42,105 nucleotides of DNA. Source: Gammaproteobacteria bacterium (GTDB taxonomy: Bacteria > Pseudomonadota > Gammaproteobacteria > Thiohalomonadales > Thiohalomonadaceae). The notes beneath the pieces are model-generated. The model saw nothing but the letters and a program-made list of their open reading frames with translations, had not been told where the DNA came from and ran no database searches. Shown here piece after piece: positions 1-42,105 of the stretch. The translations under genes were made by a program, and so were the position numbers. The DNA is taken from contig JAPHTQ010000036.1 in NCBI GenBank assembly GCA_026196275.1, positions 1-42,105 of the forward strand, given 5' to 3'. Every line of letters starts with the position of its first letter. Position 1 is the stretch's first letter.

Positions 1-45
1 AGGGCATGGGTCACCTCCCGATGTTCCTCATGCCGTCAGTCTAAA

Positions 46-98
46 AGGTGTTACCTATCTCTCCGAACAATGTGTTACCCATGTCCCCGGTCTGTACA
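46..98. mobile_element. Possible insertion-sequence end (tandem terminal repeats)
   Basis: Two imperfect direct repeats with a 24-base period begin with GTGTTACC at 48 and 72. Each continues as a variant of (T/C)AT(C/G)TC(T/C)CCG, and the second ends in GTCTGTACA at 98. Tandem short repeats of this composition resemble the multi-copy transposase-binding ends of IS21- or IS481-type elements; that resemblance is from memory and unverified. No transposase lies in the window, so the body of the element, if any, would be to the left of base 1. It could also be a solo remnant. Confidence 0.4.
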
Positions 99-147
99 CT
101 GTGCCCGCCGCAGGATGGCGCAAACGCTGTGAGATGAACGGACAGTG

Positions 148-1089
148 TTAACCGATACGCAGCGTGTCCAGCAGTGACGACAGCTCCGTCAAACTCTTCC
201 CGTGATCGTCGGCAATTGCCTCGGAGGGTGAATTGACCGCCCCTGCGGCAACCGGACGACTGCAATCCTGCAGGAACAGCCCCAGCGGTATCCTGCCGTC
301 GCGCTGCAGGATCCGTTCGAAGCAGGCGGCGCGTACTGCGGCGATTTCATCCTCAGCGGTACCGTCGGCGATGAGCGGCTTATGACCGCTGTCTGCCACA
401 TCGTAGAGGCGCGGCAACCCGGTTTCGGGGTCGGTGTCGCTGTACCACTCGCGGGTATACAGATCGTTGTAGGTGGGACAGGGTTGCAGTACCTCGAGGA
501 GCGCCGTGCCCGGATGGCGGATGGCGCCGATGATCAGTTGTGTCAGTTGCGCCACATCGTAGGCGTAACCGCGGCCGATCCAGCTGTAACCACTGGCCAG
601 CGCCAGGCTCAACGGGTCGAGCCCGGCCAGTTCGGTGGCTACCGCCATGGAGCGGGTCTGCTCGCCCTGTTGCAGGGTCGGCGCCCCCTGCCCCTTGGTC
701 AGGCCGTAGACGCCGTTGTTGAACAGGATGTAGGTGAGGTCTACGTTGCGTCGGGGGGCGCTGACAAAATGACCGGCGCCGATGGAGAGGCCGTCGCCGT
801 CACCACCGACGGCAAGCACCGTCAGCGCCGGGTCGGCCAGCCTGGCCCCCTGGGCGAAGGGCAACACACGACCATGCAGGGTGTGGATGCCGTTGGTGGC
901 GAGATAGTAGGGCGTCTTGCCGGAACATCCGATGCCGCCGAATACCGCCACCTGTTCAGGCGGCAGTGCCAGCTCCGCCAAAGCAGACTGGATCGCCCGC
1001 AGGATGCCGAAGTTGCCGCAACCGGCGCACCAGTCGTTCGGCTGTGGCGCGGCATAGTCCTTGGGGCTGGGGTGTTTGTCGTTACTCAT
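148..1089 (-). CDS. 2-oxoacid:ferredoxin oxidoreductase, beta subunit (TPP-binding)
   Basis: This 313-residue protein is the thiamine-diphosphate subunit of a cytoplasmic enzyme that converts a 2-oxoacid plus CoA to acyl-CoA and CO2 with ferredoxin reduction, or runs in reverse. The N-terminus has the WCAGCGNFG cysteine motif typical of short beta subunits. GGDGDGLSIG followed by LFNNGVYGLTKGQ is the TPP/Mg-binding region. Length is usual for KorB/OforB-type subunits. I chose the ATG at 1089 because homologues start just before the Cys motif and it lies 8 bases after the alpha gene stop; a longer frame to 1179 would overlap alpha. The substrate (2-oxoglutarate versus pyruvate) cannot be read from the sequence. 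It is the second gene of a two-gene operon. Confidence 0.93.
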   Translation of the reverse strand: MSNDKHPSPKDYAAPQPNDWCAGCGNFGILRAIQSALAELALPPEQVAVFGGIGCSGKTPYYLATNGIHTLHGRVLPFAQGARLADPALTVLAVGGDGDGLSIGAGHFVSAPRRNVDLTYILFNNGVYGLTKGQGAPTLQQGEQTRSMAVATELAGLDPLSLALASGYSWIGRGYAYDVAQLTQLIIGAIRHPGTALLEVLQPCPTYNDLYTREWYSDTDPETGLPRLYDVADSGHKPLIADGTAEDEIAAVRAACFERILQRDGRIPLGLFLQDCSRPVAAGAVNSPSEAIADDHGKSLTELSSLLDTLRIG

Positions 1090-1096
1090 GCCGTTG

Positions 1097-3052
1097 TTAC
1101 TCCCAGGGGTTGCGCAGCACCAGGCGTGGTTCACCCTTGCCCTCGACGATAGTGAACAAGGTGTCCGCCAGTGCGTCACCGCAGACCGGACGGCCGCTGT
1201 ATTTAACGATCAGATGATCACACTGCAGGCCGGTCTGCTCGCGCAACAGCGCGGCGAACTGACCCGAGAAGTTCTCTTCCACCACCACGCGGGTGGTCGC
1301 CCGCTGCCACTCGGCGGCCAGCGCTGCGGCGGGGAAGGGCCAGAGCAGGCGCACCATCATCACCCGCACCTGTTGCCCCTCCCGCCGCAGCCGCGCCGCG
1401 GCATCGAGCAGCGCGCCACGGGTGGAGCCCCAGCCGATGAGCAGTAACGGCGCACCCTCGTCACCATCGCAGCGAATCTGCGCCTCCAGTGACAGTTCGC
1501 GGGGGATCGCGGCGAGTCGGGCTGCGCGTTTCTCCATCATCCATTCGCGCATCTGCGGATCTTCGCTCACCAGACCATACTCATCGTGCTCCACCCCGGT
1601 CTGCCAGTGCTGGCAACCGGGTACCCCGAGCAGCGCACGGGGCGAGATGCCGTCCTCGTCGAGCCGGAAGGGGTGCAGCCTCTCGCCCGCGGCATTCGCC
1701 TCGCAGCGCTCGCCGCGATCGATAGCCACCGCAGCACTATTGAGATCGGTGATGGTTTCGTAACGGCTGGTCAGGTGTTTGTCGAGTAGATGGATCACCG
1801 GCAGCTGGTAGCGCTCGGCATAGTTGAAGGCATGCATCGCATCGTAAAAGGCCTGCTCCACACTGCCGGAGGCGATCACCATACGCGGGAATTCGCCATG
1901 GCCGCTGTGGATCGCAAACTGCAAGTCTCCCTGCTCGGTGCGGGTAGGCATTCCAGTGGAGGGACCGCCGCGCTGGTAGTGGGTGATCACCAACGGCACC
2001 TCGTTCATGCCTGCCCAGCCCAGCCCTTCGGTCATCAGTGAGAGGCCGGGGCCCGAAGTGGCGGTGGCGGCCCGCACCCCGGTCAGTGCCGCGCCGGAAG
2101 CCATGGTGATCGCGGCGATCTCATCCTCCACCTGAACCACCTGCGGCTGCAGGGTACGCCCATCATGGTGACTCACTGTGGAATGGGCTTCGAGGAAGGT
2201 ACTCTCATCGGTAGCCGGGCTGATTGGGTAGTAACTCTGCAGGCCAAGGCCGCCGGCCAGCTTGCCCAGCGCAACGCTTTGACTCACGTTGAGCAGCAGT
2301 GATCGCTCCTGCATCCGGGGCTGCGGTGGTTGCCCAACAGGCCACCCCTGTTGCAGCAGGTAGTCGCTGGCGTGCTCGATAGCCAGAAGGTTGAGTGTCA
2401 CATGCTCACTGCTGGCGCAAAAGAGTTGCTCTACCGCCCTGCAGAGATCCCCCTTATCGAGGCCGAAAAGCAGCGCCGAAAGTGCCACGCCAACGGTGTT
2501 GCGGATCCGATCGACTTGCTTGACCTTGACACGAAGTTCATCGGCGATCGCCTGCATGATCCTTTTGTAGGAAACAGGATAACAGCGCACACCCCCTGCG
2601 CTTACCAGAGCCAGCAACTCATCCACCGAGGCCGTTGCACCGGCCCACCGAGCCAGCCGTTCGCGTACGGACGGGTCGAGGTAGGGTGAGTGCTGCAACG
2701 TTACACCCGTGCTCTCCTGATCGAACAGCACCACCCCACCCGACCTCATCGAGGGGAGATGACGAAACAGGGTCTCTGCTTCATAGGCGACCAGCATGTC
2801 GACCCGTTCGGCCACACTCAGCGGCGGCGCCGTACCAGCGGCGATATCAAAGTAGCTGTGGCGCCCCTTGATGTTGGAGTGGTATTCACGCCGACCCAAC
2901 ACCGGAAGACCAGAGAAAAGGCAGGCACGGGCAAAGAGATGCGCGCTGGTGTCGATACCCGTTCCCTGGGGACCACCTATGCGCCAGTAGTAATTTTCAT
3001 CGTTACTATGCAAGGGACACTCGCAGATCGTTTGTGATATGTTCAGTCTCAA
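1097..3052 (-). CDS. 2-oxoacid:ferredoxin oxidoreductase, fused gamma-alpha subunit
   Basis: The partner of the beta subunit downstream. Residues about 20-190 form the gamma domain, opening with YYWRIGGPQGTGIDTSA. After a linker, residues about 245-640 form the alpha domain with YYPISPATDEST and ATATSGPGLSLMTEGLG, the signature of KorA-type subunits. The gamma-alpha fusion is the common form in bacteria that carry a two-subunit enzyme. There is no ATG near the N-terminus. The open frame begins at a TTG at 3052, immediately after in-frame stops, and a second TTG at 3013 is an alternative; neither has a strong ribosome-binding site. The exact start is therefore uncertain, the identity is not. 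Confidence 0.9.
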   Translation of the reverse strand: MRLNISQTICECPLHSNDENYYWRIGGPQGTGIDTSAHLFARACLFSGLPVLGRREYHSNIKGRHSYFDIAAGTAPPLSVAERVDMLVAYEAETLFRHLPSMRSGGVVLFDQESTGVTLQHSPYLDPSVRERLARWAGATASVDELLALVSAGGVRCYPVSYKRIMQAIADELRVKVKQVDRIRNTVGVALSALLFGLDKGDLCRAVEQLFCASSEHVTLNLLAIEHASDYLLQQGWPVGQPPQPRMQERSLLLNVSQSVALGKLAGGLGLQSYYPISPATDESTFLEAHSTVSHHDGRTLQPQVVQVEDEIAAITMASGAALTGVRAATATSGPGLSLMTEGLGWAGMNEVPLVITHYQRGGPSTGMPTRTEQGDLQFAIHSGHGEFPRMVIASGSVEQAFYDAMHAFNYAERYQLPVIHLLDKHLTSRYETITDLNSAAVAIDRGERCEANAAGERLHPFRLDEDGISPRALLGVPGCQHWQTGVEHDEYGLVSEDPQMREWMMEKRAARLAAIPRELSLEAQIRCDGDEGAPLLLIGWGSTRGALLDAAARLRREGQQVRVMMVRLLWPFPAAALAAEWQRATTRVVVEENFSGQFAALLREQTGLQCDHLIVKYSGRPVCGDALADTLFTIVEGKGEPRLVLRNPWE

Positions 3053-3081
3053 CAGTCAGCCGTCACAATGACATATTCCAC

Positions 3082-3101
3082 CGAAACGACAACCCGTTTC
3101 G
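3082..3101. promoter_or_regulatory. Perfect 7-base inverted repeat between divergent genes
   Basis: CGAAACG (3082-3088) and CGTTTCG (3095-3101) are perfect complements separated by six bases. They lie about 30 bases upstream of the oxidoreductase start and 165 bases upstream of the divergent cyclic-di-GMP gene. There is no T-tract on either side, so a terminator is unlikely. An operator for a dimeric regulator is possible. Confidence 0.4.
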
Positions 3102-3266
3102 TCCGGAAAAAATACGGCTGTATAACAACCATTCATGGCCAACAAGGATTATAGGGTGAGGGGCTCTTGAGCGAGCCCGCAAGACATTATCGCAGCTGCA
3201 ATGATGTCCTGGCCACGTCCGGAGATTATGTGACTATACTATGGTCAACCCGCAGATGAGGTTTTA

Positions 3267-6062
3267 ATGGAAAAACTACGCCGCCTCCGTCTCATGCCGG
3301 CGCTGGATCCGCGCCAGGTCATCAATATTTCAATCATCGTGTTGACGCTCTTTGTCATCAGTCTCTCCGGCGTACTGGGGCTGCGTTTCTATGAGGATTA
3401 CCGTGCGCATCAACAAATGGTGCACGCCAATGCTACGGCGGATCACCTGATCCGGGCGGTCGATCTGCTGGCGATGGAACGGGGACTGACCGCGGCGAAT
3501 CTTGGCAGCAGCGAGCAGATCAGGAGCGCTATGCGGTGGCAGCTGGTCGAGTTGCGACAACAAAGTGACCTTGCCTGGGATCAGGCACTCAGTCGTATCC
3601 AGCACATCACCGATAGCGGCATGGCGGATCCCTCCTTTGCCGCACTGATCGAGAGCGCCAGCAAAGCTTATACCGACCTTCAGGATTTGCGGGTTGTGAC
3701 GGATGACTGTTTGAAAGATCCCCCGAGCTGTCCCCTCGACGGGGCAGAGTGGCTGCAGAGCATCACCACTTTCATTAAAAAGATCGAACGTGTTCGTGAA
3801 GACATGTTCCTCACCGTCGATTCATCACGGCGAGTGATGCAGTTCAACCTCACCCTGAAACGCTGGGCGGCGGTAGCCAGCGAAAACGCCGGGCGCGAAC
3901 GCGGCATCCTGGCATGGCATATTGCGGCAGGTCTGCCGCTTTCCGACACTTTCCAGGATGAACTGAGGTCCTATCGTGGCGTGGTCAACCGTACCACCCG
4001 CGAGATCATCGCCTTCAGCGACCGTCACGCCACTGACCCACGGCTTTCACAGGCTGTAGAGACCATGCAGAGAGTGTTTCTTCAGGAGTTCGAGAAGACT
4101 CGTCGCGCCGTCTATGCAACGGCAGAGCAGGGCGTTTATAGCGTGAATGCCGATCGCTGGGTAGAGGAGTCAACCCGTGCCATCGGCAGCCTGCTTGCCA
4201 TCTCTGACCTTACCTCCGAGATCACCGCCGAATATGCGCAGGAGATCTCCGATACCTATCGTCGCCAGCTTCTTCTCTATCTCTTGCTCGTGGCGGCTGC
4301 ACTCGCCATGTCGGTACTGGGATTGACCCGTGTGCGGCAAACCGCCAACGAGATGCACAGGCAAAAAGAGATGGCGGAGATCACTCTGCACTCCATCGGT
4401 GACGCAGTCATCACCACGGATGCCGAAACAAGGGTGGAGTATCTCAATCCGGTCGCCCAGGATCTGACCGGCTGGAGCAACGAGGAGGCGCATGGGCGTA
4501 AGCTGAACGAGATTTTACATATCATCAATGGCCTGAATCGGGAGCCACAGGACAACCCCATCGAGGCCTGCCTGCGCGAGCGTCATGTGGTCGGTCTCGC
4601 CAGTGATACCATACTTATCCGGCGTGACGGCACGGAATTGGTGATCGAGGATTCCGCCGCACCGATCATCGATCGTGACGGAGAGATAACCGGTGCGGTG
4701 ATGGTCTTTTATGACGTCAGCCTGATGCGCCGGGTCCCGCATCTGCTCTCCTATCATGCCACCCACGATGCCCTCACCGGCCTGATCAACCGCCGTGAGT
4801 TTGAACGTCGTCTGGCAGAGCTGCTGGTGGAATCGAGACAGACCGGCCAACAGCATGCGCTTGCCTACCTGGACCTGGATCAATTCAAACTGGTCAACGA
4901 TACCTGCGGCCACGGTGTCGGCGACCGCCTGCTGTGCCAAATTACCTATCTGCTCAAGGAGAAGGTGCGTGACGCTGACACACTTGCCCGGCTCGGCGGT
5001 GATGAGTTCGGCCTGTTGCTGGAGAACTGCTCGCTGGAGAAGGGGTACAAGATCGCCGATACCCTGCGCCAGACCATCAAGAATTTCCGCTTCGCCTGGG
5101 AGACACACACCTTTGATATCGGTATCACCATCGGGCTGGTGCCGATCAATGCGGAAAGTGCCAACGCCGCCGAGGTGCTGAGCGATGCCGATGCCGCCTG
5201 CTTCGTCGCCAAAGACAAGGGCAGAAACCGTATCCAGATCTACCAGCCGGGCGATCTGGAGATGGCGCGTCGCCATGGGGAGATGCAGTGGGTCTCACGC
5301 CTGCACAAGGCACTGGATGAGGAGCGTTTTCGGCTCTACTTCCAGTTTATCAGGCCAATGAATGGCGATGAGACCATCCATGGCGAGGTGTTGCTACGCC
5401 TGCTGGACGAGGGGGGGGAGATCATTCCGCCGATGGCCTTCCTGCCCGCCGCCGAACGTTACAACCTGATGCCGCTCATCGACCGCTGGGTGATCCGCAA
5501 CGCCCTGGCGTCGATTTCCAACTGGCTAAAAGAGCAGCAGGGCTGCTGCCGCATGGTGTGCAACATCAACCTCTCCGGCGCCTCCCTTGGCGAGGAGAGT
5601 CTGCAGGAGTACATCGAAGAGCAACTTTCCCACTACCGTGTGCCGCCGGAACTCATCTGCTTTGAGGTCACCGAGAGCGTGGCCATCGCTAATCTGGAAC
5701 GGGCCGCCACCCTGATGCGCAATCTGCGCCAGCGTGGCTGCCGTTTCGCCCTGGATGACTTTGGCAGTGGCCTCTCCTCGTTTGCCTACCTCAAGGCCCT
5801 GCCGGTGGACTACCTGAAGATCGATGGCGTCTTCGTCAAGGACGTGGTACACGACCCCGTGGCACGCGCCATGGTGCAGGCGATACACAACATTGGTCAC
5901 ATCATGGGGCTGCAGATAGTCGCCGAATATGTCGAAAACGAAGAGATTTCAGCGATCATTCACGAAATCGGTGTGGATTATGCCCAGGGCTACGCCATCG
6001 GCTACCCGCAACCCATCGTGGAGTGCATGCGTAGCTGTACGGCTGGCGGGTCAAAATCCTGA
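3267..6062 (+). CDS. Membrane sensor with PAS, GGDEF and EAL domains (cyclic-di-GMP turnover)
   Basis: A 931-residue inner-membrane signalling protein. Transmembrane segments at about 20-41 and 333-355 flank a periplasmic helical domain that begins AMERGLTAANL, which resembles nitrate/nitrite-sensing (NIT) domains. A PAS domain follows at about 365-485. The GGDEF domain has its intact signature at 577-581 and the inhibitory RxxD site (RDAD) five residues before it. The EAL domain has ExLxR at 707 (EVLLR), FEVTES, the metal-binding DDFGSG at 830, and YLKIDG. Both active sites therefore look complete, so it may make and degrade cyclic-di-GMP. The ATG at 3267 is preceded by GAGG. It is transcribed away from the oxidoreductase operon. 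Confidence 0.93.
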   Translation: MEKLRRLRLMPALDPRQVINISIIVLTLFVISLSGVLGLRFYEDYRAHQQMVHANATADHLIRAVDLLAMERGLTAANLGSSEQIRSAMRWQLVELRQQSDLAWDQALSRIQHITDSGMADPSFAALIESASKAYTDLQDLRVVTDDCLKDPPSCPLDGAEWLQSITTFIKKIERVREDMFLTVDSSRRVMQFNLTLKRWAAVASENAGRERGILAWHIAAGLPLSDTFQDELRSYRGVVNRTTREIIAFSDRHATDPRLSQAVETMQRVFLQEFEKTRRAVYATAEQGVYSVNADRWVEESTRAIGSLLAISDLTSEITAEYAQEISDTYRRQLLLYLLLVAAALAMSVLGLTRVRQTANEMHRQKEMAEITLHSIGDAVITTDAETRVEYLNPVAQDLTGWSNEEAHGRKLNEILHIINGLNREPQDNPIEACLRERHVVGLASDTILIRRDGTELVIEDSAAPIIDRDGEITGAVMVFYDVSLMRRVPHLLSYHATHDALTGLINRREFERRLAELLVESRQTGQQHALAYLDLDQFKLVNDTCGHGVGDRLLCQITYLLKEKVRDADTLARLGGDEFGLLLENCSLEKGYKIADTLRQTIKNFRFAWETHTFDIGITIGLVPINAESANAAEVLSDADAACFVAKDKGRNRIQIYQPGDLEMARRHGEMQWVSRLHKALDEERFRLYFQFIRPMNGDETIHGEVLLRLLDEGGEIIPPMAFLPAAERYNLMPLIDRWVIRNALASISNWLKEQQGCCRMVCNINLSGASLGEESLQEYIEEQLSHYRVPPELICFEVTESVAIANLERAATLMRNLRQRGCRFALDDFGSGLSSFAYLKALPVDYLKIDGVFVKDVVHDPVARAMVQAIHNIGHIMGLQIVAEYVENEEISAIIHEIGVDYAQGYAIGYPQPIVECMRSCTAGGSKS

Positions 6063-6098
6063 CCTTTTCGATAACGACTGCAATTTCGGTATACAGGC

Positions 6099-6127
6099 TT
6101 GACACGCTCGAACCATCGCCCTAGTGT
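6099..6127 (+). promoter_or_regulatory. Candidate sigma70 promoter of the metal-uptake locus
   Basis: A perfect TTGACA (6099-6104) is followed after 17 bases by TAGTGT (6122-6127), a weak -10. It lies 38 bases before the small His/Cys protein gene. I looked for a Zur-type palindrome around it and did not find one. Confidence 0.4.
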
Positions 6128-6164
6128 ACGGCACCACGCTTGAAGAGCCCGATCCCCCCGAGCC

Positions 6165-6428
6165 ATGCGACAACACCTTATTACACTGCTGGCAGTCATC
6201 ACCCTGCTCTCACAATGGGGCTGGCTGGAGCATGACTACCATGAGCACGACGCCGGCCAGGTGTGTGAAGTCTGTGTCAGCGCCGCTGGACATGTCGCGG
6301 TTATCCCGGACACACCACAGCTCCCCCCTCTGCATGGCAGCGAAACCCCGTTTACGCCATCCAGCACCTCTTTCAGCGCGGCCGCTCCGCGCTTCTACAC
6401 CGCCCGCGCGCCACCGCGTTTTCTCTGA
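6165..6428 (+). CDS. Small secreted His/Cys-rich protein of metal-uptake locus
   Basis: An 87-residue protein with an N-terminal hydrophobic segment (about 5-20) followed by HDYHEHDAG and CEVC, a cluster of potential metal ligands, and then a Pro/Ser-rich tail. Its size, N-terminal hydrophobic stretch and position recall DUF2946-type proteins, but I cannot assign a family. It sits directly upstream of a His-rich outer-membrane protein and a zinc-type binding protein, so a role in periplasmic metal handling is inferred. The ribosome-binding site is weak. The frame is supported by operon position and plausible composition rather than by recognised homology. Confidence 0.65.
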   Translation: MRQHLITLLAVITLLSQWGWLEHDYHEHDAGQVCEVCVSAAGHVAVIPDTPQLPPLHGSETPFTPSSTSFSAAAPRFYTARAPPRFL

Positions 6429-6511
6429 ACCGCTAACACGTCCCGTTAACTGTTTACGGCTGCCTGCACGCACGATTTCGTGTCGGCATGCCCTGCGTTT
6501 GGAGAAAACAG

Positions 6512-7738
6512 ATGTTCAAAAAGCAAGCGATCCCTGTCGCTCTCGCCGCTGCCCTGCTGGGCAGCCCTGCCGCTTATGCTGCCGCCGAGTTTAATCCCGA
6601 GATCAGTCTGATCCTCGACGGTCGCTACCAAAGCTACAGTAATGACAGCGACTATGAATTGCCCGGATTCATGCTCGGCGGCGAGGCCGGCCGCGGCAAA
6701 GAGGGTTTCAATCTGGGTCACAACGAACTGGTACTGAGTGCCAATATCGACGATAGGTATTACGGCAAGATGACCACGGTGATCGCCGACCACGATGGCG
6801 AAACCGAGGTAGAGTTAGAGGAGGCCTTTATCGAAACAATGGGCCTCGGTGGCGGTTGCGCGGTAAAGGCCGGCCGCTTCTTCTCCGGCATCGGCTACCT
6901 CAACAGCCAGCATCCCCACAGCTGGGACTTTGCCGATGCGCCACTGGTCTACCAGGGGCTGTTCGGCGGTGCTTTGCGGGATGACGGCCTGCAGCTGAGC
7001 TGGATCGCCCCCACCGACACCTACCTCAAGCTCGGCCTGGAGGCGACCCGCGGCGCGCGGTTCCCTGCCGGGGGCAGCGCCAACGACGGCGCCGGCGCCG
7101 CGGCGGCCTTTATCAAGATCGGCGGCGATATCGGCACCAGCCACGCCTGGCAGCTGGGCCTCTCCCGCTGGCAGGCCGAGGTTGAAGAGCGCGAGAGCGG
7201 CGCCGGTCACACCCACGGCGAGGAGAGTGCCCATATCCACTACAGCGGCGACAGCGACGTCACCGGCATCGACCTGGTCTGGAAGTGGGCGCCCGAGGGC
7301 AATGCCACCCAACAAAATTTCACCTTCCAGGCCGAGTATTTCCTGCGCAACGAGGAGGGTGAAGTAGAGTTCGCCCACGAGGACGAATCGGGCAGCGCCA
7401 CGCTCGATGGTGAACAGTCCGGCTGGTATGCCCAGGCGGTCTACCAGTTCATACCGCGCTGGCGTGTCGGCCTGCGCTACGACCGGTTGGCGGCGGATAA
7501 CAGGCTGAGCGACTTCGCCCTCAGCGGCATCGACGAGGAGGCGTTCGCTCACGAGACGGGGCTGGATAACGAGGGCCATGATCCGAGCCGCACCAGCGTG
7601 ATGCTCGACCACTCACGCAGCGAGTACAGCCGTATTCGCCTGCAGCTGGCGCGCGATGATTCCTATGAGGAGAGCGATACCATCCTTACCCTGCAGTATG
7701 TGATGAGTCTGGGCGCCCACGGCGCGCACCAGTTCTAG
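6512..7738 (+). CDS. His-rich outer-membrane beta-barrel protein, probable zinc-uptake porin
   Basis: A 408-residue exported protein with a clear signal peptide (residues 1-24, ending AYAAA). Alternating amphipathic strands, such as YYGKMTTVIA and GRFFSGIGYL, and aromatic-rich segments up to a C-terminal Phe indicate an outer-membrane barrel. A His-rich insert near residue 232 (GHTHGEESAHIHYS) is a likely metal-binding loop. Proteins of this family are often encoded beside ZnuA-like genes and are sometimes labelled zinc-regulated outer-membrane receptors, although no TonB plug domain is visible here. I chose the ATG at 6512 because GGAG lies eight bases before it and the signal peptide follows directly; the ATG at 6488 adds eight residues that do not fit. 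Confidence 0.8.
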   Translation: MFKKQAIPVALAAALLGSPAAYAAAEFNPEISLILDGRYQSYSNDSDYELPGFMLGGEAGRGKEGFNLGHNELVLSANIDDRYYGKMTTVIADHDGETEVELEEAFIETMGLGGGCAVKAGRFFSGIGYLNSQHPHSWDFADAPLVYQGLFGGALRDDGLQLSWIAPTDTYLKLGLEATRGARFPAGGSANDGAGAAAAFIKIGGDIGTSHAWQLGLSRWQAEVEERESGAGHTHGEESAHIHYSGDSDVTGIDLVWKWAPEGNATQQNFTFQAEYFLRNEEGEVEFAHEDESGSATLDGEQSGWYAQAVYQFIPRWRVGLRYDRLAADNRLSDFALSGIDEEAFAHETGLDNEGHDPSRTSVMLDHSRSEYSRIRLQLARDDSYEESDTILTLQYVMSLGAHGAHQF

Positions 7739-7747
7739 GGGGGGGAG

Positions 7748-8644
7748 ATGCGACACCTACTCACCCTTTTGAGCCTGCTGGCCGCTGCCTCTCCGGCAGC
7801 GGCCGGCCTCACCGTCTTTACCTGCGAACCGGAGTGGGCGGCGCTGGCCGAGGAGCTGGGCGGCGAACAGGTCGAGGTCTACAGCGCCACCACCGCCCGG
7901 CAGGACCCGCACCACATCCAGGCGCGCCCCAGCCTCATAGCCAAAGTCCGGCGTGCCGACCTGGTGGTCTGCAGCGGCGCCGAACTGGAAGTGGGCTGGC
8001 TGCCGATGCTGCTGCGCCAGGCGCGCAACCCGGTCGTCCTGCCGTGGCGCCCCGGTCACTTCGAGGCCTCGAGCTTCATCAAGCGACTGGCGATCCCGGC
8101 GGAGCTGGATCGCAGCGAAGGGGATCTGCACGCCGCTGGCAACCCGCACGTCCATCTCGACCCGCGCCGCGTCGCCATCATCGCCGAGGCGCTGGCCGGG
8201 CGGTTGTCCGAACGCGATCCCGACCATGCAGACCACTATCGCAGGCGCCACGAGGATTTCGCCCGCCGTTGGCAGCAGGCGATCGCCCGCTGGGAACAGC
8301 AGGCAGCGCCGCTACGCGGGGTGCGTGCCGTGGTCCATCACAAGGACTGGGTCTACCTGTTCGACTGGCTCGGCATGGTGGAGGCCGGGGCGCTGGAGCC
8401 CAAGCCGGGACTGCCCACCAGCCCAGGCCATCTGGCAACGCTCAAACAGGAACTGGAGCGGCAACCGGCGGCGATGATCCTGCACACTGCCTACCAGAGT
8501 GATCGTGCGGCGCAGCGACTGTCGGCAATGCATGGCATCCCGGTACTCAAACTGCCCTATACCGTCGGCGGCAGCGAACGGGCCGCCGATCTGTTCGCCC
8601 TGTTCGATGAGACCATCGAGCGTCTGCTGGCAGCAGCGCGATGA
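7748..8644 (+). CDS. Metal (zinc/manganese) ABC transporter substrate-binding protein, ZnuA/TroA type
   Basis: A 298-residue periplasmic protein with a signal peptide (1-19, cut after AAA). It belongs to the cluster-9 metal-binding proteins. Candidate ligand motifs appear in order: DPHHIQARPS, NPHVHLDPRR, VVHHKDWVYLF and HTAYQSDRAAQ. Unlike E. coli ZnuA it has no long His/Asp-rich loop, but the upstream outer-membrane protein has one. Its start codon follows an eight-G run (7738-7745) that also overlaps the previous stop codon and serves as the ribosome-binding region. It overlaps the permease gene by four bases (ATGA), which implies translational coupling. Confidence 0.9.
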   Translation: MRHLLTLLSLLAAASPAAAGLTVFTCEPEWAALAEELGGEQVEVYSATTARQDPHHIQARPSLIAKVRRADLVVCSGAELEVGWLPMLLRQARNPVVLPWRPGHFEASSFIKRLAIPAELDRSEGDLHAAGNPHVHLDPRRVAIIAEALAGRLSERDPDHADHYRRRHEDFARRWQQAIARWEQQAAPLRGVRAVVHHKDWVYLFDWLGMVEAGALEPKPGLPTSPGHLATLKQELERQPAAMILHTAYQSDRAAQRLSAMHGIPVLKLPYTVGGSERAADLFALFDETIERLLAAAR

Positions 8645-9402
8645 ACCGGGCGGCCATCGATCTTGCCATCCTCGGCCCGGCCCTCCTTGCCGGGCTGCTG
8701 GTGGTGGCCACCCACGTGCCGTTGGGGCGGCGGGTGCTGGCGCGCGGGATCATCTTCCTCGACCTCGCCCTGGCGCAGATCGCCGGCCTCGGCCTGATCG
8801 CCGCCTACAGCTTCGACTGGGAACCGGGCGGCTGGCAGGTGCAGGCAGTGGCCCTCGGCTCGGCGCTGCTCGGTGCCCTGCTGCTCCACTTTACCGAGCG
8901 GCGCTGGCCCGAGATCCAGGAGGCGCTGATCGGCACCCTGTTCGTACTCGCCTCAAGCGGCGGCATCCTGCTGCTGGCCGGCAATCCCCACGGCGGGGAG
9001 CACCTGCGCGAACTGCTGGTCGGGCAGATATTGTGGGTGGGTTACCAGCAACTCCTGCCGGTGGCGCTGGTTTATGCTGTGGTGCTTGCGGCGGGCTATG
9101 CACTGCGTAGCCACACCTCGTCGCTCCCCTTCTACCTGCTGTTTGCACTCAGCATCACCGCCTCGGTACAGCTGGTGGGGGTCTACCTGGTCTTTGCCAC
9201 GCTGATCATCCCGGCGCTGGCGATCCGCCGCTATCACGGCGGTGCACTGCTGTGGGGCTATGCGATCGGTATCGCCGGTTACGCTGTGGGTCTGCTACTG
9301 GCCGCGCTGCTGGACCTGCCCGCCGGTGCGATGGTCGTCTACAGTCTGGCCGGGACTGCGCTGCTGTTTCACACCCTGCGCAGGGCGCCGCTCAGCGGAT
9401 AA
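8641..9402 (+). CDS. Metal ABC transporter permease, ZnuB/ABC-3 family
   Basis: A 253-residue polytopic inner-membrane protein with about eight hydrophobic segments. The family-typical DLALAQIAGLGLIAAY and, near the C-terminus, LVGVYLVFATLIIPAL are visible. It should form the channel for the metal delivered by the preceding binding protein, whose stop codon it overlaps. A ZnuC-type ATPase gene normally accompanies this pair. None is present here, and the next gene belongs to an RND pump, so the ATPase must come from elsewhere or the system is incomplete. Confidence 0.9.
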   Translation: MNRAAIDLAILGPALLAGLLVVATHVPLGRRVLARGIIFLDLALAQIAGLGLIAAYSFDWEPGGWQVQAVALGSALLGALLLHFTERRWPEIQEALIGTLFVLASSGGILLLAGNPHGGEHLRELLVGQILWVGYQQLLPVALVYAVVLAAGYALRSHTSSLPFYLLFALSITASVQLVGVYLVFATLIIPALAIRRYHGGALLWGYAIGIAGYAVGLLLAALLDLPAGAMVVYSLAGTALLFHTLRRAPLSG

Positions 9403-9450
9403 CGTGGAGCCCCAACAGGACTCAGTAACCTGATAATGTTTCGCCTTTAA

Positions 9451-9479
9451 TTGTGCGTTAAGCTGAGGAACAATAATAG
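9451..9479 (+). promoter_or_regulatory. Candidate promoter for the RND efflux pair
   Basis: This AT-rich 129-base gap contains TTGTGC (9451-9456), then 17 bases, then TAATAG (9474-9479). An overlapping TAGAAT at 9481-9486 is a second possible -10. It is the only AT-rich gap between the metal permease and the adaptor gene, which supports a separate transcription unit. Weak evidence. Confidence 0.3.
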
Positions 9480-9531
9480 ATAGAATAACTGAACTCAAAA
9501 TCCCTCTCCCCCTAACCTTGGCAGAACCCGA

Positions 9532-10575
9532 ATGAAAGCAGCGCTTCTCTTCACCACAGCACTTTTTCTCCTCAGCGCCTGCGGCAACAGTGAGGCGCCC
9601 ACCGACAAGAAAGAGAGCCAGCCGCGTCCACTGCAGGTTGAAACCGCCACCGTCTTGCGTCAGTCGCTGGGACAGCAGCTGACCCGCACCGGATCGCTGC
9701 GTGCCGAGCAGGAGGTCAAACTGATCACTGAGGAGGAGGGACGCATCGCACAGCTCCCTTTCCATGAGGGTGATCGGGTCGAACAGGGGAGATTGCTGGT
9801 GCAACTGGATGACACCCGTCTGCGCGCCGAGCTGAAAAAGGCCACGGCCACACGCAAACAGGCACAGCTTGACCTGCAGCGCGTGGTGAGACTGCAACAA
9901 AAAAAACTCATCGCCGAGGATGAACTGGCGCGGGCCCGCACTGCGCTCGATGTGGCCCGGGCAGAGGAGGATCTGCTTACTATCCGCCTGGCCAACACCC
10001 GCATTGAGGCACCATTTGCTGGCGTCATCAGTCGCCGCCTGGCCGAACCGGGCGATACCGTGGCCCGCTTCACCCACCTGCTCACCCTCACCGCCACCGA
10101 TACCCTGCTGGCCGAGGTGGCAGTCTCTGAACTCCACCTCCCCGGCCTCGCGGTGGGGGATACAGTCACTGTCAAACTCGATGCCCTGGGCGACCTCGGA
10201 CTCGCCGGCAACATCCTGCGCATCCACCCCACGGTGGACCCGCTGACCCGCCAGGGGATCGTCGAGATACGTCTGGACGAGCCGCCGCCAGCGGCCAAAC
10301 CCGGGCAGCTGTGCCGGGTCACCCTGGCGCTGCGCCCGCAGCCACGCCTTATCATCCCCTTCTCGGCCCTGCGCCGCGATACCCAGGGGGAGTTCGTTTT
10401 CCGTCTGGACGAGGAGCGCTACGCCCGGCGTACCGAGGTGACCAGCGGCCAGCACCTCGGTGAGCGGGTTGAGATCCTCGATGGCCTGGCAGAGGGCGAA
10501 CAGGTGGTCAGCAGCGGCTTTCTCGGCCTCTCCCACGGCATGCGCGTCACCCTGGCCGGCACCACACAGCCATGA
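9532..10575 (+). CDS. RND efflux periplasmic adaptor (membrane-fusion) lipoprotein
   Basis: A 347-residue adaptor that should link the inner-membrane pump encoded next to an outer-membrane channel. The signal peptide ends in the lipobox LLSAC, with Cys17 as the predicted lipid-anchored residue. The lipoyl-like half-motif EGRIAQLPFHEGDRVEQG, an alpha-helical hairpin of about 70 residues, and the second lipoyl half IEAPFAGVISRRLAEPGD follow in the order expected for HlyD/AcrA-type proteins. The stop overlaps the pump gene start by four bases. Substrate is unknown. Confidence 0.92.
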   Translation: MKAALLFTTALFLLSACGNSEAPTDKKESQPRPLQVETATVLRQSLGQQLTRTGSLRAEQEVKLITEEEGRIAQLPFHEGDRVEQGRLLVQLDDTRLRAELKKATATRKQAQLDLQRVVRLQQKKLIAEDELARARTALDVARAEEDLLTIRLANTRIEAPFAGVISRRLAEPGDTVARFTHLLTLTATDTLLAEVAVSELHLPGLAVGDTVTVKLDALGDLGLAGNILRIHPTVDPLTRQGIVEIRLDEPPPAAKPGQLCRVTLALRPQPRLIIPFSALRRDTQGEFVFRLDEERYARRTEVTSGQHLGERVEILDGLAEGEQVVSSGFLGLSHGMRVTLAGTTQP

Positions 10576-13500
10576 AACAGTCCATCTCCGCACTCCATGG
10601 TGGCGGCCTTGCCGCCTGGTCGATCCGCCACCCCATCGGCGTGAGCATGATCGCTGCGGCACTGGTGGTGCTGGGGCTGTTTGCCATGGGGCGACTCTCG
10701 GTCGACCTGTTGCCGCAGCTGATCTACCCGGAGGTGCGGGTACGCATCCTCGACCCGGGGGTGCCGGCCAGCGTGATGGAGGACCGGGTCACCCGCCAAC
10801 TGGAGGAGCAGCTGGCGATCACCGAGGGGGCCACGGCGATCCAGTCGAGCAGCACCGAGGGGGCCAGCAGCGTCGACCTCTCCTTCGACTACGGCACCGA
10901 TATCGATCTGGCGCTGCGTGACGCCAGCACCCGTCTCGACCGGGCCAAGCGTTTCCTCCCCGACACCATCGAGCCACCGGTGATCTACAAGCGCGATCCC
11001 TCGCAGATCCCGGTGGCCGAGTTCGTGGTCAGCTCGCAAAGTCTCGATTCGGCCGCATTGCGCGACTGGGTCGACTACGACTTCTCCAAACAATTCGTCA
11101 ACCTGCCGGGGGTCGCCGCGGTGGAGGTCGGCGGCGGTACCCTGCGCGAGATCCTGATCGAGCCGGATCAACAGCGGCTGGCCGCGCTGGGGATCAGTAT
11201 CGACACCCTGATCGACACCATTCGCCGCAACAACCAGGAGCTTCCCGCGGGACGCCTGACCATGGCCACCCAGGAGCTGGGCAGCCGCACCTCGGCGCGC
11301 TTCACCACCCCGGAGGAACTGCGCCGGCTGCCGATCTCCCTGAGCGACGGCTCCACTGTGCCGCTGGAGCAGTTGGCACGCATCCACGACGGCAACAGCG
11401 ATGAGCGGATCAAGGTGCGCCTCGACGGCACCCCGGGGGTGAAGATCTCCATCCAGAAGCAGCCCCGCGCCAACACTGTCGAGGTAGTCGATGCGGTCAA
11501 CCAGCGTCTGCGCCAGCTCAAGGAGCAGAAGCTGATCCCCTCGGACATGCAGGTGGAGCAGGTCTCGGATCAGGCGATCTATATCCGCAACGCGCTCAAC
11601 AACGCCACCCTCGCCGCCCTCAGCGGCACACTGTTGGCGATGCTGGTGGTCTACCTCTTCCTCGGCGACCTGCGCCGTACCCTGATCATCGGCAGCGCCA
11701 TCCCCTTCGCCGTAATGGTCACCTTCGCCCTGATGGCGGTGGGGGGGCTGAGCTTCAACATTATGACCCTGGGCGGGCTGGCCCTCGGTGTAGGCCTGCT
11801 GGTGGACAACACCATCGTCATGCTGGAGAACATCCAGCGCCACCAGCGCGACGGCGAGGAGGGGGAGCAGGCGGGCACCGCCGCGGCGGCAGAGATCAAC
11901 AGCGCCATCGTCGCCGCCACCAGCACCAACCTGGCGGCGGTGCTGCCGTTTCTCTTCATCAGCGGCCTGGTGGGGCTGCTCTTCCGCGAGCTGATCTTCA
12001 CCATCTCCGCCGCGATCATCGCCTCGATGCTGGTGGCGCTGACCCTGGTGCCGGCCTGGTCGGTACGGGTGCACGGCCAGGCCACCAATGCCATCAGCCG
12101 GCTGCTCAACAACCTGGTGCAGCACATGCAGGAGGGCTACAGCCGTCTGCTCGGTGGTCTGCTCAAACGCCGCTGGCTGCAGGGGCTGATAATCGCCGCC
12201 CTGCTTGGTGCACTGTGGCTGAGCAGTACCCTCTTCGTCGGTGCCAAGCAGGCCTTTCTGCCCGACATGGACACCGGCGAGATCAGCATCAGCATCAGCT
12301 CCGATCCGGGGATCGCCCTGGAGGAGATGGACGCCAACGTGAGGAAGATGGAGAAATTGCTGCAGGCACAACCCGAGGTACGCTCGGTCTTCACCCTGGT
12401 GGGCGGCTTTATCTTCGGTCGCACCGAGCGGGAGAGCAGTAACCGCACCACCATCACCGTGCAGCTGATACCGCGCGATGAGCGCGAACTGAGCAGCGAC
12501 GAGTGGATCCATGCCATGCAGCGGCAGGTAGACAAATTGGGGTTGACCGGCTTTCGTATCTTCATGCGCAGCCGCGGTATCCGTGGCATCCGCCTGAGTA
12601 GCGGCGATGATGATCTGAGCCTGCGGCTGCAGGGGCCCGACATGGAGACCCTGCGCACCACCGCCGATGAACTGGTCGCCCATCTCAAGGAGACCGAGGG
12701 CCTGCGCAACCTGCAACACTCCGCTGATGAGGTACGCCAGGAGTTGAGCATTCGCCTCAAGCGCGAGCGCCTGGCGGAGCTGGGCCTCGACGCCGAGGTG
12801 GTGGGACGTACCCTCAAACTGGCACTGGACGGCGAGGTGATCAGCGACTATCTGGAGAATGACCGTGCCTACGACATCCGCCTGCGCCTGCCGCGGCGAG
12901 AGATAAAAACCCCCTCTGCGCTGGAGCAGCTGGTGCTGCGCAACGCCGTCGACGGCCAGTCACTGCTACTCAGCGAGGTGGCGCAGCTGGAGTTGATCGC
13001 CGCCCCGGCAGAGATCCGCCGTGACCGCCAGCGGCGCATCGTCGAGATCAGCGCCTCCCTCACCGGCGCCCTCACCTACGGCGAGGTGCAGCAGGCACTG
13101 CAGGCAAGGCTGGCCGACTTCACCCTGCCACAGGGCTATACCCTCTACGATGGCGGCGAGTTCGAATCGCTGCAGGAGGGGCGCCGCCTGAGCCAACTGC
13201 TGCTGGGGCTCGCGCTGTTCCTGGTGTTCGTGGTGATGGCGGTACAGTACGAATCGCTGCGCAACCCGGTGGTGATCCTGCTGGGGGTTCCCTTCGCGGT
13301 GATCGGCGTCAGCCTCGGCCTGGTGGTCACCGGTCTGCCACTATCGATGCCGGTGTGGCTGGGGATGATCATGCTGGCGGGGATCGTGGTCAACAACGCC
13401 ATCATCCTGGTCGAATACATGGACATGGCGCGTAACCGGGGACTGGCGCTGGAGGAGGCGATCACCGAGGCGGCCCGGCTGCGTCTGCGGCCGATCATGA

Positions 13501-13688
13501 TGACCACCCTCACCACCGTGATGGGCATGCTACCGCTGGCGCTGGGGATCGGCGAGGGGGCGGAGATGCTGCAACCACTGGCGGTGGCGTTGATCGCCGG
13601 TCTCAGCATGTCGCTGCTGGTGACCCTGGTGCTGATCCCGATCCTCTACCGCTGGCTCCAACCACGCCAGCCGGCAGCTACCGCATAG
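10572..13688 (+). CDS. RND efflux inner-membrane pump
   Basis: A 1038-residue proton-driven RND transporter of normal family length, with twelve predicted transmembrane segments and two large periplasmic loops. The second half has the typical PVVILLGVPFAVIGVSLGL and NNAIILVEYMDMARNRG segments. In TM4 the sequence is VDNTIVMLENI: Asp412 is kept, but the second member of the AcrB Asp-Asp pair is Asn413. DN is common in divergent HAE/NolG-like pumps, so this marks subfamily rather than loss of function. No outer-membrane channel gene follows. The 3' end overlaps the convergent Mrp operon by 11 bases. Confidence 0.93.
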   Translation: MKQSISALHGGGLAAWSIRHPIGVSMIAAALVVLGLFAMGRLSVDLLPQLIYPEVRVRILDPGVPASVMEDRVTRQLEEQLAITEGATAIQSSSTEGASSVDLSFDYGTDIDLALRDASTRLDRAKRFLPDTIEPPVIYKRDPSQIPVAEFVVSSQSLDSAALRDWVDYDFSKQFVNLPGVAAVEVGGGTLREILIEPDQQRLAALGISIDTLIDTIRRNNQELPAGRLTMATQELGSRTSARFTTPEELRRLPISLSDGSTVPLEQLARIHDGNSDERIKVRLDGTPGVKISIQKQPRANTVEVVDAVNQRLRQLKEQKLIPSDMQVEQVSDQAIYIRNALNNATLAALSGTLLAMLVVYLFLGDLRRTLIIGSAIPFAVMVTFALMAVGGLSFNIMTLGGLALGVGLLVDNTIVMLENIQRHQRDGEEGEQAGTAAAAEINSAIVAATSTNLAAVLPFLFISGLVGLLFRELIFTISAAIIASMLVALTLVPAWSVRVHGQATNAISRLLNNLVQHMQEGYSRLLGGLLKRRWLQGLIIAALLGALWLSSTLFVGAKQAFLPDMDTGEISISISSDPGIALEEMDANVRKMEKLLQAQPEVRSVFTLVGGFIFGRTERESSNRTTITVQLIPRDERELSSDEWIHAMQRQVDKLGLTGFRIFMRSRGIRGIRLSSGDDDLSLRLQGPDMETLRTTADELVAHLKETEGLRNLQHSADEVRQELSIRLKRERLAELGLDAEVVGRTLKLALDGEVISDYLENDRAYDIRLRLPRREIKTPSALEQLVLRNAVDGQSLLLSEVAQLELIAAPAEIRRDRQRRIVEISASLTGALTYGEVQQALQARLADFTLPQGYTLYDGGEFESLQEGRRLSQLLLGLALFLVFVVMAVQYESLRNPVVILLGVPFAVIGVSLGLVVTGLPLSMPVWLGMIMLAGIVVNNAIILVEYMDMARNRGLALEEAITEAARLRLRPIMMTTLTTVMGMLPLALGIGEGAEMLQPLAVALIAGLSMSLLVTLVLIPILYRWLQPRQPAATA

Positions 13689-15327
13689 TTATCGCCAGAT
13701 AGAGCGCAACCCCTATCAGCGCCAGCGCGATCCCGGCCGCCCGCCCCCCTCCCGGCCGTGCCGGGGGCAGGCGCCAGCGCCAGCCGACAGCCGGTGACTG
13801 TGGCAGCCGGAACCGCCACCCTGAGCGCAGACGAAGGATAACCACGTTCAGGCAGGCCGCTGCCAGATCACCGTTAGGCCAGCGTGGCAAAGGGTAATGC
13901 CACAACAACCGTGCCGCCGGCAGGGCCAGCAACAGCGGCCACAGCAGACTCCACAGCGCCATCCCCGGCAGTTGCGGCAACAGCCACGGCGCCGCCAGCC
14001 ATACCCCCGGCAGGGCCGACAGGCTCAGCCCGCTCCAGCCGAACCACATCAGGCCCCGCGGCTCTCTCGCCACCCGCTCTATCCCCTTCTCCCGCAGCAG
14101 GACTCGCAAAAAGTGCCACATCAGCAGCGCCGTGCCGCTGGCGACCAGTGCCAGCGACCAGACCAGCCACTCCAACTGCCCCGGCAGGGCCGACTTGAGC
14201 GCTATCTTGGCCAATGCCCCACCGGTATAGGGTGCGCCGGCCAGGCTCAGGGCCAGCAGCACCGCTACCGCCAGGACGGGGCTTGCCACTCCCGCTCGCC
14301 GGGCCACGCCCACAGTGAGAAACAGCGCCCCCTTGGTCAGGGCGTGGTGCAGGGCATAGAGCAGCAGCACCGGCAGCAGCGGCTGCCACAGCCAGGGTTG
14401 CCAAAGCACCAGCCCGATCAGGCTGCTCAACAGCCCCATGTGGCTGACCGAGGAGTAGGCCAGCACCGCCTTGCTGTCGCGCTGGGCCAAACCGTAAACC
14501 ACGCCGAAGAAGGCCCCCGCCAGCCCCAGCCCCAGCAGCAACTGACCGGCTCCCGGCAACGCCACCTCCCCCAGCGGCAGAAAGCGCAGCCAGCCAAACA
14601 GCCCCGCCTTGAGCATCGCGCCACTGAGTACTGCACTGGCCGGTACCGGGGCGGCGGTATGCGCCAGCGGCAGCCAGAAATGCAGCGGCAGCAGGCCGGC
14701 CTTGATACCAAAGCCCGCCAGCAGCAATGCCAGAGTCATACCCTGCCAGGGGGAGTCGGCCAACCCGCTTCTCACCAGCGTCAGCTCCTGTGCCCCGTCA
14801 GCGGCCCCCACCGCCAGCAACAGTCCCGCCAGCAGCAACCCCTCGCCCAGCACCACCAGCGCCAGGTAGACCCCACCGGCCTGCCGGGCACTGTCGCTTT
14901 GCGAGTGGAAGATCAGCACCCAGGAGGAGAAGCTCATGAGGGTGAAAAAGAGATAGAAACCGGCCGTATCCGCCGCCAGCAACAGGCCGAAATTCCCGCT
15001 CATCGCCAGCAGCCAGAAGAGGCTGAACCGGGTCTGGTGCGGATCATCACGCAGCGCGCTGCGGGCAAACAACCCGGAGGTGAACCACAACAGGGCGCTC
15101 AACAGTAAAAAGAGCCGCCCCATCTCATCCAGCACGAAGCTCTGCCCCAGCAGCACCCCGGGCCACTCCAGCCGACTCTCCAGTGGCACCAGCACCACGC
15201 TCAGCAGCGCCGGCAAGGCGCTCCACGGCAGCAGTGGCAACAGCCGCGGGCGCCAGCGCTGCACACCCAACGCCAGCGCCAGTATCAGGGGCGAGAGGAT
15301 CGCCGCCGCCAATAGCAGCTGGATCAT
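13678..15327 (-). CDS. Mrp/complex-I antiporter-like subunit 3 (membrane Glu replaced by Thr)
   Basis: A 549-residue polytopic protein of the Proton_antipo_M family, last gene of the Mrp-type operon. GIKAGLLPLHFWLPLAHTAA provides the TM7-type Lys (209), and AMLKAGLF the Lys at 240. Where the two sister subunits have FFEL or GLEL, this one reads FYLFFTLMSF, so Thr129 occupies the place of the conserved proton-pathway Glu. The C-terminal region is rich in Pro, Arg and Trp. I chose the ATG at 15327, which overlaps the previous stop (ATGA); the longer frame to 15363 lies inside the upstream gene. It may be a structural or regulatory member of the complex. Confidence 0.87.
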   Translation of the reverse strand: MIQLLLAAAILSPLILALALGVQRWRPRLLPLLPWSALPALLSVVLVPLESRLEWPGVLLGQSFVLDEMGRLFLLLSALLWFTSGLFARSALRDDPHQTRFSLFWLLAMSGNFGLLLAADTAGFYLFFTLMSFSSWVLIFHSQSDSARQAGGVYLALVVLGEGLLLAGLLLAVGAADGAQELTLVRSGLADSPWQGMTLALLLAGFGIKAGLLPLHFWLPLAHTAAPVPASAVLSGAMLKAGLFGWLRFLPLGEVALPGAGQLLLGLGLAGAFFGVVYGLAQRDSKAVLAYSSVSHMGLLSSLIGLVLWQPWLWQPLLPVLLLYALHHALTKGALFLTVGVARRAGVASPVLAVAVLLALSLAGAPYTGGALAKIALKSALPGQLEWLVWSLALVASGTALLMWHFLRVLLREKGIERVAREPRGLMWFGWSGLSLSALPGVWLAAPWLLPQLPGMALWSLLWPLLLALPAARLLWHYPLPRWPNGDLAAACLNVVILRLRSGWRFRLPQSPAVGWRWRLPPARPGGGRAAGIALALIGVALYLAITMR

Positions 15328-16829
15328 CGGAAATACTCCCGTCGCACGATAAGCTCGGCCCACGCCAGTGGGCTGTCGGCGGTGGCGGCAAACAGCCCGG
15401 CGAGAAGGGCGGCCAGCGCCACGAACAGTGTCGGCAGCAACAGGGTGAGCGCCGTCTCATGGCCACCGCGCTGCAACACCGGTTGCCACTCCCCCTCCTC
15501 CTGCGGCAGCGGGGAGCGAAACCAGACGCTATAGAGCAGCGGCAGAAAATAGGCGGCATTGAGCACACTGCTCAGCGCCAGCACCGCGATCCAGCCACCG
15601 TGTCCCGCCTCCAGCGCCCCAAGCCCCAGATACCACTTGCTGACAAAACCGGCCATCGGCGGCAGACCGATCATCCCCAGCGCTGCCAGGGTGAAAGCCA
15701 GCATGGTCAGCGGCATGCGTCTGCCAACCCCCCGCATCTGACCGACACTGTGCACACCCAGAGTCTTAGCCAGGTTACCGGCACAGAAAAAGAGGGTGAT
15801 CTTCATCAGCCCCTGATGCACCAGGTGGACCAATCCGCCGATCAGTGCCAGTGGGCCGGCCATGGCAGCCCCCAAGGTGATATAGGAGACCTGGCTGACG
15901 GTGGAGAAGGCCAACCTTCGCTTGAGATTCTGCTGCTCCAGCGCGCGCAGCGAACCCCAGATAATGGTCGCCGCCGCCAGCATCGCCAGCAGCGGAGCGA
16001 TGTTCAGCGCCACCGCCCGCTCGATACCCACAACATCATAGAGAATGCGCACCACACCGAAGGCACCCGCCTTGACCACCGCCACCGCATGCAGCAACGC
16101 ACTGACCGGCGCCGGCGCCACCATCGCCCGTGGCAACCAGCCGTGCAGCGGCACCAGCGCCGCCTTGACCCCGACCCCCAGCAGCAACAAAGCGGCGATG
16201 GCTTGCCAGGTTGCGGCCGATATCTGGCCGCCGGGGTCCGTCACCCCACCCGGAACGAACAGAGTCGACCCCACCAGAGTGTGTAGCCACACCGTACCGA
16301 GCAGCAGCAGCGTCCCTCCACCCAGGGTGTAGGCCAGATAGACTACCCCGGCCCGCAGCGCCTTCTCCGTTCCGCGGTGCACCACCAGCGGCCAGGTGGT
16401 CAGCGTTAGCAGTTCGAAGAAGAGCAGGAAGGTCAGCAGGTTGCCCGCCAGGGCCACCCCGGCGGTGGCCGAGACGCAGAGGCTGAAAAAGCCGAAGAAG
16501 CGGCTGCGGTGCGGCGCCCCCTCCAGGTAGCCAATGGCATAGATGGTGGTGATCAGCCAGAGCACCGCCGAGAGAGAGAGAAAGAGCAGCGCCAGCGGAT
16601 CGGCACGCAGCAGCAGCTCCGCACCGTCAGTAAAGGGGATCCGCAGGGTGTACTCCCGTCCCTGTAAAACCCCGTTGAGCAGCAGTCCCACCAGCAACAG
16701 TTTGAGCAAAGCGGCGGTGAGGTTAACGCCGGTACGCAGACGGTGTTGCCGTTCACGCAGCAAAAAGATCACCACCCCGGCCAGCGCCGAGGTCAGCAGC
16801 ACCGCCAGCGGCAGCAGCCCGGAGTTCAC
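15324..16829 (-). CDS. Mrp/complex-I antiporter-like subunit 2 (NuoL/MrpA-N-like)
   Basis: A 501-residue polytopic inner-membrane protein of the Proton_antipo_M family. The key residues appear intact: Glu139 in LLFFELLTLT, Lys222 in GVKAALVPLHGWLP, and Lys253 in AVVKAGAFG. The LHGWLPRAMVAPAPVSALLHA stretch is closer to NuoL and the MrpA N-terminal region than to MrpD, so it may fill the role of the missing MrpA. It is sandwiched between two other antiporter-type genes with four-base overlaps on each side. The ion it moves (Na+ or H+) cannot be decided from sequence. Confidence 0.88.
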   Translation of the reverse strand: MNSGLLPLAVLLTSALAGVVIFLLRERQHRLRTGVNLTAALLKLLLVGLLLNGVLQGREYTLRIPFTDGAELLLRADPLALLFLSLSAVLWLITTIYAIGYLEGAPHRSRFFGFFSLCVSATAGVALAGNLLTFLLFFELLTLTTWPLVVHRGTEKALRAGVVYLAYTLGGGTLLLLGTVWLHTLVGSTLFVPGGVTDPGGQISAATWQAIAALLLLGVGVKAALVPLHGWLPRAMVAPAPVSALLHAVAVVKAGAFGVVRILYDVVGIERAVALNIAPLLAMLAAATIIWGSLRALEQQNLKRRLAFSTVSQVSYITLGAAMAGPLALIGGLVHLVHQGLMKITLFFCAGNLAKTLGVHSVGQMRGVGRRMPLTMLAFTLAALGMIGLPPMAGFVSKWYLGLGALEAGHGGWIAVLALSSVLNAAYFLPLLYSVWFRSPLPQEEGEWQPVLQRGGHETALTLLLPTLFVALAALLAGLFAATADSPLAWAELIVRREYFR

Positions 16830-18283
16830 GACAGTACCACCGGCATCGCCGGTTTTAGCAGTGCCAACGGCCAGCTGGCGAGCACCCCCAACAGCAACGC
16901 CAACAGCGCCAGCAACAGCGGCGGCAGCTCCAGTCGCAGAGGTAACGAGCGACCGGCACTTTCACCTGTCGGCTTGAGGGTGCCGGTGAGTGCATGGCGC
17001 AACAGCGGAAACAGGTAGGCCGCCGCCAGCAGGCTGCCGGCAAGGATCGCCACCACCGGAAGCCAGCGCCCCTGTTCAAGGGCCGCCTGCAACAGCAGCC
17101 ATTTGGCCACAAAACCGCCGCTCGGGGGCAGTCCCATCAGACTCACCCCCGCCAGCCCTACCGTAAAGAAGGTCAGCGGCATACCGTGCGAAGCCCCGCG
17201 CAGACTGCTCAGCCGATCATCGCCCAGCGCCAGAACGATATTGCCCGCTGCCAGAAACAGCGCCGCCTTGGCCAGTGCATGGGCCGTCAGGTGGAGCAGG
17301 GTTGCCGACCAGGCCAGGCCAGTGGCGATGGCGAAGACCAGGAACAGATAGCCCAGCTGTGCCACGGTGGACCAGGCCACCAGCGGCTTGATACGTTGCT
17401 GGCGCAGCGCCTGTAGCGAGCCCCAGAGGATCGCCACCACTCCCAACAACGTCAACACCTCGCCGGCCGCGCCGAAACCCAGCGGCACAAACAGCTCAAA
17501 CCAGATTCGCAGCAACAGCACCAGCGGCGCCTTGACCACCAGCGCGGAGAGCAGCGCACTGACCGGTGCCGGTGCCGTGGCGTGGGCCGGCGGCAGCCAG
17601 AAGTGGAACGGCACCAGGGCGCCCTTGAGCGACAAACCAAGGGTGATCAGCACCAACGCAGCACGGCTGGCAACGCCGCTCTCCAGCCGCCCTCCCAGCA
17701 GTGCCAGGTCCAGTGTTCCGCCGGCGCCGTAGAGCAGCGCCACCCCCAGCAGATAGAGCATGGAGGCGAACAGCGCCAGCAACAGATAGCGAAGTGCCGC
17801 CTGCAACGCATCCCGCCCACCGCCGAGCGCCACCAACGCCACTGCTGCCAGACCGCCAAGCTCCAGCCCCACGTAGGCGTTGAACAGATCAGCGGCAAGA
17901 AACAGGAGGTTCAGCGACGACCACAGAAACAGCCATAGCGGCCAGAACCACTCCCCGCCACGGCCACCGACGGTGGCATGGGCGCGGAACCATGGCCCGG
18001 CATGCAGCCCCAGCGGCAACGCGATCAGCGCAGTCAATGTCAGCAACAACAGCGCCAAACCATCGGCCCGCAGCGCGATCCCCAGTGGCGGTTGCCAGCC
18101 ACCCAGCGCCACCTCGACAACGCCACTGTGCCAGACCGACCACAGCAACGGCGGCAGCGGCGCGACACTGAGCAGCGTCGCCGACAGCCCCATCCGTTGT
18201 CGCCAGCCGCCGGGGGCCAGCAGAAGCATACCCGCCAGCAGCAACGGCAACAGCACCATCAACACCACCAGTGCCTCGCTCAC
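16826..18283 (-). CDS. mrpD: Mrp-type antiporter subunit MrpD-like
   Basis: A 485-residue polytopic protein of the Proton_antipo_M family, placed directly after mrpC as MrpD normally is. The putative proton-path residues are Glu141 in AYVGLELGG, Lys220 in LSLKGALVPFHFWLP, and Lys251 in VVKAPLVLLLR. Length matches MrpD (about 490-500). It overlaps mrpC by four bases at its start and the next antiporter-type gene by four bases at its end, which suggests translational coupling and equal stoichiometry. Confidence 0.9.
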   Translation of the reverse strand: MSEALVVLMVLLPLLLAGMLLLAPGGWRQRMGLSATLLSVAPLPPLLWSVWHSGVVEVALGGWQPPLGIALRADGLALLLLTLTALIALPLGLHAGPWFRAHATVGGRGGEWFWPLWLFLWSSLNLLFLAADLFNAYVGLELGGLAAVALVALGGGRDALQAALRYLLLALFASMLYLLGVALLYGAGGTLDLALLGGRLESGVASRAALVLITLGLSLKGALVPFHFWLPPAHATAPAPVSALLSALVVKAPLVLLLRIWFELFVPLGFGAAGEVLTLLGVVAILWGSLQALRQQRIKPLVAWSTVAQLGYLFLVFAIATGLAWSATLLHLTAHALAKAALFLAAGNIVLALGDDRLSSLRGASHGMPLTFFTVGLAGVSLMGLPPSGGFVAKWLLLQAALEQGRWLPVVAILAGSLLAAAYLFPLLRHALTGTLKPTGESAGRSLPLRLELPPLLLALLALLLGVLASWPLALLKPAMPVVLS

Positions 18284-18567
18284 CCCTCCTCCTGCTGCAC
18301 GCGCGATAGACGGCGAAGCAGTGCCAGGGCAAAGGCGGTGGCACTCACCGCCACCACGATCCCGGTCAGCACCATCGCGTGGGGAACCGGATCGGGTACC
18401 CGGCCCGGTAGCTGCCGTGCCAGTCCGATCAGCACCAGAAAGACCCCGCTGGCCATCATGTTCAGCGCGATCAGGCGCCGCAACGGATGGTGCTCGGCAA
18501 ACACCCCGTAGAGCGCGATCGCCACCAGTGCCGCGCCCACCAGACTAAACCAGAGCGCACTACTCAT
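18280..18567 (-). CDS. mrpC: Mrp-type antiporter subunit MrpC (NuoK-like)
   Basis: A 95-residue protein with three transmembrane helices, homologous to NuoK of complex I. The segment RLIALNMMASGVFLVLIGLA matches the second helix of the MnhC family, and DPVPHAMVLTGIVVAVSATA the third. It lies between the MrpB-type fusion gene (eight-base overlap) and mrpD (four-base overlap), the usual order in Mrp operons. Confidence 0.9.
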   Translation of the reverse strand: MSSALWFSLVGAALVAIALYGVFAEHHPLRRLIALNMMASGVFLVLIGLARQLPGRVPDPVPHAMVLTGIVVAVSATAFALALLRRLSRVQQEEG

Positions 18568-19474
18568 CGCCCCTGCTCCGCCCGCTGCTGAACAGGGCGA
18601 TAAAGGCCAGGGCGATGGTCACGGTCAGCCCCAGCTCAAGCAGAAGCACCAGCGCCGCACCGCCCCCCGGTGGATAATCCAGCGCCGTGCCGCCATAACC
18701 GAGCGTACCCAGGGCCACGGCGATAAACAGCAACAGGCCACTGAGCAGTGCCAGCGGCCAGTAACCGCGTCGAAGATCAAACGGTCGCCTCAGATCGGAG
18801 AGCAGCAACAGGATACCCGCTGCCGCCAGCACCGTACCGGCCTGAAACGCTCCGCCCGGCGCATGCCCGCCGCGCCACAGCAGATAGCCGGCACTGAGAA
18901 TGGAAAAGGGGAGCAACAGCCTCACCAGCGAGCGCAGTACCTCGCTGCAGACCGGAGCGGGACGCGGGGGCGAGACAGAGCGCTCCAGCGACCATGCCGC
19001 GACCACCGCCAGGACCAGGACCGCGCTCTCCAGCAAGGTGTCCCAGGCACGAAAATCGAGCAACACCGCGGTCACCGGATGCTCGGCAGCGGCCAGCGGC
19101 AGGGCCTCCTGCAACGGTAGCGGAGGCCGCGGCGGCAACGTTATCAGGGCAGCGGCCAGCAGCAGAAAAAGCAGCAGAGCGCTCAGCCCCGCACCCCGGC
19201 GCCACCACGGCCCGGGCGCCGCTTCTACTCGTGCCCGCTCGGCCCTCTCCAGCGCCCCGAGCAGCAGCACCCCGGTCAGGCCTGCCCCCACCGCCGCCTC
19301 GGCCAGCGCCACATCCGGTGCATCCAGACGCACCCAGCTCAGGGCCATCAGCAGACCGAACACGATAAAGCTGACACAGGCCTCGAACAGCGTATGCGCC
19401 GCCAGCGTGCGCCATGCCAGCCACAGCAGCGACAGGCCCAGCAGCAGGTCGAACAGCAGCACCGGGCTAATCAC
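18560..19474 (-). CDS. mrpB: MbhD-MbhE-MnhB fusion subunit of Mrp-type antiporter
   Basis: A 304-residue polytopic protein made of three parts. Residues 1-75 are an MbhD/DUF4040 domain with LDAPDVALAEAAVGAGLTG, which contains the conserved acidic residues. Residues about 134-162 (VTAVLLDFRAWDTLLES) match MbhE. Residues about 180-300 are an MnhB domain with GYLLWRGGHAPGGAFQAG. In standard Mrp operons the first two parts are the C-terminal end of MrpA; here they have been joined to MrpB instead, leaving the MrpA antiporter domain as a separate gene or replaced. It overlaps mrpG and mrpC by eight bases each. Confidence 0.87.
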   Translation of the reverse strand: MISPVLLFDLLLGLSLLWLAWRTLAAHTLFEACVSFIVFGLLMALSWVRLDAPDVALAEAAVGAGLTGVLLLGALERAERARVEAAPGPWWRRGAGLSALLLFLLLAAALITLPPRPPLPLQEALPLAAAEHPVTAVLLDFRAWDTLLESAVLVLAVVAAWSLERSVSPPRPAPVCSEVLRSLVRLLLPFSILSAGYLLWRGGHAPGGAFQAGTVLAAAGILLLLSDLRRPFDLRRGYWPLALLSGLLLFIAVALGTLGYGGTALDYPPGGGAALVLLLELGLTVTIALAFIALFSSGRSRGDE

Positions 19475-19763
19475 GATCTCCCTCCCGCCCAGCCTGGTGA
19501 GAGGCGGCCACCAGTTGTGCCACGGTCGCCCCCGCCGCCATCACCAGCAACCAGATCAGAAGCAGCTTGAGGGCCACAGCCCACGAGCCGGATAACAGCG
19601 CAAGTGAACCCGACAGCAACCCCAGGCCAACATTATCCGCCTTGGTCAGGGCATGGATGCGGCACAACTGATCGGGAAAGCGCAGCAGGCCCAGTGTACC
19701 GGCAATAAAAAAGAACAGTCCGCCCGCCAGCAGTGACAGCGCCAGCAGCGTGGCTACACTCAT
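19467..19763 (-). CDS. mrpG: Mrp-type antiporter subunit MrpG
   Basis: A 98-residue, three-helix membrane protein of the MnhG/PhaG family. FFFIAGTLGLLRFPDQLCRIHALTK contains the family's GxxxLLRFPD-x-RxHAxTK pattern (residues about 17-41). It overlaps mrpF by four bases at its start and the fusion gene by eight at its end. A small accessory subunit of the cation/proton antiporter complex. Confidence 0.9.
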   Translation of the reverse strand: MSVATLLALSLLAGGLFFFIAGTLGLLRFPDQLCRIHALTKADNVGLGLLSGSLALLSGSWAVALKLLLIWLLVMAAGATVAQLVAASHQAGREGDRD

Positions 19764-20020
19764 TGCGCCGCCCCGGCACGCCAGCGCACAAAGGCCACCA
19801 CCCCGAGTACCGCCAGCAGGGCAAACAGCAACGCCACATCCCGCAACGCCCGTTCGTCCATCGCCTCAGCCAGCAGCAGCAGGATCCCCACGCCGCTGGT
19901 GCCGAACAGCTGCACCGCCAGCATGCGATCGGCAGGGGCCGGGCCACGCAGTACCCGCCACAGGCCGGCGAGGATGGTCAGTAGCAATAACAGCGCTGCA
20001 ATGAACAGCACCTCGCTCAT
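19760..20020 (-). CDS. mrpF: Mrp-type antiporter subunit MrpF
   Basis: An 86-residue, three-helix membrane protein of the MnhF/PhaF family. The middle segment RGPAPADRMLAVQLFGTSG carries the family signature (R-G-P-x-x-x-D-R-x-x-A). It overlaps mrpE by four bases and mrpG by four bases. Confidence 0.9.
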   Translation of the reverse strand: MSEVLFIAALLLLLTILAGLWRVLRGPAPADRMLAVQLFGTSGVGILLLLAEAMDERALRDVALLFALLAVLGVVAFVRWRAGAAQ

Positions 20021-20529
20021 GCTTCACCTCCCGTACCGAACAGGGCGGCAACCCGCCGCTCGACACGCCGCAAGGCCGGCAGTGGATCACCGCTGCCATC
20101 GAGCAGGTGAATGTGCGCCTCATCTCCCTCCATCTTCACCGACAGGGTGCCGGGCAACAGACTGACGGTGCTGAGAAAAGCAACCCGCGGCCAGCCCTCA
20201 GGCAGATTCAGCGGGTAACGGATAATACACAGCGCCAGCGGCAGCCGGGGGTGAAACGCCCGCCGCGCCACATCCACTCCGCCGAGCAGTGAGTTAAGCA
20301 GGAAAAAGGGGATAAAACGCAGCCAGCCAAGCGTGATAACCCGCCACCTCCGCCCGGCAGAGGGTCGCAACAACTGCAGACTGACCAGTGCCGCGAGCAG
20401 GGCAACGGGCAGCGCGAAGGCCAGCCCATTGGCATCGCCCTCGGCCAGCACCCACCACAACAGCAGCGCCAGCAGCCAGCGCCACAAAAGGATGGGCAAG
20501 GTGCGTAACAGGGAGTGCGTCATACTCAT
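20017..20529 (-). CDS. mrpE: Mrp-type antiporter subunit MrpE, first gene of the antiporter operon
   Basis: A 170-residue protein of the MnhE family: two or three N-terminal membrane segments, then a cytoplasmic part with the characteristic ISTVSLLPGTLSV-like stretch (here LSTVSLLPGTLSVKMEGDE). The start codon used is the ATG at 20529; another in-frame ATG at 20523 is possible, and neither has a strong ribosome-binding site. It lies 62 bases after the DUF255 gene, so the antiporter operon may be read through from upstream. I found no convincing terminator in that gap. Confidence 0.88.
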   Translation of the reverse strand: MSMTHSLLRTLPILLWRWLLALLLWWVLAEGDANGLAFALPVALLAALVSLQLLRPSAGRRWRVITLGWLRFIPFFLLNSLLGGVDVARRAFHPRLPLALCIIRYPLNLPEGWPRVAFLSTVSLLPGTLSVKMEGDEAHIHLLDGSGDPLPALRRVERRVAALFGTGGEA

Positions 20530-20591
20530 ATGGTCATACTACCGAGGATATTGCGTAAATTCGCGCCCTGCGTGATGATTAGCTCCGCTCC

Positions 20592-22337
20592 TCACGGCCA
20601 GCCCACCAGCAGCGCCAGATAGCCGGGGTAGTCGAGCGGGCTGGCAAGCAGTTCTCCGGGAGCGGCATGCAGCAGCTGCTCCTCCGGCAGAAGCGCCAGC
20701 CCGAGCGACCGCTGCAGCTTGAGCAGTTCGGCCACCGGAGAGGGGAGTGCGCCGGCAGGTCGCACCGCATAGTGCCGCTCGAGCAAGCCGGTCTCCCCTC
20801 CGCTGCCGAGGCGCCAGCGGCCAGTGCGATAAAACTCGCTGGCCGCAGCCTTTAGCAGGGTCGCAGCCAGTTCACGGCTGGCACTATCACCACTGGCCCG
20901 GTGCCAGGCGTAGAGGCCGCCTGCCACCAGGGCATAATCTTCCAGGGTGGCGTGCTGGCGCAGTGCACCGCCGTCGTCGCGCATCATCCACAACTGCTCA
21001 CCATCCCAGAGGCTCTTCAGATAGCGGTCAATGGCAGCACCTGCAACGCGGTAACGTCGCGCCTTTTCCGCTCCGAGGCTCAACGCGCGCAGAGCCAGTG
21101 CGTTCCAGCCCGCCAGGCGCTTGCTGTCCAGCGGGGCACGACGCTGCTGGCGCTCACGCAGCAGGCGTTGATGTACCGCACGCAGGCGCTCATCATCCTG
21201 TGTCGAGGCCCGCGGCAGATAGCCATGCTCAAACACCGGCGCACCCTCCATCTCCCAAACGTCACGCAGCAGCGCCAGCTCCTCCTCGCTCAGCAAGCCG
21301 GTCAACGCCTCCCTCGTCCACAGGTAGTAACCACCATCACGCCCCTCACCATCCAGCGCCGAGATGCTGCCGCTCAGGCCGCCCCGTGGATGCCACATGT
21401 CGCGCAGCATAAAGTCGAGGGTCTGCTCGCCCACCCGCCGATAAGCCGGCTCGTCCAGCAGCTGCGCTGCGCGCAGGTAGAGCCAGGCAAGCTGGGCATT
21501 ATCGTAGAGCATCTTCTCGAAGTGGGGCTCGCGCCACTGCGGGTCGACGGTATAGCGGAAGAAACCGCCACCAAGGTGATCGCGCAGCCCCTGCGTGTGC
21601 ATCTGCTCCAGGGTCAGGCGTAACAGCCCCTCGGCCACAGGATGGTCACGGTAATGCTCCAGCATCAGGGTGAGCAACGGCACCCGGGGAAACTTGCCGC
21701 CTTCGCCAAAACCACCGGAGAAAAAATCACCCTGCTGCTCCAGTGCCGCCAGCAGCGCCTGTTCGAGTTGATCGCGCAGCACGCCAGGCTCACTCACCAG
21801 CTGCGATGCCTGCGCTGTTGACACTCCCGTACCCGGCTCTTCGGTGCCCGGCTTGTCACCCTTTTCCTGCCACTGCTCCACTACGCGACGGAGAGTCCGC
21901 GCAAAGAGCTGCGGAGGCTGATAGACCAGCCCCGAGATCGGCTCACCGTAAGGGGAGAGAAAGACATTCAGCGGCCAACCGGCGACACCCAGCTCCTGCT
22001 CGACAAACTCAAACAGTCGGGCATCGATATCGGGGCGCAGCTCACGGTCAATCTTCACCGACAGAAAGTGACGGTTGAGCAGGGCGGCTATCTCGTCGTT
22101 CTGGTAGCTCTCACGCTGCATCACGTGGCACCAGTGGCAAGCGAAGTAACCGCTGGAGACAAAGATCAGTTTGTCCTCGCGCTGTGCCTGCGCCAGCAAC
22201 GCTTTATCCCAGAGTTGCCACTGCACCGGATCATCGGCGTGCAGCGCCAAATAGGGCGAGGGATGATCGGCAAGCGGGGAGGCTGCTACCAGCGGCAGTG
22301 CAACCAGTCCGAGCAACAGTGGCAGGAGTCGTCTCAT
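20592..22337 (-). CDS. Secreted thioredoxin-domain protein, DUF255/YyaL family
   Basis: A 581-residue protein with a signal peptide (1-19, VAASP). Residues about 20-140 are the DUF255 thioredoxin-like domain: HPSPYLALHADDPVQW, then SSGYFACHWCHVM with a CxxC-type pair (CHWC), and GVAGWPLNVFLSP with the cis-Pro loop. The rest is the alpha/alpha barrel seen in YyaL-type proteins, with GGGFFRYTVDPQWREPHFEK and YDNAQLAWLYL. Most family members are cytosolic and longer (about 670); this shorter exported form would act in the periplasm. Its exact reaction is unknown. It lies between tatC and mrpE on the same strand. Confidence 0.87.
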   Translation of the reverse strand: MRRLLPLLLGLVALPLVAASPLADHPSPYLALHADDPVQWQLWDKALLAQAQREDKLIFVSSGYFACHWCHVMQRESYQNDEIAALLNRHFLSVKIDRELRPDIDARLFEFVEQELGVAGWPLNVFLSPYGEPISGLVYQPPQLFARTLRRVVEQWQEKGDKPGTEEPGTGVSTAQASQLVSEPGVLRDQLEQALLAALEQQGDFFSGGFGEGGKFPRVPLLTLMLEHYRDHPVAEGLLRLTLEQMHTQGLRDHLGGGFFRYTVDPQWREPHFEKMLYDNAQLAWLYLRAAQLLDEPAYRRVGEQTLDFMLRDMWHPRGGLSGSISALDGEGRDGGYYLWTREALTGLLSEEELALLRDVWEMEGAPVFEHGYLPRASTQDDERLRAVHQRLLRERQQRRAPLDSKRLAGWNALALRALSLGAEKARRYRVAGAAIDRYLKSLWDGEQLWMMRDDGGALRQHATLEDYALVAGGLYAWHRASGDSASRELAATLLKAAASEFYRTGRWRLGSGGETGLLERHYAVRPAGALPSPVAELLKLQRSLGLALLPEEQLLHAAPGELLASPLDYPGYLALLVGWP

Positions 22338-22388
22338 GCCTCAAGCATAGTCAATCAACCTGCCTGACAGGTTTTCCGGGGTACAGGA

Positions 22389-23270
22389 CTACGGTTTGTT
22401 GTTATCGTCCTCAGGGGAGGAAGGTACGCCGTGCTCCTCGGCCTCATAGCGGTCCAGCGCCGCTTCCATCTCCTCGTCGCTATCCAGCTCATCCTCCAGC
22501 TCCTCCTCTTCCTGGCGCTCTTTTTTCAGACGCAGGAAGTAACGTGAGGCGATCAGTCCAATCTCGAACAATACCCACATGGGCAGCGCCAGCAGCGTTT
22601 GGGAGATAATATCCGGCGGGGTCAGCATCATGCCAATAACAAAGGCACCAACGACGATGTAAGGACGTTTCCCTGCCAGACTCTCGGGAGTGGTGGCGCC
22701 AGTCCAGACCAGCAGGATCGTGGCAATGGGTACCTCAAAGGCGACCCCGAAGGCGAAGAAAATCTTCAGCACGAAATCGAGGTACTCGCTGATATCGGTC
22801 ATCACCGTCACTCCTTCGGGAGCGACGTTGACAAAGAAACCGAACATCAACGGGAAAACCACATAGTACGCGAACACCATACCGGCATAGAACAGCAGAG
22901 TGCTGGAGATAAGCAACGGGATAATCAGTTTGCGCTCATGGGTATAGAGCCCCGGCGCCACAAAGGCCCACATCTGGTAGAGGATGAAGGGCATCGCCAG
23001 GAAGATGGAGAGTACCAGCGCCAGCTTCATCGGCGTAAAGAAGGTGCCCGCCGGCTTGGTGGAGATCATGCTGGCGCCATCGGGTAGATGTGCCATCAGC
23101 GGTGTGGCGACGATGTGGTAAAGATCGTTGGCGAAATAGAACACGCCAACGAAGAGAAGCAGCACGGTCAGCACGACGCGCAGCAACCGATCACGCATCT
23201 CGAACAGGTGCGTCAGCAACGGCTGTTCGTCTTCCGGCGTATCCACGGATGGCTTGGAGTTATCAGTCAT
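22389..23270 (-). CDS. tatC: Twin-arginine translocase subunit TatC
   Basis: A 293-residue inner-membrane protein with six transmembrane helices, the receptor of the Tat protein-export machine. The N-terminal LTHLFEMRDRLLRVV matches the conserved cytoplasmic end, and PFILYQMWAFVAPGLYTHE the first cytoplasmic loop with its conserved Pro and Glu. A 50-residue acidic tail (EEEELEDELDSDEEMEAALD) extends beyond helix six, longer than in E. coli (258 residues). It overlaps tatB by eight bases. Confidence 0.97.
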   Translation of the reverse strand: MTDNSKPSVDTPEDEQPLLTHLFEMRDRLLRVVLTVLLLFVGVFYFANDLYHIVATPLMAHLPDGASMISTKPAGTFFTPMKLALVLSIFLAMPFILYQMWAFVAPGLYTHERKLIIPLLISSTLLFYAGMVFAYYVVFPLMFGFFVNVAPEGVTVMTDISEYLDFVLKIFFAFGVAFEVPIATILLVWTGATTPESLAGKRPYIVVGAFVIGMMLTPPDIISQTLLALPMWVLFEIGLIASRYFLRLKKERQEEEELEDELDSDEEMEAALDRYEAEEHGVPSSPEDDNNKP

Positions 23271-23712
23271 TTTTTGTTGTCGGTCCGCCGGTGTCAGACG
23301 CCTTGGTGGGGGGGCTCTCTTTGGCGGAGTGTTGCACTGCAGGTTTGTTCCCGGTGGCGTCAGCGGACCTATTCTTCTCTTCCTCCGACGACATCGCCTT
23401 GACCAGGTAATCGGGCTTGTTCAGCTCATCGAAGCTCTCGCGGGTCTCCTCCGCGATCTCGTCAAAGGTCTCGCGGGTCTCCTCCGCGATCTCGTGCAGA
23501 CCGGTGCTACGCACCTGCTCGTCCATGATCCGCTTGAGCTCATCGGCACGTAACTCCTTGTCGACATCGGCTTTCACCGACATAACAAAGCCGCGCATAC
23601 GCCCGACCCAGAGACCGACGGTACGCGCCACTTTCGGCAGCCGCTCCGGTCCAATCACCAGCAGTGCCACCACGCCGATGATGGTCAGTTCCCAGAATCC
23701 GATATCAAACAT
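23263..23712 (-). CDS. tatB: Twin-arginine translocase subunit TatB
   Basis: A 149-residue membrane protein. The N-terminal MFDIGFWELTIIGVVALLVIGPERLP includes the helix and the conserved GPERLP hinge, followed by an amphipathic helix. The cytoplasmic region holds an 11-residue tandem repeat (EIAEETRETFD then EIAEETRESFD). TatB binds TatC and receives the folded, twin-arginine precursor. It is 44 bases after tatA and overlaps tatC by eight bases. Confidence 0.96.
   Translation of the reverse strand: MFDIGFWELTIIGVVALLVIGPERLPKVARTVGLWVGRMRGFVMSVKADVDKELRADELKRIMDEQVRSTGLHEIAEETRETFDEIAEETRESFDELNKPDYLVKAMSSEEEKNRSADATGNKPAVQHSAKESPPTKASDTGGPTTKND
23437..23495. repeat. 33-base tandem duplication inside tatB
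   Basis: A 26-base string is identical at 23437-23462 and 23470-23495, a 33-base period. It encodes two copies of an 11-residue helical unit in the cytoplasmic part of TatB. The period is a multiple of three, so the reading frame is preserved. Near-complete nucleotide identity suggests a recent duplication. Confidence 0.85.
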
Positions 23713-23756
23713 GGTCGGTATGCTTCAGCAGGGACGCGTGAGAAAATAACAAGGCC

Positions 23757-24011
23757 TCAGGCCTTGTCCTTGTCCTTACTGGAGTCAGCCTCTTTGCTGG
23801 CCTCGCCTTCGATAACGTTGCCCTCCTCTGCGGACTCCTGCTTCTCCAGGTTGGCCTTGGCGTTCTTCTCTTCTTCGCCGTCGCTAACGGCTTTTTTGAA
23901 ACCCTTCACCGCACCACCGAGGTCGCCACCGATATTCTTCAGCTTCTTGGTGCCGAACAGCAGGATGATGATAGCCAGAACAATCAAAAGTTGCCAAATG
24001 CTAATACCCAT
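23757..24011 (-). CDS. tatA: Twin-arginine translocase subunit TatA
   Basis: An 84-residue protein with a short N-terminal membrane helix ([17 protein letters not shown]), the FG hinge, and an amphipathic helix [18 protein letters not shown], which is diagnostic for TatA/E. The tail is highly charged. It forms the size-variable pore of the Tat system. First of the tatABC genes and 20 bases after the HIT-family gene, so it is probably part of the long his transcript. Confidence 0.97.
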
Positions 24012-24031
24012 GTCGCATTACTCCAGTATGT

Positions 24032-24367
24032 TTAAAATCCCGGCAAACCGCTGCCGCCGAGAAGGTGAATATGCAGGTGGAAGACCTCCTGGCCGCCCCC
24101 CTTGCCGGTGTTGATAATGGTACGAAATCCCGTATCCAGACCCTGCTCACGAGCCAGCTGCGGCAGCAGGTGCATCATATGCACAAGCAGCGCATCATGC
24201 ACGTCAGTCAACCCCTCCAGACTTTCAATGTGCTCGCGCGGGATCATCAGCAGGTGCACCTGTGCCTTGGGATTGATGTCGCGGAAGACATAAACCTTGT
24301 CATCCTCGTAGACCTTGTCCGAGGGGATCTCCCCGTCACGGATCTTGCAGAAGATACAGTCGCTCAT
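24032..24367 (-). CDS. hinT: HIT-family nucleotide hydrolase (HinT-like)
   Basis: A 111-residue cytosolic protein that should hydrolyse purine nucleoside phosphoramidates. The histidine triad HLHIHLLGG is at residues about 96-104, and the N-terminal [20 protein letters not shown] matches HinT/PKCI proteins. It overlaps hisE by four bases (ATGA). This position between hisE and tatA is common in Gammaproteobacteria, which supports the assignment, although a link to histidine synthesis is not established. Confidence 0.93.
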
Positions 24368-24684
24368 TGCTCTTTCCTGCTCGCCTTTTCTTCGAGACCG
24401 GAGAGGCCGAATCGACGCTCCAGCTCATCCAGCACCTGCTGCGGTTCGAGGTTCTGATGCTTGAGCAACACCAGGGTGTGGAACCACAGATCGGCGACTT
24501 CGTAGATGATCTTCTCCGCCTCGCCGTCCTTTGCCGCCATCACTGTCTCGGTGGCCTCTTCGCCTACCTTTTTCAGGATAGCATCCAGCCCTTTGCTGTA
24601 GAGTTTGGCCACATAGGAGCTGTCCGGATCGGCGCCCTTGCGCGCCTCCAGCACCTCGGCCAGTTTTTGCAGTGTATCGCTCAT
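24364..24684 (-). CDS. hisE: Phosphoribosyl-ATP pyrophosphatase HisE
   Basis: A 106-residue enzyme that removes pyrophosphate from phosphoribosyl-ATP, step two of histidine synthesis. The metal-binding MazG-like helices show [14 protein letters not shown] and [14 protein letters not shown]. It is a separate gene rather than the HisIE fusion of E. coli. The ATG at 24684 gives the family-typical [16 protein letters not shown] start seven bases after hisI; the longer open frame to 24843 runs inside hisI and is not used. Confidence 0.95.
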
Positions 24685-24691
24685 CACTCGG

Positions 24692-25078
24692 TCACTTGTA
24701 GATCTGTTTCGGGTCCTTGAGTACCGGCTCGACCGCCACCCACTCATCGCCCTGCAGTTCATGGTAAAAGCAGCTGTGGCGCCCGGTGTGGCAGGCGATG
24801 CCGCCCACCTGTTCGATGCTGAGCAGCACCACATCCTTGTCACAGTCGACGCGGATGGACTTCACCTTCTGCACATGACCCGACTCCTCGCCCTTGTGCC
24901 ACAATTTGCCCCGTGAACGGGAGAAGTAGACCGCCTCGCCCTTCTCCGCCGTCAGTGCCAGCGACTCGCGACTCATCCAGGCGAACATCACCACATCACC
25001 CGAATCCGCCTCCTGGGCGATCACCGGCACCAGTCCATCCTCGGTCCACTTTATCTCATCCAGCCAGTTAGCGTTCAT
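24692..25078 (-). CDS. hisI: Phosphoribosyl-AMP cyclohydrolase HisI
   Basis: A 128-residue zinc enzyme that opens the purine ring of phosphoribosyl-AMP, step three of histidine synthesis. The signatures are [12 protein letters not shown], the metal-binding Asp/Cys [10 protein letters not shown], and the zinc-binding [11 protein letters not shown] near residue 90-100. It begins at 25078 only 13 bases from the edge of a palindromic repeat element that separates it from hisF. Confidence 0.96.
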
Positions 25079-25090
25079 AAAAAACCTGTC

Positions 25091-25220
25091 TCACCGCAAA
25101 GACGCAAAGTGCGCAAAGGAAAAAACAAAACAGGCTCTATAAGCCAATTGCCTATAACCAATGCAACGCACTAGTTGTGCAGCACATGTTACCTTCGCGT
25201 CCTTTGTTCCTCTGCGGTGA
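25091..25220. repeat. 130-base palindromic repeat element between hisF and hisI
   Basis: The ends TCACCGCAAAGACGCAAAG (25091 on) and the complement of CCTTTGTTCCTCTGCGGTGA (to 25220) match at 22 of 30 positions in inverted orientation, including a perfect eight-base outer end TCACCGCA. Between them lies AT-richer non-coding sequence. Motifs made of alternating CGCAAAG blocks recur as dispersed repeats in many gammaproteobacterial genomes; that is recalled, not checked. There is no transposase, so it resembles a MITE or REP-like unit. Its right end is six bases from the hisF stop codon. Confidence 0.7.
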
Positions 25221-25226
25221 ATTCAT

Positions 25227-25994
<768 letters not shown>

Positions 25995-26026
25995 AGTTTC
26001 AAGTCTCAAGTTGCAAGATTCTATAT

Positions 26027-26080
26027 TGTAGGAGCCGAGTCCCCTCGGCGAATTGTTCGCCCACGGAGTGGGCTCCTACA
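26027..26080. repeat. Pair of inverted REP-like units
   Basis: TGTAGGAGCC (26027-26036) and GGCTCCTACA (26071-26080) form perfect inverted ends. Each half also folds on itself: CCGAG...CTCGG in the left unit, and GCCCAC...GTGGGC in the right. The GTAG head followed by a short imperfect hairpin is the form of REP units mobilised by RAYT (TnpA-REP) proteins, arranged here tail to tail as in a BIME. It sits in the 105-base hisA-hisF gap. Confidence 0.8.
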
Positions 26081-26099
26081 GCTCAATCTTGCCGCGGGT

Positions 26100-26840
26100 T
26101 TATTCAGGACACAACTCGTCAGCCAGCCTCTGGCCCTCGGCAAAATCGAGGCTGCCTTCGTAGATCGCCCGGCCGGTGATGGCGCCGCTGATCCCCTCTT
26201 CGGTCGCCGCGCAGAGGGCGCGGATATCGTCCAGGTTGGTGATGCCGCCGGAGGCGATAATCGGAATATTCACCGCCTGGGCCAGCTTCACCGTGGCCTC
26301 CACATTGACCCCGGTCATCATGCCGTCACGGCCGATATCGGTATAGACGATGGCGCTAACCCCGTCCTCCTCGAAATGTTTGGCCATATCGATCACATCG
26401 TGCCGGGAAAGCTTGGACCAACCGTCGATCGCCACCTTGCCCTCCTTCGCATCGAGGCCAACGATGATGTGGCCGGGGAACTCCAGACAGAGATCGTTAA
26501 TAAAGTGCGGCGCGCTGACCGCCTTGGTGCCGATGATCACATACTCTACGCCCGCATCAAGGTAGCTCTGCACGGTCTCTTCATCGCGGATCCCGCCGCC
26601 GATCTGGATCGGCACCTCGGGGAAGGCCTCGGCGATGGCGTGCACTACCTCGCCATTGACCGGCTTGCCCTCGAAGGCGCCGTTGAGGTCGACCAGGTGC
26701 AGGCGCCGTGCGCCGGCCTCGACCCACCTGGCGGCCATCGCCACCGGGTCGTCGGAGAAGACCGTAGAATCTTCCATACGCCCCTGTCGAAGACGCACGC
26801 ACTTGCCGTCCTTCAGATCAATGGCGGGGATCAACAACAT
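26100..26840 (-). CDS. hisA: ProFAR isomerase HisA
   Basis: A 246-residue TIM-barrel isomerase, step four of histidine synthesis. The catalytic Asp in [14 protein letters not shown] (residue about 8) and the second acid in [12 protein letters not shown] are in place; [13 protein letters not shown] and IIASGGI are phosphate-binding loops. I chose the ATG at 26840, which has GAGG eight bases upstream; an in-frame GTG two codons earlier (26846) is too close to that site. Confidence 0.96.
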
Positions 26841-26930
26841 TTTCACATCCTCTTTCAGTCAACCACCGTGCCGGGCGGTCTTCTTGTCTGCTACTGCCCG
26901 GGGCGTGCCGCAGGCAGTCCCGATAAAGCG

Positions 26931-27578
26931 TTAAACCGTGCCGTCCCACCCCAGAAAGTTGGCATAGAGTTGCAGCCCGTCATGCTGGCTCTTTTCCGGG
27001 TGAAACTGGACGGCAAAGATATTCTCATGGGCCAGTGCAGCGGCAATGGCGACACCATGACGGGTGCTGCCCGCCAGATAGCTCTGCTGCGCCGGGGTCA
27101 CGTAGTAGCTGTGAACAAAATAGAAGCGCGCATCCTGCTCAATGCCTTGCCACAAGGGGTGCGCCATCTCCTGATGGACCCGGTTCCAGCCCATGTGAGG
27201 CACCTTCAGTCGCGCGCCGTTCTGCTCATCCACCAGCTCATCACCGAAGTAACTGACCCGCCCCGGCAGGATACCCAGACACTCGGTGCCACCGTTCTCT
27301 TCACTGACATCCATCAGTGCCTGCATGCCGACACAGACCCCGAGAAAGGGTTTGCTCTTCACCACCTCGGCAATCACCTCATCCAGCCCGAGACGACGAA
27401 TCTCGGCCATGCAGTCACGAATGGCACCGACGCCCGGCAGGACCACGCGGTCAGCCGAACGGATCTGCTCCGCATCGTGGGTTACGCGGATCTCATCGAC
27501 TCGGCCGGTATGCTCCAGGGCCTTGGCCACGGAATGCAGATTGCCCATGCCGTAGTCGATTACTGCCACACTGCTCAT
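26931..27578 (-). CDS. hisH: Imidazole glycerol phosphate synthase glutaminase subunit HisH
   Basis: A 215-residue class-I glutamine amidotransferase that supplies ammonia to HisF. The nucleophile Cys is in [10 protein letters not shown], and the His/Glu pair in [12 protein letters not shown]. The N-terminal [16 protein letters not shown] is typical for HisH. It lies 90 bases before hisA and 71 after hisB on the same strand. Confidence 0.97.
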
Positions 27579-27649
27579 GGAAGCTGTCTCTTCTGGTAAA
27601 AGTTTGCTGAGTTTAGCCGATTTTGCAGGAGCGAACGCTCACATCCCGG

Positions 27650-28243
27650 TTAGAGGCTGCCTTTGGTTGAGGGCATCATACCCTGCATCCTCTCATCCTG
27701 CTCCAGCGCCACACGTAGCGCACGACCGAAGGCCTTGAAGATGGTCTCGGCGATGTGGTGGGCATTACTGCCGCGCAGATTATCAATATGCAGGGTAACC
27801 AGGGCATGATTGACAAAGCCCTGAAAGAACTCCTGCAGCAGGTCCACATCGAACTCGCCGATACGTGCCCGCGGATAATCGACATGGTACTGCAGGCCCG
27901 GACGACCGGAGAAGTCGATCACCACCCGCGACAGGGACTCATCCAGCGGCACGTAGGCGTGACCGTAGCGGCGGATACCCTTTTTGTCACCTATCGCCGC
28001 AGCAAAGGCCTGCCCCAGGGTGATGCCGACATCCTCCACCGTGTGGTGGGCGTCGATGTGTAGATCGCCCCTGGCGTTGACCTCAATATCCACCAAGCCG
28101 TGGCGCGCCACCTGATCCAGCATGTGCTCCAGAAAAGGCACGCCGGTGTCAAAGCGGCCTTTGCCGCTGCCATCAAGATCAATACTGATCTCAATCTGAG
28201 TTTCCAGAGTATCGCGTTTTACCGTGGCCTTTCGCTCAGCCAT
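27650..28243 (-). CDS. hisB: Imidazoleglycerol-phosphate dehydratase HisB
   Basis: A 197-residue monofunctional Mn-dependent dehydratase, step six of histidine synthesis. It carries the metal-binding motifs [10 protein letters not shown] and the related [12 protein letters not shown] repeat, and [17 protein letters not shown]. It lacks the N-terminal phosphatase of the E. coli fusion. I chose the ATG at 28243 because GAGG lies eight bases upstream and the length fits the family; ATG 28267 and a frame to 28339 are less likely. First gene of the his-hinT-tat cluster, divergent from fnr. Confidence 0.96.
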
Positions 28244-28287
28244 GGGGGGTTCCTCATCAACAGTCATTGCAGGGTTCCAAGCCCTAT

Positions 28288-28316
28288 AGCATACTCCTAA
28301 CCGTGGGGCGTTTAAA
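28288..28316 (-). promoter_or_regulatory. Candidate promoter for the hisB cluster
   Basis: On the minus strand, TTTAAA (28316-28311) is followed after exactly 17 bases by TATGCT (28293-28288). Each hexamer matches four of six consensus positions. It lies 45 bases before the hisB start and just downstream of a terminator-like hairpin that would insulate it. Confidence 0.4.
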
Positions 28317-28337
28317 TAAGACGGCCTGCCACAGGAC

Positions 28338-28365
28338 AAAAAAACCGGGCGTATTGCATAGCCCG
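28338..28365 (-). terminator. Terminator-like hairpin facing hisB
   Basis: On the minus strand, CGGGC (28365-28361), a loop that can add a TAT/ATA pair, and GCCCG (28350-28346) are followed by seven Ts (28344-28338). This is the form of a rho-independent terminator, but no gene lies upstream on this strand. It may insulate hisB from antisense transcription through fnr, or act as an attenuator in a longer his leader. I see no His-rich leader peptide. Confidence 0.55.
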
Positions 28366-28419
28366 AAGAAATATAAGAGGATTTCCTGATATTTCGACTG
28401 CCTCCCGGAGTGGGCTGCT

Positions 28420-29184
28420 ATGATGCACGCCGCAAGCAGTACTGCCGTCAAACTCGACCAGATCAAGGTCGCCTGCAAGGATTGCAACCTCTTCCAGCTC
28501 TGTCTGCCGGTCGGGATCGATGCCCGCGAACTGGAAGAGCTGGACAACATCATCAAGCGCCGCCGTCCGGTCAAGCGCGGCGAACACCTGTTTCAGGTCG
28601 GCGACACGTTTCAGGCCATCTACGCCGTGCGTTCAGGCTCGATCAAGACCTATGCCCCCACCGAGGATGGCCACGAACAGGTCACCGGCTTCCACCTCCC
28701 CGGTGAATTGCTGGGGCTGGATGCGATCAACCTGCAACACCACCCCTGTGCTGCCAAGGCGCTGGAAACTACCAGTGTCTGCGAGATCCCTTTCGACCGA
28801 CTGGAGGAGCTTAGTGCTCGCCTGCCTGGCCTGCAGCATCAGCTGCTGAGGATCATGAGCAAGGAGATCCTGCACGATCAGTCACTGTTGATGCTGCTGG
28901 CCAAGAAGAGTGCCGAGGAGCGCCTCGCCGCACTGCTGTTAAGTCTCTCCAGCCGCTACCAGCAGCGTGGTTTCTCCCCCACCGATTTTTATCTGAGTAT
29001 GTCGCGCAACGACATCGGCAACTATCTGGGGTTGGCGGTGGAGACCGTCAGCCGCCTGTTCACCCGCTTCCAGGACGAGGGTTTGCTCAACGTCCAACGC
29101 AAACATGTCTGTATTACCGACCTGCCCCGTCTGCGTGCCGTGGCCCATACGCCGAATGGCCGTACCGATACTGACAACATCTAA
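28420..29184 (+). CDS. fnr: FNR-type oxygen-sensing transcription regulator
   Basis: A 254-residue CRP/FNR-family activator. The cluster-binding cysteines are Cys19, Cys22 and Cys28 (ACKDCNLFQLC) and Cys121 (SVCEIPF), equivalent to Cys20, 23, 29 and 122 of E. coli FNR, so it should bind an oxygen-labile [4Fe-4S] cluster and be active without oxygen. The recognition helix contains ETVSR (Glu208, Ser211, Arg212), the residues that read TTGAT-N4-ATCAA. ATG 28420 is followed directly by another ATG. It is divergent from hisB and lies upstream of the cbb3 oxidase operon, its likely target. Confidence 0.96.
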   Translation: MMHAASSTAVKLDQIKVACKDCNLFQLCLPVGIDARELEELDNIIKRRRPVKRGEHLFQVGDTFQAIYAVRSGSIKTYAPTEDGHEQVTGFHLPGELLGLDAINLQHHPCAAKALETTSVCEIPFDRLEELSARLPGLQHQLLRIMSKEILHDQSLLMLLAKKSAEERLAALLLSLSSRYQQRGFSPTDFYLSMSRNDIGNYLGLAVETVSRLFTRFQDEGLLNVQRKHVCITDLPRLRAVAHTPNGRTDTDNI

Positions 29185-29242
29185 CGGTGGCTGATGGTGA
29201 AATAACACGGTTTTTGGAAAATCTGTGGCAAATGCCGTTTAA

Positions 29243-29285
29243 TTGACAAATATCAATGTTCTGGTATCGTCCCTTCGCTTACCAT
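29243..29285 (+). promoter_or_regulatory. FNR box and -10 element upstream of ccoN
   Basis: TTGACAAATATCAA (29243-29256) matches the FNR consensus TTGAT-N4-ATCAA at nine of ten specified positions. A -10-like TACCAT lies at 29280-29285. That would start transcription near 29291, placing the box centre about 41-42 bases upstream, the standard class II activator position. The fnr gene ends 58 bases before the box. The box, spacing and adjacent regulator together make FNR control of ccoNOQP very likely. Confidence 0.85.
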
Positions 29286-29291
29286 TCATCC

Positions 29292-29625
29292 TGCTGTGAC
29301 GAAAACTTGGGGGTTTTCCTCCGCAGCACGCGGGAATCGGCGAGTAAATATCCAGGTTTTTTAAAGGTTTAAGGAAGAATCCTCAGATTTCTTCTTGAAA
29401 ACCGCCTCTCCCGCAAATTTGGCACAAATCGAGACGGCGCCTTCGCGCCGAATCACCACCAATCCCCCCATCTAAAATAGGTCTATAGTTTTCGGTAGGG
29501 TATGCATCCCGGGTGCATGCCGGCAGGTAACCAGGCAGAACGAACTGAGGGGAGGCAGCTAACCGACCATACGTATCAGTACAACCAGTGAAACGGGGGT
29601 TTGATACCTCTACTCAGCTACCTGC
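29292..29625 (+). promoter_or_regulatory. Long structured 5' leader of the cbb3 oxidase operon
   Basis: The 517-base gap between fnr and ccoN has no convincing gene. After the promoter it holds a series of stems. They are TGCTG/CAGCA enclosing GAAAAC/GTTTTC (29292-29328); GGTTTT/AAAACC enclosing GAAGAA/TTCTTC (29355-29403); CGGCGC-CTTC-GCGCCG (29435-29450); ATGCA/TGCAT (29502-29518); and a nested set GCAGGTA/TACCTGC, CTGAG/CTCAG, GTATCA/TGATAC (29523-29625). The pairings are compatible with each other. The leader ends with AGGAG before the GTG start. I recognise no known riboswitch class. It may control translation, mRNA stability or processing, or bind a small RNA or protein. Confidence 0.5.
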
Positions 29626-29701
29626 AGATCCTCTTTGGGTGGTAGCCCATGGGCATCCGTGTTCGGCATAACAACTGTGTAACAACAATAGGAGACTACT
29701 C

Positions 29702-31126
29702 GTGGCAACGACACCAGTAGAAAAATACAATTTCGACGTCGTGCGGTGGTTTACCATCATGGCCGTCGTCTACCTGGTCGTGGGTACCCTGGTGGGTGTC
29801 TACGTGGCATCGGAACTGGCCTGGCCATTCCTTAACTTCAATATGGCCGAACTTTCCTTTGGCCGCCTGCGTCCGCTGCATACCAATGCCGTGATCTTCG
29901 CCTTCGGCGGCTGTACCCTGATGGCTACTGCTTTCTACTCCGTGCAGCGCACCTGTGGCGTGCGACTGTGGAGCGACAAGATGGCCTGGTTCACCTTTTG
30001 GGGCTGGAACATCATCATCGTCGCTGCCGTCATCACCCTGCCGCTGGGGCTGACCGGCGGCAAGGAGTACGCCGAACTGGAGTGGCCGCTGGATATCCTG
30101 ATCGCCGTGGTATGGCTGGCCTATTCCATTAACTTCGTGATGACCGTCGCCAAGCGCAAAACCAGCCACATCTACGTCTCCAACTGGTTCTTCATGGGCA
30201 TGATGGTGATGATCACCTATCTGCACGTGGTCAACTCCCTGGCCATTCCGGTCAGCATGTGGAAATCCTACTCGGTCTTCTCCGGGGTGCAGGACGCCAT
30301 GATCCAGTGGTGGTGGGGTCACAACGCGGTCGGCTTCTACCTCACCGCCGGCTTCCTCGGCATCATGTACTACTTCGTACCGAAACAGGCCAACCGTCCG
30401 GTCTTCTCCTACCGTCTGTCGGTCATCCACTTCTGGGCGCTGATGTTCGGCTATGTCTGGCTGGGTGCGCACCACCTGCAGTACACCGCCCTGCCTGACT
30501 GGACCGGTTCTCTGGGTGCCGCCGTCTCGCTGGCGATGATCATCCCCTCCTGGGGTGGTGCCATCAACGGTATGATGACCCTCTCCGGCGCCTGGGATAA
30601 GCTGCGTGATGACTACATCCTGCGCTTCCTCATCATGTCCCTGGCCTTCTACGCCATGTCCACTTTCGAAGGTCCGGTCATGTCCTCCAAGACCGTTAAC
30701 GCCCTGTCCCACTACACCGACTGGACCGTTGGTCACGTACACTCCGGTGCCCTGGGCTGGGTGGCGATGGTGGCCGCCGGTGCGCTCTACCACATGGTGG
30801 AGAAGCTGTGGGACACCAAGATGTACTCTGCCAAGCTGGTAAACCTGCACTTCTGGCTGGCCACTATCGGTGCCGTGGTCTACATCACCGCCATGTGGGT
30901 CTCCGGTATCATGCAGGGCCTGATGTGGCGCGACTACGACGAGTTCGGCACCCTGACCTACACCTTCGCCGAGTCCGTTGCAGCGATGCACCCCTACTAC
31001 GCCATGCGTGCTATCGGCGGCATGATCTACTGGACCGGTGGCGCAATCATGCTCTACAACGTGGTCATGACCATCCGCCAGGCCGTCGGCCAGCGTAGCG
31101 CCTCTGTCGCTACCGCCAACGCCTAA
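29702..31126 (+). CDS. ccoN: cbb3-type cytochrome c oxidase subunit I (CcoN)
   Basis: A 474-residue catalytic subunit with twelve transmembrane helices; it reduces oxygen at a heme b3-CuB centre and pumps protons. Conserved histidines are seen in [12 protein letters not shown] (low-spin heme), [16 protein letters not shown] (CuB), [13 protein letters not shown] (CuB) and [11 protein letters not shown] (both hemes). The start is a GTG at 29702 with AGGAG eight bases upstream. First gene of ccoNOQP, behind the FNR-controlled promoter. The enzyme has high oxygen affinity and suits microaerobic growth. Confidence 0.98.
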
Positions 31127-31150
31127 GCCGGATAAGGAGGACAAAAGACA

Positions 31151-31861
31151 ATGGCTGATCAAATCCATTCAACAAAGTTTCAGGACAAGACGGAACGCAA
31201 CGTCTTCCTGATGGTATTCATGCTCATGATTGTGGTTGCTATCCCCGGCATAGTGGAGATCGTTCCGCTGTTCTACCTGGATGAGACCATGGAGCACAAC
31301 CAGCACCCCGAGATCGTCTGGCAGCGTGAAGCCGGCACGACCCTGGCCGACTGGAAACCTGGCGATGGCGTCCGTCCCTACACGGCGCTGGAACTGGCTG
31401 GTCGCGACATCTACGTCCGCGAGGGTTGCTACACCTGTCACTCGCAGATGATCCGCCCCTTCCGTGATGAGAAAGAGCGCTACGGCCACTACAGCCTGGC
31501 AACCGAGTCGATGTACGACCACCCCTTCCAGTGGGGTTCCAAGCGTACCGGCCCGGACCTGGCCCGTGTCGGCGCCAAGTACTCGGATGACTGGCAGCGC
31601 CGTCACCTGCTCGCGCCGCGCTCGGTAGTGCCCGAGTCGGTCATGCCCAACTATCCGTGGTTGGCCGAAAACATGGTCGATGGTGGTCATATCACCAAGG
31701 CGATGAGTGCCATGCGCACCCTGGGTACACCCTACACCCGGGATGACATTGCCGCTGCTGCTGCTGAAGTTCAGGGCAGGAGCGAATTGGATGCTGTCGT
31801 TGCCTACCTGCAGGTACTGGGCACCATGGTCAAGTTCGAAGATAAGGACTACCGCCAGTAA
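31151..31861 (+). CDS. ccoO: cbb3 oxidase subunit II, monoheme cytochrome c (CcoO)
   Basis: A 236-residue membrane-anchored cytochrome c. One N-terminal helix (about 17-40) is followed by a periplasmic domain with the heme motif CYTCH (Cys93, Cys96, His97) and a distal Met, probably in [24 protein letters not shown] is a family signature. AAGGAGG lies ten bases before the ATG. The last base of its stop is the first base of ccoQ. Confidence 0.97.
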
Positions 31862-32079
31862 TGGAAAGTCTGAAGGAATACTTCCGCACCGATTGGGCAG
31901 CGATGACGCTACCCGACTGGATAGGCCTGATCGTTACCGTCGGCATCTTTTTCCTGATGATCTGGGCCTATGTATTCGTCTTCAATCCGAAGAACAAAGA
32001 GAAACTCGAGTCTCAGCGTCACCTCCCTTTCGAGGATGAGAGTGACGATGACACTATCGAAACGGAGAAGAGAAAATGA
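31861..32079 (+). CDS. ccoQ: cbb3 oxidase small subunit CcoQ
   Basis: A 72-residue protein with one transmembrane helix (IGLIVTVGIFFLMIWAYVFVF, written here in part as residues about 20-40), preceded by LKEYFRTDWAAM and followed by NPKNKEK and an acidic tail. CcoQ stabilises the oxidase complex in other bacteria. It shares one base with the ccoO stop and overlaps ccoP by four bases. Confidence 0.93.
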   Translation: MESLKEYFRTDWAAMTLPDWIGLIVTVGIFFLMIWAYVFVFNPKNKEKLESQRHLPFEDESDDDTIETEKRK

Positions 32080-32921
32080 GTGATAAAAGCAATCCGTATG
32101 ATGCTCCGGATACTGGGCACGTCTGGGATGAGAGCCTGCGCGAGTTGACCAACCAGCCGCCCAAGTGGTGGATGCTGGGCTTCCACGTCAGCTGGATCCT
32201 GGTCCTGGCCTACGGCCTGATCTATCCGATGTGGCCGATGGTTAACACCCATACCAAGGGGATGACCGGCTGGACCTCGATCAAGGAGTACAAGGAGGAC
32301 CTGCAGGCCATCGAGGCCAAGCGTGCCAAGTACGAGGATCAGCTGCCGGGCAAGTCCGCTGCGGCCATCCTGGCCGATGACGAGCTGTCCAACTATGTGG
32401 TTCGTTCCGCCAAGGTACTGTTCGGTGACAACTGCGCCGCCTGCCACGGTACCGGTGGTCAGGGCAACCCCGGTTTCCCGGTACTGGCCGATGATGACTG
32501 GCTATTCGGTGGCTCCATCGACAAAATCGAGGAGTCCATTATCAACGGTCGCAACGGCATGATGCCGGCCCACGGCAATCAACTGAGCGATACCGAGGCG
32601 AACGAGCTGGCCGATGCTGTAGCCGCCGGCAACCCCTCCAGCACTCCGCTGTTCCAGCAGAAGGGCTGCTTCGCCTGTCACGGCATGGAGGGTACCGGCA
32701 ACCCGATGCTGGGTGCCCCCGACCTGACAGACAGCATCTGGCGTTTTGCTGCCAAGGACCAGCGTGAAAGCATCAAATACACCATCGTTCATGGTGTCAA
32801 CGACCCTCAGGATCCGCAGACCCGCCCAGCTGAAATGCCGAAGTTCGGTGGTACCAAGCTGAACGATACCGATATCAAGAAACTGGCCGTCTATGTCCAC
32901 AAACTCGGTGGTGGCCAGTAA
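32076..32921 (+). CDS. ccoP: cbb3 oxidase subunit III, diheme cytochrome c (CcoP)
   Basis: A 281-residue diheme cytochrome that passes electrons to CcoO. The N-terminus has NPYDAPDTGHVWDESL, typical of CcoP, then one transmembrane helix (about 42-62). The heme sites are CAACH (Cys120, Cys123, His124) and CFACH (Cys198, Cys201, His202). Candidate axial Met residues are in GRNGMMPAHG and PAEMPKFGG. It begins by four-base overlap with ccoQ. Confidence 0.97.
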   Translation: MSDKSNPYDAPDTGHVWDESLRELTNQPPKWWMLGFHVSWILVLAYGLIYPMWPMVNTHTKGMTGWTSIKEYKEDLQAIEAKRAKYEDQLPGKSAAAILADDELSNYVVRSAKVLFGDNCAACHGTGGQGNPGFPVLADDDWLFGGSIDKIEESIINGRNGMMPAHGNQLSDTEANELADAVAAGNPSSTPLFQQKGCFACHGMEGTGNPMLGAPDLTDSIWRFAAKDQRESIKYTIVHGVNDPQDPQTRPAEMPKFGGTKLNDTDIKKLAVYVHKLGGGQ

Positions 32922-32958
32922 TCCTGTAGCGGAGGTTGTACCTCAACAATTGAAAGAT

Positions 32959-32985
32959 GGGCTGCATGTCACTGGCATGTAGCCC
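32959..32985 (+). promoter_or_regulatory. Strong hairpin after ccoP
   Basis: GGGCTGCATG (32959-32968) and CATGTAGCCC (32976-32985) pair over ten positions, one being G-U, with a seven-base loop. No T-tract follows, so complete termination is unlikely. It could stabilise the upstream ccoNOQP message or reduce read-through into the small gene that begins 21 bases later. Confidence 0.6.
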
Positions 32986-33006
32986 AAAGCTAGAGGGGAT
33001 GTAACG

Positions 33007-33120
33007 ATGGATGCAGTAGCAATTGGCTCAATCCTGGCCGTAGTTGGCTCCGTTGTCGTACTGGTCGTACTTGGGATCCGTATCATGAAGTTGATCAACA
33101 AGACCAACTCTAAGGACTAG
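33007..33120 (+). CDS. 37-residue single-helix membrane protein, candidate cbb3 accessory subunit
   Basis: A short open frame of 37 codons starting at ATG 33007 with GAGGGG seven or eight bases upstream and ending TAG. It encodes MDAVAIGSI, a hydrophobic helix rich in Val, Leu and Ala (about 5-24), then a basic stretch RIMKLINKTNSKD, so the positive-inside rule predicts an N-out, C-in orientation. It lies between the ccoP hairpin and a clear terminator, so it is very likely the last gene of the oxidase transcript. Its form recalls the tiny CcoM subunit of Pseudomonas stutzeri cbb3 oxidase or CydX of the bd oxidase, but homology is not shown. Confidence 0.75.
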   Translation: MDAVAIGSILAVVGSVVVLVVLGIRIMKLINKTNSKD

Positions 33121-33166
33121 AATCCCGCATCCCGGCGGGATAATGCCACTATCGAAATGGCGTGTA

Positions 33167-33197
33167 GGGGGGAGACTCTATCCCCCCTTTATTTATT
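33167..33197 (+). terminator. Rho-independent terminator of the ccoNOQP transcript
   Basis: GGGGGGA (33167-33173) and TCCCCCC (33181-33187) form a perfect seven-pair stem with a seven-base loop, followed by TTTATTTATT. A smaller stem TCCCGC/GCGGGA (33123-33140) precedes it, directly after the small gene's stop codon. Confidence 0.88.
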
Positions 33198-33358
33198 AGT
33201 TTATGCTAATATCGTTAATATTTCGCTCCCAACACCAACATACAAGCAGGCACGTTACGCAAGTGGCTTGATGAAAGGGTCAGCTCCTTTCACCAATCTA
33301 TTTGTCCCATCTTGCAAAGACCTGGATCGTGTCCACGGTAACAGGTCAGGAGGTAGAT
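33198..33358 (+). other. Intergenic leader of ccoG with small stem
   Basis: This AT-rich gap after the terminator must hold the promoter for the assembly genes, but I cannot pick one with confidence. TGAAAGG (33272-33278) and CCTTTCA (33286-33292) form a perfect stem. A TTGAT half-site at 33269 has no matching ATCAA, so I do not call an FNR box. The segment ends in the strong ribosome-binding site AGGAGGT of ccoG. Confidence 0.35.
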
Positions 33359-34780
33359 GTGAGCGATACCGCTGACTCCCAACAGAAACACGCCGATGAG
33401 CTGTACGCCGAAGAGGGTGTCTGGCACGTCAATGTCGACGCCGGTACGGTATTTGCCAAACGCATTCCAGGCAAGTACCGCACCATCAAGTGGTTCACCA
33501 TGTCGACCTGGCTCATCTTCTTCCTCGGTCCCTACCTGCGCTGGGGGGATCGCCAGGCAGTGCTGCTGGATATCCCGGCACGGCAGTTTCATATTTTCGA
33601 CATCACTATCCTGCCACAGGATGTCTGGCTGCTCTCACTGACCCTGCTGTTCTTCGCCATCCTGCTGGCGGTGGTCACCTCTATAGCCGGACGGGTATTT
33701 TGCGGCTACTTCTGCTTCCAGACCGTCTGGACCGACATCTTTACCCTGATTGAGGAGAAGATAGAGGGCAACCCGAGCAAGCGTCGCAAACTGAAGGATG
33801 CACCACTCGATGCCCACAAGTTGCGCCTGCGCGCCACCAAGTACTTCTTCTGGCTGATTATCTCCATGCTCACCGGCATCAGCTTTGCCGCCTGGTTTAC
33901 CGATGCCTACGAGCTGTGGCAGAGCTACCTGACCCTCTCCGCTTCATCCGTCGCCTGGATAGTCCTTGGTCTGTTCACTGCCGGTACCTTTATCCTCGCG
34001 GGCTTCATGCGTGAGCAGGTCTGTTTCTGGCTCTGCCCCTATGCCCGTATCCAGGGGGTGATGTATGACCGCGAGACCATTCTGCCGACCTACGATTTCA
34101 ACCGTGGTGAGCCGCGCGGCAAGCTGAAAAAGGGCGAGACCGAAGCCGGTAACGGTGACTGCATCGACTGTCACCAATGCGTCGCTGTCTGCCCCACCGG
34201 TATCGACATCCGCGACGGTCAGCAGGAGGGGTGTATTACCTGTTCCCTGTGCCTCGATGCCTGTGACGCGGTAATGGACAAGATTGGCAAGCCTCACGGA
34301 CTGATTCGCTATGCCTCGCTGGATGAGATCGAGGGCCATCCGACCAAGCCGTTCTGGAAGCGCGCCAGGCCGCTGGTCTACCTCAGCATCATGGTGATTG
34401 CCGCCGCAGGCATCCTCTACGGCCTGACCCATCTGGGGTCGATGGAGCTCAAGGTAATCCACGAACGTTCACCGCTTTTCGTGCAGCTCAGCGACGGCTC
34501 CATTCAGAACCGTTTCGACATCAAGATCCTCAACAAACAGGACAAGCAAATCAGGGTATGGCTCACCGCCGAGGGGCCAGAGGGGCTGGAACTGATCGGC
34601 GCAGACGAGCCTTTGGACGTCGATTCAGGTAAACTGCGGTCACACATTGTATACATCAAGGTGCCACGCCAAAATCTGCTGCAGTCGCGCACCCCACTGA
34701 CCTTCGTGGTCAGTAATGTGAACGATCCGAAGGATGTCGTCCGTTACGAAGGGGCCTTCTTCAGCCCCCGGCGCCAGTAG
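33359..34780 (+). CDS. ccoG: cbb3 oxidase assembly ferredoxin-like membrane protein CcoG
   Basis: A 473-residue inner-membrane protein thought to reduce copper for insertion into the oxidase. Transmembrane segments carry RVFCGYFCFQTVWTD and FWLCPYARIQGVMYD. Two [4Fe-4S] motifs, CIDCHQCVAVCP and CITCSLCLDACD, are near residues 258-290, and a C-terminal immunoglobulin-like periplasmic domain follows. I start it at the GTG at 33359, five bases after a perfect AGGAGG. The longer frame beginning at a TTG (33302) has no such site and adds residues that overlap the leader. Confidence 0.95.
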   Translation: MSDTADSQQKHADELYAEEGVWHVNVDAGTVFAKRIPGKYRTIKWFTMSTWLIFFLGPYLRWGDRQAVLLDIPARQFHIFDITILPQDVWLLSLTLLFFAILLAVVTSIAGRVFCGYFCFQTVWTDIFTLIEEKIEGNPSKRRKLKDAPLDAHKLRLRATKYFFWLIISMLTGISFAAWFTDAYELWQSYLTLSASSVAWIVLGLFTAGTFILAGFMREQVCFWLCPYARIQGVMYDRETILPTYDFNRGEPRGKLKKGETEAGNGDCIDCHQCVAVCPTGIDIRDGQQEGCITCSLCLDACDAVMDKIGKPHGLIRYASLDEIEGHPTKPFWKRARPLVYLSIMVIAAAGILYGLTHLGSMELKVIHERSPLFVQLSDGSIQNRFDIKILNKQDKQIRVWLTAEGPEGLELIGADEPLDVDSGKLRSHIVYIKVPRQNLLQSRTPLTFVVSNVNDPKDVVRYEGAFFSPRRQ

Positions 34781-34832
34781 GTCGCGGGACGAAGAGGCAT
34801 TGGCATTGAATGTCACACACAAAGGTAGCAAG

Positions 34833-35342
34833 ATGTTTATTTCACAGAATAACCGTGCCGCCATGCGCAATCCCTGGGTATTGGGCTGGCTGGGTTTGCT
34901 GGTCACCGTTGTAGTGGTAAATATTGCGTTCATTCTCACTGCCTTCAAAACCAACCCGGGGCTGGTCGAGGAGGGATATTACGAAAAAGGGCGTGAGGTA
35001 GAGAAAAACTTCCAGACAAAGCTGGAGGCGCGCAACCGTCTGGGATGGGATATCCGCCTGCAGAACCCGGAAACCGTGGTCGCCGGCCGGGAGGCCAACT
35101 ATAGCGTGAACATCACCGACAAGGTCGGTATGCCGCTGCGTGACGCGACAGTGACCCTGCACGCCTATCGCCCATCGGATGCTTCCGCCGATCTCACCAG
35201 TAAGATGGAGTTGGTCACCAACGGCGTTTACCAAAGCCGGTTTGTTCTGCCGTTGAAGGGGATCTGGGACCTCAAGGTCGCGGTACAGCGGAATAATGAT
35301 GAGCTGGAGATCGCCCGCCGTATTAATGTTGTTGTACCCTAG
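34833..35342 (+). CDS. ccoH: cbb3 oxidase assembly protein CcoH/FixH
   Basis: A 169-residue protein with one N-terminal helix (WVLGWLGLLVTVVVVNIAF) and a periplasmic domain. The FixH signature TNPGLVEEGYYEKGREVEKN is near residues 40-60, and the C-terminal half contains beta strands such as GVYQSRFVLPLKGIWDL. I chose ATG 34833; it has only a weak AGGT site upstream, and the longer frame from 34734 would overlap ccoG. Its stop shares one base with ccoI. Confidence 0.9.
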   Translation: MFISQNNRAAMRNPWVLGWLGLLVTVVVVNIAFILTAFKTNPGLVEEGYYEKGREVEKNFQTKLEARNRLGWDIRLQNPETVVAGREANYSVNITDKVGMPLRDATVTLHAYRPSDASADLTSKMELVTNGVYQSRFVLPLKGIWDLKVAVQRNNDELEIARRINVVVP

Positions 35343-37822
35343 TGGATCGTGCTGTGCAGGCCGCAGACAACGGCTGCTTCCATTGCGGCTTACCGCTACC
35401 TCCCCCTGATCAGCAATTTATCGAGGAGGTAGGGGGTGCACCGCGCAAATTCTGCTGTATCGGATGCCGCTCAGTCAGCCTTGCCATTTATGATGCCGGG
35501 CTTGAGGGCTTCTACCAGCGTACCCCCGATGGCACACCGCTCGCTCCCCCTCCCGAACCACCCCGGGATCTCGGCCTCTATGATCTGGATGAGGTCCAGG
35601 GGGAGTTCATCCGGGAGCTGGGAGAGGAGCGCGAGATCCACCTGCTGGTCGAAGGCATCCACTGCGCGGCCTGTGTCTGGCTGATCGAACGTACTCTTAA
35701 CAACACTCCCGGCGTGCTACGCGCCCAGGTCAATCTCTCCGGCAAGCGCCTGCTGATACGTTGGGACAATCACCGCATCAAGCTCTCCGGCATCATCAAG
35801 CGCCTCGGCGAGATCGGCTATGCAGCCGTGCCGTTTGATCCCGAGGCGGCCGAGGGCACCATCAAAAAGCAGAATATGGCCCTGCTGTTTCGCATGGCCT
35901 TTGCCGGTTTTGCGATGATGAACCTGATGTGGATCTCCATCGCACTCTATACCGGCGCCGACACTGCCGATGACGGAAAATTTCTCGGCCTGTTCCAGTG
36001 GCTCGGCTTTGCGCTGGCCACACCAACCCTGCTCTATTCCGGCTGGCCCTTTTTCAGGGGCGCCTGGACCGGTTTGCGCAACTGGCACCTGACCATGGAC
36101 CTGCCGATCGCCATCGGTGCCAGCACGACCTATCTCTACTCGCTCTACGTTACCGTCAGCGATACGGCCATGGGCGAGGTCTATTTCGACACCGTGGTCA
36201 ATTTCATGTTCGTGATCCTGGTCGGGCGCTATCTGGAGGCGATGTCGAGACGTCATGCGGTGGCTGCCAGCCAGCGACTGATGGATCTGCAGCCACGGGT
36301 TGCCAACGTGCTGGTCAACGGTGAGGAGAAGGTCACCCCGATCCGCAGTGTCAAGGCGGGACAGCGGGTGCTGGTGAAGGCCGGTAACAAGATCCCGGTC
36401 GACGGCATCGTGGTTGAAGGCAACAGCAGCGTCGACGAGAGCATGCTCAGCGGTGAGTCCGTACCCGTCAGCAAGGGACGGGAGGCTACGGTCTCTGCCG
36501 GCACGCTGAATATCAGCAGCGCCCTGACCGTGCAGGTCACCGGCACCCTGCAGCATACCTCGCTGGGCAAGATCATCGCACTGGTCGAGGAGGCACAGGC
36601 CTCCAAGGCGCCGATCCAGTGCATGGCAGACCGTATCGTCCCCTGGTTTGTCCTGATCACCCTGCTGCTCGCCAGTATCACCTTCGCCTGGTGGGTCGGC
36701 ACCGACTTCGAACTGGCGCTGATGGCCGCCACTTCGGTACTGATCATCACCTGCCCCTGCGCCTTTGGCCTGGCCACGCCCATGTCCATTGCCGTCGCCT
36801 CAGGACAGGGGGCCCGTCACGGCATTTTGGTGAAGAACGGTGCGGTGCTCGAGACCCTGTCACAGATCAACCACATTGTCTTCGACAAAACCGGCACGCT
36901 CACCACCGGCAAAATGCGGCTGCAACATGTAGTGCCAGTTGGGGACGTAAGTGAACAGGAGTTGCTGCGTCAGGCCGCCGTGGTCGAGCGGTACGCCGAA
37001 CACAGCATTGCCCGCGCTATCGTCGACGCCGCGGATGAGCAGCGTTTAAACGTGCAGGGCAGCGCACCCGAACAGTTCGAAGGGCTGCCGGGGCACGGGG
37101 TCAAGGCCTTCGTCGGTGACACCAGCGTGATCATCGGCACCCTGGAGTGGCTCAGGCAGAATAACGTGGCCGACACCGCCGCGCTCAAACAGCGTGCCGA
37201 GGAACTTGAGTCACAGGCCTTCAGCTGCGTTCATGTGGCGATTGACGGATGCTACGCCGGCCTGCTGGCGATCGCCGATGAGATTCGCCCTGACGCCCTT
37301 GAGCTGGTCAACAATCTGCGCCGCGACGGTATCCGCATGACGCTGCTCAGCGGCGATCGCAGACGCGTGGCCGAGGCCGTTGCAGAGCAGCTCGGTGGCA
37401 TGGCGGTGATTGCCGAGGTGTTGCCCCAGGACAAGGATCGGGTGATCCGCGAGCTCCAGCAACAGGGTGACCGGGTGGCCATGGTGGGCGACGGGGTCAA
37501 CGATGCCCCGGCGCTGATCCGCGCCGAGGTGGGCATAGCCGTGGGCTCAGGTACCGAGGTATCGGTAGAAAGTGCCGATATCGTGCTGATGAGCGACGAA
37601 CTGGACAAGGTCCGCATGGCGACCGCCCTGTCACGCCGCACCTTGCGCACCATCCACCAGAACATCGGCATATCCCTGGTCTACAATGTCATTATGGTGC
37701 CCTTGGCGATGATGGCCTACATCACCCCGCTGGTGGCGGCTATCGCCATGCCGATCAGCTCGCTGCTGGTGATTGGTAATGCAGCCCGAATTCGTACCCT
37801 GTTCAAGAAAGGTGAAAAGTGA
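35342..37822 (+). CDS. ccoI: Copper-exporting P-type ATPase for oxidase assembly, CcoI/FixI
   Basis: An 826-residue P1B-type ATPase that supplies copper for the CuB site of cbb3 oxidase. The order is: an N-terminal Cys-rich segment (CFHCG, CCIGC), a heavy-metal-binding domain with IHCAACVW (Cys108, Cys111), eight transmembrane helices, the membrane metal site CPC (Cys471, Cys473), the phosphorylation Asp515 in DKTGTLT, and the hinge GDGVNDAPAL. The start is a GTG that overlaps the ccoH stop by one base and has no good ribosome-binding site, consistent with coupled translation. Confidence 0.96.
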   Translation: MDRAVQAADNGCFHCGLPLPPPDQQFIEEVGGAPRKFCCIGCRSVSLAIYDAGLEGFYQRTPDGTPLAPPPEPPRDLGLYDLDEVQGEFIRELGEEREIHLLVEGIHCAACVWLIERTLNNTPGVLRAQVNLSGKRLLIRWDNHRIKLSGIIKRLGEIGYAAVPFDPEAAEGTIKKQNMALLFRMAFAGFAMMNLMWISIALYTGADTADDGKFLGLFQWLGFALATPTLLYSGWPFFRGAWTGLRNWHLTMDLPIAIGASTTYLYSLYVTVSDTAMGEVYFDTVVNFMFVILVGRYLEAMSRRHAVAASQRLMDLQPRVANVLVNGEEKVTPIRSVKAGQRVLVKAGNKIPVDGIVVEGNSSVDESMLSGESVPVSKGREATVSAGTLNISSALTVQVTGTLQHTSLGKIIALVEEAQASKAPIQCMADRIVPWFVLITLLLASITFAWWVGTDFELALMAATSVLIITCPCAFGLATPMSIAVASGQGARHGILVKNGAVLETLSQINHIVFDKTGTLTTGKMRLQHVVPVGDVSEQELLRQAAVVERYAEHSIARAIVDAADEQRLNVQGSAPEQFEGLPGHGVKAFVGDTSVIIGTLEWLRQNNVADTAALKQRAEELESQAFSCVHVAIDGCYAGLLAIADEIRPDALELVNNLRRDGIRMTLLSGDRRRVAEAVAEQLGGMAVIAEVLPQDKDRVIRELQQQGDRVAMVGDGVNDAPALIRAEVGIAVGSGTEVSVESADIVLMSDELDKVRMATALSRRTLRTIHQNIGISLVYNVIMVPLAMMAYITPLVAAIAMPISSLLVIGNAARIRTLFKKGEK

Positions 37823-37976
37823 AAAGTGGAAGATGGAAGCCAGTTTCTGCCTCAGCCATTCGGGTAACAACTTTTAACCCTTGAGCTTTTACCTGATACT
37901 TTGAACCCGCGCTGTTTCCAACGGTCTTACTGAGTCCATACACAACACCACCGTTCCACACGATACGAGACATCCC

Positions 37977-38189
37977 ATGGAAGTCATCTACAAGCTTATC
38001 CCCGGCATGATAGTCCTCGGCCTGATCTTCGTCGGTATCCTCATCTGGGCGGTGAAGAAAGGCCAGTACGATGATCTGGAGGGGGATGGTCAGCGCATCC
38101 TGCTCGATGAGGATGAAGAGAAGCTGCCGCAGAGTAAGGGTGGACGCAAGGTCCAGGTCGGCAAGAACTTCCCCGACACCGACGACTGA
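37977..38189 (+). CDS. ccoS: cbb3 oxidase maturation protein CcoS
   Basis: A 70-residue protein with one helix (about 8-27) and the CcoS pattern WAVKKGQYDDLEGDGQRILLDED. CcoS is needed for cofactor insertion into the oxidase in Rhodobacter. It lies 154 bases after ccoI. That gap begins with GTGAAAA repeated twice and otherwise shows no recognised signal, which is a wide spacing for an assembly operon. Confidence 0.94.
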   Translation: MEVIYKLIPGMIVLGLIFVGILIWAVKKGQYDDLEGDGQRILLDEDEEKLPQSKGGRKVQVGKNFPDTDD

Positions 38190-38274
38190 TCCACCTGCCG
38201 ACGGCGGCAGCGACCGGGACAGTCGCAAAAGCGTCGCTGGCTTTCCCCGCTTTCAACACCCGTAACCAGGACCG

Positions 38275-38973
38275 TCACTCCTGCGGCTCAGACAAAGGCT
38301 CTTTTCCCGCCGCCGCCTCCTGTTTCAACGGCCCGCGGATACTCTCAAACTGCTCCGGGCGCACATACTGCAGCACCTCGTTCTGTTCCGGGTTCAGGGC
38401 GATATCCAGCCCCTTTTCCGGATAGAGCCAGTGAACCGTCTTGCCCTGCGGCTCGGCGATCCGTTCAGCCGGTTCGCCGAAACGTTGTTTGACCAGCTGC
38501 TCATCGAGGTTGGCCCGCGGGATATAGGTCATACTGCCGATAGGCATCCGCTTCAGGCGCATCAGGTCATCATCCGCCAGAGTCACCTTGCGACGGCCAC
38601 CGCCCATATTTGCCACCCGGATCCCGGCCTCATACATCGCTGCCTTCTGCTCCTCGGTGAGAGCCATCACCACAATGATCTTCGCCCGTATCCCGCTGAT
38701 ATCGACACCGTCGAAATAGGCCTCGACCACGCGACTCTCATCCGTCTGCACAAACAGGCTGACCTCGGCCGGTTCCCTGAATAGCACCTCCGCCTCACCC
38801 AGAGTGGTGCGTCCAAGTTCGACCCCCAGCACCTGCAGGCCCCCCTGCTCCGTTACCGTGATCTGCCAGGGAAGGCGAACCTCCCGCGGCGCCTTGCCGG
38901 GCAGGATAAAGACACCGATAACCACGGCAACTATGCTGAAACCCAGCACACTGAGAAAAATATGTCGGCCCAT
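38275..38973 (-). CDS. Uncharacterised membrane-anchored protein
   Basis: A 232-residue protein with an N-terminal helix (HIFLSVLGFSIVAVVIGVFI) and a soluble domain that the helix would place outside the cytoplasm. I do not recognise the family. The C-terminal section FGEPAERIAEPQGKTVHWLY, followed by KGLDIALNPEQ, has the spacing of small SmpA/BamE-like beta proteins, but this is only a pattern impression. ATG 38973 has AGGAG six bases upstream; the frame extending to 39006 is not needed. It is convergent with ccoS and 69 bases after the next gene on its strand. Confidence 0.8.
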   Translation of the reverse strand: MGRHIFLSVLGFSIVAVVIGVFILPGKAPREVRLPWQITVTEQGGLQVLGVELGRTTLGEAEVLFREPAEVSLFVQTDESRVVEAYFDGVDISGIRAKIIVVMALTEEQKAAMYEAGIRVANMGGGRRKVTLADDDLMRLKRMPIGSMTYIPRANLDEQLVKQRFGEPAERIAEPQGKTVHWLYPEKGLDIALNPEQNEVLQYVRPEQFESIRGPLKQEAAAGKEPLSEPQE

Positions 38974-39042
38974 CAGCCTCTCCTGAAACGAGACGACCGG
39001 CAACAAGGCCGGTCGGAAAAAAATGTACGGCTGTCAGCTTGT

Positions 39043-39543
39043 TCAATCTTCTGAGGAAGCATAACGCCCCTGCGGAAAGCGCTCTGCCACATTATCCGGC
39101 ACCCGCCCCTTGCGTGCGTCATCCAGTGATTCGGTTTCAAGGATGATCAGCACCAGCACCATGACCATGGTGGGCAAGACTGCAGCACCGGCCAGCGCAA
39201 TCTGCTGCGGTCCCGGCTCGCCGCCGGAGACCAGTAACACCGTCGCCATCGCCACCAGCATCAATAGAATCATGCCGATAAACAGCTTGCTCCGCCTGCG
39301 ACAGATCTGCCAGTGACACATCACATACCAGCTATCCACCGCAACCGATCTGCGCGCACGCCACAGGGTATAGGTGAGGATCAACAGTGAGGCGATCGGC
39401 ACCAGGATCACCCACTGCCACAGCGAGCTGGCAGAGAGAAAGGCGGCAAACATCAGAATATGGTTGAAGATCAGGTTGATCAGGAACAGATCGTGCGGCC
39501 ATTTGGCCTTCTTGATCTCCTCTTCACTGACATTGAATCTCAT
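39043..39543 (-). CDS. Uncharacterised four-helix membrane protein
   Basis: A 166-residue protein with four predicted helices at about 21-40, 44-62, 88-105 and 115-137, and hydrophilic ends. The N-terminal EEEIKKAKWPHDLFLINLIF and the central RARRSVAVDSWYVMCHWQIC, where Cys and His lie close together, may be conserved points. I do not recognise the family. It precedes the 232-residue membrane-anchored protein on the same strand and the two may form a unit. Confidence 0.78.
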   Translation of the reverse strand: MRFNVSEEEIKKAKWPHDLFLINLIFNHILMFAAFLSASSLWQWVILVPIASLLILTYTLWRARRSVAVDSWYVMCHWQICRRRSKLFIGMILLMLVAMATVLLVSGGEPGPQQIALAGAAVLPTMVMVLVLIILETESLDDARKGRVPDNVAERFPQGRYASSED

Positions 39544-39627
39544 AATGCGGGGATCCCGGTATAAAGTAGGCAGAACCTGAAGAAATTATCACTATGACCA
39601 TGCCAGGTCCAGCCCGGCCAACCTTGG

Positions 39628-40080
39628 TCAAACGCTTCCCGGAGGCACCTGCAGCCAGAAGGTTACCGGGCCGTCGTTCACCAGGGAGACCTGCATATCG
39701 GCACCGAAGCGCCCTGCCGCCACCGGCTCATGTGCCGCCTGCGCCTGCTGCAACAGGTAAGTAAACAGTCGCTGACCTTCGTCCGGGGCAGCCGCGGGGG
39801 TAAAACTCGGCCGGTTGCCCTTGCGGGTGTCGGCCGGCAGGGTAAACTGCGGCACCAGCAGCAGGCCGCCACCGATGTCGGCCAGAGAAAGGTTCATCTT
39901 CTCCTCGGCGTCGGGAAAGACGCGGTAGCGAAGCAGCCGTTCCAATAATCGATCTGCAGTGGTCTCGCTATCCCCCCGTTCTACGCCTACCAGTACCAGC
40001 AGACCGCGCTCTATCGTGCCGACCCTCTCTCCGGCAACCGTGACACTGGCCTCACTGACCCGCTGCAGCAGCCCGATCAT
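39628..40080 (-). CDS. dtd: D-aminoacyl-tRNA deacylase Dtd
   Basis: A 150-residue cytosolic enzyme that removes D-amino acids and glycine wrongly attached to tRNAs. The Gly-cisPro motif is in [10 protein letters not shown]. The usual catalytic-face motif SQFTL reads PQFTL here ([21 protein letters not shown] region, near residue 77). Length and all other conserved segments fit DTD1. It overlaps pip by four bases. Confidence 0.94.
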
Positions 40081-41027
40081 GCCAGGCGCTCGGCAAAGTC
40101 GTCAGTCGCCTGAATGAGCGCATTGATGGTGCCGGGCTCGGAAGCGGAGTGGCCGGCGTCGGCTATCACCTTCAGTTCGGCATCGGGCCAGCGCTGATGC
40201 AGTTGCCAGGCATTCTCCAGCGGACAGACCACATCGTAGCGACCATGCACGATCACGCCGGGAATAGTCGACAGCCTGCCGGCATCACGCAATATCTGAT
40301 CCGGTTCGAGAAAGCTGTCATGCATAAAGTAGTGGCACTCGATGCGCGCCAGCGAGAGCGCCGTATAGGGGTTAGCGAAGTGCTCCACCACCGCCTCACT
40401 GGGCCGCAGGGTTGAGGTACGCCCCTCCCACAACGACCACGCCTTGGCCGCCACCATTTGCTCCATCTCGTTATCACCGTCCAGACGGCGGTAGTAGGCG
40501 CTTACCATGTCTCCCCGCTCCGCCTCGGGGATCGGCGCCAGATAATCCTGCCAGTAATCCGGAAACAGGTGGCTGGCACCCTGCTGATAGAACCACTGGA
40601 TCTCCTGTGGTCGGCACAGGAAGATGCCGCGCAACACCAGACCCAGCACCCTCTCGGGATGGGTTTCGGCATAGACCAGACTCAGGGTCGAGCCCCACGA
40701 ACCACCGAACAGCAACCAGCTGTCGACGCCAAGGTGTTCGCGGATCTGCTCCATATCCGCCACCAGTGCCTGGGTGGTGTTGCCCTCCAGTTCGGCATGG
40801 GGCGCGGAGCGCCCGCAGCCGCGCTGATCAAAAAGGATGATCCGATAGCGCTCAGGGTCGAAGAAGCGGCGGTGATAGTCCTCACAACCCGCTCCGGGTC
40901 CACCGTGGACGAACAGCACCGGAATACCCTTCGGATTGCCGCACTCTTCGACGTGGAGCTTGTGCGGCGGCTCTACCGCGACGGTGTGGCTGACATAGGG
41001 CTGAATTTCGGGGTAGAGATTATGCAT
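40077..41027 (-). CDS. pip: Proline iminopeptidase Pip
   Basis: A 316-residue alpha/beta hydrolase that removes N-terminal proline from peptides. The oxyanion-hole motif HGGPGAG, the FDQRGCGRS segment, the nucleophile elbow GGSWGS (Ser near residue 111), the acid in HGRYDVVCP and the catalytic His in DAGHSASE are all in place. It is a full-length S33-family member. The stop overlaps the dtd start by four bases (ATGA), so the two are probably co-translated. Confidence 0.95.
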
Positions 41028-41106
41028 CGGCTCTCACTCGCAGGGAATTGGTTCAATTGGCCCCATCTTAGTGCCCCGCCACCATTCCCGCCAAGGCCGT
41101 GCGGGC

Positions 41107-41142
41107 AAAAAAAAGCCGCGGCACCCGGACGGTACCACGGCC
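41107..41142 (-). terminator. Rho-independent terminator of the OmpA-family lipoprotein gene
   Basis: On the minus strand, GCCGTGG (41141-41135) pairs with CCGCGGC (41121-41115), one pair being U-G, and an eight-T tract (41114-41107) follows. It lies about 22 bases after the lipoprotein gene stop. Confidence 0.88.
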
Positions 41143-41163
41143 TCTCTCCCGGTACGGGGGCAA

Positions 41164-41814
41164 TCAGGTCTGCTGCAGGTAGATCTCCACCCGGCGGTTT
41201 TGCGCCCGTCCCGCCTCGGTAGCATTACTGGCTCGCGGCTCGGCCTCACCCAGCCCCTCGGTGGCGATCTGGCTGGCCGGAACACCCTGGCCGATCAGGT
41301 AGGCGGCCGTGGCGTCGGCCCGACGCTGGGAAAGTCCCAGATTATACGCCTCGCTGCCGATACTGTCGGTAAAACCGATGATGGTAATGCGCACCCCGGG
41401 ATCGTCCCGCAGCACCCTGGATACCTTGTCCAGCGTCGGCTTGAATTCGGGTCGGATCTCGGCACGATCAAAGTCGAAAGAGGCCTCGGAGGAGACGCTG
41501 ACCCGCAGCAGATCCTCGCGCAGGCGCTCCACCTCCATGGCCTTGGCATCACGCTCACCGGCGATCGCGCGGATCTTGCGCTCCTTCTCGTCCATGGAGT
41601 GACCGATTGCCCCGCCCACAGCCGCGCCGGCAGCCATACCGACGGCGGTTTTTGTCCGCGAACTGCTGCCCGTATTGTGTGCAAGAATACCGCCGATAAT
41701 ACCGCCGACAATGGCGCCGGTCGCGGTACCGCTGCTGTCACCGCTTTCGCCCGTGGAAGCACAACCACTCACAGCCAGCGCCGCGAACAGCGGCAGTAAC
41801 AAAACTTTTTTCAT
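41164..41814 (-). CDS. OmpA-family outer-membrane lipoprotein (YiaD-like)
   Basis: A 216-residue protein with a lipoprotein signal (lipobox VSGC, Cys near residue 18). Two glycine-zipper segments follow (GAIVGGIIGGILAHNTG and GMAAGAAVGGAIGHSMD), then a short coiled-coil region and a C-terminal OmpA-like peptidoglycan-binding domain with GFTDSIGSEAYNLGLSQRRA and NRRVEIYL. It should tether the outer membrane to peptidoglycan. I chose ATG 41814, eight bases after GGAGG; the frame to 41829 includes that site. Confidence 0.93.
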   Translation of the reverse strand: MKKVLLLPLFAALAVSGCASTGESGDSSGTATGAIVGGIIGGILAHNTGSSSRTKTAVGMAAGAAVGGAIGHSMDEKERKIRAIAGERDAKAMEVERLREDLLRVSVSSEASFDFDRAEIRPEFKPTLDKVSRVLRDDPGVRITIIGFTDSIGSEAYNLGLSQRRADATAAYLIGQGVPASQIATEGLGEAEPRASNATEAGRAQNRRVEIYLQQT

Positions 41815-41865
41815 CCCTATAGCCTCCATGGAAAATGATGTTCTTGTCTAAGTAGCAAGTTTAGC

Positions 41866-41910
41866 TGCCAAAACCGTTTCCTGCAGACCACGGCAGTCAC
41901 AGTTTTGGCA
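41866..41910. promoter_or_regulatory. Inverted repeat upstream of the lipoprotein gene
   Basis: TGCCAAAAC (41866-41874) and GTTTTGGCA (41902-41910) are perfect nine-base complements with an inner CTGC/GCAG pair (41881-41884, 41893-41896). No T-tract follows on either strand. It sits midway in the gap between typA and the lipoprotein gene, 52 bases before the lipoprotein start, so an operator or leader stem is more likely than a terminator. Confidence 0.5.
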
Positions 41911-41972
41911 AACAGAATAGCGTAAAGTTCCCATCGAAAAGGGGCCGGTTAGAGGCACAAGCAGCGTCCCTG

Positions 41973-42105
41973 CTACTCCTTGCTGCGCGAGGCCTTCTTG
42001 CGCTCGTGCTCCACCAGCAGCTTCTTGCGCAAACGGATGTGATTGGGGGTGACCTCCACCAGCTCATCGTCGTCGATAAACTCCAGCGCCTGCTCCAGGG
42101 TATGG
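41973..42105 (-). CDS. typA: Ribosome-associated GTPase TypA/BipA, C-terminal end (partial)
   Basis: The last 43 codons of a gene that continues past the right edge. The translated end reads [18 protein letters not shown] followed by a basic stretch with RLRKKLL and [11 protein letters not shown]. This is the typical C-terminus of TypA/BipA, a translation-factor GTPase used in ribosome assembly and stress responses. The stop is TAG at 41975-41973. Confidence 0.93.

Follow-up and report, generated by a model that had tools for sequence, protein, structure and literature searches.

The window, by which we mean the whole 42,105-nt stretch of DNA analysed here, belongs to a 2.54-Mb genome assembly. 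It carries the oxygen-sensing regulator gene fnr and, after a gap of 517 nt, ccoN, ccoO, a 72-aa ORF in the ccoQ position and ccoP. After a second gap past ccoP come ccoG, a FixH-family gene and a heavy-metal P-type ATPase gene. The names ccoQ, ccoH and ccoI are assigned at this locus by position, and profile searches returned no family match for the 72-aa ORF. A first-pass annotation had described an FNR-box-driven cco operon with a leader of about 410 nt between fnr and ccoN. This description holds: the FNR box is present in the sequence, and fnr and ccoN are identified by profile matches. The genes and elements around the gap are as follows:

28420 to 29184, + strand: fnr, oxygen-sensing regulator gene (NCBIfam NF008365 Fnr, 320.9 bits against a cutoff of 228)
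29243 to 29256, + strand: perfect FNR box, TTGACAAATATCAA, whose first six bases double as a -35 hexamer (read in the sequence)
29265 to 29270, + strand: candidate -10 element a, TATCGT, 16 nt past TTGACA and with TG ahead of it (promoter scan of 29100 to 29800)
29280 to 29285, + strand: candidate -10 element b, TACCAT (TAnnnT at offset 37 from the box start in 14 of 17 leaders)
29690 to 29701, + strand: Shine-Dalgarno region, AGGAGACTACTC, ahead of the ccoN GTG (read in the sequence)
29702 to 31126, + strand: ccoN (TIGR00780, 683 bits against a cutoff of 583.15), with start codon GTG at 29702

Further along the operon, a 37-aa ORF (window 33007 to 33120, + strand; MDAVAIGSILAVV...) lies between ccoP and ccoG and holds, by eye, a single hydrophobic, membrane-like stretch. 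It has no match in Pfam, NCBIfam or PDB; relatives of it were counted by eye at 46 of the 80 best ccoN loci (E <= 0.001), some of these loci being incomplete. In Pseudomonas stutzeri, CcoM is a subunit of the cbb3 oxidase. It is 36 aa long (PMC10433244), and the ORF is like it in size and place. On the 3′ side of the ORF, GGGGGG...CCCCCC followed by TTTATTTATT (33167 to 33197, + strand) has by eye the look of an operon terminator.

Promoter elements and leader length

Leaders were compared as a set of 17. CcoN is encoded in 19 of the 20 genomes of the same family; three of these 19 are left out of the set, namely L089, in which no FNR box was seen by eye, and L090 and L093, whose boxes (CTGACAAAAATCAA) sit about 200 nt ahead of ccoN. 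The L050 leader is counted in the 17 though it lies outside the family genomes. TTGACn5TCA is present in 15 of the 17 leaders, partly by construction, all leaders but L103 having been excised via such a box; the exceptions are L016, with ATGACn5TCA, and L103, which has no right half-site. AGGAGA is present in 17 of 17, again by construction, since the leaders were excised using this motif. Genome-wide, the strict FNR pattern occurs at 18 places versus 5 for a reversed control.

Two candidate -10 elements follow the box. TAT[CT]nT stands at offset 22 from the box start in 16 of the 17 leaders, including L099 and L103, and is absent from L016. Element b is missing in L099, L103 and L050, the last having TAATAT 2 nt earlier instead. 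The losses fall differently: L099 lacks the second -10 but has the FNR box and the first; in L103, TTGACA and the first -10 survive, the second -10 and the right half-site for FNR being gone; L016 has the second -10 without the first. The promoter elements rank among the best-conserved parts of the 17 leaders.

The sequence around element a offers TTGACA, a spacing within 16 to 18 nt and TATnnT, as in an overlapping sigma70 promoter, and we infer here a sigma70-type promoter that works independently of FNR and has its -35 within the FNR box. Element b would belong to an FNR class II promoter, with FNR centred at -41.5 if the start is 29291. At the level of sequence, the box lies near -41.5 from that position and the -10 follows at a fixed spacing, which is kept in 14 of the 17 leaders. 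The second -10 matches the geometry of class II FNR activation. The start near 29291 is predicted from these promoter elements, and together the elements suggest two overlapping starts, near 29277 and 29291, both 5′ of the hairpin described below, with FNR switching between them. The scan of 29100 to 29800 detected no promoter from 29271 to 29701.

In 12 of the 19 ccoN-bearing family genomes the start codon comes 373 to 464 nt after the first base of the FNR box. Outside the family, among the best 80 of 293 ccoN loci kept from a protein search, the boxes seen by eye lie mostly 100 to 330 nt before the ccoN match, some as far away as about 450 nt, and at many of these loci no box with the pattern used was seen. 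The long leader is genuine, unusually long and kept in related bacteria, its length being that seen in one gammaproteobacterial family. A coding leader or an upstream ORF was set aside: ORFs of at least 20 aa that overlap the leader reach 48 aa at most, bar one antisense to ccoN, and an upstream ORF candidate of L015 is, by eye, frameshifted in L098.

The leader DNA is recognised in only 2 of 95 genomes, its own included, and in the second over query bases 1 to 63 only (the promoter and 5′ hairpin), so the leader diverges fast. With gaps counted as mismatches, mean pairwise identity in windows of four near leaders ranges from 0.17 to 0.90 and is highest at the promoter and the Shine-Dalgarno region; in 6 of the 18 windows it falls to 0.17 to 0.29, compared with 0.84 at the FNR box. 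At fourfold sites, ccoN of the window is 61 to 67% identical to that of L003, L005 and L024. A separate group, the Thiohalomonas-type leaders L006, L008, L017 and L085, have a different leader in common. Its stem TTGGC/GCCAA encloses GGGCGTTG, and the changes in this stem among the four leaders are all one-sided and pair-preserving.

The predicted 5′ hairpin and the conserved islands

Leader bodies were aligned locally and scored against 200 shuffles, with 136 pairs tested. Three islands are of interest:

29292 to 29328, + strand: 5′-terminal hairpin, island I1, with loop UUGGGG (pairing probability 0.63 to 0.97)
29346 to 29376, + strand: island I2, an AT-rich imperfect dyad followed by AGGTTTAA (strong conservation among L003, L005 and L024 at the same offset)
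29576 to 29603, + strand: island I3, TCAGTACAACCAGTGAA...GGGGGTTTG (the window matches at homologous offsets in L005, 29572 to 29658, and L024, 29576 to 29592)

Matches in I1 fall at a shared offset and are reached by 1 of 200 shuffles for the window and L003, 2 of 200 for the window and L015, 3 of 200 for the window and L098, and 1 of 200 for L003 and L098. As 136 pairs were tested, these values alone fail a strict correction, and the argument for I1 is the shared offset. The offset of the hairpin agrees within one base in L003, L015 and L098, and a similar hairpin is found in L005 and L010. In the six leaders examined as carrying a GGGGG run (the window, L003, L005, L010, L015 and L098), this run gives the hairpin a G-rich loop: UUGGGG or UCGGGG in four leaders, AUUUGGGG in L005 and AUUCGGGG in L010.

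Aligning these six leaders by hand and permitting a two-base bulge in L015 and L098 leaves 35 of 36 cells paired, with changes on both sides in 4 of 6 pairs. This alignment leaves out L024, where the G-run of the loop is lost, the Thiohalomonas-type group, which has another loop, and L103, which has GGGGG near its start. When similar freedoms were granted elsewhere in each leader, such pairing was reached at 5.2, 6.8, 2.7, 7.6, 10.0 and 8.0% of positions. Without adjustment, an alignment of four leaders has 22 of 24 cells paired and no both-sided changes. A MAFFT alignment of seven 5′ hairpins, in which L024 and the longer loops were misplaced, was excluded from the counts. Consensus folding predicts the hairpin over the first 110 nt of seven leaders; over the first 160 nt of 15 leaders it returns the FNR palindrome only. 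A covariance model built from the four leaders of the unadjusted alignment omits L005 and ranks L010 (E 1.7) after three other places (E 1.1). At the I1 site the mean z over 13 leaders is -0.8, the folding energy being non-significant in most of them. Support for the 5′ hairpin from sequence comparison is thus modest; it is likely a conserved element, and by analogy it may stabilise the mRNA.

The exact loop motif ACTYGGGGGTTTTC is found once each in 5 of the 20 family genomes, in 4 of these within the ccoN leader. The fifth copy, in L132, is on a different contig from the ccoN of that genome. It is the single other place in the 20 genomes, and the G-loop hairpin was rejected as a repeated regulatory element. 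Also rejected was a kissing interaction of the G-loop with a C-run (29464 to 29469 in the window), for which the complementarity has p of 0.44, 0.81, 0.045, 0.26, 0.96 and 0.93 in the six leaders.

The length of the leader and islands I1, I2 and I3 are kept beyond what a passive spacer would need, which suggests that some part of the leader probably does more. One rather unlikely possibility is a lineage-specific post-transcriptional element, in which the UYGGGG loop together with I2 and I3 would bind a C-rich small RNA or an RNA-binding protein and so tune the output of the cbb3 oxidase. The fixed offsets of the islands and the concentration of ACTYGGGGGTTTTC in ccoN leaders are consistent with this. 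However, the exact motif occurs in only those 4 ccoN leaders, the GGGGG loop being present in the six examined as hairpins; it marks no other operons across the 20 genomes, and pairing of the loop with the leader's own C-rich stretches is mostly at chance level (p 0.045 in L005 and 0.26 to 0.96 in the other five). A more specific form is less likely again: three islands at fixed positions, namely the UYGGGG hairpin (+1), an AT-rich dyad/AUAGGUUUAU island (about +60 to +90) and a CAGUACAWCCAGUGAA island about 290 nt in, would jointly make up a lineage-specific post-transcriptional control element of the cbb3 oxidase. A small RNA or protein would bind it, and the scaffold between the islands would be fast-evolving. 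Were the leader to control output, the enzyme for respiration at very low oxygen would come under a further layer of regulation after FNR.

I2 is strongly conserved among three relatives: the matches of L003 with L005, of L003 with L024 and of L005 with L024 are each reached by 0 of 200 shuffles. In these three leaders the dyad is followed by ATAGGTTTAT at a constant distance from the promoter, and no match to a known operator was recognised. In the window I2 is weakly recognisable by eye. That the downstream islands, I2 above all, are instead DNA operators for another regulator, an AT-rich imperfect dyad about 70 bp past the start, seems to us quite unlikely. Its appearance as a dyad by eye would fit an operator, as would its spacing from the promoter, which stays the same in L003, L005 and L024 despite variation in the intervening sequence. 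On the other hand, the dyad is weak by eye in L024 and in the window, and a search for the I2 pattern with 3 mismatches gave a single place, in 1 of 185 genomes of the class, a set in which only two genomes (G000 and G007) are from the family and L003, L005 and L024 are absent.

The I3 matches of the window with L005 and with L024 are reached by 0 of 200 shuffles in either case. The I3 pattern with 3 mismatches matches in 136 of the 185 class genomes, often above its reversed control, and this count was set aside as uninformative.

Folding energy and the nested repeats

Two further features of the leader are predicted structures:

29499 to 29521, + strand: hairpin GGTATGCA/TGCATGCC (pairing probability 0.99 to 1.0)
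29523 to 29625, + strand: three-level nest of the first-pass annotation (outer two levels predicted, innermost not; at chance level)

The first-pass annotation had presented the leader as heavily structured, with several mutually compatible stem systems. Its coordinates for the three-level nest are exact: GCAGGTA at 29523 to 29529 with TACCTGC at 29619 to 29625, CTGAG at 29545 to 29549 with CTCAG at 29613 to 29617, and GTATCA at 29573 to 29578 with TGATAC at 29602 to 29607. The folding does not bear out the rest. The leader from 29291 to 29701 (411 nt) has an MFE of -126.3 kcal/mol and a z of -0.94, and 16 of 100 dinucleotide shuffles fold as well. From 29287 to 29701 the z is -1.60 (60 shuffles). 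By segment, it is -2.42 for 29291 to 29415, -2.29 for 29291 to 29330, -1.05 for the nest (29523 to 29625) and -0.08 for 29499 to 29701, which locates the folding excess at the 5′ end of the leader. The stems are not jointly favoured: in the ensemble of the window the outer stem pairs with probability 0.75 to 0.88 and CTGAG/CTCAG with 0.92 to 0.98, and the innermost GTATCA/TGATAC with only 0.03 to 0.05.

The 17 leaders have z from -2.13 to +1.69, and twelve 411-nt control pieces 3′ of the ccoN start, mostly coding, have z from -3.29 to +2.39. The piece with the strongest value, -3.29, is the one containing the terminator-like repeat at 33167 to 33197. Over 133 sliding windows in 13 leaders the mean z is -0.21; the strongest of the 133 is a 70-nt window of the L058 leader at offset 224 from the FNR box (z -4.4). 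When up to three nested exact stems were sought, each of at least 5 bp and all within a span of no more than 112 nt, the window scored 18 bp, a total equalled or exceeded in 60 of 400 dinucleotide shuffles. The inverted repeats, including the three-level nest, are the chance yield for 411 nt of such composition. A general caution follows, namely that several nested inverted repeats in 411 nt are not in themselves evidence of a structured RNA.

The three stems and the hairpin at 29499 to 29521 were also scored on a MAFFT alignment of the window, L005, L003 and L024, against 500 shuffles. With four sequences and hence low power, 69.7% of cells are paired versus a shuffled mean of 66.6%, a value reached by 97 of the 500 shuffles; four pairs with both-sided changes are reached by 203 and the covariation score by 119. 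Twelve further pair types are reached by only 41 of the 500. The structure outpairs all 6 versions slid along the alignment (24.7 to 56.6%), as expected of a structure that came from one row of four. For the hairpin at 29499 to 29521, 76.2% of cells are paired over its seven inner pairs and 50% for the outermost. RNAalifold, run on the same alignment, proposes other pairs, with a covariation term of -0.62 out of -6.62 kcal/mol. The covariation check thus yields no clear signal for the nest; given only four sequences, this is an absence of support and not a disproof. As a conserved unit the nest was rejected, its stems being broken or gapped in L003 and L024 as aligned, its innermost stem scarcely predicted and its pairing at chance level. 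L005, by contrast, has an identical GTATCA/TGATAC and, after hand alignment, retains the outer stem in the form GCGGGTA/TGCCTGC. In relatives the long leader and a few islands do recur, and conservation of the three-level nest is unsupported.

The leader had further been proposed as a new RNA sensing heme, copper or a metabolite, to which no result points. It is indeed unclassified: Rfam 15 has no match at gathering score in the whole window, and an E-value search of 28800 to 30200 returned three eukaryotic families, all under their gathering scores. By the scan used, none of the 17 leaders has a terminator-like hairpin, nor does the + strand from 29100 to 29800; in L003 a short GCCC/GGGT hairpin ahead of five T, seen by eye, is under the threshold of the scan. 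In whole leaders (17) the probability that the Shine-Dalgarno region is unpaired ranges from 0.17 to 0.71 with no common pattern, so that it is not consistently hidden. A riboswitch is accordingly unlikely: no expression platform, family match or conserved fold came to light. Despite a long leader that is kept in relatives and unclassified in Rfam, we regard a new riboswitch for heme, copper or a metabolite as very improbable, given folding energies near chance and no conserved multi-helix fold seen in the alignments.

It is hardly credible that the FNR promoter serves a separate FnrS-like small RNA gene ending inside the gap, with ccoN under a promoter of its own: an FNR-driven RNA adjoining fnr and a long gap would suit it, but the scans detected no terminator-like site here or in the 17 leaders and the promoter scan is empty from 29271 to 29701, the relatives having been checked by eye only.

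A probable ordinary long leader and its known counterparts

The folds are no stronger than chance, except perhaps for the 5′ hairpin, so that the leader is probably of an ordinary kind and not a new sensing RNA. We consider it fairly probable that the region is a long 5′ UTR of the cco operon, controlled mainly at transcription, with a 5′ hairpin that may shield the mRNA and with the remaining repeats due to chance. At low oxygen, FNR would load on the box at 29243 to 29256 and switch on transcription from about 29291 by class II activation. The other start, near 29277, would not depend on FNR; its -35 would be the left half of the box, so that FNR, once bound, would probably block it. From either start the predicted transcript would open with a compact hairpin. 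Its loop is rich in G, and it would most likely serve to shield the 5′ end of the mRNA from decay. Apart from a few short conserved islands, the remainder of the leader would for the most part be under loose constraint.

Among the open-licence papers listed on cbb3 or ccoN leaders, riboswitches, small RNAs, FNR starts and Thiohalomonas cbb3, none was seen to concern this leader; PMC9549626 deals with cco expression, not a leader. The nearest case is the HRC-8-4 motif of Rhodobacterales (PMC8632094), which lies between ccoNOQP and ccoGHIS, is intrinsic-terminator-like and, like the leader proposed in the first-pass annotation, is a candidate structured RNA tied to cco genes. Unlike that alphaproteobacterial motif as described there, the present leader lies upstream of ccoN and is without such a fold.

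Stem-loops at the 5′ terminus can stabilise bacterial mRNAs, for example in the ompA leader. The stem-loop in the Helicobacter vacA 5′ UTR is likewise an mRNA-stabilising 5′ stem-loop (PMC4843948). Like these two, the hairpin of the cbb3 leader sits right at the predicted 5′ end; unlike them, it has a G-rich loop and is a predicted structure.

FNR class II promoters with an overlapping sigma70 promoter are known. As in these, the box here is at -41.5 from the start predicted for a TAnnnT -10, and a second -10 takes the TTGACA of the box as its -35. Unlike those of known promoters of the kind, the starts here are predicted; the constant pairing of both -10 elements within one family is an observation of this analysis. 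An FNR box that doubles as the -35 of a second promoter would make a simple switch between an aerobic and a microoxic start.
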